Assembly: GCA_031288475.1 (NCBI GenBank)
Contig: JAITRJ010000034.1
Coordinates: 34,208-98,207 of the forward strand
Origin: Helicobacteraceae bacterium
GTDB lineage: Bacteria; Campylobacterota; Campylobacteria; Campylobacterales; SZUA-545
Direction: 5' to 3'
Length of the DNA: 64,000 nucleotides
Part shown: positions 1 through 64,000 of the stretch, in pieces
How positions within the stretch are numbered: position 1 is the stretch's first letter
Layout of the letters: each line of letters opens with the position of its first letter
Made by a program: the position numbers and the translations under genes
The notes under the pieces: model-generated
The model's database searches: none
Told to the model about the DNA's origin: nothing
Seen by the model: only the letters and a program-made list of their open reading frames with translations

Positions 1-2
1 TG

Positions 3-785
3 ATCACACGTGGCTATTTTGATTTCACGCTGATTGCGCAGGACAGCAGTAGTTTCGGGCGCGATCACGGCGAAAAAGACGAATTGATCAAACTAATTAT
101 GGAAATTGACATGATCGACGGAGTAAAACGCGCGAGACTCTGTTATCTATATCCATCAACCACCAGCAGAAAACTTATCGACACAATCGCCTTTTCCAAA
201 CGTTTCGCTCCGTATTTCGATATGCCGATTCAGCACGCCTCCGATCGTATGCTGAAGGTAATGCGGCGCGGAGTCGGCATTAAAAAGACTCTCGATCTGA
301 TCGACTATATGCGCGCCGTACCCAACAGTTACGTCCGAACTGCCTTTATTGTGGGGCATCCCCAAGAGAAAGAAGAGGATTTTAACGCGATGCGTGATCT
401 GATCGACAGCGGAATATTTGATCGCGCCTCCCTTTTCGCCTTCAGCGACGAGAAGGGAAGCGTGGCAAATAAAATGAAACGTAAAGTGGACTCAAGAACT
501 ATAAATATTCGTCTGCAAAAAGGTAAGAGCATATTAAAAAGAATGCATAAAAAAAGATTGGAAAATCAGATTGGAAATGTTTTTAACGCAGTGATAGAAA
601 AAAAAGATAATAGCGGGTTTTTTATTGAGGCAAAAGTGTTGAATTTCGCGCCGGAGATCGATCCCAAAATACTGATAAATGAGAGTGAAAAAACGTTAAG
701 GACAGGAGATATAGTTTCTGTTAAAATAGTTGACGCTTCGGATGATCTGCTTATCGCGCGGGCGCTGAAGGACAACAATGGATAG
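3..785 (+). CDS. rimO: Ribosomal protein S12 methylthiotransferase RimO, C-terminal part (5' end cut by window edge)
   Basis: Frame is open from base 3 (ITRGYFDFTLIAQDSSSFGRDHGEKDELI...); MiaB/RimO signatures 'ARLCYLYPS', 'DMPIQHASDRMLKVMRRG', 'RTAFIVGHPQE' and a C-terminal TRAM-like region. Confidence 0.93.
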   Translation: MTRGYFDFTLIAQDSSSFGRDHGEKDELIKLIMEIDMIDGVKRARLCYLYPSTTSRKLIDTIAFSKRFAPYFDMPIQHASDRMLKVMRRGVGIKKTLDLIDYMRAVPNSYVRTAFIVGHPQEKEEDFNAMRDLIDSGIFDRASLFAFSDEKGSVANKMKRKVDSRTINIRLQKGKSILKRMHKKRLENQIGNVFNAVIEKKDNSGFFIEAKVLNFAPEIDPKILINESEKTLRTGDIVSVKIVDASDDLLIARALKDNNG

Positions 786-1191
786 CAAAATGATTTTAAA
801 TAACGGTAATCTCAAGGCGACTCCGCAGCGTATAAAAATACTCTCGCTTCTTGGCGACTACGGTCATTTGACGATCGAGCGGATATACAGCGAGCTTAAA
901 AAGGATACGCCTACGATTTCTCTGTCAACTGTTTACAGCAATATTGAATCGCTCTCCGAGAAAAACATTGTCAAAGAAGTGCCGATCTCGCGTCAAAAGG
1001 AAGCTTATGAACTAAACTCCGGCGCACACGCGCATCACGTGTGCAGACAGTGCGGTAAAATAACCGATATAGAGATTGACTCTGCCAAGTTAGGAGAATC
1101 GGTAAAATTCCGCGAAGAGGCAAAAATCGATAGCGTTGATATCATATTCAACGGAGTTTGTAATAACTGCCACAAAAGAGTGAAAAAGTGA
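778..1191 (+). CDS. Fur-family transcriptional regulator, PerR-like
   Basis: Winged-helix 'TPQRIKILSLL...STVYSNIESL', 'HAHHVCRQCGKI' and 'CNNC' metal site; overlaps the rimO stop. Confidence 0.88.
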   Translation: MDSKMILNNGNLKATPQRIKILSLLGDYGHLTIERIYSELKKDTPTISLSTVYSNIESLSEKNIVKEVPISRQKEAYELNSGAHAHHVCRQCGKITDIEIDSAKLGESVKFREEAKIDSVDIIFNGVCNNCHKRVKK

Positions 1192-3146
1192 ACGATCAAG
1201 AGTACATACAATCTGTGGAAACCTTAAATCGCTGGGCGTACTCTTACTACGTTTTGGACAAACCGGAGGCGACGGACGAAGACTACGACAGGCTTTACAA
1301 AGAGGTAAAAGAGTACGAGGACACGAACGCAGCAAAAATTCTTCACTCCTCTCCCACGCGGAGAGTGGGAGATGCGTTGTTAAGCGGCTTTGAAAAGGCG
1401 AAGCATATTGAGCGGATGTGGTCGCTGGAAGATATTTTTTCATACGAAGAGCTTTCCGTCTGGATCGCAAAGGTAAAAAAACTTGCCGGACAGGAGATAG
1501 AATTTATATGCGAACCGAAATACGACGGAGCGAGCCTTAGCTTAGTGTACGAAAGCGGCGTTTTGGCGCGCGCGGTTACGCGCGGCAACGGCATAGAAGG
1601 GGAAAACGTAACATCAAACGCCCGCACAATCCGCACCATACCGCTTGCAATAAATCACAAAGATAAGATCGAAATCCGCGGTGAAACGGTAATATATAAG
1701 AGCGAATTTGAAGCGATCAATAAAGAGCGTATAAAAAATGGCGAAACGCCGTTCGCAAATCCCAGAAACAGCGCTTCGGGAAGTTTAAGACAGCTCGATC
1801 CCGCTGTGTGTGCAAAGCGCAAGCTTATCTTTCTGCCATGGGGGGTTGGCACAGGCAGTCTTTCCGCGACAAGCGGTTTTGAAGAGATGAGTGCGATAGA
1901 AACAATGGGGTTTAAGAAAAACGCGCTGCGCGCTCTCTGCCGTAATACGGATGAGATAGAAGAAACCTATTTGTCGCTGATGAAAGCGAGATCACATATC
2001 AAGATGCAACTTGATGGAATGGTAATTAAAATAAATGATTTGAATCTTAGGGGTAAATTGGGCTGGACAATCAAAGCGCCGCGCTGGGCAAGTGCTTATA
2101 AATTTCCAGCGATTGAAAAAAAAACAAAGCTGATAAGCGTCGATTGGCAGGTAGGACGCAGTGGTGCGCTTACGCCTGTAGGAAACGTCGAGACGGTAAA
2201 CATAGACGGCGCGGAAATATCGAGGGTTACTCTTCATAATTTTGACGAAATTCTACGGCTTGATCTAAAGATCGGAGACCACGTTGCGCTGATTAGGAGC
2301 GGGGATGTGATTCCAAAGGTTGTTCAGGTTTTAACGACGATGAGAAATCAGACGCAAAAGAGTATAAAAAAACCAGATTTCTGCCCTAGCTGCGGTGGCG
2401 AACTTTTCGTTGATGGCGCTCTAATAAAATGCCAAAATACGAAGTGTAAAGATCGCGTTATAAGCACTTTGACCCATTTCGCGTCAAAAAGAGCGCTTAA
2501 TATCGAGGGTTTGGGTGAAAGAATTATCACACAGTTGTACGAAAACGGTATTATCAGGCAGATAGAGGATATTTTTATACTAAGCGGCGAAAGTTTTAAA
2601 AATCTTGAAGGTTTCAAGGACAAAAAAAACACGAATTTGTTAAGCGCAATAGAAAGCGCTAAACATTGCGAACTGTGGCGTTTTATTAATGCGTTTGGGA
2701 TAGAGCATATCGGCGAAGGCGCGTCAAAAACGGTTGCTGACGCCTTCAAGTTCGAGTGGTACGCCAAAGAAATTGAGGATTATGTGCGGCTGGAGGGTTT
2801 TGGAACGGAGATGAGCACGTCGCTACGCGAATTCGCGCAAGCCAATAGGGATCGAATTGAATATCTTACGAAAATTATCGCTCCAGTGTGTAATGAAAAA
2901 AAAACGACCGGCAATTCGATATTTAACGCCAAAACAGTTGTTATCACGGGCAGTTTCCCAACCAGCAGAGAAGAAATACGGGTAAAGCTTGAAGCGTTGG
3001 GCGCGAAAACGAGCGAGAGCGTCTCCAAAAAAACCGATTTTGTTTTCGCCGGAGAAAATGCCGGAAGCAAGCTTGAAAAAGCAAAGACGCTTGGAATCAA
3101 AATCTTCTACAATGACGAAGTGCTGAAGGAGCTTGAAAATGCTTAG
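1188..3146 (+). CDS. ligA: NAD-dependent DNA ligase LigA
   Basis: Adenylation motif 'CEPKYDGASLSLVYESG', Zn-finger Cys residues, HhH region and C-terminal BRCT ('KTVVITGSFPTSREEIRVKLEALGAKTSESVSKKTDFV'). Confidence 0.97.
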   Translation: MNDQEYIQSVETLNRWAYSYYVLDKPEATDEDYDRLYKEVKEYEDTNAAKILHSSPTRRVGDALLSGFEKAKHIERMWSLEDIFSYEELSVWIAKVKKLAGQEIEFICEPKYDGASLSLVYESGVLARAVTRGNGIEGENVTSNARTIRTIPLAINHKDKIEIRGETVIYKSEFEAINKERIKNGETPFANPRNSASGSLRQLDPAVCAKRKLIFLPWGVGTGSLSATSGFEEMSAIETMGFKKNALRALCRNTDEIEETYLSLMKARSHIKMQLDGMVIKINDLNLRGKLGWTIKAPRWASAYKFPAIEKKTKLISVDWQVGRSGALTPVGNVETVNIDGAEISRVTLHNFDEILRLDLKIGDHVALIRSGDVIPKVVQVLTTMRNQTQKSIKKPDFCPSCGGELFVDGALIKCQNTKCKDRVISTLTHFASKRALNIEGLGERIITQLYENGIIRQIEDIFILSGESFKNLEGFKDKKNTNLLSAIESAKHCELWRFINAFGIEHIGEGASKTVADAFKFEWYAKEIEDYVRLEGFGTEMSTSLREFAQANRDRIEYLTKIIAPVCNEKKTTGNSIFNAKTVVITGSFPTSREEIRVKLEALGAKTSESVSKKTDFVFAGENAGSKLEKAKTLGIKIFYNDEVLKELENA

Positions 3147-4632
3147 AATCGTCTTCACGCTGACGCTTTTTGCCGTCTCTCTCTTATGCGAAACACTTCA
3201 AGATGTAAAAATGGATTATCTCAGCAACAGCAATATCTGGATAAAAACATATAAAAATCAAAAGAATATCAACGAATTGAAAAACAAAATATCTATTTTG
3301 ACAGAAGAAGTAAACGCGCTTACAAAAAGGGGACGGGACGCGCGAATAAAGAATGAGGAGCTTACGCTGTTAAAAGCGCAGATGGAAAGCTTAACAAGCG
3401 TAGCCAGAAGCTTTTCAGATATTCTGGATGTTACCTCTATAAATGCGCAGACGATCGAAATTAATCTTATCAGTTTCCTCACGAACAGCAAAGTCAAGGA
3501 GCTTGAACGCGCCCGCGCCCAGATCGAATCGCTGAAAAAAGATTATGAAAGAGCAATAGCATATATAGAGGAGACAGCGAAAAAAACTGAAAATATCATT
3601 GATATGGAATACTCGAATGAGGCAAAGGAGTTTCTGAAATTGGTAGAGGAGGATTTGCATATTTTTTTGGTGGCAAAAGGCATTATCGATCAAAAAGAGG
3701 AATCAATTGAAACTCTTTTTGGGCTAATCGCTTCAAAAACGCGTCACTATAAAGATAACGAGTTCGCGCAGCTGATCGCGAATATATTGATCGCGATTGG
3801 TATTCTGACGTCTCTCTACATAGTACGGTTTTTGTTTGCCCGGTTCAGTGGGAACGAAGAGAGATCTGCGTTCTGGATACGCCTCTCTAACCTGCTGGCG
3901 GCTCTTTTTATCGCTCTTTTCTTTCTCTTTAATTATATAGACAACCTAATCTACGCGCTTACCTTCGTAGGCTTTATGGCGGCAGGTTTGACAATTGTAC
4001 ATAAAGAGCTGCTGTTAAACATCGCCGCATGGCTTCAAATGGCGTTCAGCAGTTCGATACAAGTGGGAGATCGTATTCTTTTATACTTTGAGGCAACGCC
4101 CATCATCGGCGATGTGATCGCGATCTCACCAATGAAAATAACGCTCTACGAAGAGATCACGCACAATAATGCGGCGGAGCTTAAACGGGCGGGACGTATT
4201 TTGTTTATTCCAACAAATTTCATATTTTCAAAAGTAATTTATAATTACACACATGAATCAATGAAGACCATATATGATCTTATTGAAATCCCTCTGAACA
4301 TAAACAGCGACTTTGATCGTGTAAAAAAGATTACGGAAGAAGTAGTGTCCAAAACTACGGCGCGTTATATTGAAATGGCACGATATCAATATAAGAAACT
4401 CCAAGATAAATATATTCTGCGAGGCAAAGATATGTCACCAAGAATACAGTTTATGATGCCATCGGACAAAAAAGGCATTGTTATGTATCTTTGGTACGTA
4501 GCTCCATACAGAGAGATATTAAACTGCCGGAGCGATCTGACGCTTGAATTGATCAGGCGTTTCAAAAAAGAGGCAAATATATTTTTAATAGACGAGGAGA
4601 AGAAAAAGAGCGAACAACCATCCGTTACTTAA
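3133..4632 (+). CDS. MscS-family mechanosensitive ion channel with long N-terminal coiled coil
   Basis: Several TM helices, then a beta-domain-like 'GDRILLYFEATPIIGDVIAISPMKITLYE...RILFIPTNFIFSKVIYNYT'. Confidence 0.8.
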   Translation: MKMLRIVFTLTLFAVSLLCETLQDVKMDYLSNSNIWIKTYKNQKNINELKNKISILTEEVNALTKRGRDARIKNEELTLLKAQMESLTSVARSFSDILDVTSINAQTIEINLISFLTNSKVKELERARAQIESLKKDYERAIAYIEETAKKTENIIDMEYSNEAKEFLKLVEEDLHIFLVAKGIIDQKEESIETLFGLIASKTRHYKDNEFAQLIANILIAIGILTSLYIVRFLFARFSGNEERSAFWIRLSNLLAALFIALFFLFNYIDNLIYALTFVGFMAAGLTIVHKELLLNIAAWLQMAFSSSIQVGDRILLYFEATPIIGDVIAISPMKITLYEEITHNNAAELKRAGRILFIPTNFIFSKVIYNYTHESMKTIYDLIEIPLNINSDFDRVKKITEEVVSKTTARYIEMARYQYKKLQDKYILRGKDMSPRIQFMMPSDKKGIVMYLWYVAPYREILNCRSDLTLELIRRFKKEANIFLIDEEKKKSEQPSVT

Positions 4633-5617
4633 TCCTGAACTTAAAAAGAGCGTCTCTTGAGGTGTTGTACGCGGAGGTGTTGTACGCGAATGAAAAAAGA
4701 GAAGCATTAGCGCCGCGCTGATAGCGCATAGTGCATTCCAATACGGGGTTATGCCCAAAATCAATTGCGAAATCGCTGATCACAAGCAGCCGCGGATCAA
4801 TAAGTTGCTCAGTATCTCTCTCTTTACCGAGAAGCTCGCACACCGATGCGTCGTCAAAAAAGATCATCTCGCAGCTCTCTTTGTTGAGATGCCGGAAGCT
4901 GATTTTGCCGCGCAGAGATTCGAAGGCAAATATCCTTCCCCATGGAACTTTTTTCGCCGCCTCGTCGCGCGTAAGCATTGTATAGTCGTCAACGATAAGC
5001 ATCAGATTGCGCAAACTGCCGATTCTGCCGCGCTCAAAGCGCGGACTGGAGACATTCAGCCGCTTGTCGTTTCTGAGATGAGGATATTGCTCGCCCGTCG
5101 TCGTGTCAAACACAAAACCCAGCAGCTCAATAAACTGCCATGCCGCGTAAACGCCATGCTTCTGGGTGAGATAGCGTTCAAGCAGCTCAATACGCCTGAA
5201 GATCGGATCGTTGGCATGCCCGCCGCCGATCAGCGCGTCGGTGGGCAGCTTCAACAGGTTGATGTCAAACGCTCTTTGCGCCGCCTGGCAGTTCAGAGTG
5301 ATAACTGCGCCGCCCGCCTCCAGCGATATTGGCATCTGGTACAGTATGTTAAACGCCTCGATCAAAAAATCCTCTCTGCACTCAGCCTTATCCTCGTAAA
5401 TGGCGCATATACTTTCGGCGTTCTTATACAGCGCCGCTGTCAGCGGTTTAAGCATTTCGTTTGAAACCTGAAAGAGCATCTGATTGGCAGAGATCGCCGT
5501 CTCTTGAGCGTTTTCCCGCGCAAGCGATCTGCCTGAGCGGGCAAAAAAGAGCGCTGCAAAGCCAAACATCGCGATCAGAAACAGCAGCGTGATCAGAAGG
5601 GCAACGCCTCGTTTCAA
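4625..5617 (-). CDS. GspK-like / prepilin-type secretion protein (hypothetical)
   Basis: Prepilin-like N-terminus 'MKRGVALLITLLFLIAMFGFAALFFARSGRS'; start overlaps the stop of the upstream gene. Confidence 0.6.
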   Translation of the reverse strand: MKRGVALLITLLFLIAMFGFAALFFARSGRSLARENAQETAISANQMLFQVSNEMLKPLTAALYKNAESICAIYEDKAECREDFLIEAFNILYQMPISLEAGGAVITLNCQAAQRAFDINLLKLPTDALIGGGHANDPIFRRIELLERYLTQKHGVYAAWQFIELLGFVFDTTTGEQYPHLRNDKRLNVSSPRFERGRIGSLRNLMLIVDDYTMLTRDEAAKKVPWGRIFAFESLRGKISFRHLNKESCEMIFFDDASVCELLGKERDTEQLIDPRLLVISDFAIDFGHNPVLECTMRYQRGANASLFSFAYNTSAYNTSRDALFKFRIK

Positions 5618-6045
5618 TAAAGCGTGCCTCTGATGATAAAGTCAGGTTTTGCATAGCGGAGGATCGCGCCCTCGTTTGCGGCTATTTCCGCGCACAGCGC
5701 AAGGTCGTCCAGATCGCTTCCGTTCTTAAACGCCCAGATGTGAAACATACGGCTGATCTGGCGGGGATTTGAGAGACGATACCGCGTCGCAAATGCCATT
5801 ATATCGATCTCCTCCGAAAAGCTGGCAATGACAAAACCCGCCGACTCCACAATATCTGACGGATCGCCGTAGCGCATATACTTAAATGTTCTTCCCTTTT
5901 GCGCTTGCGCCCCCGCGCTTAAAAGCGTTTCCGCCGCCGCATCTTCAACCCTGCTGTATGGAGTGTGGTGATCGGGCGAATCAATAATGGTAATCATCTC
6001 TGCGCCAAGCAGCAACGGAAAAATGAAAAAGAGCGACGCCTTCAT
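5614..6045 (-). CDS. Secreted subtilase-propeptide-like protein, candidate external chaperone/inhibitor of the adjacent S8 protease
   Basis: Signal-like N-terminus; 'GFVIASFSEEIDIMAFATRYRL...DLALCAEIAANEGAILRYAKPDFII' resembles subtilase prodomains (…VEYAEPDF…); ATGA overlap with the S8 gene stop. Confidence 0.6.
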   Translation of the reverse strand: MKASLFFIFPLLLGAEMITIIDSPDHHTPYSRVEDAAAETLLSAGAQAQKGRTFKYMRYGDPSDIVESAGFVIASFSEEIDIMAFATRYRLSNPRQISRMFHIWAFKNGSDLDDLALCAEIAANEGAILRYAKPDFIIRGTLY

Positions 6046-7688
6046 TGCTTACAACTCCCCACGTAATTCCTCCCGTAAAATGTAAGCGTAAAATTAGCGT
6101 CCGTTAAATTGTAGCTCGCGCCCGATTTATTCTCAATTTTTACCTTCCACTCGCCATTGCTCAGCTCGTCCAGATAACGAACCGATCCAAACGTCCTTCC
6201 ATCCGAATAAAAGCTCGCGTTAGTGGTATAGCGACCATCTGCAAGCGTGGAAACAGTACCATCTGGAGAAATAAGAGAAATGTTGTTTTTTCTACCGCCG
6301 CCTATATTCATTGCGATTGTAAAATCAACAAACTCTATGCATAAATTTTCGCCTTCATTAACATTGATTGGCATTGTGAGGTTGGCGTCGTTGGCGATAG
6401 CGCCGTTAATATTTTGAATCGTTTTCGATTTCTTTTTAAGTGTCCCAAGCGAAGTAAATGTTCTCGCCTTTTGAACCGCCGCTTTTACGTCCAGCGCGCC
6501 GAAGCCGTAGTTATGGTTTATATACCAGCCCGCGCCGTTTGTCCGCCAATCGTCATCGGACGGATCGTTTCTTCTGGCTGTCGTCGCCAATATGTAGCGA
6601 ACGTTGCGCCACGTCAGATCCGGCTTTGCCTCCAGTATAAGCGCGATCGCGCCAGAAACCATAGGCGTCGCCGCGCTGGTGCCGCTCATATGATGCGTAT
6701 ATTCCCCGTACCTGTTTAACGTATGTTGCATTATGGGATTATTAGTCGTTGACATGCCCTTGTCGCAGCCGCTTATATCGGTGGTAACGATGCCTGGCGA
6801 ACCGTAGCCGTCAAATCCCCCGTAGGCACTAATCAGTATATTGGAACCGGGATTGGAGTAAGAGGAGTATCTGTCATCGGAGTTAAGCGCCGCAACGCTG
6901 ATCGTATATATGCTGTTCTGTTCGCCGAAATAGTTCGCGTTATGCCCTTTTGCCCTGCCGTTTCCAGCCGCGAAAACATAGATCGCCCCCCTATTGTCTC
7001 TACCAGACTCGGCGCCTTCCTGAATAGCCTCAAGTAAAGGAATAAGATCGGCTCGGCTTCGCGGGAGTTCGGCACCCCACGAGTTAGAAAAGATATCGAT
7101 CGTAGCGTGACGATCAGGGCGTGCGCTTAGCGCGTCGGGATATATGTACAGCGCGCATCCTCCGCTCGCATTTTTATCCGCTATGTTAAGCCCCGCCCAG
7201 TACGCATTTGGCGCGACTCCGCGGACGCCCTGATAGTTATAGCCGACCGCCGCCGCGATACCGGCAACCATCGTGCCGTGCGCACATTCGTCGTCCGTGA
7301 CGTTGGGGTATGGAGAAGCGGAATTTTTCTGATAATTCCAGCTTTCATATCTGTTATGATTGACGCTGAGATCGGGGTGGGTTTCGTCAACGCCCGTATC
7401 GACAATGGCAATCGTAACTCCCCTGCCTTGCGGCTGCGCAGGCATATTAATATCTCCGCCCGCGATGGAAGCCTCATAGTTACCCACCCGCTGACCGAAA
7501 TTGTTCAGGTGCCACTGATAGACCATCAGCGGATCGCGCGGATCGGACTCGAACGGGTACGAGGGGAACAGCGATTCGTCGGTGCCTTGAATCTGGGCGC
7601 ACGAAACGCGGGCGCTTTCCCCATCATCACCGCTGCGTCCGCCGCAGCCTATGAAAAACAACACCAAAAATACCGCGCCGATACGCAT
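6042..7688 (-). CDS. S8 (kexin-like) serine peptidase lipoprotein with C-terminal P-domain
   Basis: Lipobox-like start MRIGAVFLVLFFIGCGG at 7688 (the track ORF extends further upstream); triad motifs 'IAIVDTGVDETH', 'AHGTMVAGI', 'GTSAATPMVSG'; C-terminal P-domain 'LSNGEWKVKIENKSGASYNLTDANFTLTFYG'. Confidence 0.9.
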   Translation of the reverse strand: MRIGAVFLVLFFIGCGGRSGDDGESARVSCAQIQGTDESLFPSYPFESDPRDPLMVYQWHLNNFGQRVGNYEASIAGGDINMPAQPQGRGVTIAIVDTGVDETHPDLSVNHNRYESWNYQKNSASPYPNVTDDECAHGTMVAGIAAAVGYNYQGVRGVAPNAYWAGLNIADKNASGGCALYIYPDALSARPDRHATIDIFSNSWGAELPRSRADLIPLLEAIQEGAESGRDNRGAIYVFAAGNGRAKGHNANYFGEQNSIYTISVAALNSDDRYSSYSNPGSNILISAYGGFDGYGSPGIVTTDISGCDKGMSTTNNPIMQHTLNRYGEYTHHMSGTSAATPMVSGAIALILEAKPDLTWRNVRYILATTARRNDPSDDDWRTNGAGWYINHNYGFGALDVKAAVQKARTFTSLGTLKKKSKTIQNINGAIANDANLTMPINVNEGENLCIEFVDFTIAMNIGGGRKNNISLISPDGTVSTLADGRYTTNASFYSDGRTFGSVRYLDELSNGEWKVKIENKSGASYNLTDANFTLTFYGRNYVGSCKQ

Positions 7689-7743
7689 AAAGAAACTCCG
7701 AATTTGCGCAATTGTAGCTAAAATATCGCCAGAGAGGTTGATC

Positions 7744-8580
7744 GTGAACGGAATTGAAGAGTTTGCGCGAAAGGCGCTGGAAGAGGATATTGGCAGAGGC
7801 GATCTCTTTGAGCGGTGCGAAGAGTTGGACGCTGGAAAAGTAAAAAAAGCGCTGATACGCGCCAAGAGCGGTTGCGTGTTTGCGGGAACACCGTACGCCG
7901 AGTCGATTGCCAAAGAGATGGGAATAACGATCTCGTTTGACATAAAAGATGGAGAGGAGATTGAAAAAAACCGCGTGATCGCTGTCCTTTCCGGCGCTGG
8001 TACGGCGCTTTTGAAGGCTGAGCGGACGTTGCTGAATGTTTTACAGCACGCAAGCGGCGTGGCGACGCAGACACGCCGTTACGCGAAGCTGATTGAGGGA
8101 TACGGAACACTTTTATTGGACACGCGCAAGACGCGACCGCTGCTGCGCGATCTGGAAAAATACGCCGCACGGACGGGAGGCGCGGTAAATCACCGCTTCG
8201 GGCTGGACGACTGCCTGATGATCAAGGATACGCATTTGTCAGTGCTCGGCGATCTCAAGGAGTTTATCGGCAAAGCAAGGAAACATATTCCATGGACAGC
8301 GGCGATCGAGGTAGAGTGCGAAAATCTAGCCGCGGCGCGCGTGGCGCTTGAGGCGGGAGCAGAGATTGTAATGTGCGACAATATGGATCGCGAGACGATC
8401 AGAGAGGTGTTGCGATTGCGGGACGAGATTGCGCCGCAGACAAAAATCGAAGCAAGCGGCAATGTCACGGCGGAGACGATTGTCTCTTACGCCGCGCTCG
8501 GAGTGGATGCTATAAGCTGCGGAAGCCTGATCCATCAGGCGGTGTGGCCTGATTTCTCAATGAGAATAATCAATGGCTGA
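7744..8580 (+). CDS. nadC: Nicotinate-nucleotide diphosphorylase (carboxylating) NadC
   Basis: 'LLDTRKTRPLLRDLEKYAARTGGAVNHRFGLDDCLMIKDTH', 'IEVECENLAAARVALEAGAEIVMCDNM'; GTG start chosen at 7744. Confidence 0.95.
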   Translation: MNGIEEFARKALEEDIGRGDLFERCEELDAGKVKKALIRAKSGCVFAGTPYAESIAKEMGITISFDIKDGEEIEKNRVIAVLSGAGTALLKAERTLLNVLQHASGVATQTRRYAKLIEGYGTLLLDTRKTRPLLRDLEKYAARTGGAVNHRFGLDDCLMIKDTHLSVLGDLKEFIGKARKHIPWTAAIEVECENLAAARVALEAGAEIVMCDNMDRETIREVLRLRDEIAPQTKIEASGNVTAETIVSYAALGVDAISCGSLIHQAVWPDFSMRIING

Positions 8581-9646
8581 AGGCAGCGCCGAAAAAACCG
8601 AAGAGGCGACACCCAAACGGATCGAAGACGCGCGCAAAGAGGGAAATGTTCCAAAAAGCGTTGATATGGCGGGCTTTGCCGCTCTGATGGCGGCGGTGAT
8701 CGCCTTTGCCGCGCTTTTTGGGTATATCGCCGAATATGTAATGCGCTTTTTCCGTTACTGCGCTTCATTTGCCGCGCATCCGCTGGAGACGAATCAAATT
8801 GCTGCGCTGGGGCTAAACGGAGTGCTCGCGGTGCTGAAAACCGCCGTTCCTCTGGCGGCGCTGGTGGCTCTGTTCGGGGCGATCGGCTACATAGCGCAGT
8901 TCGGGTTTCTTTTTACCACGAAGCCGCTTGTCCCCGATTTGAAAAAGATCAATCCAATCAAGGGGTTTGGCAATCTTTTCTCTATGCAGAGGCTGATCGA
9001 TGGCGTGAAGATAACGCTCAAGGTGTTTATTGCGCTGGGCGTGGCTGGCTACTTTCTATGGAAGTACATCAAGCAGCTGCCGACGGTGGGACTTTTCAGC
9101 ATAGGCGATCAGATAGCGTGGCTTGCGGAAAAGTCGCTTGTGATCGCCGTTGTAATGCTGCTGGTGTTTTTCAGCTTCGCGCTGATCGATATTTCAATTA
9201 CGCGCTACTATCACTTCAAGCGGCTTAGAATGAGCAAGCAGGAGGTGTTAGACGAGTATAAAAACATTGAAGGGAGTCCTGAGGTCAAGGCAAGGATCAG
9301 GCGGATTCAAACGCAGATGAGCCGCAGGCGCATGATGAAGGATTTGGAACACGCGGACGTGGTGGTAACAAATCCGACGCATTTTGCCGTCGCGCTGCGC
9401 TATAAGCCGAATAAGCCGTTTAACGATAGAGCGCCGGTGGTTGTCGCAAAGGGGGCGGACAATCTGGCAATTACGATCAAAGCGTTCGCAAGAGAGTATA
9501 ATATAGCGATTATAGAAGATCCGCCGCTTGCCAGAGAGCTTTATCGTCTGGTCGATATAGGAAGGGCTATACCACAATCGCTCTTTGACGCGGTGATTGA
9601 ACTGTTTAAGTATGTCGCTGAAACGACAGGGAAGAGGTTTATATAA
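8573..9646 (+). CDS. flhB: Flagellar type III export protein FlhB
   Basis: 'EKTEEATPKRIEDARKEGNVPKSVD' N-terminus, TM helices, autocleavage motif NPTH ('VVVTNPTHFAVALRY'). Confidence 0.97.
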   Translation: MAEGSAEKTEEATPKRIEDARKEGNVPKSVDMAGFAALMAAVIAFAALFGYIAEYVMRFFRYCASFAAHPLETNQIAALGLNGVLAVLKTAVPLAALVALFGAIGYIAQFGFLFTTKPLVPDLKKINPIKGFGNLFSMQRLIDGVKITLKVFIALGVAGYFLWKYIKQLPTVGLFSIGDQIAWLAEKSLVIAVVMLLVFFSFALIDISITRYYHFKRLRMSKQEVLDEYKNIEGSPEVKARIRRIQTQMSRRRMMKDLEHADVVVTNPTHFAVALRYKPNKPFNDRAPVVVAKGADNLAITIKAFAREYNIAIIEDPPLARELYRLVDIGRAIPQSLFDAVIELFKYVAETTGKRFI

Positions 9647-9655
9647 GGAACGGAT

Positions 9656-10375
9656 GTGGCGGAGCAGATAATCGACGAAGACTTGGCGGCGCTCTATAAT
9701 ATCCCCGAAAAGATCGATCCGGTTGAGGCTATCTGGTACTTCAACCTTATTGAGAATAGACGTAGTGAGATATACGCATCGCACTTTGCCCCGCTTAAAA
9801 GTATGGAGGAGTGGCTGGAGATATATATCGCCGCTCCAAAGGGCAGCGCCGCTTGGGATATGGCTCTTTCTATGCTCACCGCTATGACGCTGCCATTAAA
9901 CGGCTGGATCGAACTTCACGAAGCGCGGCGCGGGGACGATTGCATCGGCAATCTGTGCATCTCAAGAATCGAACGGATTGCCAACGGGGACTTTGAAAAG
10001 TGGAGGGAGGCGTTTACGCTCGCTCCCCACGGATCGGCTGTCAGACAGCTTGGAATGGCAAATATGTTACGGTTTGCAAATACAATTGAAGATTGGTGGG
10101 AGATTTATGACAACTCCGAATTATGTTCACAAGAGCAGGAACAGGCGCTGGAACAGATACTTCTGGCAGGGCGCTTTGAGCATTTGATTCGCCGTATGGA
10201 GCAAAACGAGAACGATAAAAGTCTGCTGGAGCGGGCGAGAATGAAAGGACCAAAAGAGTGGCGAGATGAGTACGAAAAGCGCGATCGCTACGACGCTTCA
10301 GGCGAGGCGGCAGTGTGCAATATCTACATCTCCGCCGATCTTATAGAGAATGAAAAAACAGGAGAAATTAAATGA
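9656..10375 (+). CDS. Hypothetical protein with degenerate W-x-E-x-Y helical repeats
   Basis: Open frame directly downstream of flhB; repeated units 'EEWLEIYIAAPKGSAAWDMALSML', 'EKWREAFTLAPHGSAVRQLGMANML', 'EDWWEIYDNS...EQALEQIL'. Confidence 0.7.
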   Translation: MAEQIIDEDLAALYNIPEKIDPVEAIWYFNLIENRRSEIYASHFAPLKSMEEWLEIYIAAPKGSAAWDMALSMLTAMTLPLNGWIELHEARRGDDCIGNLCISRIERIANGDFEKWREAFTLAPHGSAVRQLGMANMLRFANTIEDWWEIYDNSELCSQEQEQALEQILLAGRFEHLIRRMEQNENDKSLLERARMKGPKEWRDEYEKRDRYDASGEAAVCNIYISADLIENEKTGEIK

Positions 10376-11085
10376 TTTGGCGATCTATACTGCCTTTGCT
10401 GTTATCCGCGGTGGCGCTGAACGGCGGCTGGGCAATCAACGAGATCACGCGATACGCTGGCAGCGAAGAATTTAAAAGTGAGATATTTATTGACAAAGGG
10501 CGATATAAAAGTAAGAGCGGCGATGAAACGATGATTATTGACATGAATGGAAGAAAAATCTACTTTATGTACGAAAGCAAGAAACGTTACTGGGGCGGTA
10601 AAGCGGAAGCCGTGATCGGCGATATTTTCAAAAACTCCGTAACTGAAATGAGCGGCGACGCGGAAGTAGGGCATACGTCCATAAACGAAAAGAGCATAAT
10701 TGAAATCGTAAAGACAGGTGAAAATATAACGATCGACGGCTTTGAGGGGATCGGATATCAGGTGCTTGTGGACGGCGAGCTGAAGAAGGAAATATATATC
10801 GCGCCGAAACTTACGGCAAACGGCGAAATCGACCCGAAGGATCTCAGCACGATAATGCTGCTCTTAAGCGGCGTCGAAGTGGCGAGCGCTGGCGTAATAG
10901 CGGAGATAAGCGATGAATATATTAACCTGATGCGGCAGGGGTATCCGATCCGTACAATAGAGTACGATCCATCCGGCGATCCGATATTAACGGAGGTAGT
11001 AAAAGCAAGGCAGAGGAATTTTAGCCTTGATGAGTTTAGTCCTCCAAAAAATTTTATAAATACGAAAAAAGAGCTGGAAGAGTAG
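10372..11085 (+). CDS. Hypothetical secreted protein (DUF4412-like)
   Basis: Signal-peptide-like N-terminus; ATGA overlap with the upstream ORF. Confidence 0.7.
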   Translation: MIWRSILPLLLSAVALNGGWAINEITRYAGSEEFKSEIFIDKGRYKSKSGDETMIIDMNGRKIYFMYESKKRYWGGKAEAVIGDIFKNSVTEMSGDAEVGHTSINEKSIIEIVKTGENITIDGFEGIGYQVLVDGELKKEIYIAPKLTANGEIDPKDLSTIMLLLSGVEVASAGVIAEISDEYINLMRQGYPIRTIEYDPSGDPILTEVVKARQRNFSLDEFSPPKNFINTKKELEE

Positions 11086-11379
11086 CGTTTAACGGTTTCC
11101 CCGCGCCTGTTCTCCTGTCTTTTGACGCGTTGCCGTTGCCTTTCTTCGCGTTGAATGTAAGTTTTTTGTAATTACATATCAGCGATATATCGTATTATAG
11201 ATAAAAGGAAGTTCAATAACGGCATTAAAAACTGGCGGCGTTCGGCGGCATAAACGCAAAGCAGATGGATGAACAGAGGGCGGGATCACGAAAGGCTTCT
11301 CTCTGTTTTTGGCGTACTTTTACGGTTCGGTGCTGAACGCAAAAGATCATAGATATTCTTAACGCGACGTACTCTCAAT

Positions 11380-12383
11380 ATGCGCAGACAACTCTGAGCG
11401 GACGCATCATCATCAGAGAGGATACGTAACGTATTGTCCTTGTTGAACGCCACGACGATTGCGCGTCTGCCGAGAGCGCAGGGATATTCGCTCCAATCAA
11501 CTGGGAGGCGTTGGCGCTCACCTCAGGTTGTCCCGAGCGTGACGCCCAGTTTGAATATATCAATTGCGTATCGCGCCAGTATATGGAGGCGGACTGCCAG
11601 TTGTCTCTATTGACGCGAAGAAGAAAAAACACTGGTAATTTCAAGAATGGCGAACGCGAACACACCCAAAAGGGGGAACCCGTCAAGGTGCTGGATCACG
11701 ATTTTCCAATCAAGTCGCTGGGCAAGGCGACGCTCTATCTATGGGATCTACGATCTGTTCAGGAACAACGGGTTCGTCAGCGTTGGCATCAGTCATGACA
11801 CAGCGGAGTTGCCGTGGATAATCTGCGAAGTGGTGGCACGAGATGGGCGCACAGCAATATTCCGTGCCAGCAGCCTCTGCGTCACTGCGGACTCTGGAGG
11901 AAGCAATGGGGGCGTGAGACTGTGGAAAGTCAGATTGCAAGCGTTGGCAAAGAGCTGGGGATGACGCTGAAGGTATCACACTTCCCGCCTGGAACCAGCA
12001 AATAGAACAGGATCGAACATCGATTGTTCCCATTCATTGGCAAAACCGGAGAGGTAAGCCGTTGCTGAGAATGGACGCGATCGTCAGGGAGGTACGCAAT
12101 AACATCTACAATCAATCTTTTGTGATTGAATGCATGCCCTCTTGATTGATACTCTGCCAGACTGCTGCGGCACTATGACTGTAAATTTTATTTCGACGCA
12201 ATTCCTTAATCTCATCGGCGCAGCCACAACCAAGACCGGACTGAAGTGGCAAACGTGTCATTGATTACAACGAATACAGAAAAAGACTTAAAGTCTCCGA
12301 TGACACGCTTGCCAAGGTGAATCTGATCTGCGATGCCTTCCACAGGGAACGGAATTACAAAATTCAATCATTCGTAGTCTAAA
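11380..12383 (+). pseudogene. Decayed ISAzo13-family transposase (multiple frameshifts and stops)
   Basis: Across frames: 'AQFEYIN..SRQYMEA..VSIDAKKK', 'TGNFKNGEREHTQKGEPVKVLDHDFP', 'YGIYDLFRNNGFVSVGISHDTAE', 'VTADSGGSNGG.VRLWKV.LQALAK', 'LKVSHFPPGTSK*NRIEHRLF', 'LIGAATTKTGLK', ending '...NYKIQSFVV*'. Confidence 0.85.
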
Positions 12384-12399
12384 AACAAATTCCACCGTT

Positions 12400-14210
12400 C
12401 GTCGGTTGTTTTATATAAATAAGGATCTGAAAACAAGTCTCAAGCTTCGTCGCGAAGTTTTCTTTCCACGTTATTTTTTATAATTTCGTGCCTGCCGCTG
12501 TAATCCTTACTATATTGCGCAAAATCTTTATGATTAGTTGGATGTTAAGTACAGGTCTGTCCGCGAAGCGATCTTCTCTCTCGTATACGTCGTTTTTTCG
12601 TTATTATGTCTATTAATGTGTTGAATAAGCATCACTTTCTGAAACACAGCCTCTCCTTGCGTCGTTCCGATTTTCACCGCGCCGTCCTCATTATACGTTC
12701 TTCCCTATTATCAGGCAACCGAAAGTGTCTTTCAGCGTTGTCCCAGTATGGATCGAATCAGTATGCCGCGGGCTGCTGGAACGTTTTGGCTACAGAGTTT
12801 CAACCTTCCGTCGTGTTTTGAGCTTGATTTGTAATGCCACGTTAAATTATATACTCCGGTAGGTATTCTGTTCATCCCGTTCTCTGTTGTAGAACGTCCC
12901 TTTTCCTCCAGAATATCCGCGTTGAAGTCAAACCTGTTTATGGTTGCTTCGGAAACGGTTCCTAAAGCCAGCGCTTCTTTATCCTTTTTTAGTCGAGTTT
13001 TCTATTGAACTTAGATACCCGTCGTCGTAGCCCTACTTTCTGCGAACTCTATTATAAATCGGATTTAACTTCCGCCCGTTAATCAGCGCCTCGTCCATAG
13101 CCAACAGAATTTGCCTGACAGAATTTGCCTGTCGGCTGCCCCTTCGTCCGTTTCCCATTTCTCGCACTTTAGTTGTTGAAAAATATACTCCGCATATTAT
13201 TTTCTGATCTGTAGCGTCGTTTTCCCATAGATACGGCTCCGGTACTGTTACATAACATTCTTCATAAGAAACGTATTGTATACGAATATTTGGCGGACGC
13301 GTTTTATCGCTTATTGCGCCAATATTGGGATCGGACAATTCAAGATTAATCGCTCCCAGATCATCGGCTAATTCAAAGTGAAAACGCGATGATGTATCAC
13401 CAAGAAAGACTATTGGAACGCGAATAATTCTTGAAGTACAAAGTGTATAAAATATTCTTGGATATTTTGTAAATTTTTATAAGACGGCTTTAACATTTCA
13501 GAATTGCCAAAACTGCCGGCGCCGGACTTGAAAGCTTCGTCTCCTTTTCTACATTCCAAACCGCTAGACAATACATCAAGGAAAGGGGTTGTCTGAGCTA
13601 TACGGAAACTGTCGTTCATTCCATAAGCGTAAGCGTTCTGAACCGTAATCCAAAGCAGTAGCCCCGATTGAACGACGTTTTTTCATTTCTTTCCCTCTTT
13701 AACCCAGATAAGTTTAACTCCGCGCGTTATGTTTTTTCTAGTACCTTTTAAGAATAATTTATTAAGCTTAGTTTTAACTTCTACGCTGCTACTAATGTTA
13801 TACCAATGGGCATTACAAAGTCGCTCATAAATGCTCCTCCGGTCCAGATTTCGATATGCCCAAGATCGTCCGTCGAATCGGCTGTACCATAAACTATAAC
13901 CGCGCTTATCTGGAAATCTCTTTGTCATCGATTTCGGATTTTCTCTTTCCCGCTTTGCCAAAGAGATCGTCCAGTTTCTAGGTCAATCCATTTTCCTCGA
14001 ATTGGTTTTTGTCCGCGTTTTCCTTAGGTGTATCCCGATCCTAACGTAGGCAGCGCATTTGCCGAGACAGCCGCTTCAGCAACGTTTCCGACCCTATATA
14101 TATTGGGCGTGCGGTTCCTAGCGCGAGATCATTCCGTTATTTACCTAACTTCCGCATTCTTCTTTGCGCTTTGCGCGGCAAATTCCCGTCCGCTTCCACA
14201 ATAACAAAGC
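12400..14210. other. Low-coding decayed region with minus-strand ORF remnants
   Basis: Only short broken ORFs. A protein-like trace runs across frames on the minus strand ('RIIRVPIVFLGDTSSRFHFELADDLGAINLELSDPNIGAISDKTRPPNIRIQYVSYEECYVTVPEPYLWENDATDQK...'). Confidence 0.55.
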
Positions 14211-14214
14211 TCAA

Positions 14215-15090
14215 TTAAACGCTGTCGTCTCTTGGATCGAGGTGAACGGTGATGAACCATTTTGACGATCGATCGAGACTTGCAATCTCCTCCTCTACGT
14301 AATCAGAAACGTCATGCGCGTCTCTAAGGGAGCTTTCTTCGTTAAAAACCAGATGTACATCAACCACATAAGTATGGGCGCTTTTCCTTGTACGCAGATA
14401 GTGATACCCGAGTATATTTGGAGCGTTTTTCAGCACGTTTTCTATTCGATCCAGCAAAGGCTTGTCAATTGCGCGATCGAGCAGCATAATAATCCCAACG
14501 CCAGCGACTTTCTTAGCGTTATAAATGATAAAAACAGCGATTACGATCGAAACAACGGAGTCAATTGCGCTAAACCCGCTTAAGGCAATCAATACCAGCG
14601 AAACGATAATACCGATATTTGTAAACAAATCGCTTTTATAATGCTGCAAATCGGAGTAAATAATCATTGATTGCGTTTTGTGCCAACAGGAGAATAGAAA
14701 CCATATTAGAAACGCCGTCACGACGGTTGAAAACAGCATCGCCCATATAGCGGCGTCGACCATTTCCAGCCTTTTGCCTCCGACAATATTCGACACACTC
14801 TGAACAATTATATATATGCCGGTAATACCAATTACGATCGCCTCCAGCAGCGCCGCTAATCCTTCAATCTTATCGCGCCCATAGTTAAACTGCCCGTCTT
14901 CGTCCATCTCGCTGATTTTGACGGCGTAAAGATTAAAGAGGCTGATCGCCATGTCCAAAAGAGAATCAATCGCGCTGCTCAACACCGCCATACTGCCGCT
15001 GGCGATGCCCGCCGCGAATTTTATCAGCGCCAGAAAAAAAGCAGTTACGCTGGCTAATATGGTGGCTTTCTTCGGAAGGCTTAACTCCAT
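14215..15090 (-). CDS. Cation diffusion facilitator (CDF) transporter, FieF-like
   Basis: 'SGSMAVLSSAIDSLLDMAISLFNLYAV', 'FNYGRDKIEGLAALLEAIVIG', 'SDLQHYKSDLFTNIG' and a C-terminal cytoplasmic domain. Confidence 0.93.
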   Translation of the reverse strand: MELSLPKKATILASVTAFFLALIKFAAGIASGSMAVLSSAIDSLLDMAISLFNLYAVKISEMDEDGQFNYGRDKIEGLAALLEAIVIGITGIYIIVQSVSNIVGGKRLEMVDAAIWAMLFSTVVTAFLIWFLFSCWHKTQSMIIYSDLQHYKSDLFTNIGIIVSLVLIALSGFSAIDSVVSIVIAVFIIYNAKKVAGVGIIMLLDRAIDKPLLDRIENVLKNAPNILGYHYLRTRKSAHTYVVDVHLVFNEESSLRDAHDVSDYVEEEIASLDRSSKWFITVHLDPRDDSV

Positions 15091-15881
15091 ATTATTTCTT
15101 TTGGCAGCCGCAGCGCCGTTCTCATAACAGATGAGATCTCGCCGTCTTGAACAGTGGGAGAGAAAAGTCTGAAGGAAATCGCTGCCTGACTGATCAGCAT
15201 TTCAAGCCCGTCCCGCGTCTTGAGATGACATTCTCTCGCCAGCGCCAAGAACGGTGTCTCTCTGCCATAAATTACGTCAAACGCCATTTCGGCGTTTGAG
15301 AAGTAACTTTTGAGCATTGTCTCATTCAAAGGCAAAAAATCGTCTTTCAAGCCAGCCGGAGTTGTATTTACGATCAGATCAAAATCGGTTTCTGGACTTT
15401 TTGTAGAACAAGCGATCTTTTCTCGCAAAAAGTACGCAAGTTTTGCCTCGCTTCGGTTAAGCACAAAAATATCAGCTCCGCTCTTGATCAGGGCGTGTGA
15501 GAGCGCTCGTGCCGTGCCCCCTGCGCCTAAAATCAATACTTTTTTTGGCGTGTAACCCAACGCTTCCATAAAGCCCGGCGCATCGCTGTTATAGCCGATG
15601 ATTTTGCCGTTTTCCACAACCCACGTGTTGACCGCGCCGATTTCTTTCGCTATGCCGCGCACTTCGTCGGCTTGATCAAAGGCAAATTCTTTAAACGGCA
15701 CGGTGATATTCGCGCCCGACAACCCGCAGCGCTCAAAAACGACTCGCAGAGTCTCGCCGCGATCGAGCAAAACGCGCGTATAGATCGCGTCCTTCTGATC
15801 AAACGCCGTAAACGCCGCGTTATGAATCAGCGGAGAAAGCGAGTGGGCAACCGGATTGCCAAAAACCGCAAAGAGTCTCAT
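15081..15881 (-). CDS. aroE: Shikimate dehydrogenase
   Basis: 'VFGNPVAHSLSPLIHNAAF', 'GANITVPFKE', 'VLILGAGGTARALSHAL', 'NTTPAGL'. Confidence 0.95.
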   Translation of the reverse strand: MRLFAVFGNPVAHSLSPLIHNAAFTAFDQKDAIYTRVLLDRGETLRVVFERCGLSGANITVPFKEFAFDQADEVRGIAKEIGAVNTWVVENGKIIGYNSDAPGFMEALGYTPKKVLILGAGGTARALSHALIKSGADIFVLNRSEAKLAYFLREKIACSTKSPETDFDLIVNTTPAGLKDDFLPLNETMLKSYFSNAEMAFDVIYGRETPFLALARECHLKTRDGLEMLISQAAISFRLFSPTVQDGEISSVMRTALRLPKEIIWS

Positions 15882-17287
15882 ATCGCAAGCAGGTCTTCAA
15901 AGCTGGAAATCATTGCCGCCATTTTGTTTTGAACCTCTCGGTACTCGTTTTCGGGTTTGCTGTCAGCGACGATGCCAGCGCCCGCCTGAAAGATCACCCG
16001 ATCTTTCTCTATATGCGCGCTTCGAATCGTAATGGCGGTGTCCATATTTCCCGTAAAGCCGAAAAGCGCGATCGCGCCGCTATAGCAGCCGCGCTTTGTT
16101 CCTTCAAACTCAGCAATCAGCTCCATAGCGCGGATCTTCGGCGCACCTGTCATAGTGCCGGCGGTGAACGCGGAAGCAAAAAGATCGAACATATCCTTAT
16201 CGTCCGAAAGCTCGCCATGGATATCGCTTACTATGTGCATCACGTGACTGAAACGCTCAATATGCAGCAGATTGCGCGTGATTACGCTGCCAGCCTTCGC
16301 CACTCTGCCAACGTCGTTTCTGCCAAGATCGATCAGCATAATATGCTCCGCGCGCTCCTTTTCATCCATAAGCAACTCCTTCTCCATCTCCAGATCGCGC
16401 GCGGGATCGGCGCCGCGCGGACGCGTTCCGGCGATAGGCTTTAACAGAATCTGCGAATCGCGCAGTCCCACCAGCAGCTCCGGAGAACAACCGGCGATGG
16501 TGAAACGATCGTATGGAAGGAAGAACTGATAAGGCGAAGGGTTTTTACTGCGCAAAACGCGGTAAAAGCTGAACGGATCGATCGAGGCTGGCTGAATAAA
16601 GCGGGCGGAAAGAAGCAGTTGAAATATTTCGCCGTTTTCGATTTCCCTTTTTACATCCAGCACCTTCGCCATAAATTCCTTTTTGCCGAATGAAAGGCTG
16701 CCCTTCCCTAAATTTTCCGCCTTTACAAGCGGCAGATCGCCAAACGGTTCGCGGATCGCTTCCATAACCCGATCGAGCATAGCTTCGCTCCCCCGCCGCG
16801 GGCAGAGGACGGTAAGAGTGTGTTTTTTATGGTTGATCACGAAGGTGAATTTCGGGCGGATCAGATCGATATCCGGCGTATTGGTTACATCGATCAGATT
16901 TTCGGTCGCGCTTTTCAAAACAGGTTCAAAAAGGCTGATCGCGTCGTAGCCTACATATCCCACAAACCCATCGACAAAGCCAATTTCCAGCTTTACCGCC
17001 ATCTCCTTGTATAGGCGGCTGTCACGCTCTTTGAAGCGTTTTTTGAGAAAGGCGAGCGGACTTTCGCTCAGTTCCTTAGTGCGACTGCCGTTTTGGTAAA
17101 AACTTCTACAGTTCTCGTGCCATACCCTCTCCTCACAGCCAGCAAACATATAGCTGAAGTTGCCCTCAAGGTTGTTTACGCCGCTCTCAAAAAAGAGCAA
17201 CCGCTCCCCCGCGAAAAAGCCGCTTAACCTGCTGTAGAGCGCGATCGGCGTAATGGTGTCCAGCAGTACTCTACGGTGCGGAAACAC
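15878..17287 (-). CDS. Anthranilate synthase component I / chorismate-binding enzyme (TrpE or PabB type)
   Basis: 'PSPYQFFLPYDRFTIAGCSPELLV', 'PIAGTRPRGADPARD', 'DLGRNDVGRVA', 'GAPKIRAMELIAEFEGTKRGCYSGAIALF'; GTG start at 17287 chosen over the track start. Confidence 0.88.
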   Translation of the reverse strand: MFPHRRVLLDTITPIALYSRLSGFFAGERLLFFESGVNNLEGNFSYMFAGCEERVWHENCRSFYQNGSRTKELSESPLAFLKKRFKERDSRLYKEMAVKLEIGFVDGFVGYVGYDAISLFEPVLKSATENLIDVTNTPDIDLIRPKFTFVINHKKHTLTVLCPRRGSEAMLDRVMEAIREPFGDLPLVKAENLGKGSLSFGKKEFMAKVLDVKREIENGEIFQLLLSARFIQPASIDPFSFYRVLRSKNPSPYQFFLPYDRFTIAGCSPELLVGLRDSQILLKPIAGTRPRGADPARDLEMEKELLMDEKERAEHIMLIDLGRNDVGRVAKAGSVITRNLLHIERFSHVMHIVSDIHGELSDDKDMFDLFASAFTAGTMTGAPKIRAMELIAEFEGTKRGCYSGAIALFGFTGNMDTAITIRSAHIEKDRVIFQAGAGIVADSKPENEYREVQNKMAAMISSFEDLLAI

Positions 17288-17288
17288 G

Positions 17289-18035
17289 CTACTCCCGCAC
17301 GATAAACGCGGCGGCGTTGTAATCGCGTTTGATGTTAGGCAGCACGGCGGCGGCGGCATCCCGCGTCCGGTACGGACCAACGTACAGGCGATAAACCTTT
17401 TTGCCATTGACTTCTGTGGCTTTGACGGAGATGCTGTATCCGCCGCGATCACGCAGAATTTTCAGATACTCCTCTTTGGGCGCCGTCGTCAGCGACTCGA
17501 TCTGCACATAAAAAGCGCCGGCTAACGGAGCCACTGGCTTTACTTCTGTTGTACGCGGCGTAACGGGAGTTGCGCTTTCCGTTATGCGCGGCGGAGCGGC
17601 TGGGGTCGCGCTTCCGGTCGCCAGCGATTGTGGCGGTTCAGGCGTTGAAAGCGGTGGTTTGACAGCGGGAGGCGTCGGCGTCGTTTCAATCTTCGGTGCA
17701 ACGACGGTAATGTTTTGTTCGCTTCCTCCCTGCCGCTGCTCTCTGTGGCGCGCGATAATCTCGTCAAGAGCGCTGCGCGGCTGCTCGTCCCGCACAATCG
17801 GAGGCGTTGCCTGATCGATAAAGGAAGACTGCGTTGAAGCGGTGGGATCAGGCGTGGTTTGGAGATTTTCTCCCTGCGGGATAGTGCCATCAATGATCCT
17901 GTAAAGCAGTAAAGCGATTACAATGATCAGGAATAGCGCTGCCGAAAGCAGAAAGAGATTCTTAATGCGCGTTGTCGCGCCCTCGTCTTGTTTTATAAGG
18001 ATGTCGTTAAGCCTGTTTTGATCGTTGTCTGCCAT
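17289..18035 (-). CDS. SPOR-domain membrane protein
   Basis: Single N-terminal TM helix, Pro/Thr-rich linker, C-terminal SPOR-like 'FYVQIESLTTAPKEEYLKILRDRGGYSISVKATEVNGKKVYRLYVGPYRTRDAAAAVLP'. Confidence 0.85.
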   Translation of the reverse strand: MADNDQNRLNDILIKQDEGATTRIKNLFLLSAALFLIIVIALLLYRIIDGTIPQGENLQTTPDPTASTQSSFIDQATPPIVRDEQPRSALDEIIARHREQRQGGSEQNITVVAPKIETTPTPPAVKPPLSTPEPPQSLATGSATPAAPPRITESATPVTPRTTEVKPVAPLAGAFYVQIESLTTAPKEEYLKILRDRGGYSISVKATEVNGKKVYRLYVGPYRTRDAAAAVLPNIKRDYNAAAFIVRE

Positions 18036-18047
18036 TTGCGTCCCCTT

Positions 18048-18590
18048 TCACATATATTTTGACCAGTTTGTCCCGCGCTCTTTCGCGTAAACTTTGTGCG
18101 GCAGCGCAAGAATGTTAAATTCCCGCGGCAGATCGGGGCTTGGAAAAACCCGCCATTGCAACGGCAATTTTTGAGAAAGCTTAGTCGATAGTGTCTTCGC
18201 TATGTTGTAACCCTCAAGAAGCGGCGTATGGCCCTTGTGAATATAAACATGCAGATGCCCGATCGTGGCGCTTTCAAACGCGGTGAAGTTCAAAAAGCCC
18301 TCTTCCCTCAGCATCAGCTGCGCGCGATGGTAAAAGCGCACGGTGTCGATGCCGTTGAAATCAAAAACGATGTTCTCCACAAAGTCGCCCTCAAGGATCA
18401 GATCGTGCGCGATTACGGCTTTATTAGAAAAGTGCTCGTTCATCACGGCAGAGCTTAACGTCTGATCGACGCGCTCAAAGCGATCAAACAGCGTCCTGCC
18501 GCGAAAACTTATCTGCCTCCCCTTGGAACTTTTCGTAAAGTAGTGCGAGGTCGCCATTTTAATAAGCTGCAGTTCCATTTGGGCGATCAC
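18048..18590 (-). CDS. DUF1882-family protein (Campylobacterota-type)
   Basis: 'SSKGRQISFRGRTLFDRFERVD', 'AHDLILEGDFVENIVFDFNG', 'YHRAQLMLREEGFLNFTAFES...GHLHVYIHKGHT', 'VYAKERGTNWSKYM'. Confidence 0.8.
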   Translation of the reverse strand: MIAQMELQLIKMATSHYFTKSSKGRQISFRGRTLFDRFERVDQTLSSAVMNEHFSNKAVIAHDLILEGDFVENIVFDFNGIDTVRFYHRAQLMLREEGFLNFTAFESATIGHLHVYIHKGHTPLLEGYNIAKTLSTKLSQKLPLQWRVFPSPDLPREFNILALPHKVYAKERGTNWSKYM

Positions 18591-18592
18591 GC

Positions 18593-19849
18593 TTACTGCT
18601 CCTTAAAAGTCGCTTCGCCATATGCAGGAAATCTGGCGGAAAGCGCTTTGATCTCTTCATGCACTGTCCTATGCTTGCCTGCACCGGCTATGTCGTCTAA
18701 CACGTCGGCGATTTTTTCACCAATAAATTTAAACTCTTCCTCCTTAAAACCTCTGCTTGTAAGAGCGGGTGATCCCAGTCTGATCCCGCTGGTGACAAAG
18801 GGACTTCTCACCTCGCCCGGCACAGTGTTTTTATTGACGCAGATGCCACTGTTTAAGAGCGCGTTCTCGGCGTCCCCACCGGAAAACTCCCTATCCAGAA
18901 AGCTCATCAGAATAAGATGGTTTTCCGTCTGACCGCCAACCACTTTATAGCCTCTTTCCCGCACCGCTTCGGCCAAAGCTCTGATGTTAGCTTTAATCTG
19001 TCTCGCGTATATCTTCCATTCCGGCTTGAGGTTGTAGCTGAAACCTACTGCCTTCGCCGCGATTATGTGCATAAGCGCCCCCCCCTGCACTCCAGGGAAG
19101 ACCGCCTTGTCGATCTTTTTCGCAAGATCCTCGTCATTGGTGAGAATCACGCCGCCGCGCGTACCTCGAAGGGTTTTATGCGTCGTGGTGGTAACGATGT
19201 GGGCGTAAGGAAATGGGTTTGGATACTCGTCCGCCACGATTAGCCCCGCCACATGCGCCACGTCGGCGAATAAAAACGCTTTTACCTCGTCGGCGATCTC
19301 CCTGAACTTTGCGAAATCAAGCCGCTTGGAATAGGCGCTGAACCCCGCGACGATTACCTTCGGTTTCACGATGCGCGCCGCTTTGGCAAGTTCTTCGTAA
19401 TCGATCTCGCCTTCGCTGTTTACGCCATAGGCAAAGCTGCGGTAGTTCTGACCAGTGAAGCTTGCCTTCGCCCCGTGGGTCAGATGCCCGCCGTGACTTA
19501 GTCCCATACCCAGAATCTTGTCGTACGGCTCGATCAGCGCGGCGTAAACAGCGGCGTTCGCAGAGCTGCCGGAATGCGGCTGGACGTTGGCAAAAGCGCA
19601 GCCAAAGAGCTTTTTAGCGCGATCGATCGCTATCTGCTCCACCTCATCAACATAGGCGCAACCGCCGTAGTAGCGCCTCTTTGGATAGCCTTCGGCGTAT
19701 TTGTTGGTAAGGACGCTGCCCGCCGCCTGCATCACCGCCGGAAAGGTATAGTTCTCACTCGCGATCAGCTCCAGATGCTCGTTCTGACGCGCCAGTTCCT
19801 TTTCAATCCAGCCGTATATCTCTCTATCTTCTGTTTCCAAATAATTCAA
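18593..19849 (-). CDS. glyA: Serine hydroxymethyltransferase
   Basis: '[47 protein letters not shown]', '[14 protein letters not shown]', '[14 protein letters not shown]'. Confidence 0.98.
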
Positions 19850-21396
19850 TTTTTATCTCCTTCCCCTGTTGGACGCATCGCAGGAAAGAGGAGTACGTCT
19901 CTGATCGTTTCGCTGCCGGTCAGGATCATAGCGAGCCGATCGATGCCGATCCCCTCCCCCGCCGCTGGCGGCATTCCGTAGCTAAGCGCCGTAATATAAT
20001 CCTCATCCATAAACATTCCCTCGTCGTTGCCTCCCTCTTTTTCTTTTACCTGTTCCTTAAAACGGTTGTACTGATCGATCGGATCGTTCAACTCACTGAA
20101 TCCGTTCGCTATCTCGTAGCCGCCGATAAAAAGTTCGAAACGATCGGCGAGAGCGGGATTGCGATCGTTTCTTCGCGCCAGAGGGGATATCTCGATCGGA
20201 AAGTCCGTAATAAATACGGGCGCTATGAGATTCTCCTCCACCAAACGATCGAACAGCCCGCCCTTGATCCTGCCGATCGTGTCGCTCTCCTTCACCGCTA
20301 TTCGCAGATCAAGCGCGATCCGTTTTAGCGCAACCGCATCGTTAAGATCACCCTCCGATATACCGCCAATCTCAATCAGAGCCCGATCATAACTATAACG
20401 CTTAAACGGGACGCTGAGATCAATATCTCTGCCTTTGAAACAGACGGTTTTTACCCCCAAATCCCTCGTCAGTTCGGCAAACAGTTTTTCAGTCAGCACA
20501 ATCAAATCGCTGCAAGTGTGATACGCCCAATAAAACTCGATCATCGTAAATTCGGGATTATGCGTTGAATCCATTCCCTCGTTTCTGAAACAGCGGTTTA
20601 TTTCATAGACTGCCTCAAATCCGCCCACGATCAATCTTTTTAAGTACAGCTCTGGCGCGATCCGCAGAAACCTGTCAACGTTCAGCGCGTTGTGATGCGT
20701 GATGAACGGCCTGGCGTTTGCGCCCCCTGGAATCGGGTGCAGCATAGGCGTTTCCACCTCAACAAAGCCGTTTTTCTCAAAAAAATTTCGTACGCTTGAT
20801 ATAAGCCTGCTGCGATAGATAAAGTTTTCCAGCACGCCTTCGTTCATTATAAGATCTAGATATCGCTGACGGCTTCGTGACTCAATATCCTGAATACCAT
20901 GAAATTTTTCCGGTAGCGGACGAATCGATTTGGTCAGCACTTTCAATGTTTTTATATGCAGCGTCAGTTCGCCCGTTTTGGTTAAGAAACCGTAACCCGC
21001 CGCTTCGATGATATCACCAACCTCTATGATCTTTTTCAGATCGTCGTAACGGCTTCCAAGTTCCGCCTGACTGATATAGAGCTGGAGCGAACCGCTCTGA
21101 TCGGATATCTGAGCGAAAGAAACCTTGCCCATCACGCGAAGCAGCTTCAGCCGTCCCACGATGCTCACAACGCGGTTCTCATTCCTCTCGGCGCCACTTA
21201 GCAAATCAGCGTGTGTTTCACGGAATTGCGCCAAACTCATATCGCGGCGCACATCGTTATCAAACGGATTTTCGCCCAGTTCTCTCAGCTTGTTGAGCTT
21301 GCCTATTCTACCTTCTACATAGCTGTTTAAATCTGGTATCAACTCGCAACCTTGTTGCATTCTTCGCATACACCGTGAATTTGAAGTATATGCCAT
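19846..21396 (-). CDS. lysS: Lysyl-tRNA synthetase (class II); true start may lie slightly downstream
   Basis: '[10 protein letters not shown]', '[29 protein letters not shown]...[16 protein letters not shown]', '[24 protein letters not shown]', 'GIGIDRLAM'. Confidence 0.97.
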
Positions 21397-21782
21397 TTTA
21401 TAATGAAATTGTGATTATTTGCGATAACAGACTGCCGTTCTTCGATTTTATCATCAGTAAATTCGATCATCTTGCGGCATTTATCGCATATCATATGATC
21501 GTGATGCTCTTTGATGCCAAATTCATACTTCTTGCCGTCTACGCCGAAACTGATACTTGTAATGATTTTTTCGATCTCCAAAAGAGCAAGCGTTCTGTAT
21601 ATAGTGGCGATACCGATTTTCGGTTCTTTAATCTTGTTGCGGAGGTCTTCCGGCGTGAAATGTCCTTTGCTGTTGTAGCAAAATCGCAGAATAGCCTCTC
21701 TTTGCGTTGTGAATTTAAGCGAGTTGCTTTTCAATATTTCTTTGAATCGAGACAAAAGCTTGGGATATGAAACAGTTTTCAT
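21339..21782 (-). CDS. fur: Ferric uptake regulator Fur
   Basis: 'KFTTQREAILRF', 'IGIATIYRTLALLE', 'HHDHMICDKCRKMIEF', 'HGVCEECN'. Confidence 0.9.
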   Translation of the reverse strand: MKTVSYPKLLSRFKEILKSNSLKFTTQREAILRFCYNSKGHFTPEDLRNKIKEPKIGIATIYRTLALLEIEKIITSISFGVDGKKYEFGIKEHHDHMICDKCRKMIEFTDDKIEERQSVIANNHNFIIKWHILQIHGVCEECNKVAS

Positions 21783-22438
21783 CCTGAACTCTCCTCGCTG
21801 GTGTTTTCTTCAAGCTCTTCAAGAATTTCCTGCACCTTCGCGGCGCTTTCCTCTACCTTCTCTTTAATCTCCTGCGTCTTTTCGATTACCCTAACGGTTC
21901 CCTCTTCCACTTTCTGTTCAAGCTTTTGAAGCGTTTTTTGCGCGTCATACTTAAAGAGAAGCGAACCTACCTTTTTAAGCGCCGGATACATAAAGCTGCT
22001 GTCGAACTTCCTATCCATCCAGCCGCCGACGCTGTTATTGAGGCTAAAAGCGTAAAAGATGACGGAAAAGATGAAAAACACCTTGAATGTTCCAATAAAA
22101 AATCCGCACAGACGATCGATGATGAGCGCTTTTTTGCGTATTTCACCGCTTTGTCTGGCGCGTATGAAATGCGCTATCAGATAGCCCAGCAGAAAACAAA
22201 CGCCCCAGCAAACCGCAAAAAGCAGGACAAAGCCGGTAAGCTGCATAACCCCCGCGGAGAAAGAGAGGTTAAAGTATTCCACCGCCCATCTGCCAACGGA
22301 CATTCCGAGTCTTGAACCTAAAACGATGCCCAGTACAACGCCTACGAGAGAAAAAGCCTCCCTGATCGCACCCCGTAAAAAGCCCCGTACCCCTAAAACT
22401 GCGATCAGAATAAGAACGATTATGTCCAGCGCGCTCAA
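21779..22438 (-). CDS. CvpA-family membrane protein
   Basis: 'SALDIIVLILIAVLGVRGFLRGAIREAFSLVGVVLGIVLGSRLG' and C-terminal coiled coil. Confidence 0.85.
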   Translation of the reverse strand: MSALDIIVLILIAVLGVRGFLRGAIREAFSLVGVVLGIVLGSRLGMSVGRWAVEYFNLSFSAGVMQLTGFVLLFAVCWGVCFLLGYLIAHFIRARQSGEIRKKALIIDRLCGFFIGTFKVFFIFSVIFYAFSLNNSVGGWMDRKFDSSFMYPALKKVGSLLFKYDAQKTLQKLEQKVEEGTVRVIEKTQEIKEKVEESAAKVQEILEELEENTSEESSG

Positions 22439-22441
22439 CCG

Positions 22442-23413
22442 TCAATCCTCAATCACGTGAATCGCGTTTGTGCCGAGTTTCGGCAGCAGATCGAGCGTGT
22501 TCTCAGCTCTTCTGCAGAGCAAATCGACCGTGTCGGCGGCGCGGTGCGGGACGATAGCGGCGCTGATCGTTACGTTGACTACCTGATCGGCATAAACAAG
22601 CTTGCTTGCCTCTACGCGACTTCTGACTCTACCCGAAGCCACGTAAGCGCCCTGCTTGTCCATCCGATTGAACACTACGCAGAAGATCGATTCATAGCCC
22701 TGCTTTTTTTCGTCGTAACGATAAATGCGGTTGTCGCTTCTAATCGTCGCCTGAAGGCTTTTTGCCATAAAGAGCAGGACCTTCTCCATAACGACATATC
22801 CAAAATGATCCTTAAGCTGTTCATAGTTATCTATCGTAAACATAGCGATCCACAGATCGAGATTGCGATTGTGTCCCGCTTCCAGAATCTGCTCCAGATG
22901 CCGCCTCAGAAACGTCGAGGTGCGTAATCTCGTAAGAGGATCGACAAAACTGTTCATCTCGATCTTTTCAAGATCGTTCTCCAGCTTCAAAATTGTGCTT
23001 TCGGCCTTTTTAATCTCGCTCGTAAGCCCTATGTACTGCGCTCGAAGCTCATCGACGATCGAAACCGGCACGAGCTGATCCGATTCAAGCGTCGCGAGAT
23101 CCAACGTGGCGCCTTGACTGCTCATAATCTCCCTTAGTTTTATTGTTGTTTCGGAGTACTCACGCAGCGAGCTGTGAGCGAAGTATATGGACTCTTCCAG
23201 ACTTTTGTTGACAGTTAAAATTTCCAATTGCTCCGCCCGCTTGCTAATCTCTTCCGCAATCTCCTTATCGCACTTCTTCACCAGATCGGCAAAAGCCTTC
23301 GAGTAGTAACACGGCAGCGCTGGAGTGTTGGTTTTTTCCAGAAGCTCAAGCGTCTCCCTTGATATCCTTTTGACGTTTTCCTCAAGATCGCTTAGCACCA
23401 TTTGTCGCCTCAA
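22442..23413 (-). CDS. GGDEF-fold protein with degenerate active site
   Basis: 'SFVDPLTRLRTSTFLRRHLEQILEAGHNRNLDLWIAMFTIDNYEQLKDHFGYVVMEKVLLFMAKSLQ' matches a GGDEF fold, but the GGDEF loop reads 'RYDEKKQGYESIFCVVF'. Confidence 0.8.
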   Translation of the reverse strand: MRRQMVLSDLEENVKRISRETLELLEKTNTPALPCYYSKAFADLVKKCDKEIAEEISKRAEQLEILTVNKSLEESIYFAHSSLREYSETTIKLREIMSSQGATLDLATLESDQLVPVSIVDELRAQYIGLTSEIKKAESTILKLENDLEKIEMNSFVDPLTRLRTSTFLRRHLEQILEAGHNRNLDLWIAMFTIDNYEQLKDHFGYVVMEKVLLFMAKSLQATIRSDNRIYRYDEKKQGYESIFCVVFNRMDKQGAYVASGRVRSRVEASKLVYADQVVNVTISAAIVPHRAADTVDLLCRRAENTLDLLPKLGTNAIHVIED

Positions 23414-23474
23414 TTATTTGGATATAGTTAAGGCAATTATACTCTCCAAAGCCCTTAGCCTCTATAATTGATCG

Positions 23475-24527
23475 ATGAGTAAACGGATTGGCAATCAAGA
23501 GGCGCTGGAACTTTTAGAGGGCGGCTCGCTTCTGGAGATAGGCTCCATAGCGCTGGAGAAGAAGCGTGAAAAGCACGGCGGGCGCGAAACGACTTTCGTG
23601 ATTGACCGCAATATCAACTACACCAATATATGTCATATCGGCTGTAAATTCTGCGCTTTTCACAAAAGCATTAACGAAGATGGCGGCTATATCCTGCCCT
23701 ATGAGACGATCGATCAAAAGATCAAGGAACTGCTCGCGATCGGCGGAACGCAGATACTTTTTCAAGGCGGCGTTCATCCAAATCTGGATATTAATTACTA
23801 CGCCGATCTGGTAAGCCATATACGGGGAGAATTCCCCGCGATCGACATTCACGGCTTCTCAGCGGTGGAAATCGCCTACATCGCCAAAAAAAGCGGTGTC
23901 GCCACAATTGAGGTGTTAAGACAGCTCAATGAGCGCGGAATGGAGTCTATGCCTGGCGCGGGGGCGGAGATTTTAAGCGATCGGGTGCGCTCTTTTGTCA
24001 GTCCAAGAAAGGTGAGCAAAGAGGAGTGGCTGAGAATCCACAAAGAGGCGCACTCGCTCGAAATGACCACGAGCGCTACGATGGTATTCGGGCTTGGAGA
24101 GAGCAATCGGGAGATTATTGAGCATTTGGAATGCCTGCGCGTTTTGCAGGACGAAACGGGAGGATTCACCGCCTTTATACTCTGGAGCTATCAGCCAGAC
24201 TTCACGCCGCTGCAAAAGATCCGTCCTGATCTGATCAGGCAAAGTTCCAATCGTTATCTGCGCCTCCTGGCGCTTTCACGCGTCTACCTGGATAACTTTC
24301 AGAACATCCAGTCAAGCTGGGTTACGCAGGGCAGTTACATCGGACAGCTTGCGCTCCGCTTCGGCGCGAACGATCTTGGCAGTACAATGATGGAAGAGAA
24401 TGTTGTGGCGGCGACGGGCTGCTCGCACTCAATGGCAACGGACGAAATGGTCGCGCTGATCAAAGGGGTGGGTGAGATACCCGTTCAGCGAAATACCCGC
24501 TATAAACATATAAGGAGATTTGCGTGA
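23475..24527 (+). CDS. mqnC: Cyclic dehypoxanthinyl futalosine synthase MqnC (radical SAM)
   Basis: Radical SAM 'NYTNICHIGCKFCAFHK', 'QILFQGGVHPNLDINYYADL', 'RGMESMPGAGAEIL', 'ATMVFGLGESNREIIEHL'. Confidence 0.95.
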   Translation: MSKRIGNQEALELLEGGSLLEIGSIALEKKREKHGGRETTFVIDRNINYTNICHIGCKFCAFHKSINEDGGYILPYETIDQKIKELLAIGGTQILFQGGVHPNLDINYYADLVSHIRGEFPAIDIHGFSAVEIAYIAKKSGVATIEVLRQLNERGMESMPGAGAEILSDRVRSFVSPRKVSKEEWLRIHKEAHSLEMTTSATMVFGLGESNREIIEHLECLRVLQDETGGFTAFILWSYQPDFTPLQKIRPDLIRQSSNRYLRLLALSRVYLDNFQNIQSSWVTQGSYIGQLALRFGANDLGSTMMEENVVAATGCSHSMATDEMVALIKGVGEIPVQRNTRYKHIRRFA

Positions 24528-25810
24528 TACGCGCTCTTTTCGCGGTACTTTTACTTCAAGGAATATTAATGGCAATCATAATCGACTCTGCCCAGGACAG
24601 GCCGCTTCTTCTTGAAAGCGATCATAAGCTGCCAATCGTCTATATGCAGATTGTTTTCCTCGGCAGCGGCTCTATAAGCGATGGTAATCTCGCCGGACTC
24701 GCCTCCCTGAGCGCCGATCTGCTGGAGGAGGGAACGAAAAAACTCGGCGTCATCGCCTTTGCCGAAAAGCTGGAAGAGCGGGCGATCCGCTTTGGCGTCA
24801 ACGTCGGGCGGGAGACGCTAAGTATCGATCTAAGCTCGCTGAAAGCGCAGTTTGGCGAGGGTTTCGATCTGCTCAAAAGCCTCTTAGCCGATCCTAACCT
24901 CACCGAAAAGACCCTCGTCAAAATAAAAGAACAGGCGATCGGCGAACTTAGCCGTAAACAAAGCGATTTTGACTATGTGGCAGAGGAGGGGCTGAGAGAA
25001 CTTCTGTTTGAGGGAAGCGCTCTGGCGTTGCCAACGACGGGGACAGCAGAGAGTATAGCCCAAATCAAGCTGGAAAACATCAGGCGGTTTTTGAAAACGG
25101 CGATCGCGCGCGATCGCGCCGTTGTGCTTTTTGGCGGCGACATCACTCTGGAAGAGGCAAAGCAATATGCCAATTCCGTACTTACAACGCTTCCACATGG
25201 CAGCGTTAAAGAGATCAAGTTTATCGCCGCGGGCAACGCGGGCAGAGTGAAAACCGCTGTCAAAAACAGCGAACAGGCATATATTTATTTCGGCGCGCCC
25301 TTTGATATGCCCTTCGACAGCGAAGAATCCTACAAAGCTACGGTCGCTTCGTTTATTCTGGGCGGAAGCGGCTTCGGATCGCGGCTGATGGAGGAGATCA
25401 GGGTTAAGAGAGGGCTTGCCTACAGCGCCTATTCGTACACCTCGCTTGGGCAGACGAGCAGTACGTTCAAAGGGCATTTACAAACCAAGCTGGAGTCACA
25501 GGAAGAGGCAAAGAAGATCGTTTTGGCGGTGGTCAAAGAGTTTGTGCAAAAGGGCGCGACGCAAAAGGAGCTGGACGAGGCGAAACGGTTTCTGCTCGGT
25601 TCCGAGCCGTTGCGCAACGAAACAATGAACGGCCGGCTAAACCGCGCCTTTGGAGACTTTTACCGCAAAAAACCGATGGGCTGGAGCTCGGATCAGCTTC
25701 AAAAGATCGGGGAGCTTACGCTGAAAGAGCTTAACGACTTTATCGCGGCGCACTCAGAAATCCTGAATCTAAGTTTCTTTATCGTTACAAACAGGGCAAC
25801 CAGCCAATAG
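24524..25810 (+). CDS. M16-family peptidase-like protein
   Basis: M16 fold features ('SLSADLLEEGT', 'GGDITLEEAKQYANSVL', 'LGGSGFGSRLMEEIRVKRGLAYSAYS'). The HxxEH zinc motif is not evident. Confidence 0.88.
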   Translation: MIRALFAVLLLQGILMAIIIDSAQDRPLLLESDHKLPIVYMQIVFLGSGSISDGNLAGLASLSADLLEEGTKKLGVIAFAEKLEERAIRFGVNVGRETLSIDLSSLKAQFGEGFDLLKSLLADPNLTEKTLVKIKEQAIGELSRKQSDFDYVAEEGLRELLFEGSALALPTTGTAESIAQIKLENIRRFLKTAIARDRAVVLFGGDITLEEAKQYANSVLTTLPHGSVKEIKFIAAGNAGRVKTAVKNSEQAYIYFGAPFDMPFDSEESYKATVASFILGGSGFGSRLMEEIRVKRGLAYSAYSYTSLGQTSSTFKGHLQTKLESQEEAKKIVLAVVKEFVQKGATQKELDEAKRFLLGSEPLRNETMNGRLNRAFGDFYRKKPMGWSSDQLQKIGELTLKELNDFIAAHSEILNLSFFIVTNRATSQ

Positions 25811-25811
25811 A

Positions 25812-27581
25812 ATGTCAAACGCGATCGCCGCCGCACTCCTGATTCCCCGCGCGTGGCGCGATCTGCGGCTCAAACCATCTCCGGAGATTGACGCTTCATG
25901 CGCGACAAAAGCGCGGGTGATTCAGTGCAGAGAGTCGCCGAAAACCTTTATCGTACATCTCTTCTCGCTTACGTGGGGCGTTTATGTGAGCGCCGTTTAT
26001 TTTCACGCGAAAGGGTGGCAGAAGACGCAGTTTTCCACAGGCAGGGAGCTGATTCTTTTCGGCCTGACACGGCGCGGTATAGGCGGACTGGAAATGATTC
26101 AACCAATCGTTGTCTCTCAAACAGGCGCGATCTCCCCTGTGTATAAACGCAAAATGGCAAAGGAAGCGCTCTCTCTGATCTCCGTCGCCGCGCTTGAAAA
26201 GGAAGGACTGCCGCGCGATGTCGCTGAAACGCTCTGCAATCTGCACTTTCCCCAGACCATGCCGAATTTAAGCAGCCGTTCGGTCTCATACGCACTGAAA
26301 TTCGCCGAAATATTCAACTTTTTAAGGCAGCTTAACGCCAAAAAGCGCGATTTGCCGTCGCTGGCCCGGATAGAAGCCGATCCCGCGCCGTTTATCAGAA
26401 ACCTGCCGTTTTCCCTGACAGATGATCAGCTTGGCGCGATCGAGGATTGCAGGAACGATCTCGCAAAGCCGGTACAGGCGCGGCGGCTGATTGTGGGCGA
26501 CGTAGGCTGCGGCAAAACGGCGGTGATGCTCGCGGTGGCGTTTATGGCAAAAAAGGCGGTCATAATGGTGCCCACTACGCTGCTTGCCGCGCAGATATAC
26601 GAGGAGGCGGGAAAGCTGCTTAAAGACCTCCTCTCGATCTCGTTGGTAACGGCAGGCGCTGGAAGCAAAAGCGAGGGATTAAGCGCCGCCGATCTGCTGA
26701 TCGGAACGCACGCGCTCCTGCACCAAGTTCTGCCGCGGGTTCCATGCGTGATGATCGACGAACAGCACCGTTTTGGCACGAATCAGCGCAAGCTGCTTGG
26801 CGAGCTGACAAGCGGCAGGGGGGGGAAACCGCATATTTTTCAGTTCTCCGCAACGCCGATTCCGCGCACGCTAGCGATGATCGAAAGCGCGCTTCTTGAC
26901 ATCTCGACGATCAAAACGGCGCCATTTGTAAAACGGACGACGACAAAGGTGATCGATAAAGCGAGTTTCAAAGAGCTGATCGGGGCGATCAGGGACGAGA
27001 TCGCGGCGAATAACCAGGTGCTGATTGTATATCCGCTGATCGAAGCAAGCGGGGCAAACGAATATCAGAGTCTGGAAGAGGCACAGGGTTTCTGGTTTAA
27101 AAACTTTGAAAACGTCTATGTAACGCACGGGAAAGACAGAGAAAAAGAACGGATAATCCTCTCTTTCCGCGACAACGGAAGCATACTGCTTGCCACGACG
27201 GTGGTCGAAGTTGGGATCAATCTGCCGCGCCTTACGACCGTCGTAGTGGTGGGCGCGGAAAGGCTCGGTCTTGCCACACTGCACCAGCTTCGCGGCAGGG
27301 TCGGGCGCATGGGGCAGAACAGCCGCTGTTTTTTCTACACGAACCATATTCAAAACGAACGCCTGCGCGCCCTTGCTGAAACAATGGACGGCTTTGAGGT
27401 AGCAGAACTGGACCTGAAAAACAGAATGTGCGGCGATCTTTTAAGCGGCGAGTTTCAAAGCGGCGCGGCGTTTAACTATTTCGATCTGGCTGATGACGAG
27501 GAAATTTTGGCAGCGGCGAAAAAGAGAATCAGCCTTTGCCATACGCCTGAGCGTATGGCGGGCGCGGCTATTTCACATTGA
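25812..27581 (+). CDS. recG: ATP-dependent DNA helicase RecG
   Basis: 'RLIVGDVGCGKTAVMLAVAFMA', 'DEQHRFGTNQR', 'QFSATPIPRTLA', 'LRGRVGRMGQNSRCFFYTN'. Confidence 0.93.
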   Translation: MSNAIAAALLIPRAWRDLRLKPSPEIDASCATKARVIQCRESPKTFIVHLFSLTWGVYVSAVYFHAKGWQKTQFSTGRELILFGLTRRGIGGLEMIQPIVVSQTGAISPVYKRKMAKEALSLISVAALEKEGLPRDVAETLCNLHFPQTMPNLSSRSVSYALKFAEIFNFLRQLNAKKRDLPSLARIEADPAPFIRNLPFSLTDDQLGAIEDCRNDLAKPVQARRLIVGDVGCGKTAVMLAVAFMAKKAVIMVPTTLLAAQIYEEAGKLLKDLLSISLVTAGAGSKSEGLSAADLLIGTHALLHQVLPRVPCVMIDEQHRFGTNQRKLLGELTSGRGGKPHIFQFSATPIPRTLAMIESALLDISTIKTAPFVKRTTTKVIDKASFKELIGAIRDEIAANNQVLIVYPLIEASGANEYQSLEEAQGFWFKNFENVYVTHGKDREKERIILSFRDNGSILLATTVVEVGINLPRLTTVVVVGAERLGLATLHQLRGRVGRMGQNSRCFFYTNHIQNERLRALAETMDGFEVAELDLKNRMCGDLLSGEFQSGAAFNYFDLADDEEILAAAKKRISLCHTPERMAGAAISH

Positions 27582-27981
27582 TTTGTTTTGCGCCTTTTGG
27601 CTGAATCTTCGGCAGCGTCAGCGTTAAAACGCCGTTTTTATAGGCGGCTTCGATCTTTTCGGGATCGGTGTTGTCGGGCAGGCTGAAGCGCCGCTCAAAC
27701 CGTCCATAGCGGCTTTCAAGGCGGTAAAAGTCTTCCTCCTTCACCTCTTCTTCAAATTTCCTCTCACCGCTTATGGAAAGGATTTTCTCCTTCAGATCTA
27801 CGGTGATCGCGTCCTTATCCACCCCAGGCAGATCGATTTGAATCAGGTACGCGTCGCTGTTTTCACGGGTATTTACCGCGGGACTGAACGACGAGAGATT
27901 GGGAGCGGAATCGCTCCTTTCGCTGAGCGCCTCAATTTGGCGGCGCAGTTCCAAAAACGGATCGAATCTTTGCAGTGTCAT
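27568..27981 (-). CDS. Small heat shock protein Hsp20/IbpA family
   Basis: Alpha-crystallin domain 'SDAYLIQIDLPGVDKDAITVDLKEKILSISGERKFEEEVKEEDFYRLESRYGRFERRFSLPDNTDPEKIEAAYKNGVLTLTLPK'; ATG at 27981. Confidence 0.95.
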   Translation of the reverse strand: MTLQRFDPFLELRRQIEALSERSDSAPNLSSFSPAVNTRENSDAYLIQIDLPGVDKDAITVDLKEKILSISGERKFEEEVKEEDFYRLESRYGRFERRFSLPDNTDPEKIEAAYKNGVLTLTLPKIQPKGAKQINVK

Positions 27982-28003
27982 CTGTAACTCCTTATGTCTG
28001 TAT

Positions 28004-28030
28004 TTAGCACTAGATGACTTCAAGTGCTAA
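28004..28030 (-). promoter_or_regulatory. CIRCE operator (HrcA-binding inverted repeat) upstream of hsp20
   Basis: TTAGCACTA-GATGACTTC-AAGTGCTAA matches consensus TTAGCACTC-N9-GAGTGCTAA except at the innermost base of each arm. Confidence 0.92.
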
Positions 28031-28034
28031 ATGA

Positions 28035-28064
28035 AGTATATAACATTGAGCCTATCACTGTCAA
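28035..28064 (-). promoter_or_regulatory. Sigma70-type promoter for hsp20
   Basis: On the minus strand: TTGACA (28064-28059), 18-bp spacer, TATACT (28040-28035), directly upstream of the CIRCE element. Confidence 0.75.
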
Positions 28065-28153
28065 GTCTTTTGCAAAAAAATTTTCATAGTCTGTCTAAAT
28101 TGCCCCTCTCCTCCCCAACAACGTAAGGCGTTAAGCAATTACGCAGGGGGAGT

Positions 28154-28184
28154 CGGATTGCCACGCACGCCCCCGCAATGACAG
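28154..28184. repeat. REP-like intergenic palindromic repeat (GTCATTGCGGGGG...GTGGCAATCCG type)
   Basis: cggattgccacgcacgcccccgcaatgac; its reverse complement resembles dispersed 'GTCATTGCGAG...GTGGCAATC' repeats of many bacteria. Single copy seen here. Confidence 0.5.
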
Positions 28185-29103
28185 CAGGAAGCGGCGGCGG
28201 CAAGCTAACGCTGTAAGGTTAGCGTCTGACAAACCGATCAATATGGTCGCGCTCCCGTCGCTCCATTCCAATATAGCCTCCTAATACTCTTTGCCGCCGA
28301 CGACTTTCAGATAAAGAGCGCCAACATTGTCGTGGGAAACCGGCGTTTCAAGCGCCGTTTTATATGAAGTTACCGCGGTTGTAGCTGCAGCGTTTTTGGT
28401 CAGCGTAATTGAGTGCTTGACATAATATTGCGTTCCGAATAAGAACCGAATACGTCGGTAAAATCGGAGTCCGTAGGTGAGCGTGAACCTTCACCGTTTA
28501 TCAACCTAATATCAATATCATAACCTTGGGTAAAACCCTTGCTGCCCGTTAGCGAGACTCAAATGCGCTCCAGACCGAACAGGACAAAGTATTGTCCGCA
28601 AGGAGAAGCAAGATGCTAGTGCATAGCCGCCCCCCCATACCGCTCAATCTGTGTAGGTAAAAGCAGGAACAATCTTGCGCTATCGTGGCATCCGCGCAAT
28701 CCTTGTAATTCGCGTCAAACCATAGTGCCGCGATCAGCGTGGGCAAATTGGGGACACCGAATTGAAACGCGGTTTCCCCCGCGGTTTCCTCACTACGAAA
28801 CATTTTTAATCGCGGGCGGCTACGGGTTTGACGCGGTTCAATGTGAAATACGGGGGTGCATTTTCGATCGGCAAATCGGTATGGATCGCGCTTGGGAAGA
28901 CGGTTGTGCGGTTAGCGCACAAAAAACAGATTTCAAAGATTTTTAAGGTTTTTATCAAGTTCGATCGATCCCTCTTGCACACTCGTCGTCAGATGCATAA
29001 AGCCTCATGGACTAGTTATCTCGCCGCGGCTGACGAAGCAAATTGTGCAACTCGGTATGCATTTTGTTGCGCATTTTCGCAAGCTTACGCGTATTCGGAA
29101 AAA

Positions 29104-29601
29104 CTAAATCCGGCTTTCATACGCAAGGTTGATATTGAAGTTGTCGAGATAGACGACGCCGACGGTTCTGCCGTAGCGGTCGGTTTCGATTGTAACGACG
29201 CGGATATACTCGCCAGCTATTGTCGCGCTCAAAACGCGCCGCGCCGATTCGCCGTATGGCTGCTTCTTTTCGGGCGCGTCAATGCAGTTCAAGCGCGTTC
29301 GTATCGTTTCGCCGCTGTCGGTTTTGAAGTCGATGGTGTCGCCGTCGATAACGCGGCTGGCGACGCCGTATATCAAATCGTCTTGCTTTGGAACGCAGGC
29401 GGCGAGCAGGAACGCGGCGGCGAGAGAGACGGCAAAGGCGAGCACTCTTTTCGATGGTGTCGCCGGCGAAGTCAAACAATATATAAGAGACGAACGCGCA
29501 ACGCTTCGCATTACTGGCTTGACGCGTAAAGGGGATATTGCGCGTAAAAACGACGCAAGGGGCGCGGAATCGCCGCGTTTTGATTGATGATACGACGGCA
29601 A
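29104..29601 (-). pseudogene. Staphylococcal-nuclease-like (thermonuclease) lipoprotein, C-terminally truncated
   Basis: 'LAAAFLLAACVPKQDD' lipobox; 'VIDGDTIDFKTDSGETIRTRLNCIDAPEKKQPYGESARRVL...VVTIETDRYGRTVGVVYLDNFNINL' then 'AYESRI*'. The final helix/strand (…GxAWVY…) is missing. Confidence 0.65.
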
Positions 29602-30150
29602 AACCGATATAATACGACTTGGCTGGTCTTGCGCAGGCAGAGTAAAAACGGTATGAGGATTGACCGTTTGGATTTACAGAACCGCTATCTTAAAAGAGCG
29701 CGAGCGACGACTAGGTTAAATAAGGAGACAGATGAGCGTGGCCGAACGGTGTTTCAATTTCTAAAAAAATTTTTCGGCAGCGATGAACAGATCGATTTCT
29801 TCGCCAAAGTATACGCGGCGCTGATCGTTTCGGGAGGCATACCGCGCGACGAAATAGATGTAAGAACGCTGAAATTCTGTACCGCTCTCTTTATGGAGAA
29901 GGAAGATCGTGGTTTCTTTTTGGAACGAGCCGTCTATTACGTAGAATTAAACGACAAAAACGAGTTACACATCAATCAGCTGATCAAACGCATTGACGTT
30001 TTAAACCGCCAGAACCCCGAATGGATCAAAAAACTTACCGACGAAGCGATTGAAATATGCCGCTACGAGGATCCAGACGCCTTGCAACTTAGGGTAATCG
30101 ACTATCTCCGGAGCCTTATCGCCGCCGCGAATCAGACATCAGGCGGCTGA
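29584..30150 (+). CDS. Hypothetical cytoplasmic protein; start uncertain (GTG at 29749 plausible)
   Basis: Globular coding sequence 'VFQFLKKFFGSDEQIDFFAKVYAALIVSGGIPRDEIDVRTLKFCTALFMEKEDRGFF...'; the N-terminal part of the track ORF is atypical. Confidence 0.6.
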   Translation: MMIRRQNRYNTTWLVLRRQSKNGMRIDRLDLQNRYLKRARATTRLNKETDERGRTVFQFLKKFFGSDEQIDFFAKVYAALIVSGGIPRDEIDVRTLKFCTALFMEKEDRGFFLERAVYYVELNDKNELHINQLIKRIDVLNRQNPEWIKKLTDEAIEICRYEDPDALQLRVIDYLRSLIAAANQTSGG

Positions 30151-31077
30151 ATTTTTCCCGCGCTTTCTTGCTGCTTTTGCCATCAGATGAATAATCACGA
30201 AAGCAATAAACATCCCCAATCCAGCGAGCGCCATCGCCGCGCCGTAAACATAGTAGGTTTTCGCAAAGCCGCCATAAGGCGCGGAGATGCCAAGAATCCA
30301 GCCTAAGCTGTTTGGTACCGGGGTAAAAAAAGCCACCATCTTCACCCCATCCGGGTCGTAATACACCACATTGCCGGCACGGTGCTCAACAATCCAATCG
30401 GCGTTTTCTCGAAGCCCCTTATAATTGTACTCGTCGCTCTGCCGCAAGGTAAGCCTCATGAGATGTTTGGTATCGTGCGAGTGGGCGAACATTCTGCCCG
30501 TCCGATCAAGCAGCCACATTCTGCTGCCTTCGGAGAAATGGAACTTCCTTATATTTTCGCCCAGCGAAGCGGTGCTTATTGAAACATATAGCGCGCCCTT
30601 GACGTCGTTATTCATATCTTTAACGGCGCGGACAATCCCTATCACCAGATTGTCGGAGAATTGCGGCGTATAGGGGTTCGTAATCATCTGCTCAACAATC
30701 TGATCTGCAACGATCACCTTGTAATAAATACGATCGGCAAGCGGCTGGACGGATCCGTCATGATAGTATCCGATGCCCTTGCTGTTTACGAAAATCAGCC
30801 GTTCTATATCGGGCAGGTTGATTCTGTCGTAAATTTGCAGAAATTCTGCGATCTCCGTATCGTTACCCTTTCGCATAATGGGGAAATCGGCGATGGAAGA
30901 GAGCAGCATCTGATAACTATCCAGCCAGTGGCGCATCTCGTCTCCTTTTGCCTCTAAAGCGTACTGCGCATACTCAAACTGCCTTTCAATAGAGTAAAAC
31001 GCCATGGCAAACGCGGCGGCGAGCAGAACAAGAAGCGTGGCAAACACACGGAAAAGAAACGTCGAAGAGTCGATCAT
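30139..31077 (-). CDS. dCache-type sensor domain membrane protein without output domain
   Basis: Two TM helices flank a Cache-like region ('YYHDGSVQPLADRIYYKVIVADQIVEQMITNPYTPQFSDNLVIGIVRAVKDMNNDVKGALYVSIS'). No HAMP, MCP, kinase or GGDEF follows. Confidence 0.75.
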   Translation of the reverse strand: MIDSSTFLFRVFATLLVLLAAAFAMAFYSIERQFEYAQYALEAKGDEMRHWLDSYQMLLSSIADFPIMRKGNDTEIAEFLQIYDRINLPDIERLIFVNSKGIGYYHDGSVQPLADRIYYKVIVADQIVEQMITNPYTPQFSDNLVIGIVRAVKDMNNDVKGALYVSISTASLGENIRKFHFSEGSRMWLLDRTGRMFAHSHDTKHLMRLTLRQSDEYNYKGLRENADWIVEHRAGNVVYYDPDGVKMVAFFTPVPNSLGWILGISAPYGGFAKTYYVYGAAMALAGLGMFIAFVIIHLMAKAARKRGKNSAA

Positions 31078-31760
31078 TCTAACCTTTCAATCAAGGCGTT
31101 TATGACGCGGAGCATTATCGATCGTAACCGCTGATAGTAGCGACTGGGCGCGTTTTGAATTTGCTTTCTTGTGAAAATGAATTGCCCGCCGGTCAGTTCG
31201 TCCCCGCAGTTTTCTGACAGCAAATTCGCGGTTTTTTCGGTGGTTTCAAGATGAAACTGTAAGGCAAGCACGCGGTTGCCGTAGAGGAACGCCTGATGTT
31301 GACAGGCGGCGCTTGAGGCAAGCAACAGCGCGCCTTCCGGCAGATCAAAAGTTTCGCCGTGCCAGTGAAAAGCGAGGAACTTTTGTGGAATAAACTTGTT
31401 TCTGGTCGCGCTTGTTACCTCGTGCCAGCCGATTTCTTTGTCTTTGTTTTTATAGATCTTCGCGCCGAGAATATTGGCGATAAGCTGTGCTCCAAGGCAA
31501 ATGCCCAGTATGATCTTGCCGCGATCAATCATCATTTTAATAAACCGTTTCTCCTCTTTAAGCCACACGAATTCGTCTTCGTCGTTTACGCTCATAAAGC
31601 CGCCCATTATAATTAGAAAGTCAATCGATTCGTAATCGTCAGGCAGTCTTTCGTTAAGATCGAAGCTGGTAGAGGTAATCGCAAATCCTTTCCTGCGGAG
31701 TATCTGCGAGATCGTACCAGAATCTTCAAACCAGATGTGCCGCAAAATGTGCGCCCTCAC
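31074..31760 (-). CDS. Class I glutamine amidotransferase-like protein
   Basis: 'DFLIIMGGFMSVNDEDEFVWLKEEKRFIKMMIDRGKIILGICLGAQLIANILGAKIYKNKDKEIGWHEV', 'LQFHLETT'. Confidence 0.88.
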   Translation of the reverse strand: MRAHILRHIWFEDSGTISQILRRKGFAITSTSFDLNERLPDDYESIDFLIIMGGFMSVNDEDEFVWLKEEKRFIKMMIDRGKIILGICLGAQLIANILGAKIYKNKDKEIGWHEVTSATRNKFIPQKFLAFHWHGETFDLPEGALLLASSAACQHQAFLYGNRVLALQFHLETTEKTANLLSENCGDELTGGQFIFTRKQIQNAPSRYYQRLRSIMLRVINALIERLE

Positions 31761-33568
31761 ATCTGATACCTTTTTATAAATTCATCGTCAAACTCCCAAA
31801 GCCCTTTCTGTTTGAGAGTCGCTATGACTCCTGTAGTACAGTTTGTGTCTTCTGGCCATTTGCGGTTGTAGCCGTCAATCGAGGATTTCGCAGTCGCATC
31901 CAATAACGTAAAGGCGGAGACGTACAAATCGCGGAGAACATCGATATTATTGCATATTCGCCACAGCGACATATATGGATTATTAACATCGTTATAAAGC
32001 GTGTCTAACACGCAGACTATGGCCAGATATTCTGCGACCGGCTGCAACTTTTCAAAGAGAGTTTTTACACCCTCTTTTTTCTCTATCTGCAGGATGGTTA
32101 TTGGATTTGCCGTGTCGGTCATGTACTGTTTCAGCGCCACCGCTTCCGGCGCGATGCTTTTAATTTTGGTAAACAGTTCGCCATCATCTATGGACACGCA
32201 TCTTTTTTCGCGCTTTCCGGCGGTGAGATCAACTCCCAGCTTGCCCCCCTGAAGCGGTCGGTCGGAGGAGTGATCGAGCGCGTCAAGAATCCCTTGCGAA
32301 ATCAGGCAGCAATCGATCGAAAAGCGGTCGCAGCAGTAACGCGCAATCGCTTCGTCGTCATTCAGATCGGGAGCATCGGAGGATAGAAAAAACGCATGCT
32401 TGACAAAGCTCATCTGCCCTATTCCCCAGAAGGCGTGCATAGCCTGGAGCGCCTCCGCGGGAAAGCGGACGCCGATCTTCGCCAGAAGCAAGTTGTGAAA
32501 CACGCCGTTTTCGGGCATTCTGTAGTCGATCAAACTTGGAACAGTGCTTTGCAAAAGCGGCAAAAAGACGCGTTCCGTCGCCAGCCCAAGGTACTTATCC
32601 TCAATTGGCGGCTTTCCTACGACGGTTGCGGAAAAAATCGGCTCCCTGCTAGTTGTGATCGCCGTAACGGTCATAAAAGGATAGGGTTCTTTAGGCGTAT
32701 AGCAACCAGTGTGATCGCCAAATTTCCCTTCCTCCTTCCGCTCCTTTGGATTTTCGACCCAGCCCTCTATTACAATGTCTGCGTCGTCCGGAACAAAAAT
32801 ATCGTTTGTTCTGCACCGGATCAGATCCGTTCGCTTTCTGCGGATGAAACCGTATAGAAGCAACTCGAAAATTCCTTTAGGGAGCGGCGCAGTGGCGCAC
32901 CATGAGTAGAGCGGATCGCCGCCTATCGCCACGCTGACTGGCATAGGTATTCCTCTCTTTTCGTACTCGTCGAAAAAAGAGCTCGAATCCTTATGTATCT
33001 GCCAGTGCAGCCCAAGTTTATTTTTGTCGTATACCTGAAGTCTGTACATGCCAACGTTGTGTTTTGTTCCATCTAGGCTTTGAGTATATACCTGACCCAT
33101 CGTTATGAACTTGCCGCCATCGTTTTCCCACGTTTTTAATACAGGGAGCATACCGAGATCGACATCGCCGCCGCTGTATACCTTCGCCTGACACAATCCG
33201 CGCTTATAAAACCTTCTCGGAAAGATATATCTGAGTTTTAACAGCTTGAACAGTTTCAGCATTCTGCCAAAGACCGTTTTAGGAATTTCCGGCCTTACGA
33301 TAGCGCTCACCTCTTTTGCGATCTTATTGATATCTGCCCCAAATATCATTTCCATCCGTTTTTTTGAACCGAACAGATTCATCAGGACAGGCATATCAAA
33401 AAGTTTGCTGTTTTCCATCGGAGAGGTAAACAGAAGCGCCTGAGAGCTGTCGCATTTTTTTGCTTCTGCATAAGCAATATGAGCCATCTCCAGATTAACA
33501 TCTACGCATTGTTCGATCACTCTCAGCTCACCCGCTCTCTTGAGTCTTTCAATCCAAATATTCATCAT
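31757..33568 (-). CDS. UbiD-family decarboxylase (menaquinone-type)
   Basis: 'FGSKKRMEMIFG', 'LPVLKTWENDGGKFITMGQVYTQSLDGTKHNVGMYRLQVYDKNKLGLHWQIHKDSS', 'EGKFGDHTGCYTPKEPYP'. Confidence 0.92.
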   Translation of the reverse strand: MMNIWIERLKRAGELRVIEQCVDVNLEMAHIAYAEAKKCDSSQALLFTSPMENSKLFDMPVLMNLFGSKKRMEMIFGADINKIAKEVSAIVRPEIPKTVFGRMLKLFKLLKLRYIFPRRFYKRGLCQAKVYSGGDVDLGMLPVLKTWENDGGKFITMGQVYTQSLDGTKHNVGMYRLQVYDKNKLGLHWQIHKDSSSFFDEYEKRGIPMPVSVAIGGDPLYSWCATAPLPKGIFELLLYGFIRRKRTDLIRCRTNDIFVPDDADIVIEGWVENPKERKEEGKFGDHTGCYTPKEPYPFMTVTAITTSREPIFSATVVGKPPIEDKYLGLATERVFLPLLQSTVPSLIDYRMPENGVFHNLLLAKIGVRFPAEALQAMHAFWGIGQMSFVKHAFFLSSDAPDLNDDEAIARYCCDRFSIDCCLISQGILDALDHSSDRPLQGGKLGVDLTAGKREKRCVSIDDGELFTKIKSIAPEAVALKQYMTDTANPITILQIEKKEGVKTLFEKLQPVAEYLAIVCVLDTLYNDVNNPYMSLWRICNNIDVLRDLYVSAFTLLDATAKSSIDGYNRKWPEDTNCTTGVIATLKQKGLWEFDDEFIKRYQM

Positions 33569-34391
33569 ACCTCCTTAAAATGCGCTCGGCGTCTTCTATA
33601 TCGCGAGCGATTCGATATTTGAGTAGCGAAAGATCGTTGAACTTCCTATTGTTTCTTACACGATCTATAAACCATATAATCGCCTTTTTGCAATCCGCGA
33701 AATCAACGTTGCTTTTTTTATCTATTATATGCGTTTCGATCGAAAACGCGCCGTCCGTACTTAACCGTTCGCCGATAAACGAAACTGACGGATACATAGT
33801 GCCGCCGATCTCTGTTTTTGTGGCGTAAACTCCATCTTTTGGCACCACGAACTGTCTTACGTTAAGGTTGATCGTTGGGAAAAGCTCGCGAGCGCCCACT
33901 CCCTGCCCCCTTACAATATTGCCTTCAATCAAGTGCGCCCTGCCCAGAAGCCGCGCCGCGCGCGCGACATCGCCCTCTATAATAAGGCTTCTGATCCACG
34001 TTGCGTGAATGGCGGTTTTTTCAAAGCTCACCTCCGGGATAATTACCGTCTCCCCTTTAAAAAGCTTTCGCAAATCTTCTGCCCCCGCCGCACGATCTTT
34101 ACCAAATTTAAAATCGTAGCCGACCACGACGTTCCTGAGGTTAGGAAACTCCCTTTGAAGGCGATCGATAAACTGTTCTGGAGAATCTCCCCTAACCAAT
34201 TCAAGAGAGCAGATAAAGATCGGGTGTTTGCTGAAGCGCTCTCTGAAGCAGCCTGGCGTAAGGCAGACGCGGTTGTGCTCTATCACCAGAAGCGCGCCTT
34301 TTTTGCCAAGTCGATCCATCAGGGCGCGGTGCCCAAGGTGCAACCCGTCGAAACCGCCCAATGCAAGCGCCTCAATGTTACTTTTTTCCAT
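33549..34391 (-). CDS. ribF: Bifunctional riboflavin kinase/FAD synthetase RibF
   Basis: 'ALGGFDGLHLGHRALMDRLG', 'VVGYDFKFGKDRAA', 'GNIVRGQGVGARELFPTINL', 'DGVYATKTEIGG'; internal ATG at 34391 chosen. Confidence 0.92.
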   Translation of the reverse strand: MEKSNIEALALGGFDGLHLGHRALMDRLGKKGALLVIEHNRVCLTPGCFRERFSKHPIFICSLELVRGDSPEQFIDRLQREFPNLRNVVVGYDFKFGKDRAAGAEDLRKLFKGETVIIPEVSFEKTAIHATWIRSLIIEGDVARAARLLGRAHLIEGNIVRGQGVGARELFPTINLNVRQFVVPKDGVYATKTEIGGTMYPSVSFIGERLSTDGAFSIETHIIDKKSNVDFADCKKAIIWFIDRVRNNRKFNDLSLLKYRIARDIEDAERILRRYDEYLD

Positions 34392-34509
34392 AAGAGAGCA
34401 GTTGTTCAAAATTTCCTCATTCGCGGGTTTAATCTTACATTTCCGCCACAAAAAAGCCTTTGGTTTGCTATTATTACGAAAGGTAGCTACAGATAAGGAA
34501 AGAGCGCAG

Positions 34510-35100
34510 ATGAAAAATATGATAATTTTAGTCGTTGCGCTGATCAGCCTTGCTCGTGGCGCAACGGACGCGGAAGAAATGAACAAAGCCTGCGACACCG
34601 GAAATTACAAGGCATGCGTGGAACTGGGACAGATGTACCGAACTGGCAAGGGCGTTATGATGAACTACGCGAAGGCGGCGGATCTGCTGCTCAAGGCGTG
34701 CGGCGGAAATCACCCCGAAGGGTGCGCGCGGCTGGGCGAGATGTACGCGCTGGGACAGGGTGTACGAACTGAACACGCGACAACGGAGCAGCTTTTTTTA
34801 CAGAGCTGCGAGGGCGGCTTTTTTGAAGGGTGCACCAAACTTGCCGAAATATATATGCTTGGACGCGGCGTACCGCAGGATATCCCAAAAGCACTGGAAC
34901 TTTATGAAAAAGCGTGCGATGGCAAAGACCCCGCCGGTTGCGGAAAGCTCGCCGGGATGTATCACTACGGGCGCGGCGTGGATCAGGATACCGCGAAGGC
35001 GCTGGAACTTTATGAAAAAGCCTGTACTCTGAAAGACTCGCAATCCTGTTTCAACTTTAAACGCCTTAAACCAAAAGATGAGAACGAAACTAGCGAGTGA
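34510..35100 (+). CDS. Cys-rich Sel1-like repeat protein (Hcp-like)
   Basis: Signal peptide plus tandem SLR units with paired Cys ('ACDTGNYKACVELGQMYRTGKGV', 'ACGGNHPEGCARLGEMYALGQGV', 'SCEGGFFEGCTKLAEIYMLGRGV', 'ACDGKDPAGCGKLAGMYHYGRGV'). Confidence 0.9.
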   Translation: MKNMIILVVALISLARGATDAEEMNKACDTGNYKACVELGQMYRTGKGVMMNYAKAADLLLKACGGNHPEGCARLGEMYALGQGVRTEHATTEQLFLQSCEGGFFEGCTKLAEIYMLGRGVPQDIPKALELYEKACDGKDPAGCGKLAGMYHYGRGVDQDTAKALELYEKACTLKDSQSCFNFKRLKPKDENETSE

Positions 35101-35707
35101 TTCACTGCCGGGCGGAATCGCTCTCATATTTTCCAGCCGTGCAAAAAGACTTAAAATTACGGTTGATTTGATGATGGAAGTTACCCTTACGGTTCCAAGC
35201 CGTTGCCCGCGCGAAAAGGCGGCGGCGTTTGCCGCGGAACATTCAACATGGATCGAATCTCGCCGCGAAAAACAGCGGGAGAGGCTAAGGCAGATCGAGG
35301 ATCAATACAAGGCGCACGATAAAAAATCGCCGTTTCTCGGCGAATGGATTGCCATAGAGGGGGCGAGCGAGCCGTTTTACCGCACAAGGGCGAAGGACTT
35401 TTTCACCGCCGAATGCGCGGCGCTGGCAAAGAGATTCGACAGGGTGTTTAGAACCATCTCAATCCGCGATCAAATCAGCCGCTACGGAAGCTGTTCGGCA
35501 AAAGGGGCGCTGAGCTTCAGTTTCCGCATTATGAAAGCGCCTCTTTTCGCGGCGCGCTACCTTGCCGCGCACGAGTGCGCCCATCTGGTTCACCTCAACC
35601 ACTCCGCCGCGTTCTGGAGCTGCGTGGAAAGCGTCTGCGCGGAATATCGATCTGCCGATCGCTGGATCAGGCAGAATTCTGCCTTTCTTCGATTTGATCC
35701 TCAATGA
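35078..35707 (+). CDS. YgjP/SprT-like metal-dependent hydrolase
   Basis: 'SIRDQISRYGSCSAKGALSFSFRIMKAPLFAARYLAAHECAHLVHLNHSAAFWSCVE' (HExxH...H). Confidence 0.88.
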   Translation: MRTKLASDSLPGGIALIFSSRAKRLKITVDLMMEVTLTVPSRCPREKAAAFAAEHSTWIESRREKQRERLRQIEDQYKAHDKKSPFLGEWIAIEGASEPFYRTRAKDFFTAECAALAKRFDRVFRTISIRDQISRYGSCSAKGALSFSFRIMKAPLFAARYLAAHECAHLVHLNHSAAFWSCVESVCAEYRSADRWIRQNSAFLRFDPQ

Positions 35708-36072
35708 TCGAAATTCATTTCTTTGCCACGATTTTTTTCGGAGGCTTTATTTTCACGGATCGCGCTTTTCTGCGCCGGTCTTTTGGTAAAGAGAAACTAG
35801 AACCGCTTTACAATCGCGCGCTTATACCGCTTGCCTTTGCCGCCGCCCTATTGCTTTTCAGCGGCGCTATGATGATGAGGAACGAGTTATCTTACTACGT
35901 AAAAGCCGCGCTTGGAAGCGCCACAATCGCAATGTTTTTTCTCTGCGGTCTGTTAAAGGATCGCCTGCCTAAAAAAGTTCGTTTTTTTTATCGACTGACG
36001 GTGCTTCTGCTGCTTCTTGCGACGATCATATACGGGCGCTTATTTAATCGCTTGTATAATCCGTTTTCCTAA
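35704..36072 (+). CDS. Small integral membrane protein, hypothetical
   Basis: Hydrophobic helices; ATGA overlap with the upstream gene. Confidence 0.7.
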   Translation: MIEIHFFATIFFGGFIFTDRAFLRRSFGKEKLEPLYNRALIPLAFAAALLLFSGAMMMRNELSYYVKAALGSATIAMFFLCGLLKDRLPKKVRFFYRLTVLLLLLATIIYGRLFNRLYNPFS

Positions 36073-36123
36073 AAACGGGGGCGAAGATATCGCGCGTTTT
36101 GTTTTTTTACGAAAGGGCAGCGG

Positions 36124-37161
36124 ATGATCATTGTGATGAAAACAGGCGTTACAACCGAACAGATCGATGAAGTTGTAGGCTTTGTGAAGAGTCTGGGAGC
36201 GCAGGCGCATGTGGATTGCGGCGAGATACAGACCGTAGTCGGCATTATCGGCGAGAAGGCGGAGATTCTGCGCAAGCCGTGGGGGTCGTTTGCCGGCGTT
36301 GAGAAAGTGCTGGAAGTAAGCGATCCCTTTAAGCTCGCCAGCCGCAAATTCCATCCGACAGACACGGTTGTGGAGATCGAAGGCGTTAAAATCGGCGGCG
36401 GGAATAGATGCGTGATCGCCGGTCCTTGCTCGATCGACACAGAGGAGAATGCCATACTGATCGCAAAGACGGTCAAAGCGGCGGGCGCGCGGATGTTTCG
36501 AGGCGGGGCGTTCAAGCCAAGAACCAGCCCGTACACCTTTCAGGGCAGCGGCGAGACTGGGCTTAAAATCCTGGAAAGCGTCAAAAAGGAAACGGGACTG
36601 CCCATTGTAACGGAGGTGATGAGCATCGATCAGATCGATCTCATCAGCCGCTACGCCGATATGATTCAGGTGGGCGCGCGGAATATGCAGAATTTTAACC
36701 TGCTGAAAGAGCTTGGCAGGCGCAAAATTCCCGTCCTGCTGAAAAACGGGATCGCCTCCACCGCGAAAGAACATCTGATGAGCGCAGAGTATGTGATGAG
36801 CGAAGGGCTTAAAGATGTCGTTATCTGTCTGCGCGGCGTACGCAGCTACGAAACAGCGATGCGCAATTCGCTTGACGTGGCGCTGATCCCTTATCTTCAG
36901 CAGCTTTCCCACCTGCCGGTTGTTGTGGACAGCTCTCACTCGACGGGTTTGCGCCCATATGTCAGCCCCATGGCGTACGCCGGAATGGCGGCGGGCGCGG
37001 ATGGCTTGATTCTGGAGGTGCACCCAAACCCGAAAGAGGCGCTCAGCGATGGCGAGCAGGCTCTTCTGCCGCGCGACTTTGAGTATCTGATGGAGAAACT
37101 AAAAAACTTGATGGCATGGGATCAGAAAGAATGGAACAGAGTTGAAGAGTTGGGGAAATAG
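36124..37161 (+). CDS. 3-deoxy-7-phosphoheptulonate synthase (class I, AroF/KDO8P-type)
   Basis: 'VIAGPCSIDTEENAILIAKTVKAAGARMFRGGAFKPRTSPYTFQG', 'VMSIDQIDLISRYADMIQVGARNMQNF', 'VVVDSSHSTG'. Confidence 0.96.
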   Translation: MIIVMKTGVTTEQIDEVVGFVKSLGAQAHVDCGEIQTVVGIIGEKAEILRKPWGSFAGVEKVLEVSDPFKLASRKFHPTDTVVEIEGVKIGGGNRCVIAGPCSIDTEENAILIAKTVKAAGARMFRGGAFKPRTSPYTFQGSGETGLKILESVKKETGLPIVTEVMSIDQIDLISRYADMIQVGARNMQNFNLLKELGRRKIPVLLKNGIASTAKEHLMSAEYVMSEGLKDVVICLRGVRSYETAMRNSLDVALIPYLQQLSHLPVVVDSSHSTGLRPYVSPMAYAGMAAGADGLILEVHPNPKEALSDGEQALLPRDFEYLMEKLKNLMAWDQKEWNRVEELGK

Positions 37162-37178
37162 GTAAGGAGAGAACAAAA

Positions 37179-37847
37179 ATGGACACGATAGAAACAATAT
37201 ACAACAGAAAGAGCATTCGCGAATACGCCAATGATGAGGTCTCGGACGAAACACTGCTCCGCATAGTGGAGGCAGCAGCAAGAGCGCCATCCAGCAAAAA
37301 CTCTCAACCGTGGAGGCTTTTTCTGCTGCGCGGCAGAGCGCTGGAGGCATTACGGAGCGATTACTTGAACGGCTTTGATCAAGGCAAAAAGCCAAGCTTT
37401 GAGTACGTTTACAATCCAGAGCGCGTACCGGAGAGCTACAAGGCAAGAGCGATCGCGCTTGGCAGAGCGATCTTCGCGCACAAGGGAATACGCCGCGACG
37501 ATACAGAGAAGCGCAGGCAGCACGATCGGGAAAACTTCTCCTTCTTCGGCGCGCCGTATCTCTTTATTCTGGCAATGGAGAAAAACGGCTATGCGTTCGG
37601 CACGTTCTTTGACTGTGGGCTGTTTTTTCAGAATCTGATGATCGCCATCGCCGCAGAAGGGCTGGGGAGCTGTCCGCAGTTCAGCGCGATGTCCTATCCG
37701 GATATTCTGCACAGCCATATTCCAGCAAGCAGCGATCTGACTTTTATCGCGGCTCTGCCATTTGGAAAGCCGTTTGCGGAGAGTAGCGTCAACAAATTTA
37801 CGACCGAGCGGGAACCGATCGAGAAATTTTTCAGAATCGTAGACTAG
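37179..37847 (+). CDS. Nitroreductase-family protein
   Basis: 'IETIYNRKSIREYANDEVSDETLLRIVEAAARAPSSKNSQPWRLFLLRG', 'DCGLFFQNLMIAIAAEGLGSCPQ', 'ALPFGKP'. Confidence 0.93.
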   Translation: MDTIETIYNRKSIREYANDEVSDETLLRIVEAAARAPSSKNSQPWRLFLLRGRALEALRSDYLNGFDQGKKPSFEYVYNPERVPESYKARAIALGRAIFAHKGIRRDDTEKRRQHDRENFSFFGAPYLFILAMEKNGYAFGTFFDCGLFFQNLMIAIAAEGLGSCPQFSAMSYPDILHSHIPASSDLTFIAALPFGKPFAESSVNKFTTEREPIEKFFRIVD

Positions 37848-37911
37848 CCGCCCATTGTAAAAGCCTTCCGCCGCCGTATTCATAGGCGGGAGTCTGGCGT
37901 TTTTTGTTTTT
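37841..37911 (+). terminator. Candidate intrinsic terminator after the nitroreductase gene
   Basis: AGACT-ag-CCGCC ... GGCGG-g-AGTCT stem followed by ggcgTTTTTTgTTTT. Confidence 0.6.
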
Positions 37912-37967
37912 CTGCTCCTCTGGAGCGTAATGCGATATAATAACTACCAATAGCAAGCGAGGGTGCG

Positions 37968-39227
37968 ATGACTATTACGGAGAAGATATTTGCCCACCGC
38001 GTAGGACGAGAGGTAAAGGCGGGAGAAATCGTCCGCGTAAAAGTTGATATGACAATAGGAAACGATATAACTACTCCTCTTTCAATCAGGGCTTTTGAGA
38101 GTATAGGGGCGACGAAGCTTGCCAATCCTGACGGATTTGCCATCTGTCTGGATCACTTTATCCCCGCCAAAGATATTGCGTCCGCCAATCAGGCGCGCGT
38201 AAGCAGGGATTTTGCTGCCAAACATAACCTAAGCCATTTTTTTGACGAAAAGGAGATGGGAATTGAGCATGCGATCCTGACCGAAAAAGGGCTGATCGTT
38301 CCTGGGGACGTGATCATCGGCGCGGATTCACACACTTGTACACACGGGGCGCTTGGGGCATTTGCTACCGGTATGGGATCAACCGATCTAGCGTACACGA
38401 TGGTTACGGGCAGTAATTGGTTTAAGGTGCCGGCGTCGATTAAAGTGGAGCTTAAAGGCGCTCCCGCCCCGCATGTTTATGGAAAAGACGTGATTTTAGA
38501 GGTTATTTCGCGGTTGGGTGTGGGCGGCGCGGCGTATAAAACGCTGGAATTCAGCGGAGAGGGAATTGAGAATCTGACGATGGACGATCGCTTCAGTATG
38601 TGCAATATGGCGGTTGAAGCGGGCGCGAAGAGCGGGATCGTGGCGTACGACCGCGTAACGGAGGAATTCTTCTCTGAAAATAAGCCCGTCCGCCGTCCGC
38701 TCTTTTTCCTCAGCGACAAAGACGCGGGGTACGAGAGCGTTATTTCGATCGATTTGGGCAATATGGAGCCGATTGTCGCCTTCCCGTTTCTGCCGGAGAA
38801 CAAGCAAACGATCAGCGACGCCGCATCGCAGCGCATCAAAATTGATCAGGTGTTCATAGGCAGTTGCACAAACGGCAGAATCGGCGATTTGAGAACGGCT
38901 GCTAAACTACTCAAAAACAACAAAGTGGCGAAGCACACCCGTCTTATCATCACCCCCGCAACGCAAAGAATAGCGCTGCAAGCACAGAAAGAAGGGCTGT
39001 ACGATACTTTCGCGGAGGCGGGCGCCGTTGTTTCCAACCCAACCTGCGGCGCGTGTTTAGGCGGATATATGGGCATATTGGGCGACAGGGAGCGCTGCGT
39101 TTCCACCTCCAACCGCAATTTTGTGGGCAGGATGGGCGCCGCGAGTAGCGAACTTTACCTTGCCAACGCCGCGGTGGCTGCGGCGAGCGCGATAGCCGGT
39201 GAAATAGCCGATCCGAGAAAGGCTTGA
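37968..39227 (+). CDS. leuC: 3-isopropylmalate/homoaconitate dehydratase large subunit
   Basis: 'DHFIPAKDIASANQARVSRDF', 'GVIIGADSHTCTHGALGAFATGMGSTDLAY'-type motif, 'GSCTNGRIGDLRTAAKLLK', 'NPTCGACLGGYMGILGDRERCVSTSNRNFVGRMG'. Confidence 0.94.
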   Translation: MTITEKIFAHRVGREVKAGEIVRVKVDMTIGNDITTPLSIRAFESIGATKLANPDGFAICLDHFIPAKDIASANQARVSRDFAAKHNLSHFFDEKEMGIEHAILTEKGLIVPGDVIIGADSHTCTHGALGAFATGMGSTDLAYTMVTGSNWFKVPASIKVELKGAPAPHVYGKDVILEVISRLGVGGAAYKTLEFSGEGIENLTMDDRFSMCNMAVEAGAKSGIVAYDRVTEEFFSENKPVRRPLFFLSDKDAGYESVISIDLGNMEPIVAFPFLPENKQTISDAASQRIKIDQVFIGSCTNGRIGDLRTAAKLLKNNKVAKHTRLIITPATQRIALQAQKEGLYDTFAEAGAVVSNPTCGACLGGYMGILGDRERCVSTSNRNFVGRMGAASSELYLANAAVAAASAIAGEIADPRKA

Positions 39228-41242
39228 TTATGTCGCAGACAGAGACCAATGAGATTATGAAATCGTTAAGCGTTTTGTACGTGGAAGATGATCGCCATAT
39301 TTTAGACGCAATCCAAAAACCGCTGGGTCGGCATGTTAAAGAACTGTATGTAGCCACAAACGGCGTGGAAGGACTTCATATCTTCTCTCTCTACGCCCCC
39401 GACATCGTGATTACCGATATAAAAATGCCGGTGATGGATGGACTCAAGATGGCGCGGGAAATAAAAACGCAAAGCCCCGGCACTCCGATCATCATCGTTT
39501 CTGCGTTCAACGAAGCGGAATATTTCACGTCCGCGCTGGACATCGGGATCGATCAGTACCTTTTTAAACCCATCAATATGGACGCGCTGATCGAGACGGT
39601 GGAGCGCTGCGCGAGACATGTCGCGCTTGAGAACGAAGTAAAGCGGAAGAGCGCGGAACTCGCCGCGAACATCAAAATTTTAAACGGATACAAGTATGCG
39701 ATTGATGTTTCGTCGTTTGTCTGTAAACTGGACAAATCCGGCAATTACGCCGACGTAAATCAGGCGCGCCGCGATCTTTTGGGCTACACAAAGGAAGAGC
39801 TTTTGGGCAAACGCTACACGATTCTCTGCCATACGCTCTTAAAGCCGGAGGAGAAGCTGGTCATTGAGGATGCAATTGATAAAAACCTGCTCTACAGAGG
39901 CGTAGTACGAATGCAGACAAAAAGCGGTAAATCGCTCTACTGTGACACCACGCTTGTGCCCATTTTTGACGAAAACGGGAAATGCCGCGAGATAATCTCG
40001 ATCGAACGGGACGTAACGGAGATGATCGAGAAGGCTTACACCGACACGCTGACCAACTATCCCAACCGCAAAGCGCTGCGAAGAGATATGGAAAACGTGC
40101 CGCTGCCAATGCTGATCGTTATTGACATTGACGACTTTGGATTAGTCAACGACTTCTACGGCAACAAGATCGGCGACGCTACGCTACGCGCAATTATTGA
40201 TACGCTTAACGCTTACGTCAAGCGGACGCTGCCGGAAGCGTGCGTTTATAAGTTCTCCGGCGACGAGTTTGCCGTTTTGCTCCCTGATAGATCCTTGTGC
40301 GGCGGAATACGTGAGTTTGTGCAGGGGATTATGAACGAGTTGGGCAGCGTACATTACACGCCGGATGATGTCGATTTGCTCCTCTCGTTCAGCGCTGGCT
40401 ACACCACGCAGAAAGAGCATGCACTCAGCAAGGCGAACATTGCGCTGCGCCACGCGAAAAAAAGCAAAGTCCCCATCGCCTGCTACGAAAGTCTCAGCAA
40501 CTCGGAGCAGGATTACACGCGAAACATCATCTGGACGAAAGTGATTAGAATGGCGACGGAAAACAACCAGATCGTCCCATGGTTCCAGCCCATCATTGAT
40601 ATGAAAACCAAATCGGTTATTCAATACGAGTGCCTTATGAGGATCGTTAACCCCGACGGCACGATCTCTATGCCCGACGAATTCCTGCCTATAGCGTACA
40701 GAACGCGGATATACTACACGATGAGCAAGATGATGATCAAAAAATCGTGCGAATACTTTGCCGATAAACCCTTCGACTTCAGCGTCAATATGACGATGCG
40801 GGAGATCGCCAACCGCGAAATGGTCGATTTCCTCAAGCAAATCGTTACGAAAACCGGAACGGCGCGCCGTTTTGTGCTGGAACTGCTGGAAAGCGACAGG
40901 TATGAATTTGACATTGAGGAGCATGTGGCGGAGATCAGAAATCTTGGCTGTAAAGTGGCGATTGACGACTTCGGTATGGGATATTCAAACTTTGATCGCC
41001 TCCTCCGCCTAAACGTGGATTACCTGAAAATCGACGGTACGATCATCTCCAAAATAGACACAGATCGCAACTCCCTGATGATCGCCGAAACGATCGCCAC
41101 CTTTGCTAAAAAGCTTGGCGTCCGCACGATCGCGGAGTATGTCCACAGCGATACGGTGGGTAACGTTGTCAACCGCTTCTCAATTGATTTCGCGCAGGGG
41201 TTTTTATACGGAAAACCGAGGCCGGAGATAACCACAAAGTGA
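39224..41242 (+). CDS. Response regulator-PAS-GGDEF-EAL protein
   Basis: REC 'DIVITDIKMPVMDGLKMAREI', PAS 'VNQARRDLLGYTKEELLGK', 'YKFSGDEFAVLLPDRS', EAL-type 'YECLMRIVNPDGTISMPDEFLPIAYRT', 'IDDFGMGYSNFDRLLRLNVDYLKIDG'. Confidence 0.93.
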   Translation: MIMSQTETNEIMKSLSVLYVEDDRHILDAIQKPLGRHVKELYVATNGVEGLHIFSLYAPDIVITDIKMPVMDGLKMAREIKTQSPGTPIIIVSAFNEAEYFTSALDIGIDQYLFKPINMDALIETVERCARHVALENEVKRKSAELAANIKILNGYKYAIDVSSFVCKLDKSGNYADVNQARRDLLGYTKEELLGKRYTILCHTLLKPEEKLVIEDAIDKNLLYRGVVRMQTKSGKSLYCDTTLVPIFDENGKCREIISIERDVTEMIEKAYTDTLTNYPNRKALRRDMENVPLPMLIVIDIDDFGLVNDFYGNKIGDATLRAIIDTLNAYVKRTLPEACVYKFSGDEFAVLLPDRSLCGGIREFVQGIMNELGSVHYTPDDVDLLLSFSAGYTTQKEHALSKANIALRHAKKSKVPIACYESLSNSEQDYTRNIIWTKVIRMATENNQIVPWFQPIIDMKTKSVIQYECLMRIVNPDGTISMPDEFLPIAYRTRIYYTMSKMMIKKSCEYFADKPFDFSVNMTMREIANREMVDFLKQIVTKTGTARRFVLELLESDRYEFDIEEHVAEIRNLGCKVAIDDFGMGYSNFDRLLRLNVDYLKIDGTIISKIDTDRNSLMIAETIATFAKKLGVRTIAEYVHSDTVGNVVNRFSIDFAQGFLYGKPRPEITTK

Positions 41243-42240
41243 TTCTCGCTTTGGAATCAAGCTGCGACGACAGCGCGGCAAGCGTGATCGACATAGAAAG
41301 CGGCGCGATTCTCTTTGAACGGAAGATAGCGCAGAACGAGGCGCACGGCGAATTTGGCGGCGTGGTGCCGGAGCTGGCCGCGCGTCTGCACGCCGAAAAT
41401 CTGCCAAAGCTGATCGAAAGCGCCGCCTCCTATCTGCCGCGCCTGAAGGCGGTCGCGGTTACAAACGCGCCCGGACTTACGGTATCGCTTGCGGAGGGTG
41501 TGGCGGCAGCGCAGGCGATCTCACTGGCTATGAGAATTCCGCTGCTTGCGATCAACCATATTAAAGGACACGTGTATTCGCTCTTTATCGATCGCGCTGC
41601 GACCTTCCCGCTGCTTGCGCTTATGGTCAGCGGCGGACATACCGAACTTATCGCGGCGCGAAGTTATGATCGCATGAGCGAGGTCGCCGTCACGCTGGAC
41701 GATTCGATCGGAGAAGCGTTTGACAAAGCGGCGGTTATGTTAGGCCGCGGTTATCCGGGCGGCGCTGTCATTGAGAATCTGGCGCGGGACGGAGACGAGA
41801 ACCGTTTTGAGTTCCCTCTGCCGTTAAAAAACGACAAGAGGATCGCCTTCAGCTTTTCGGGGCTGAAAAACTCGCTGCGGCTACTGCTGGAACGGCTGGG
41901 GGAAACAGACGATCAAACGAAACGGGATGTTGCGGCAAGCTTTCAAAAGGCGCTTTTCCGCCATTTGCTGGAAAAGACGCGGCTCTTTTTAAGCCTGGGA
42001 TCGCATGATGCCGAATACTTCGGAGTCGTGGGCGGGGTGAGCGCCAATCGCTGCCTGCGCTCCGCTTTTGAGGCGCTTGCTATGGAGTTTGGCTTAAAGT
42101 CGCTCTTTGCCCCCTTGGAGTACTGTTCGGACAACGCGGCGATGATCGCGCGCGCCGCGCTGGAAGCGTACAGGGCGGGAGAGTTCTGCGATCCATCCAA
42201 TGTCGCCATAGTTTCAAGAATTTCACTGGAGAGACGATGA
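41239..42240 (+). CDS. tsaD: tRNA N6-adenosine threonylcarbamoyltransferase TsaD
   Basis: 'ILALESSCDDSAASVID', 'NHIKGHVYSLF', 'LMVSGGHTELI', 'SIGEAFDKAAVMLGRGYPGG'. Confidence 0.97.
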   Translation: MILALESSCDDSAASVIDIESGAILFERKIAQNEAHGEFGGVVPELAARLHAENLPKLIESAASYLPRLKAVAVTNAPGLTVSLAEGVAAAQAISLAMRIPLLAINHIKGHVYSLFIDRAATFPLLALMVSGGHTELIAARSYDRMSEVAVTLDDSIGEAFDKAAVMLGRGYPGGAVIENLARDGDENRFEFPLPLKNDKRIAFSFSGLKNSLRLLLERLGETDDQTKRDVAASFQKALFRHLLEKTRLFLSLGSHDAEYFGVVGGVSANRCLRSAFEALAMEFGLKSLFAPLEYCSDNAAMIARAALEAYRAGEFCDPSNVAIVSRISLERR

Positions 42241-43067
42241 AAATATTTTTAATTTGCCTGTATGCTGCCACCGCGCTTTGGGCGCAGACGATCAACGCCG
42301 TTTGCGCGGTGGTGATGGACAAGGCGATCACGCTTTACGAGGTAGAAAACGCCGCCAAAGCGGATAGGATCAGCAAAGAGGAAGCGCTTAACAGATTAAT
42401 TGATCTGCGATTGAGAGAAGCAAAGATTGACGAGTTGAGATTAAGCGTGGACGAGGACGAAATTGATTTGCGACTGGAACAGATCGCCAAGCGGAGCAAT
42501 ATGAACGCCAGAGGTCTGCGCGAAGCGCTTACCGCGCGCGGAATCAACTATCAGGAGTACCGCGAAAACGCCAGAAAGGCGATTCTTAGCGAAAAGCTTG
42601 CCGCCGCCGTACTGTCCAGCGAGTCGATTCCGATAGGAGAAGAGGATGTCGAGCGCTACTACAACCAAAACCGCGCGAAATTTACCGCTCCTTCCGAGAT
42701 CACGGTGATCCAGTACGCCTCCAGAAACGAACGCTCGCTCCGCGAGGTGATGCAGAATCCTATGCTGAATCTTCCCGATGTAACGCAGACGACGCAGACA
42801 CTCAGCGCCAAAGAACTAAATCCCGTTCTTTACGCGACGCTTTCGGCGACAGACACAGGCAGATTTACCGCCGTTTTCCCCGCCGGCGATCGGCTTGTAA
42901 CACTGTTAGTACGCGGCAAAAAAGGAAGCGTTCAGCGAAGTTTGCAGGATGCGCGGCTGGAGATATACGAGGAGTTAAGAAGGGAGTACGAGGATCGATC
43001 GATAGCCAACTACTTCGCAAAGGAGCGGGCAAGAACGGAAGTGGTGATTTTACGAGAGGTAAAGTAA
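42237..43067 (+). CDS. SurA-like periplasmic chaperone/peptidyl-prolyl isomerase
   Basis: Signal peptide; 'VEDVERYYNQNRAKFTAPSEITVIQYA'-type region and SurA_N-like helices. Confidence 0.75.
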   Translation: MKIFLICLYAATALWAQTINAVCAVVMDKAITLYEVENAAKADRISKEEALNRLIDLRLREAKIDELRLSVDEDEIDLRLEQIAKRSNMNARGLREALTARGINYQEYRENARKAILSEKLAAAVLSSESIPIGEEDVERYYNQNRAKFTAPSEITVIQYASRNERSLREVMQNPMLNLPDVTQTTQTLSAKELNPVLYATLSATDTGRFTAVFPAGDRLVTLLVRGKKGSVQRSLQDARLEIYEELRREYEDRSIANYFAKERARTEVVILREVK

Positions 43068-43120
43068 TCAGTCGCCACGCAGAAAAAGTAGGATAGAATC
43101 GCGCAGCAGAGAGGGAAACG

Positions 43121-44605
43121 ATGATCACATATCTTCAAAAACACAGAACTTTCTTAATTGTGGTGCTGAGCGTAACGGTATTCGCCTTCGTCGGCGCTGG
43201 CTTTGTAGGATGGGGCGACTACGGCTATGGTTCCAGAGCGGGCGCGGTTGCTGTCGTGGGAGATGAGAAGATTACGATTGAGCAATATGTACGTCATTAC
43301 GGCAATAGCCGTAGTTATTATGCGCAATCTCCCGATCAGCCGCTGAATAAAGATATATTGATTCAGGAAACGCTAGAAAGCCTGATTGCGGAAACTTTGC
43401 TGTTGAACTACGCGCGCGATATCGGGTTAATGGCGAACGACGATGAGATTTCAAGCGTCATTATGTCGGACCAGAGTTTTTACAAGGATGGCAGGTTCGA
43501 CAAAAAAGCGTACGTAGCCGCGCTGAACTCTATTGGCGAGGACGTGAAGAGCTTTGAGGCAAAAGTAGGACATCAGCTTACCATCAATAAGCTTGCTAAA
43601 TATCTTTGGCTTCCGGCGACCGCGTTAGAAAAGGAATCCGTCGCCGCCTCAAGGTCTCTTGCCGATCGCATTAGCTATAAAATCATTGAGGCTCCAAAAA
43701 AAATCGACGTTAGTGACAGAGAGAAGCTGGAGTATTACGAAGCGAACAGATTACGGTTTATGGATGAACCGAAATACGACGTCGAATACATCATAATCGC
43801 CGCGGGCGATCAGAATGCGAGCGAAGAGGAGGCGAAGAACTACTACGAAAAAAATCTCAGCGAGTTTTTCAGCGAAGACGGCGAAGTCGAAGCATTTGAA
43901 GCGGTTAAAGAAAAGGCGCTTGTTCGCGCGAGGTTTGGTAAGGCGCGAAACGAGGCGCGGCGTATGAGAATAACATGGCGTGATGGCGGCGTAACGCCGC
44001 TGATCGCGCAAAATATTCAGATACGCAACGAAACGTTGCCGTATGAAGTTATGCTGGAGGTGGAAAACGATCAGAGTATGGAGATCTCTAATCCGATCGA
44101 AACGGCGGAGGGCTACGCGCTGGCAAGAACAGTGCGGCGGATAAACAGCGAGCCTCTTCCCTTTGAGGCGGTAAAAGGCGAAATTACGGCGGCGATAAAG
44201 GCACGGAAGATAAAAGAATATCTTGAAAGCGAAGGCGAAAAACAGCACCGTACCTTTAAAGGCGCCACCACCAAATTCATCACGCGCTCGGATACTGATG
44301 CGCTCAAAGGCTTGAACGAAAGTGAGGCGGAAGCCGTGTTGTATGAGGTTTTCATCTCAAAAACAAAAGAGGGATACGTGGTGCTGGATGGCAGAGCCGT
44401 ACTTTTCCGCGTTTTGGAACAGAAGTTGTTTGATGAAAACAAGGCGAAAGAAATGGACGAAATGCTGGGCGAAAGCATCGCTATGTTCAAGCAGCGGCAG
44501 ATTCAATGGGGAGTTTTGACTATGTTGAAGTTGCAAAACCGCTACCCCATCACTCGCTACGATTCCGCAATAAAGGACGCGATTGCCGTATATTTTAGCG
44601 ATTGA
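43121..44605 (+). CDS. SurA_N/PpiD-like membrane-anchored peptidyl-prolyl isomerase
   Basis: N-terminal TM helix 'FLIVVLSVTVFAFVGAGFVGWGDYGYGS', 'VAVVGDEKITIEQYVRHYGNSR', 'LIQETLESLIAETLLLNYARDIGLMANDDEI'. Confidence 0.88.
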   Translation: MITYLQKHRTFLIVVLSVTVFAFVGAGFVGWGDYGYGSRAGAVAVVGDEKITIEQYVRHYGNSRSYYAQSPDQPLNKDILIQETLESLIAETLLLNYARDIGLMANDDEISSVIMSDQSFYKDGRFDKKAYVAALNSIGEDVKSFEAKVGHQLTINKLAKYLWLPATALEKESVAASRSLADRISYKIIEAPKKIDVSDREKLEYYEANRLRFMDEPKYDVEYIIIAAGDQNASEEEAKNYYEKNLSEFFSEDGEVEAFEAVKEKALVRARFGKARNEARRMRITWRDGGVTPLIAQNIQIRNETLPYEVMLEVENDQSMEISNPIETAEGYALARTVRRINSEPLPFEAVKGEITAAIKARKIKEYLESEGEKQHRTFKGATTKFITRSDTDALKGLNESEAEAVLYEVFISKTKEGYVVLDGRAVLFRVLEQKLFDENKAKEMDEMLGESIAMFKQRQIQWGVLTMLKLQNRYPITRYDSAIKDAIAVYFSD

Positions 44606-45983
44606 CATCGGCTCCAACAAAATCTGCGCTCTCGTGGCACGGATTGAAAATGGTTCGCCCGTCATCGTAGGCAGCGGCGTCGCAAAGTCGCAGGGGTTGA
44701 AAAAAGGAGCGATCGTCAACATTGAACTTGCGGCAAGCGCGATAAAAAACGCGGTTGATTACGCTTCAAAACAGGCGGGCGTGGAGACGCCACACGCAAT
44801 CGTCTCCGTAAGCGGCGCGTATATTACCAGCGTTGACTCGCAGGGCAAAGCGAGTTTGCCCACCAAGGAAATCGCGGTAAAGGATATCAACCGCGCTATG
44901 CAAACTGCCATATACCACGCGGTTGTCGCCAAAGATTGCGAGATTCTGCACGCCTTGCCGTATAACTTCAAGGTAGATGATCAGTGCGGCGTACAGGATC
45001 CGGTGGGTATGAGCGGTTCTATGCTGGAAATGAGCGTACATATCATTACGGCGCAAAAAAGCGCGATGGAGAATCTGCGTAAAACCATACGCGCGGCGGG
45101 CGTAGAGATAGAGAATCTGGTATTTTCCGGCTATGCCTCTGCAATCGCGGTGTTGAGCGACGACGAAAAAGAGCTTGGCGCCTGTGTGATCGACATTGGC
45201 GCTTCCACCTGCAACCTCGTTGTTTACGCCAACAACGCCCCGCGCGCCAACGGCTTCCTGCCTGTGGGTGGGGCGCATATTACCGCCGATCTATCAATGG
45301 CTCTGCACACGCCTCCATACGCAGCTGAGCGGGTAAAGCTGGAATACGGATCGTTTTATTCGCGCCCGTCCGTGGCTGGCGACAAGCCAAGGGCGGAACC
45401 GTCCGTTCAGAACATTGAGATTCCCAAAATAGGCAATGAAAATGAGACCCATCTGGTTTCGCTGGATATCGTTTCCACCGTGATCGGCGCGCGCGTTGAG
45501 GAAACGCTGATGATTCTGGCGGGGCAACTTGAGCGGAGCCGCCTCAAAGGAGTTCTGGGTGCTGGCGTAGTTCTGACTGGCGGCGCGTCCAAACACAGCG
45601 GGCTGGCCGATGTCGCCGCCTATAGTTTTGGCAGTATCCCCGTACGAATCGCAAGACCAAAGCCGTTAAGCGGTCTTGTCGAAAGCCTGCGCGATCCGGT
45701 TTACTCCGTCGCGCTGGGGCTGATACGCTACGCGGCGAACGAATCGGCGCTCTACGAGTTTGACTCGGCGGGAAACCTGCGCTATCGGCCGCACAAAGGC
45801 AGCGTAGAACAAGAAAATGTGCAAGCAATCGCCGAATCTCTAGGTAAGCTTGACAGCGGCGGAGAGGAGAGCGGGACGAAAAAAACTAATCTCGCCGATA
45901 TAATCACGACTCCGGACATTGCCAAACCCGGCATAAAGGGCAGACTCAAGCAGTGCTGGGAGTGGTTGACGACGATGTTTTAA
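44583..45983 (+). CDS. ftsA: Cell division protein FtsA
   Basis: 'ILAIDIGSNKICALVARIENG', 'VIDIGASTCNLVVY', 'VVLTGGASKHSGLADVAAYSFGSIPVRIARPK', C-terminal amphipathic 'RLKQCWEWLTTMF*'; TTG start; precedes ftsZ. Confidence 0.96.
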   Translation: MPYILAIDIGSNKICALVARIENGSPVIVGSGVAKSQGLKKGAIVNIELAASAIKNAVDYASKQAGVETPHAIVSVSGAYITSVDSQGKASLPTKEIAVKDINRAMQTAIYHAVVAKDCEILHALPYNFKVDDQCGVQDPVGMSGSMLEMSVHIITAQKSAMENLRKTIRAAGVEIENLVFSGYASAIAVLSDDEKELGACVIDIGASTCNLVVYANNAPRANGFLPVGGAHITADLSMALHTPPYAAERVKLEYGSFYSRPSVAGDKPRAEPSVQNIEIPKIGNENETHLVSLDIVSTVIGARVEETLMILAGQLERSRLKGVLGAGVVLTGGASKHSGLADVAAYSFGSIPVRIARPKPLSGLVESLRDPVYSVALGLIRYAANESALYEFDSAGNLRYRPHKGSVEQENVQAIAESLGKLDSGGEESGTKKTNLADIITTPDIAKPGIKGRLKQCWEWLTTMF

Positions 45984-46113
45984 CGCGGCGGAGCGGGGAA
46001 AGAGAGAAATGGCGCAACAAAAAAGAGACGAGTTTGCCGATATAACTATATGCGCTACGGCTGCAAAAGCTGATTTAAGCAGTGCGGGAGCGGCTGACAA
46101 CATTGTTTTAAGG
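45984..46113 (+). repeat. Diverged duplicate of the ftsA 3' end (ftsA-ftsZ intergenic)
   Basis: 'aaaaaagagacgagtttgccgatataactatatgcg...ttaagcagtgcgggagcggctgacaacattgttttaagg' aligns to ftsA 3' 'acgaaaaaaactaatctcgccgatataatcacgac...tcaagcagtgctgggagtggttgacgacgatgttttaacg'. Confidence 0.65.
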
Positions 46114-46120
46114 GCTGAAA

Positions 46121-47245
46121 ATGGAAAATTTATTTAACGTGGAAGAGAGCCGCAGGCAGAATGTTGTAACCATAAAAGTTGTGGGCGTCGGCGGCGGCGG
46201 CAATAATATGGTGGATCGTATGGTGCGCGAAGGTCTCAAAGGTGTGGAAATGATCGCCGCGAATACCGATTTACAACATCTCGCGACTTCGCTTGCCGCC
46301 TGCAAACTTCAGCTTGGTGAAAAGCTCACCAAAGGGCTTGGCGCGGGAATGAAACCGGAAGTGGGTAAAGAGGCGGCGGAGGAGAGTTATGAACACATTA
46401 AAGAGACGCTCAAAGGCGCGAACATTGTATTCGTAGCGACCGGACTCGGCGGCGGCACGGGCACCGGAGCCTCCAGCGTAGTGGCGCGCGCCGCCAGAGA
46501 GATGGGCGCTTTAACGATCGCCGTTTGCACGATGCCCTTCGCCAACGAAGGCAAAAAACGAATGAGCCTCGCGAGGCAAGGGCTTGAAGACCTGAAAAAA
46601 GAGTGTGATTCGATTGTACTGATCCAAAACCAAAAATTGCTGTCGGTGATCGATAAAAACGTCGGATATAACGAAAGCTTTGTCATTGTGGATTCCGTGC
46701 TTGCCCGCGCCGTTCGCGGTATGAGCTCAATCGTCCTGCCAAACGATATGCCCGGCATCAAGACTGACTTTGCCGATCTCTCGACCGTAATGGGACATAA
46801 GGGGACAGCGCTTTTAGGCATGGGCAGCGCCAAGGGGGGCGACGCTGCGTACAACGCGATTAAAGAGGCGATCGAATCGCCGCTTCTGGAAAATCTCTCG
46901 ATCAACGGAGCATGCGGCGTATTGGTGAACTTCCAGTTCAACCCAAATTACCCTTTTGCCGCGATCGATCGCGCTCTGGCTTTTATCAACGAGGCGGCGG
47001 ACGAAAACGCCGAAGTGATATTCGGAACAACGCAGGATGAAAACATGGATGCCGAAGAGGTAGCCGTAACGATTATAGCAACGGGTTTTGATATGTTGGC
47101 GGCGAACAATCCGCCGCATGCGGCAGAAAAAACGGCTCAGAAGCCGCCGATAATCAGGCCGATGTTTGACAGAAAAACGGGAACCGACGGGTACAACGGC
47201 ACCGACCTGGACATTCCGCCTTATATAAGAAACCAATTGGATTAA
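46121..47245 (+). CDS. ftsZ: Cell division protein FtsZ
   Basis: 'IKVVGVGGGGNNMVDRMVREGLKGVEMIAANTDLQHL', 'GLGGGTGTGASSVVARAAREMGALTIAV'. Confidence 0.98.
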   Translation: MENLFNVEESRRQNVVTIKVVGVGGGGNNMVDRMVREGLKGVEMIAANTDLQHLATSLAACKLQLGEKLTKGLGAGMKPEVGKEAAEESYEHIKETLKGANIVFVATGLGGGTGTGASSVVARAAREMGALTIAVCTMPFANEGKKRMSLARQGLEDLKKECDSIVLIQNQKLLSVIDKNVGYNESFVIVDSVLARAVRGMSSIVLPNDMPGIKTDFADLSTVMGHKGTALLGMGSAKGGDAAYNAIKEAIESPLLENLSINGACGVLVNFQFNPNYPFAAIDRALAFINEAADENAEVIFGTTQDENMDAEEVAVTIIATGFDMLAANNPPHAAEKTAQKPPIIRPMFDRKTGTDGYNGTDLDIPPYIRNQLD

Positions 47246-47285
47246 GCTCCGCCGCAATTCAGTTCCGGCAAAAAATAAGCGTGAG

Positions 47286-47328
47286 AAAAGGCCGGCAAGC
47301 GGCGGGGCTGTTGCGCCTTGGCCTTTTT
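47286..47328 (+). terminator. Candidate intrinsic terminator after ftsZ
   Basis: AAAAGGCC ... GGCCTTTTT hairpin with T-run. Confidence 0.6.
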
Positions 47329-47566
47329 GCGCGTTTTAATGTACAAACGCAACTTTTTGAGCGGATGATGGTGAATTCTCAATTTTCGGGACTTAAATGC
47401 CATTTCTAGTGTTCAAATGCCACGCCATCACTTATAGGGCAGCGCGCTAAACGCAAACTGCATATATCCAGAGGCAAAAATGGCTAAATCGCAACGCATA
47501 TTGTATTGTAAAGAACAGGCAATAAAACAATGGCGCTAGAATTTGTCGACATATCCGCTGAGAACC

Positions 47567-48700
47567 AAAATGAAAAAATTAAAGCAGGACGCAGAAGAAT
47601 TGTTGCTGGCTCACTCGCAGGCAAAAATTGAATTTTATAGACGGTATTTATCGCGTTATCTAAAGATACTGCGTCAAGCTCAATCTATTAAACAGATAAA
47701 CATATACGAAATGTATTTTGCGGAATGGGAATATACGGCGGCGGGAAAGGAAGCCCTACAACCGCGTTTGAAACGATTAAAAAGGTTATTTCAAAATATA
47801 AAACAGGTACAAAATATCATTGATAATAAACGATAAAGAAGAAGAGCAGATTGAACGGGTAAAGAAATATTTTGAGAACACCAAAAAGAACTGCGCGGCA
47901 TCGTATATCACAATAAAGATATTGACGAAATGTTCAAGATTGTTAAAAACGACGTTTCAAAATCCACTTCTAATATTCGTAATCTGATATTTATCGATCC
48001 ATACGGATATAAGAATATCAAGAAAGAAATTACAGACGATTTAACAGACAATAAGAAAACCGAGATAATTTTATTTCTGCCAATTTCTCATATATATCGC
48101 TTCTCAAAAGCGGCGATCGCCTACGAAAATTCGGCACGGTTTCAAGCGTTGCAGATTTTATCAACGGCTTTATTCCGAGCAAGAACAGACAAAAATAGCA
48201 AGCGGCGGCATAATAGATTATATCCAAATATCACAGATGCGCCGAAACAACAAGGATGTTTTGCCGTGTCCTGCTATATTGAGAGAAACGCGGTAAATAA
48301 ATTCGCTTTGTCTTTATGACTTCCGATATTCTCGGATTTGAAAAAATCTTAGAGGTAGAATGGAGGCTTAACGAAGAAACGGGAGGAAATTCAATATGCC
48401 GAAAGAACCCAATTTATTCAGCGAAATCGGCACGGAAAAAATAATAGAAATGGCAGTCTCATTAAATTAAAACGATTATTAAGCGACAAATTAAAACATA
48501 CAGAGACAAACTGCGAAATTTATTACTTTACCATTATAAACTAGTTTTTGCCCAAGCACACAAACTAGATTTTTACAGAATGACAAAATAACAATCCTCA
48601 TTTCAAGATTTATGATTGCAAAAGAAAAAACGCATTTTATATTTCATACGAATATTATAAGGGTAATGGTGTCAAAATTAGATATAGAATAGTGAAATAA
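47567..48700 (+). pseudogene. Decayed three-Cys-motif partner protein TcmP
   Basis: Across frames: 'LLLAHSQAKIEFYRRYLSRYLKIL...INIYEMYFAEWEYTAAGK', 'INDKEEEQIERVKKYF', 'IRNLIFIDPYGYKNIKKEITDDLTDNKKTEIILFLPISHIYRFSKAAI', 'ILGFEKILEVEWRLNEETGG', 'NMPKEPNLFSEIGTEK'. Confidence 0.75.
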
Positions 48701-48721
48701 AAAACGACTAGGATTGAATGG

Positions 48722-49451
48722 ATGGATAAGACTTGGAATCCCGTAACGGGTTGTTCTAAAATTTCGGCGGGCTGCCAAAACTGCTACGCTGGACGGATGA
48801 CGTATCGCCTTCAATCAATAGGACAGGAGCAATACAAAAACGGTTTTGATTTAAGCGCTTCGCCGCGACGCGCTTAAAAAACCGCTGAGCTGGAAAAGCC
48901 CTCACTCTATTTTCGTTTGTTCGATGGGCGATCTTTTTCATAAAAATACGCCGATCGGTTTCATTAACCAAGTAATGGAAATTGTTAAACAAACGCCGTG
49001 CCATCGCTATCAACCGCTTACAGAAAAAACGGACGTATGGCGGATTATTTCAGAGATCGCAGCATTCCAAAAAATGTCTGGCTGGGCGTTGCGGTGGAAA
49101 ATCAAGCCGCAAAATCTCGCATTGATTTTCTGCGAACTCCCGACTGCCCGTTCGTTTTATTTCGTGAGAGCCGTTATTAGAGGACTTAGACGCGTTAAAT
49201 TTGACAAATATAGATTGGGTGATTGTCGGCAGCGAGAACGGATAAACGGGCGACCAATGTTAAAAGAGTGAGTATTGTCGATCCAATAAGCAGTCGCCGC
49301 TGAAGCTGCTTTTCTCTTTAAGCAGTGGGGAATTTGCGGCGGCGATCAGGTTAAAATAGACAAACATCGCAATGAGAAGTTGATTGACGACGTAATTTAT
49401 CAAGCTACGCCGCAAGATCAAGCAGACTGTTTTTCTTTAAACGAACATTGA
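48722..49451 (+). pseudogene. Decayed DUF5131 / phage Gp37-Gp68-family three-Cys-motif protein
   Basis: Across frames: '[44 protein letters not shown]', 'IFVCSMGDLFHKNTPIGFINQVMEIVKQTPCHRYQ.LT', 'NVWLGVAVENQ', 'LTNIDWVIVGSENG', 'FKQWGICGGDQVKIDKHRNEKLIDDVIYQ'. Confidence 0.82.
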
Positions 49452-49876
49452 AGCGCCTTTTAATCAGAATTTAATTATGTAAGTGGATTTATTGACATAA
49501 GCTTTTACGGGAACAGAAAAAAGAAAGTTTTTGCATTGGTTTGAGAAAATTTGCATCAATAAAGAAGACAAAGACGTGAAAGATCGTAACACTACCTGTC
49601 ATTATACGACGCTGAAATCGGATATCGGAGATATAATAGTCGCTAAGCGCTTCCGGTATTTCCAATCAAAGAAGTTTCTTTATTACCGCCGCGACCGTAA
49701 CATTTTCTTATTAATGCTGCTGTACGAAAGAGCTTGAGGAATTATAAATAGTAAAATGACGGGCGCGGCTAATTTGTGCTTGCAGAGAGGCTCTTTCTGC
49801 GCTCCGCGACAATCGTGCGGCAGAGCACTATAAGCTGTCTGACACTTACGCGCTCTTTTATCGTTGCGCAAAAGCC

Positions 49877-50644
49877 CTACTCTTCGCTCACGGCAAACAG
49901 AACTTCATATTCCAGATAGAGGTTAGGATACGAATTAATTAACTCCCGCGCCTCTTTGAACGAGAACATTCTGATTCCTCCTCCAATGCCGCATTTTCTG
50001 ATATAGCCAAACAGTTCCCGCCGCGAATCGAACGAAATCGTAAACTCGCCGCGCCAAAACCTGGCATCAAATGCCCGCGAAATCGAATGTTTTGCTTCCT
50101 CAAAAGAGCGCAGCCTGCTTTTTTTCCCCTTGTGAAGCTCTCTAAATGTGCCGTCGGTGAAGATGGCAAAAGCTGCCCTTTCCCCAAACTGGCTGATCGT
50201 CTCAAGCGTCCCATCCAGATCGTCCGCCCATTGCAGCGCGGAAGACGAAATGATCAGGTCAAACGGCGCGTATCCGCCTAGTTTGAGCATCTGTCCGGGC
50301 AGATTAAAATCAATTTGCAAAACGGCTGTTTTTTCGTTTTTTGGGTGAAGTTCGCACATTTGGGGAGCAAAATCTGTAGCAACAAATAAATCGTACTCCC
50401 AATCGATCAAAGAATGTACAATTCCGTTCCCGCAGCCTATGTCCAGAATTCGTCTAGGCTTGGAAAGCAGGCGCGCAATCAGCTCCCGCGCCACACTTCT
50501 TTGCAAACCGTTCAGCTCGGCGTATCCCTGCGCGCGATCGTTGAAACGGCGAAAAACAGAGTTCAAAAACAGCCTTCTAAGAGAAAATGCGCTAAAAATC
50601 CACAAGTATTTTAATATTTTCCTGATGATCGGAGTCTGTCTCAA
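49877..50644 (-). CDS. Class I SAM methyltransferase, BioC-like
   Basis: 'RRILDIGCGNGIVHSLIDWEYDLFVATDFAPQMCELH', 'FDLIISSSALQWADDLDGTLETISQF'. Confidence 0.85.
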   Translation of the reverse strand: MRQTPIIRKILKYLWIFSAFSLRRLFLNSVFRRFNDRAQGYAELNGLQRSVARELIARLLSKPRRILDIGCGNGIVHSLIDWEYDLFVATDFAPQMCELHPKNEKTAVLQIDFNLPGQMLKLGGYAPFDLIISSSALQWADDLDGTLETISQFGERAAFAIFTDGTFRELHKGKKSRLRSFEEAKHSISRAFDARFWRGEFTISFDSRRELFGYIRKCGIGGGIRMFSFKEARELINSYPNLYLEYEVLFAVSEE

Positions 50645-50958
50645 TGATCACACCACTCTTATTTGTTCAGTTTGGGCTGGCGATTTTGATCGTCATCGTC
50701 GTGTTGCTGCAAAAAAGCTCCAGCATTGGGCTGGGCGCGTACAGCGGAAGCAACGAGTCGTTTTTCGGCTCAAAGGGACCAAACGCCTTTCTCGCGAAAA
50801 CTACCGCCGTACTTGGAGTTTTGTTCGCGGTTAATACCATAGCGCTGACCTATCTCTACTACGCGGATCGCAACGCTTCTGTAGTTGACAGCGCCATCGC
50901 GCAAGAGGGTGATGGCGTTCCTCCCGTACCGGCGCTGCCGGAAGTTCCGCAGGAGTAG
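50644..50958 (+). CDS. secG: Preprotein translocase subunit SecG
   Basis: 'VVLLQKSSSIGLGAYSGSNESFFGSKGPNAFLAKTTAVLGVLFAVNTIALTYL'. Confidence 0.93.
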   Translation: MITPLLFVQFGLAILIVIVVLLQKSSSIGLGAYSGSNESFFGSKGPNAFLAKTTAVLGVLFAVNTIALTYLYYADRNASVVDSAIAQEGDGVPPVPALPEVPQE

Positions 50959-50961
50959 CCG

Positions 50962-51519
50962 ATGCTTCAACCAATTTACGCCGACGCCAAAGAGCATATG
51001 CAAAAATGTATTGAGGCATTAAAGCATGATTTTTCCACTCTGCGCACCGGCAGGGTTTCTGCTAAAATCATTGAAAGCATTAAAATTGATTACTTTGGCA
51101 CACCCACGCAGATCAACGCGCTTGGTTCGCTCACTACGCCTGATGCCAATACGATCATCATCACGCCGTGGGATAAAAGCGCGCTTAAGGAGATCGAGAA
51201 AGCGATCAACCTCGCCAATATCGGAGTAAACCCGTCCAACAACGGAGCGGGGGTGATTCTGGCGTTTCCACCGATGACACAAGAACAACGCAAAGAGAGC
51301 GTTAAACACGCCAAAGCTATGGCGGAAAAGGCAAAAATTGCCGCCCGTAATATACGCCAGGACGCGAACAACAAGATCAAAAAGCTCGAAAAAGAGAAGC
51401 AGATCACCGAAGACGAGAGCAAAAAGGCGCACGAGACGGTGCAAAAACTCACCGACGAAACAATCGGGAGTATCGACAAGCATCTGGCGGATAAAGAAGC
51501 GGATATTCTTAAAATTTAG
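50962..51519 (+). CDS. frr: Ribosome recycling factor
   Basis: '[74 protein letters not shown]'. Confidence 0.98.
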
Positions 51520-51532
51520 CGGAGATTGCAGT

Positions 51533-52162
51533 ATGAATATAGAGGCGATCTACGAGAGTGCGGACGCATTGCTTAAAGGGCACTTTCTGCTTAGCAGCGG
51601 CAATCACAGCGGTTTTTATCTGCAATCAGCGAAAGTGCTGGAAAATCCCAAAAACTGCGAAAAACTATCCAAGGCGCTGGCGGATATGATTCGCGCCGCC
51701 AAAATAGAGGCGTCGCTGGTTTGCGCCCCCGCGCTGGGCGGCGTTATAGCGGGCTACGAGCTTGCGCGTGCGCTGGGCGTGCGCTCGATCTTCGCCGAGC
51801 GCGAAAACGGAGAAATGATATTGCGGCGCGGCTTCACGGTGGCAAAGGGGGAAAGGGCGATCATCTGCGAAGACATTGTCACCACAGGAGGATCGGCAAT
51901 GGAAACGGCTAAGCTGATAAAAGCGCAAGGAGGCGAGGTGACAGCGTTCGCGGCGCTGGCAAACCGCGGCTTCTGCCGCCGCGAAGGGGGAACTAACGGA
52001 GACAGTTCCTGCAAACTGAACAAGAATATTCCTCTCTTTGCCCTCGCCGATTTCGCGTTTCCTGTCTACTCCCCCGATCGGTGTCCGCTCTGCGCGACAC
52101 ATGGCAAACCTACTAAACCAGGAAGTCGTCCGCCCTCCGTTCCGCAACCGAAAGCTCAATAA
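51533..52162 (+). CDS. pyrE: Orotate phosphoribosyltransferase
   Basis: 'LLKGHFLLSSGNHSGFYLQSAKVLENP', 'ALGGVIAGYELARALGVRSIFAERENGEMILRRGF', 'AIICEDIVTTGGSAMETAKLI'. Confidence 0.96.
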   Translation: MNIEAIYESADALLKGHFLLSSGNHSGFYLQSAKVLENPKNCEKLSKALADMIRAAKIEASLVCAPALGGVIAGYELARALGVRSIFAERENGEMILRRGFTVAKGERAIICEDIVTTGGSAMETAKLIKAQGGEVTAFAALANRGFCRREGGTNGDSSCKLNKNIPLFALADFAFPVYSPDRCPLCATHGKPTKPGSRPPSVPQPKAQ

Positions 52163-53852
52163 AAAAGCACACCCCATAGCGGACGTTATAAACGCCGATT
52201 TTGCCTCCCATATTATCTTCCACGATCATTTTGCTCATATAAAGCCCGATTCCCGTTCCCTTTGGAGGCTCTTTCGTAGTGAAGTATGGCTCGAAAACGC
52301 GGTTAAGAAGATCGTCGGGAATGCCGCCGCCGTTGTCTTCAACCTCCAGACGCGCCCCGCGTTCTGTCCGCGAAAGGCGGATGATGATGTATCGATCTTT
52401 TTTTCGATTCTCTGTCACCGCATCTTTAGCGTTGCCGATCAGATTCAAAATCGCCTGTCCAAGCTCATTCTCGTAACCATTGCAAAAGATAGGCTCGTCC
52501 GGCACCTCAAAGATAACGTCGATATCATGCTTTCTCATCTGCGCCGAAGCGATAGTGAGCGCGCTGCGCGTAATTTTTGAAATATCAAATACCGCCTTCT
52601 CCTTGTCGGGCTTGAAAAAGGAACTGAAATCATTGATCGTGGAACTCATAAACTTTAGCTGCATCACCGTATTTTCAACGGCGCTCTCCAGATACGCCAT
52701 ATCAAGCGTGCCGTAACGATAGGCGTCCAGAATATCCTGCACATATAACCCTATGGAGTTGAGCGGCTGTCGCCACTGGTGGGCGATCGCACCTATCATT
52801 TCGCCCATCGCAGCCATCTTTGACTGCTGGATCAAAAGCCTCTCGTGCTCATTTTTACTCTTCTCCGCCTCCAACTGCTTGCGCAACGCCTCCTCCGCCT
52901 TGTTCCACAGCGCGCGCTTCTCCGACACGGTATCTTTCTCTTTTATCAGCATAACCCGCGAAATACGCAGAATTGCTACGCTTACGATCAGCCATACGAT
53001 AAAAAAACATATATAAAACGGTCTGAGGCGATCATAGAGTTCGGAATATGGCGTGGTACAAACCACCATCATATCATAACTCTCAAGCGGCATAAAGGAG
53101 GCCATGCTCTTTTCGCCTTCCAGCGTAAAAACGGTCATCAGCGTATCAAAGTTTTCACCGCCTTTCAGAAAGGCATCGTACGCCATGGAAACTTTCCCGT
53201 AAACCGCCTCGTTTTCGGGCGCCCGCGCAATTACCGCGCCTCTTCTTCTTGACACAAGCGAAATCGTGTTTTTACCTACGCTTGTGAGTTTAGAAAACCG
53301 CTGCGAAATCACACCGACGTTAAACGTCGTGAGCGCGTAGCCAGCTACCGCGCCGTCCTTCTCATAAAAAACGCGGGTTAAAACGATAATCCACTCGTTA
53401 TGACTTCCGCATTTCAACGGCGGGGTGAGGTAAGCGCCCTTTGCCGAAGGAGGCATTGAAGTAATAAGATCGATTTTTTCCAAGTTGAGATCGACATCTT
53501 TTGTTTGAAAAAGTACTTTTTTATCGCGATCGAGCATCAGGGCGTTATGTATCAGCGAATCATCGTTCTGTCTGCCCTGCCATACTCTGTACAAAAATGT
53601 CGTGCTTGGTCCGCCCGCGCCAAAGTAGGAATCGGCGGCACGGTAGGTCATATCGTCAACGTCGGCAAACATCAGTTCGGCGTAAACCGTATAAACCGAG
53701 ATTAGCCGTTCCTGCGCGCCGCGTATTCTGTCGCGTTCCTGCAGATAGAGCAGGTAGGAAAAAAAGTAGAAGATCACGGCGACGATAAATGCTTCGCTCA
53801 GCCAGCGTATGCGATGCTTAAATTCCGGCGATAAAGATCGTTTTGCGTACAC
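52113..53852 (-). CDS. Membrane sensor histidine kinase with periplasmic Cache-like domain
   Basis: '[32 protein letters not shown]', '[89 protein letters not shown]'. Confidence 0.94.
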
Positions 53853-54038
53853 GCTAAAACCTCCAACTTAAAAAACATTTTAACCAACTTATAAAACGGG
53901 CGCCAAAACTTCCCCCGCTTAGATCACCCGACTCATATCTCCGAACGCATCCGTCTCTGATTATAAACTCCCGCCAAAGCAACGCATTTTATGTACCTGC
54001 AAAACTTCGCTTCGCAAGTCGCCGTATGTAAAAGCGAT

Positions 54039-56093
54039 CTACTCAATATCCTCAACCGCAAACTCCACCTTGCAGCTCTGTCCGCTTTCGTCCATTACAA
54101 CAAGCTGATAATCGCCATTTTTAGTAAAGCTGTAATTGAGGAATTCGTTCTCGCCGTTTTGGGCGATCAGATCACCGTTAAGGAACCACCAGCGCGTACC
54201 GCTGCCGCCCTGAGAACTGATCGTCGGAATTAAAAAAGTCTCCGATTTGTGCTTTGTGAAGACAGCTCCGTTCTTGATCTCTTTAATAAACAGCGGTCGA
54301 ACCAACTCGCTATCTTCCGATGGCGGGCATACCTTGCTTTTTTTCGGCAGACGGTGGCTGATCTGCTCGCCTGCGTCCAGCCACGGGCTTAAAGCGACAG
54401 GCCACAGCGCAAGCTGTTTTTTCACCGCGTTCTTGCAGTCAAACGCGACACGCTCGTGTCGATCGTCCTCATAGTAGGTGTACCAGCCGCCCATAAGAAA
54501 ATCCTGCGCGCTTGATAACAGCGTAGGCGGCGTAACGCCATTCACTGTCCACGCTCGTTTCTCCACGCGGCAGTTTGGATCGTTCTTTGGCAACGGCTGG
54601 CCGCCAGGCCAGCATATTGACGCGCTGCCAACAGAAGCAGGCATTTCGTCAAGAGCGTTGTTGACGATAAAGGAGCTGATCGCCCGCGACTGCAAATAGT
54701 TGTTTATACGAAGCAGAAAAGGAACGGCAACCGCGGCGCCAAACTGTTCCGCCACCGGAGTGCCATCTGGTCTTCCTACCCAGACGCCGATAATGTAGCG
54801 CGAACTTACTCCCACCGCCCACGCGTCGCGAAATCCGTAGCTCGTGCCCGTCTTGTACGCCATAGAAAGAAAACCGTACCGGTAAAACGCCGGATCGGCT
54901 TCGCCGGAGAGCATACGTCTCGTTACCCACGCCGCCCCTTCCCCCACAAAGTTATAAGAGATAAGTTCGTCGTTCTTCAAGTAACGCAGCGGCGATATAC
55001 TGCCTCCCCGCGCGAAAGCGCTGTAAGCGCTTACAAGCCGATCAAGACTGATTCCCGCGCCGCCTAGAATAATCGAAAGATTCGGCTCGCTGTATCTGGG
55101 GAGCATCAGCTTAATACCCGCGTTTGAGAGTTTGGCGGCAAATCTTTTTGATCCATACGCTTCCATAAGCTGTACGGCGGGCAGATTCAGCGATTTCTCC
55201 AATGCTTCGGAAGCGCTTACCGCACCGCTGAAGGCACTGCTGAAGTTCTCAGGCCGATAGCTGGAGACGCGCGGCGTATCAAGCAGCAACGATTCAGAGT
55301 GAATCAGCCCCTCATCAATGCCAAGGGCGTATATAAACGGCTTGAGCGTCGAACCAGGGGAACGGATGGCGCTTACCATATCGACATGCCCAAAGCGGCT
55401 TTCGTCGTTCATATCCGCCGATCCCACATACGCCCTGACCGCCATATCGGTGTGATCGACCACCAGAAAGGCGAGAGAAGTCGCGGGGCGAAGCGCCGAT
55501 TTGGCATTCCGCGCCATCTCCTCAAGACTCTCCTGCATAGACGCGTCAATATTGGATTCGATCACCCGATCGCCGGTCATCAAAAGCGCCCGCCGCGCGA
55601 AAAGCGGGGCAAGCTGCGGTACAAAACGGGGCGACAGATATATATCCTCCTCCTTAGCGTCTTTCACCTGTTCTTCGCTGAAAATGCCAAACTTCAAAAG
55701 CCGATTCAGAACTTTGTTGCGCGCGTTCTGCGCCTCTTTAGGGAAGCGATCGGGGCGCAACCTGCTTGGCGCCTGCGGCAGGGCGACCATCAACGCTGCC
55801 TCCGCGCGGCTCAGTTCAGACGGTTCCTTGCCTAAGTACGACCACGTAGCCGCTCGGATACCCTCAATTGTCCCGCCAAATGGCGCGCGGTTCAGATAGA
55901 TCGTCAATATCTCATCTTTGCTCAGATGCCATTCCAACTGCAAAGCGCGCCATATCTGACGTATCTTGCCAAAAATGGTTCTTCCGTGCGGCTCTATCAG
56001 CCGCGCTGTCTGCATAGTAAGCGTGCTGGCGCCGGAAACGATTCTTCCGCTGGAAAGATTTTGAAAAGAGGCACGGATGACAGAGACGGGATT
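54039..56093 (-). pseudogene. pbpC: Penicillin-binding protein 1C, 5'-truncated by prophage insertion
   Basis: 'NPVSVIRASFQNLSSGRIVSGASTLTMQTARLIEPHGRTIFGKIRQIWRALQLEWHLSKDEILTIYLNRAPFGGTIEGI...' plus transpeptidase 'SPGSTLKPFIYALGIDEGL' and the PbpC C-terminal domain. The frame meets a stop inside prophage DNA right before 'NPVS'; signal anchor and N-terminal GT51 motifs are absent. Confidence 0.85.
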
Positions 56094-56105
56094 TGTAAAT
56101 TACAC

Positions 56106-56246
56106 TTTGAAATTGGACTATGATTCAACAGAAATTGGACTCCTCCCGGAAAACCACCCTCGAAAAAGTCCAATTCCTATTGAATTTTTGTTTCACGGGG
56201 CGTTTCACGCCCCCGCCGTCTCCGCGTAAATAGTCCAATTTCTGTT
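56106..56246. repeat. Four prophage-end repeats (transposase-binding-site-like)
   Basis: TTTGAAATTGGACTA (56106-56120, +), ACAGAAATTGGACT (about 56128-56141, +), AGTCCAATTCCTATTGAAT (56167-56185, inverted), TAGTCCAATTTCTGTT (56231-56246, inverted); core GRAATTGGACT. Confidence 0.8.
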
Positions 56247-56299
56247 TAATTTCTCGTTTCCGGTGCGGTATAAACCGCCTTAGAATTGCTGTTAAACCG

Positions 56300-57040
56300 C
56301 TAATAATTGCTGATTACCAGTTCGCTATGGACGCCGCGCTTTTCGCCGAAGCTGTATCGCGCGGCGATTGTCTCCGCCCTGTACCCCTTGTACATCTCTC
56401 TTATCTCCGCGCAGTCGTTATAGCTGAGCAGCCACCTGCCGCTTACAGCCGCCAGACAATCCCTCAGCCGCTCGTGATCCGGACCGTTAAAGTGCCCGCC
56501 CTCGTAGTAATGCTCGTTGCGGTAGTATGGCGGATCGAGGTAGAAAAAGCTCTCCCTGCCGTCGTACTCCCTTAGTAATCGCCCAAAGTCCAGCCGCTCA
56601 ATGCATACGCCCTTAAGCCTCCTTGAGCAGACCGCAAAGTCTCTCCATAACGACTTAGGCCTCTTGCGCTTAGGCATTAAAAAAGTACACCCGAGAGCGC
56701 CGTAGCTGAGCGTTAGGCGGTATAGATACGCCGCCGCCCTCTCTATATCATTACTGACAGGATAACTCCCCTTTTTGATTGCGTAAAATATCTCGCGGCT
56801 CACGATCATCGATCTAAGGTAATTAGAGAGCGATTCCGGGCGCGTTTTGATTTGCAGATGAAGGTTAATAAGCTCGCCGTTAAGATCGTTAATAACCTCG
56901 ATTTTGCTTGGCTCTTTGGCGTATAACACGCTTAGCCCCCCCGCGAATACCTCGCAATACAGCGTATGCGGCGGTATCCTCTCTATAATCTGCGCGGCGA
57001 ACTTGCTCTTGCCGCCCACCCAGCCAAACGCCGCCTTCAT
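56300..57040 (-). CDS. D12-class N6-adenine DNA methyltransferase (Dam-like, phage)
   Basis: 'FGWVGGKSKFAAQIIERIPPHTLYCEVFAGGLSVLYAKEPSKIEVINDLNGELIN' and 'FFYLDPPYYRNEHYY'. Confidence 0.93.
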   Translation of the reverse strand: MKAAFGWVGGKSKFAAQIIERIPPHTLYCEVFAGGLSVLYAKEPSKIEVINDLNGELINLHLQIKTRPESLSNYLRSMIVSREIFYAIKKGSYPVSNDIERAAAYLYRLTLSYGALGCTFLMPKRKRPKSLWRDFAVCSRRLKGVCIERLDFGRLLREYDGRESFFYLDPPYYRNEHYYEGGHFNGPDHERLRDCLAAVSGRWLLSYNDCAEIREMYKGYRAETIAARYSFGEKRGVHSELVISNY

Positions 57041-57642
57041 TTTGCGCCTCCGGCTAATCTGTTATTGGTAATCGCGGGCTCAAATGTCGCCGCCTCGCTC
57101 TCCTGCCTTATCCGCGTAACAACCCCATTATCCAGATCGCCTAAAACCTGTAAAAACAGCTTAACGCCAAGAGGCGCAAGCTCCCGCTCCCACAGCGATC
57201 TTGCCGTATCGCCCTCTCTGATAAATACAGCCTCCCTTGCCGCTATATCCCCTGTATCGGCTCCATCGTCGAGCCAATAGACCGATCCGCCCGTAATAGC
57301 CTCTCTCATGCGTAAAGCCCACGCTATAGCGTCTCTGCCCCTGTGCCTTGGCAGCAAAGAGGGGTGATAGCCCAGCGCCCCAAACCTTGCCTTTGCCCTA
57401 GCGCACGCCGCTATAAAGGCGTGGCAGTGAGCGGAGAGAATAACGTCCGCTCCCGCTGATATATCAGCCTCCCCGATAATCGAATTGTGTATAGATAAGG
57501 GTATATCAGCGCGTTTTGCCGCGAAAGCTAACCTGTCGCCGGTTGAGGGCGCCGAAACGCCCGTAACAATATGCCCAGCGCCTATAACCGCCCCAAACAC
57601 CCGCCCGCCGAAATACTTTTGCCCGCAGATATGAACTCTCAC
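57037..57642 (-). CDS. Phage formyltransferase-fold protein (FMT-like)
   Basis: 'LGYHPSLLPRHRGRDAIAWALRMREAITGGSVYWLDDGADTGDIAAREAVFI' matches the formyltransferase HPSLLP / DxGxDTGxI motifs; ATGA overlap with the methyltransferase gene. Confidence 0.88.
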   Translation of the reverse strand: MRVHICGQKYFGGRVFGAVIGAGHIVTGVSAPSTGDRLAFAAKRADIPLSIHNSIIGEADISAGADVILSAHCHAFIAACARAKARFGALGYHPSLLPRHRGRDAIAWALRMREAITGGSVYWLDDGADTGDIAAREAVFIREGDTARSLWERELAPLGVKLFLQVLGDLDNGVVTRIRQESEAATFEPAITNNRLAGGAK

Positions 57643-58772
57643 GCCGCCGCCTCCGCTCCTATATACCGAAAGCCCTGCACTGCCCTGAAATGCCCGCCGT
57701 AACCTGTTGAGCCGCCCCGGGAGGCGCCGCGTCTTTGCATCGATTGGGTGATTGTCGCCGCGCTCTTGCTTTTGCTGCCGCCGTAAAGAGCGCCGCTTAC
57801 CTGCGTCCAGCGTTTATCGCGCCTGAGCGCCGCGCACAATCCGGGGTGCGAGGTGTGAAAGAGCGTGGGAAGCCTGAGGTTGTAGCGGTTGCTGCCCTTA
57901 AGCCACTCCCCGCAAACGAAATTAAGAAACCTTATACCGACACCAGCGCCCTGCCACTCTGGCATCACCACCAGACGGCAGGCTCTCGCCTCGATCATGC
58001 CCTGCCGCGTTGAGACGGCAAGATGAGCGACGGGATCGTTATCAATAAACCCCACATAATTTGTCGCCGCTATCATAATCGGCAGGTCTAAATAGTGATG
58101 CGGGCTAAAGTAACGCCATAGGCTCCAGTCGCCGCGCCTGATCTCAAGCTCAATCGGCGGTCTGCGAAGTAAATCCTTTGTGTGAGATAAACGCATACCG
58201 TCGGTATCCAGCACCCAATCGGGATTAAGCCACTCCAGTACATCATAATGGCAGGTGAGCAGGATGCACCTGCCGCCAGTCCGCCTCCACGCCTTAGCAA
58301 AGGCAAGAGCGCCTATTTTGGCGATCTGGCGATCAACAACCGATGTAAACTCGTCGATTACGATCTCGTTTGGGGCTTCGGCTACCGCTCTGGCTAAATC
58401 CGCCCTAAAACGCTCCCCAGTCGATAAGACCTTATAAGGTCTAAGCCACGCGGGAACGCTCCCAAGCCCTACGGCGGCAAGGGCGGCGGTCGCGGCGTTA
58501 AAGTCTCCCTCAGGCGCAATCTCATCAATGATTGGTTTATCGCCCCATACAGGGCGGTAGATTTTATCCTCCCCGAAAGCCATTGCGCCTAAAGAGGATT
58601 TGCCTGTGCCGGAGCGCCCCACAATCACGCCGATTTGCCAGCTTTGATCCTCAATCGGCAGATCAGCCTCAATGTTAAAGCTTGCCCCGCTATCTACGTT
58701 AAACAATGATTTAACCCTTGCCGCGCGGTAGGAGCTAAAATCCCCGCAGTGGTGGTTAACTGATACTCTCAT
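57639..58772 (-). CDS. ABC-type ATPase fused to GNAT acetyltransferase-like domain (COG2401-like)
   Basis: Walker A 'GRSGTGKSSL', signature 'LSTGERFRADLARA', Walker B 'NEIVIDEF', 'LLTCHYDV' H-loop; GNAT 'CRLVVMPEWQGAGVGIRFLNFVCGEW' and 'TLFHTSHPGLCAALRRDKRW'. Confidence 0.9.
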   Translation of the reverse strand: MRVSVNHHCGDFSSYRAARVKSLFNVDSGASFNIEADLPIEDQSWQIGVIVGRSGTGKSSLGAMAFGEDKIYRPVWGDKPIIDEIAPEGDFNAATAALAAVGLGSVPAWLRPYKVLSTGERFRADLARAVAEAPNEIVIDEFTSVVDRQIAKIGALAFAKAWRRTGGRCILLTCHYDVLEWLNPDWVLDTDGMRLSHTKDLLRRPPIELEIRRGDWSLWRYFSPHHYLDLPIMIAATNYVGFIDNDPVAHLAVSTRQGMIEARACRLVVMPEWQGAGVGIRFLNFVCGEWLKGSNRYNLRLPTLFHTSHPGLCAALRRDKRWTQVSGALYGGSKSKSAATITQSMQRRGASRGGSTGYGGHFRAVQGFRYIGAEAAA

Positions 58773-58933
58773 ACCACCACCACCTTAAGCTTTAGCCCCT
58801 GCTTTAACAGCCGGTCATAGAGCTTTTTCTGTTCCTCCTCGCTCTCGCAGATTACCACCACGCCGTACTGCTGGCGGTACTTGTAACCATTGGCGCCGAG
58901 TTGTTTTTTAGGCGCTTTTGCCTCTTCACTCAT
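58769..58933 (-). CDS. Small (54 aa) basic conserved-looking phage protein paired with the ABC-GNAT gene
   Basis: MSEEAKAPKKQLGANGYKYRQQYGVVVICESEEEQKKLYDRLLKQGLKLKVVVV; AAGGAGG Shine-Dalgarno just upstream. In frame with a longer ORF (58769-59194) that reads through the poly-G tract. Confidence 0.75.
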   Translation of the reverse strand: MSEEAKAPKKQLGANGYKYRQQYGVVVICESEEEQKKLYDRLLKQGLKLKVVVV

Positions 58934-59123
58934 TTTTCCCTCCTTTTTTGGCGCAAAAACGGAATACGCCTTGCTTAGTAAATTGCGGCGGTTGGCTTTT
59001 AGTAGGGTTGGCTGTCCCTCGCGGCGGCGCAATCCGCCGCGCTGGTTTTTGATTGACGCGGCGCCGACCGGCTTGTTTGGCTTCCCGCCGCGAAACAGGA
59101 AAGAGCAGATAGCGGGTATTACA

Positions 59124-59140
59124 CCCCCCCCCCCCCCCCC
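59124..59140. repeat. Homopolymer C17 (+) / G17 (-) tract, candidate phase-variation tract
   Basis: 17 consecutive C on the + strand, confirmed by translation of the overlapping minus ORF (AAT GGGx5 GGT GTA = NGGGGGGV). Confidence 0.85.
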
Positions 59141-59190
59141 ATTTTGGAGCGGATAAAAAGAGACTTTTGAAAAAGGCGCTTGAGGGGTTA

Positions 59191-60114
59191 TCACGCTAAG
59201 CCCTCGACCTCGAAGCTTAAATCGCTGATCTCCTCGCGGCTGAGCTGGAGCGAAAAATCCCTATATACGCCATAGACCGATAACGAGTTAAAACGGGCGA
59301 GATCGTCGCCTATAAAGACGGTGGGGCGGGATCGTATCTGGCTCATAATATCGGCGACCTGATCGAAACGGGCGGTTTTGACAAACACCTCGAAACTCAC
59401 GCGCTTAGAGTAGGCTCTCTCCTTAATATAGATATTGCCGCTCTCGTCGGCTGCCTTGATTGAGTAATCTATAATGCTTACGGAGGGCGGGACGCGGGTC
59501 TCCCCTATATCAACCATAATCCCCGCTATGATCTTGCCGATGGAAAAGCCGCCTGTTAAAGCGGTTAATCTGATACGAACACCCGCTACCCTCGAGGGAA
59601 CCTCAAATAGTAAATCCTGCGCCGAGCCTGTTGAGACCAGCTCGCGAAAGAAGTAAGTTGTCCAGCTTACGGCCGGCTCATAAATGTTGCTTGACGCCCT
59701 TACCTCTTTGCTGAAAAACGGCGTGTCCCCAGCCGAATCGAATACCTCTAATGTAGCGGTGCCATTGAAACGCGCCAGGAATACGCCGCCCACTTTGAGC
59801 GCCCGAATCTCAAGGATCGATCCGGAGGCGTAAGAGCTTAACGTGCTTACAGAATCATCGAATACCTTATACGCCTCGCTCGCCCCTTTGTTAAGCCAGC
59901 TAAGCGATCCGTCCGCGGGATCGTCGCTGGTATTAACGCCAGCCTCAAATATATAATCAATCGACGCAACGTCAATCGCGGCTTTACTGGCGGCAACTGA
60001 GCGGATTACCTTATCCCCCGCGCTGTAGCTTCCCTCCTGCCACTCTGGTACAGTGCCGCTCCCGATCGCTTCGCTGGCGATTACGGTTAATGGTTTAGGG
60101 TATAACAGCATCAT
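59191..60114 (-). CDS. Phage tail structural protein (hypothetical)
   Basis: ORF directly downstream of the tape measure gene with ATGA-type overlap; beta-rich sequence. Confidence 0.75.
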   Translation of the reverse strand: MMLLYPKPLTVIASEAIGSGTVPEWQEGSYSAGDKVIRSVAASKAAIDVASIDYIFEAGVNTSDDPADGSLSWLNKGASEAYKVFDDSVSTLSSYASGSILEIRALKVGGVFLARFNGTATLEVFDSAGDTPFFSKEVRASSNIYEPAVSWTTYFFRELVSTGSAQDLLFEVPSRVAGVRIRLTALTGGFSIGKIIAGIMVDIGETRVPPSVSIIDYSIKAADESGNIYIKERAYSKRVSFEVFVKTARFDQVADIMSQIRSRPTVFIGDDLARFNSLSVYGVYRDFSLQLSREEISDLSFEVEGLA

Positions 60115-63100
60115 GTTAAGCCTCCGGCGGCGGCTTCGGCGGCAAGCTCCGCGCGGGCTTCGTAGCGCTCAATAGCCGCTAGCCTTTTGGCCGATTCGGC
60201 GTTAATCGCTTTCTGCTCTTTGAGTTCGTCGAGCATTTGTTGCAGGAGCTCCGCTGTCCGCGCGGCGCTCTCGTCATACTCGGCGAGCCTCGCGAGGTTA
60301 TCCAGATAGTCCGCGTCGCTGGCATCGCCGCCAAAGCGCAGGGTGGCAATCGCCTCAATTAGATTATTAAGCTCGTCCTGCGTCTTTGCTCCGCTTGCTA
60401 ACGCTAAGGCTCTCTTTGCGGTATCGGACGTGCCGCTGAAACCTATCTGATCAATGGAGAGCGAGGGGGTCAGAGCGGCTACCAGATCGCTAATCGTCTG
60501 GTTGGTGGCAAGGTCGATATTGTCGCCCACAATCCTCACGCTTAATATATCCGCGCTTAGATCGATAGCGCCCGCAATCTGCGCCAGCTCCCTTTCAAGC
60601 GCCGATTTGCCCGTAAAGTCATAATCGCCAAGCACCCCCTGAAACGCCCGCGCCGCCTCAATATAACCGCCCGTCACATCCTGTACGTACTGCTGGGTTA
60701 AACCGCCCCTGATTGCGCCTGTACCGTCGTATAGATTGGATAAGCCAATCCGCGCCGTTAAATACTGCCGTTGCAGAAACTCCTGATCGTCGCTGCGACC
60801 CTCTGTTATCAGATCGCGCGCTTGATCGGCAAACGAGCGCAACCCGTCGGCAAATGATCTGAGCGAGCTTGCCGCGCTCTCAACGGCGCTGTCGGTCTGG
60901 CTCAGCCACTCCGTAAACTCCGCCTCGCTGGATAACCGCTCAAGCTGGGCGTTGGCGTATGCCTTGATTGCCTCCACATTAGCCGTTATCGCCTGTTTAA
61001 GGCTTTCCAATGCGGCGGTCAGGTCATCAACGTTAACCGCCGCGCCGTATCTGCCGATTATCGCCTCAAGGTCAAGATTTTCAAATAGGGCGGCAGCGTC
61101 TCTGGCGCTTAAATCCTTAAGGTATTGGGCGCTCTCCCCCGCCTCGCCGATAATTGTTTCGGTAAGAGTAATCCCGGCGTTTTCCAGCGCGTCGTTATAG
61201 ACTGCGGCTATATACTCTGCCGCGCTGGAGAGATCAAGGTACGAGCGATCAAGATTATAGGTCAGGCTCTCACCTCTCAAGGCGGCGCTCAGCGCGTCGA
61301 TGCCTTCGGTTGCCGCCAGCAGAGCGCCCATCTTTTCGTTAAAGTTTTTCGCGCCCTCAAGCGTCAAACTGCCGTATTTATCCGTTCCGAACTGCTTTAA
61401 AAACGCCGCCAGATGCAACTGCGCCTCTGTTAGCTGGGCGTAGTAAATGGTAGTTTTTTTAGCCGTTCCCAGCAGGGTCTTTTTCTTTTTAACTTCGCGC
61501 CCGATTTCTACATTAAATTTGATGATGTTGTCGTAATAGCTATCAAACCATCCCAGCGCAAACTCCTGCGCCGCCTTGACGTACCGCTCGCCTGAGCTTT
61601 GGGCGCTGAGGAATTTAGCCGCCCCCAGCGAGCCGTCAAAGCCCTTGCGGGAGATTGTGTTATAGCCTAGGACGGAGCCGATCAGCTTTTCGAGCGAGCC
61701 CGAGCCAAAGATACCGCCTACGGCGCCAAACAGGGCGGCGGAGAGCCCGCCCGTAATGCCGGGCAGAAGGGCGGCTAAACCGCCCGCTAAAATTTTGCCC
61801 AGATCGCTTAGCCTATAGCCGCTCTCCCCTGACATATCGGCGTTTTGCGTCGACGCCCGCGCCGCGTTAAAAGTGGTATTGACGCCGCCGAAACGCTTAA
61901 CCAGCGTAAAGTAAGCCTTAAACGCCTCGGCGCTCTCACGGGTATTATCGGCGATCTCCCGCAGTAAGTCCCTTTGGCTCGTCATCTCCCATTGGGCGGT
62001 CATCTCGCCTATTACCAGCGCCGCCGCCGCGCCTACGCCCATTGCCGCGCCCGCTGAGGCTAAACCCCCCGCCATTGCGCTTATATTTCCCGCTGCCGCC
62101 TGCGCCTGTATTGAGGCGCTGATCTGAGCGGAGACGCTTGACGCCGCCGAGCTAAGCGCCGCGCTTAATATGTCCTTGCCGCTGATTGAGCCGCTTTTAA
62201 CGCCGGATACAACCGCGCCGCTTATATCGTCAGCGAGATTGCCGACAAGGTTGTCGGCGAAGGTTTTAGGCGTTTGTTTTTCGATAATGCCCTGCTGTTC
62301 TTTCAGCGCGTCAAGCTCTTTGTTGAGGAGATCGACGCGATCGCCGCCGGTAATCCCGCTCTTTTCCAGCGCGGCAATCTCTGCCGTTACACCGGCAATG
62401 GAGGTCTTAACCTGCAGTAGCCTCTTCTGGCGGTTAGCCTCCTCTTCGCTTATCGCGCCCGCCGCCGCCAGATTATCAAGAGACAGCTCCTCGATCTTTT
62501 GCTTTTCCTGCAGGAGGCGTATCGTGGTCTGCGCCGCCTTTTCCGCCTCGTCCTTGTAAAACTTAAGTATTTCGGCGCCCTGCCCCGCCCGTATCAGTTC
62601 CGTTATGCGCTTAAGCTCGTTTTCGTCGCTGGCGTAGAGCGCGTTTGCCTCCGCTTGGTAGGCGGCGTACCTGGCTTCTATAGCCTTAGCTTCGGCCTGC
62701 CCAAGCGAGGTTAGCTTCTCCTCCAGCTTCTGTCGATCCTGATCGGCTTTATCGTTAATTTTGTTAAGCTCAGCGGTATATATCTCTCCTATCAGTTTCA
62801 TCGCCCGTTTAAACTCGTTTGTGTTGGGGGCGACTTTGGCGGCAAGCTGATCGATCATCCCCTGCCGCTCTCTGTTCAGCTTTTCGAGGTCGGATAACAG
62901 GAGCTTGTCGCGCTCGGTCTGCAGTTCTTTAAGGATACCTGCCGCGTCTTCGGGGTTGTATGTTTTAAGAGGGATCTGCGCTTTTTTTGGATCGGTAAAC
63001 GCCTGTATCGCCCGTATCCGCTCCTCGTACTCGTTTGCCTTCCTCTCCGCCTGCTCCCACTGCGCCTCCTGCTCAAGGGATAGCTTCTTCTGCCTGCCGA

Positions 63101-64000
63101 GCATCATGTCAATAACAGAGACGTCGGCTGATTGGAGATCGGTTAATATCCTTAGCTGTTCGGCTTTTTTCTCCCGCAGCCCCTCTACCAGCATCTCGCG
63201 CTCCGCTTTGCCGTATTTACGCAGGCTTTCTACCGCCCCGTCCCAGCCGTCGGCGAGTTCTTCGGCAGCGCTTTTCGCAAACAAAAAGTGCGAGGCGATT
63301 GCGGTTAATCCCGCAATCACAATGCCCCAAGGGGCGGCTTTAAACGCCTTAGACAGGGCGCCCTTCGCGGCGCTCAGCGCGGCGGTGGCGCTGGCTGTGG
63401 AGAGCGTCGCCGCCCTCATCGCGGTCATCGCGCCCGTTACGGATTTTACGGCGGCGGCGATAAAGGCAAATACCGCCGCCTTGTTGCGGACTGCAAGCAA
63501 AGCCGCGCCGAATACCGCCGCGTCTTTGGCGAGCGAGGCAAAGGCCGATGGAAGCGCCTTAATAAGCTCTTTATTATTAACTAAAAGCTCGTTAAAGCTC
63601 CGCATTCCTTTGGTAATCGCTTCAAATAAAGGCTTGGTTAACTCCCCGCGAAGCTCTTCAATCGTCGTGTTCAGCGAGGCAAGCGAGGCGTTATAGCCCT
63701 TTGCCCCCTGCGCGGCTATATCGGGTATATCGGCGAGCTTAGACATTATAAGCTCGTAGGTTTTACCATTTTCAGCCGCTTCTTTAAGGGCTGTATTGGT
63801 TAAGCCCAGCCCTGAAAGAAACCGCCCGAAGTCGCTGTTGGCTAGTATTGTCCCTTTTGCTGCTCCGTCGATGCCCGCTATGAGGGCGTTAAACTCTACC
63901 CCCTGTATCTTTGCCGCCTGCGTTAATCTTGCGGAGGCTTTAGCCGCCTTGTCCATACTCATACCGACAGAAAGAGCGCCCGGCAGGAAGGTCTTAAACG
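60111..64000 (-). CDS. Phage tape measure protein (5' end beyond window)
   Basis: At least 1283 aa with long helical stretches, hydrophobic segments 'AKDAAVFGAALLAVRNKAAVFAFIAAAVKSVTGA' and Ala/Gly-rich regions. The frame stays open to the window edge (FKTFLPGALSVGMSMDKAAK). Confidence 0.88.
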   Translation of the reverse strand, partial: FKTFLPGALSVGMSMDKAAKASARLTQAAKIQGVEFNALIAGIDGAAKGTILANSDFGRFLSGLGLTNTALKEAAENGKTYELIMSKLADIPDIAAQGAKGYNASLASLNTTIEELRGELTKPLFEAITKGMRSFNELLVNNKELIKALPSAFASLAKDAAVFGAALLAVRNKAAVFAFIAAAVKSVTGAMTAMRAATLSTASATAALSAAKGALSKAFKAAPWGIVIAGLTAIASHFLFAKSAAEELADGWDGAVESLRKYGKAEREMLVEGLREKKAEQLRILTDLQSADVSVIDMMLGRQKKLSLEQEAQWEQAERKANEYEERIRAIQAFTDPKKAQIPLKTYNPEDAAGILKELQTERDKLLLSDLEKLNRERQGMIDQLAAKVAPNTNEFKRAMKLIGEIYTAELNKINDKADQDRQKLEEKLTSLGQAEAKAIEARYAAYQAEANALYASDENELKRITELIRAGQGAEILKFYKDEAEKAAQTTIRLLQEKQKIEELSLDNLAAAGAISEEEANRQKRLLQVKTSIAGVTAEIAALEKSGITGGDRVDLLNKELDALKEQQGIIEKQTPKTFADNLVGNLADDISGAVVSGVKSGSISGKDILSAALSSAASSVSAQISASIQAQAAAGNISAMAGGLASAGAAMGVGAAAALVIGEMTAQWEMTSQRDLLREIADNTRESAEAFKAYFTLVKRFGGVNTTFNAARASTQNADMSGESGYRLSDLGKILAGGLAALLPGITGGLSAALFGAVGGIFGSGSLEKLIGSVLGYNTISRKGFDGSLGAAKFLSAQSSGERYVKAAQEFALGWFDSYYDNIIKFNVEIGREVKKKKTLLGTAKKTTIYYAQLTEAQLHLAAFLKQFGTDKYGSLTLEGAKNFNEKMGALLAATEGIDALSAALRGESLTYNLDRSYLDLSSAAEYIAAVYNDALENAGITLTETIIGEAGESAQYLKDLSARDAAALFENLDLEAIIGRYGAAVNVDDLTAALESLKQAITANVEAIKAYANAQLERLSSEAEFTEWLSQTDSAVESAASSLRSFADGLRSFADQARDLITEGRSDDQEFLQRQYLTARIGLSNLYDGTGAIRGGLTQQYVQDVTGGYIEAARAFQGVLGDYDFTGKSALERELAQIAGAIDLSADILSVRIVGDNIDLATNQTISDLVAALTPSLSIDQIGFSGTSDTAKRALALASGAKTQDELNNLIEAIATLRFGGDASDADYLDNLARLAEYDESAARTAELLQQMLDELKEQKAINAESAKRLAAIERYEARAELAAEAAAGGLT

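Follow-up and report, generated by a model that had tools for sequence, protein, structure and literature searches.

A long poly-G run in the probably untranslated leader of a prophage DNA-modification cassette in a Helicobacteraceae genome

A 17-bp poly-G run stands at the head of a prophage-borne DNA-modification cassette in this genome, and the locus raises the question of whether the length of the run could control the cassette and, if so, through what. The run (C17 on the forward strand, G17 on the reverse strand, on which the cassette is read) occupies positions 59124-59140 of the window, by which we mean the whole 64,000-nucleotide stretch analysed here, and it is the only G or C run longer than 8 in those 64 kb. 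Under a first-order Markov model, 1e-7 to 3e-7 runs of at least 17 are expected per window, and the presence of a homopolymer far beyond chance at this position is confirmed. With respect to the cassette the Gs are on the sense strand, 190 nt upstream of a gene for a 54-aa protein; the run follows the last late gene of the prophage, precedes the cassette and falls outside every recognised gene. The first-pass annotation placed it just inside an ORF that starts with GTG on the stop of the tail gene and reads into the 54-aa protein, and this arrangement is seen in the sequence: the GTG (59194-59192) overlaps the TGA stop of the tail gene (59193-59191), and G17 begins 54 nt inside the frame.

The window forms one end of contig C48, 98 kb long, in a MAG of 1.25 Mb (58 contigs, 71% complete); on that contig the run is at 93331-93347, and its length of 17 is the MAG consensus. 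One explanation is that the run, or its length, was produced by sequencing or assembly, as the fragmentation of the MAG and the presence of runs at contig edges in other genomes might suggest. Indeed, another contig of this MAG, C35, starts with an implausible edge (positions 1-66: C36, one other base and C29) that is probably such an artefact. However, the run at the cassette lies ∼4.9 kb from the contig end with continuous genes on either side, and similar interior runs are present in three genomes of the same genus (g1), where they occur in gene classes commonly switched in this way. We therefore consider an artefactual origin of the run, or of its length, very unlikely.

To describe the genomic background of the run, G runs were collected by pattern search with a threshold of at least 11 G. 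This MAG has 15 such runs, including two that share a contig edge. Counts are higher in the remaining genomes of g1, the genus of this MAG, and in genus g6, at 22-48 per genome with some at contig edges, and none was found in the sister genera g2, g3, g4, g5 and g7 of the family. The runs of g1 lie in or beside genes for methyltransferases, radical-SAM enzymes, a family-2 glycosyltransferase (GT2), TPP enzymes, TonB receptors (plug domain), a short-chain dehydrogenase and signal-peptide proteins. In 8 of 34 interior cases the run is the junction of two gene pieces that are in different frames, compared with 9.5% of random points at the same loci, and although this enrichment is modest, the split genes look like contingency genes caught in the off phase. 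By a simple test, 18 of the 34 interior runs are neither crossed by nor splitting a long frame, a class that includes some runs near gene starts. As a separate observation, two TonB-receptor genes of genome G002 (L252 and L256) carry 14 G at the plug domain, with the frame broken at the run.

MutL (PF01119) was matched in none of 15 genomes of the family, compared with 11 of 14 control genomes. Because MutL was missing from all seven genera while the runs occur in two of them, its absence permits the runs but does not explain them, and it does not separate g1 and g6 from g2, g3, g4, g5 and g7. The contingency-type poly-G background supposed in the first-pass annotation agrees with these results, in that runs are enriched in g1 and g6, a number of host genes have a phase-variable appearance and searches for MutL gave no match in the family. 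Because long runs are a trait of the lineage, host genes are broken at them and no MutL was found, we infer that the run at 59124-59140 is itself probably unstable, that is, hypermutable.

The assignment of the cassette to a prophage, also made in the first-pass annotation, is upheld by the ends of the element. The right end (56094-56125) terminates in ...CA on the reverse strand, reading TGTAAATTACAC... on the forward strand, and the forward-strand sequence at 56094 (TGTAAATTACACTTTGAAATTGGACT) resembles the matching end on contig C56 (TGTAAAGTTGAGTTTGAAGTTGGACT). The pentamer AATCC/GGATT adjoins both prophage ends, on C48 and on C56; at the right end this 5-bp target duplication occupies 56089-56093, and it is repeated at the left end on C56. 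Outside the ends lie the halves of the host pbpC gene, encoding a GT51 penicillin-binding protein (PF00912), which is cut by the prophage: the 3′ part is at 54039-56093 on the reverse strand, and the halves cover PF00912 positions 45-177 on C48 and 10-49 on C56. Contigs C48 and C56 (1-171) are linked across the prophage by the split pbpC. Judged by its TG...CA ends and 5-bp duplication, the prophage is of the Mu-like transposable type; the same combination of ends and duplication has also been described for CMLP1 of Campylobacter. A search for a MuA-type transposase (PF02914) gave no match, with none in the controls either, and the left part of the prophage lies off this contig. Near the prophage, at 50644-52162, the host genes are ordered secG-frr-pyrE, as in Campylobacter and Helicobacter.

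At the right end of the prophage in pbpC, the late genes are followed by the cassette. A tape measure gene (phrog_10093; 60111-63998, reverse strand), cut by the contig end, precedes the last late gene, which belongs to the tail region (phrog_6278; 59191-60114, reverse strand). A second prophage in the same genome, on contig C47, has a phrog_6278 gene of 69% identity as its own last gene, with its right end within ∼150 bp of that gene, and the two elements share CAATTATT...CGGTTTAAC and AGTCCAATTTCAAAGT. Because this sister prophage has neither the cassette nor the run, both are accessory to the element. Further relatives of the late gene were seen: besides the copy on C47 (L223), one on C43 of the same genome, G000 (L224), is 36% identical, and two in g6 genomes (L226 on G011:C234 and L225 on G013:C89) are 42-45% identical; these related transposable-type prophages all lack the cassette, and no long G run lies close to the late gene in any of them. 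No relatives of the tail gene were found in viral contigs, in which the exact upstream flank of the run gave only unrelated chance matches, and no second copy of the prophage was found among the relatives searched.

The cassette comprises four genes on the reverse strand: the gene for the 54-aa protein (phrog_28816; 58769-58933), an ABC ATPase-GNAT fusion (phrog_11143; 57639-58772), a formyltransferase-like protein (phrog_9240, PF00551; 57037-57642) and a D12-class adenine DNA methyltransferase (phrog_56, PF02086; 56300-57040). With the fusion and its conserved small partner, which adjoins the ABC-GNAT gene in all 160 relatives, the locus is an ABC ATPase-GNAT system. It is phage-borne and has the same domain pair as the systems predicted by Iyer, Aravind and colleagues (cited in PMC7824862), for which coupling of a GNAT with an ABC ATPase is predicted to bring about an uncharacterised acyl modification of a DNA base (PMC7824862). 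Such loci are widespread (378 in viral contigs and 178 in genomes) but very rare in the order of the host, where they occur in 2 of 350 genomes, this MAG and one other with a distant fragment of the ABC-GNAT gene. A search for the cassette in 60 relatives and the 350 genomes of the order gave, beyond this genome, that fragment only.

Among the copies examined, a long G run precedes the small gene in this one alone: no G or C run of at least 9 was found in the leaders of the 160 related cassettes, and the six loci with runs of 9-10 carry them elsewhere. A function of the run is thus not a family trait. The suggestion of a phasevarion-like system in the first-pass annotation is not supported, because the run lies outside the methyltransferase gene and every recognised protein gene, 2.1 kb upstream of the D12 gene.

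A more specific proposal was that slippage would fuse or unfuse the leader ORF and the small gene at exactly 17 G. The fusion itself is real: with G17 the GTG frame stays open for 141 codons, through the run and into the 54-aa protein. The exactness is not, in that G14, G20 and G23 give the same fusion, as does any length equal to 17 modulo 3. With G15, G18 or G21 the frame stops 8 nt past the ATG of the 54-aa gene, and with G16 or G19 it ends after ∼25 codons. If the GTG leader were translated, the run could therefore act as a frame switch with three distinct states, in which G17 fuses the leader to the small protein, G18 ends at the start of the small gene and couples its translation, and G16 ends early. 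In addition to this arithmetic, the sequence GAGGG lies 6 nt before the GTG, the part of the leader after the run scores best in the GTG frame (0.14), and a frame open for this length occurs in just 3% of shuffles, although openness by itself says little about coding.

Despite these features, most of what we observed argues against translation of the leader. Prophage genes have a codon score of 0.399±0.159 bits per codon and their wrong frames one of about −0.25, whereas the leader scores 0.045, and the 18 codons before the run have a negative in-frame score. At least 80 open codons upstream of the small gene are present in only 20 of the 160 relatives, so that 140 have no such extension, and in the median relative the upstream frame closes at once. 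In the tail gene, the GAGGG before the GTG encodes the final Glu-Gly of the protein, and on C47 the sister prophage has the same GTG overlap without a gene following. Furthermore, the small gene has a Shine-Dalgarno sequence of its own, as the first-pass annotation had pointed out: GGAGGG at 58938-58943 (reverse strand), read from the sequence, 4 nt before the ATG at 58933. Because of the low codon score, the lack of an extension in 140 of 160 relatives, the explanation of the GAGGG and GTG overlap by the tail gene and the separate Shine-Dalgarno sequence, we conclude that the GTG frame is probably not a gene and that the 261 nt between the tail gene and the 54-aa gene (58934-59194, reverse strand) are probably an untranslated leader. 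A frame switch through the leader ORF thus appears improbable, and, if the leader is non-coding, slippage would alter an untranslated leader and no protein.

A run in an untranslated leader might still act on transcription or on the leader RNA. A promoter scan, to which a phage-activated late promoter would be invisible, showed no convincing −35/−10 pair around the run. The hexamer TGTAAT directly follows the run but is without the conserved A, and the best −35 match 15-20 nt upstream of it has 3 of 6 positions. A promoter like that of porA, in which the run would form the spacer, was accordingly rejected as a candidate, given this TGTAAT and the lack of a −35 match above 3 of 6 at that distance. 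The predicted fold of the leader RNA is not of unusual stability, the leader matched no family in Rfam, and no convincing terminator was found at the run. The lone strong hairpin in the leader (59020-59041), GC-rich and followed by TTTTT, is on the forward strand, so that it is terminator-like but points against the cassette. An effect of run length on the cassette through transcription or leader RNA is possible.

Two readings of the run remain to be weighed. The explanation we tentatively prefer is that the run is genuine, probably hypermutable, located in an untranslated leader and, if it acts at all, tunes the output of the cassette in a graded way. The run would sit in the 261-nt leader between the last late gene and the accessory cassette; slippage would change the length of the leader without changing any protein; and, if the run acts, altered transcription or leader RNA would change the amount of the cassette products by degrees. 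The case for function is drawn from context, because no promoter or RNA signal was detected and none of the 160 related leaders has a run. The same two results, together with the 18 of 34 interior genus runs that neither are crossed by nor split a long frame, are what would be expected if the run were a neutral passenger that grew in non-coding DNA at the cassette boundary of a poly-G-accumulating host and has no effect. On the other hand, this is a long, sense-strand run in a short leader that precedes an accessory modification cassette, a place where a change in length is likeliest to matter, and the rarity of long runs outside two genera, though all lack MutL, suggests that they are maintained by selection. 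Tuning of cassette expression is the most likely reading, with neutrality a serious competitor that is nearly as likely, and graded tuning by run length is best described as possible.

Comparison with known systems shows a type of run familiar from such hosts, here at an unusual location. Poly-G runs are abundant in Campylobacter, with G mostly on the coding strand and the largest number in C. upsaliensis (PMC539331). The present lineage resembles those contingency loci in having dozens of runs per genome, G on the coding strand and a similar host; however, the Campylobacter runs with known effects are in protein genes, whereas this candidate contingency tract is located ahead of a prophage cassette, in a leader that is probably not translated. 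In the porA gene of Neisseria, a poly-G promoter spacer sets expression through spacing (PMC3899988). The two cases are alike in that a poly-G run lies upstream of a gene and its length alone could set expression, but −35 and −10 elements flank the porA run and no convincing ones do so here.

A different parallel concerns the position of the cassette. The mom gene of phage Mu is a DNA-modification gene at the right end of the phage, expressed late and tightly regulated. The present cassette is likewise a modification locus and occupies the right end of a transposable prophage, although the enzymes are different (ABC-GNAT, formyltransferase and D12 methyltransferase) and Mu is not known to have a poly-G run. 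In the literature searched we found no direct precedent for homopolymer switching of modification genes carried by a prophage, which is not proof that there is none.

Read from sequence, then, the run is probably unstable and probably lies in the untranslated leader of a prophage modification cassette. A further step, which we regard as rather unlikely, is that a temperate transposable phage has adopted the slippage switching of its host, such that the run sets the level of the cassette cell by cell, with DNA modification and the encounter with restriction varying among lysogens and their progeny particles. If the run does tune the cassette, the phage would be using the contingency mechanism of the host to diversify the modification of its own DNA, and mixed phage populations in the face of restriction would be the consequence. 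Whatever the role of this run, poly-G runs number in the dozens in two genera of this uncultured lineage, a family in none of whose genera MutL was found, and their confinement to those two genera is a useful natural contrast when the origin of such runs is considered. As a side observation, a family of four similar lipoprotein-like genes of genome G002 (L228, L232, L234 and L236) was seen, each with a run of 14-16 C near the start, immediately before the signal peptide, and these may form a set of switched surface proteins.
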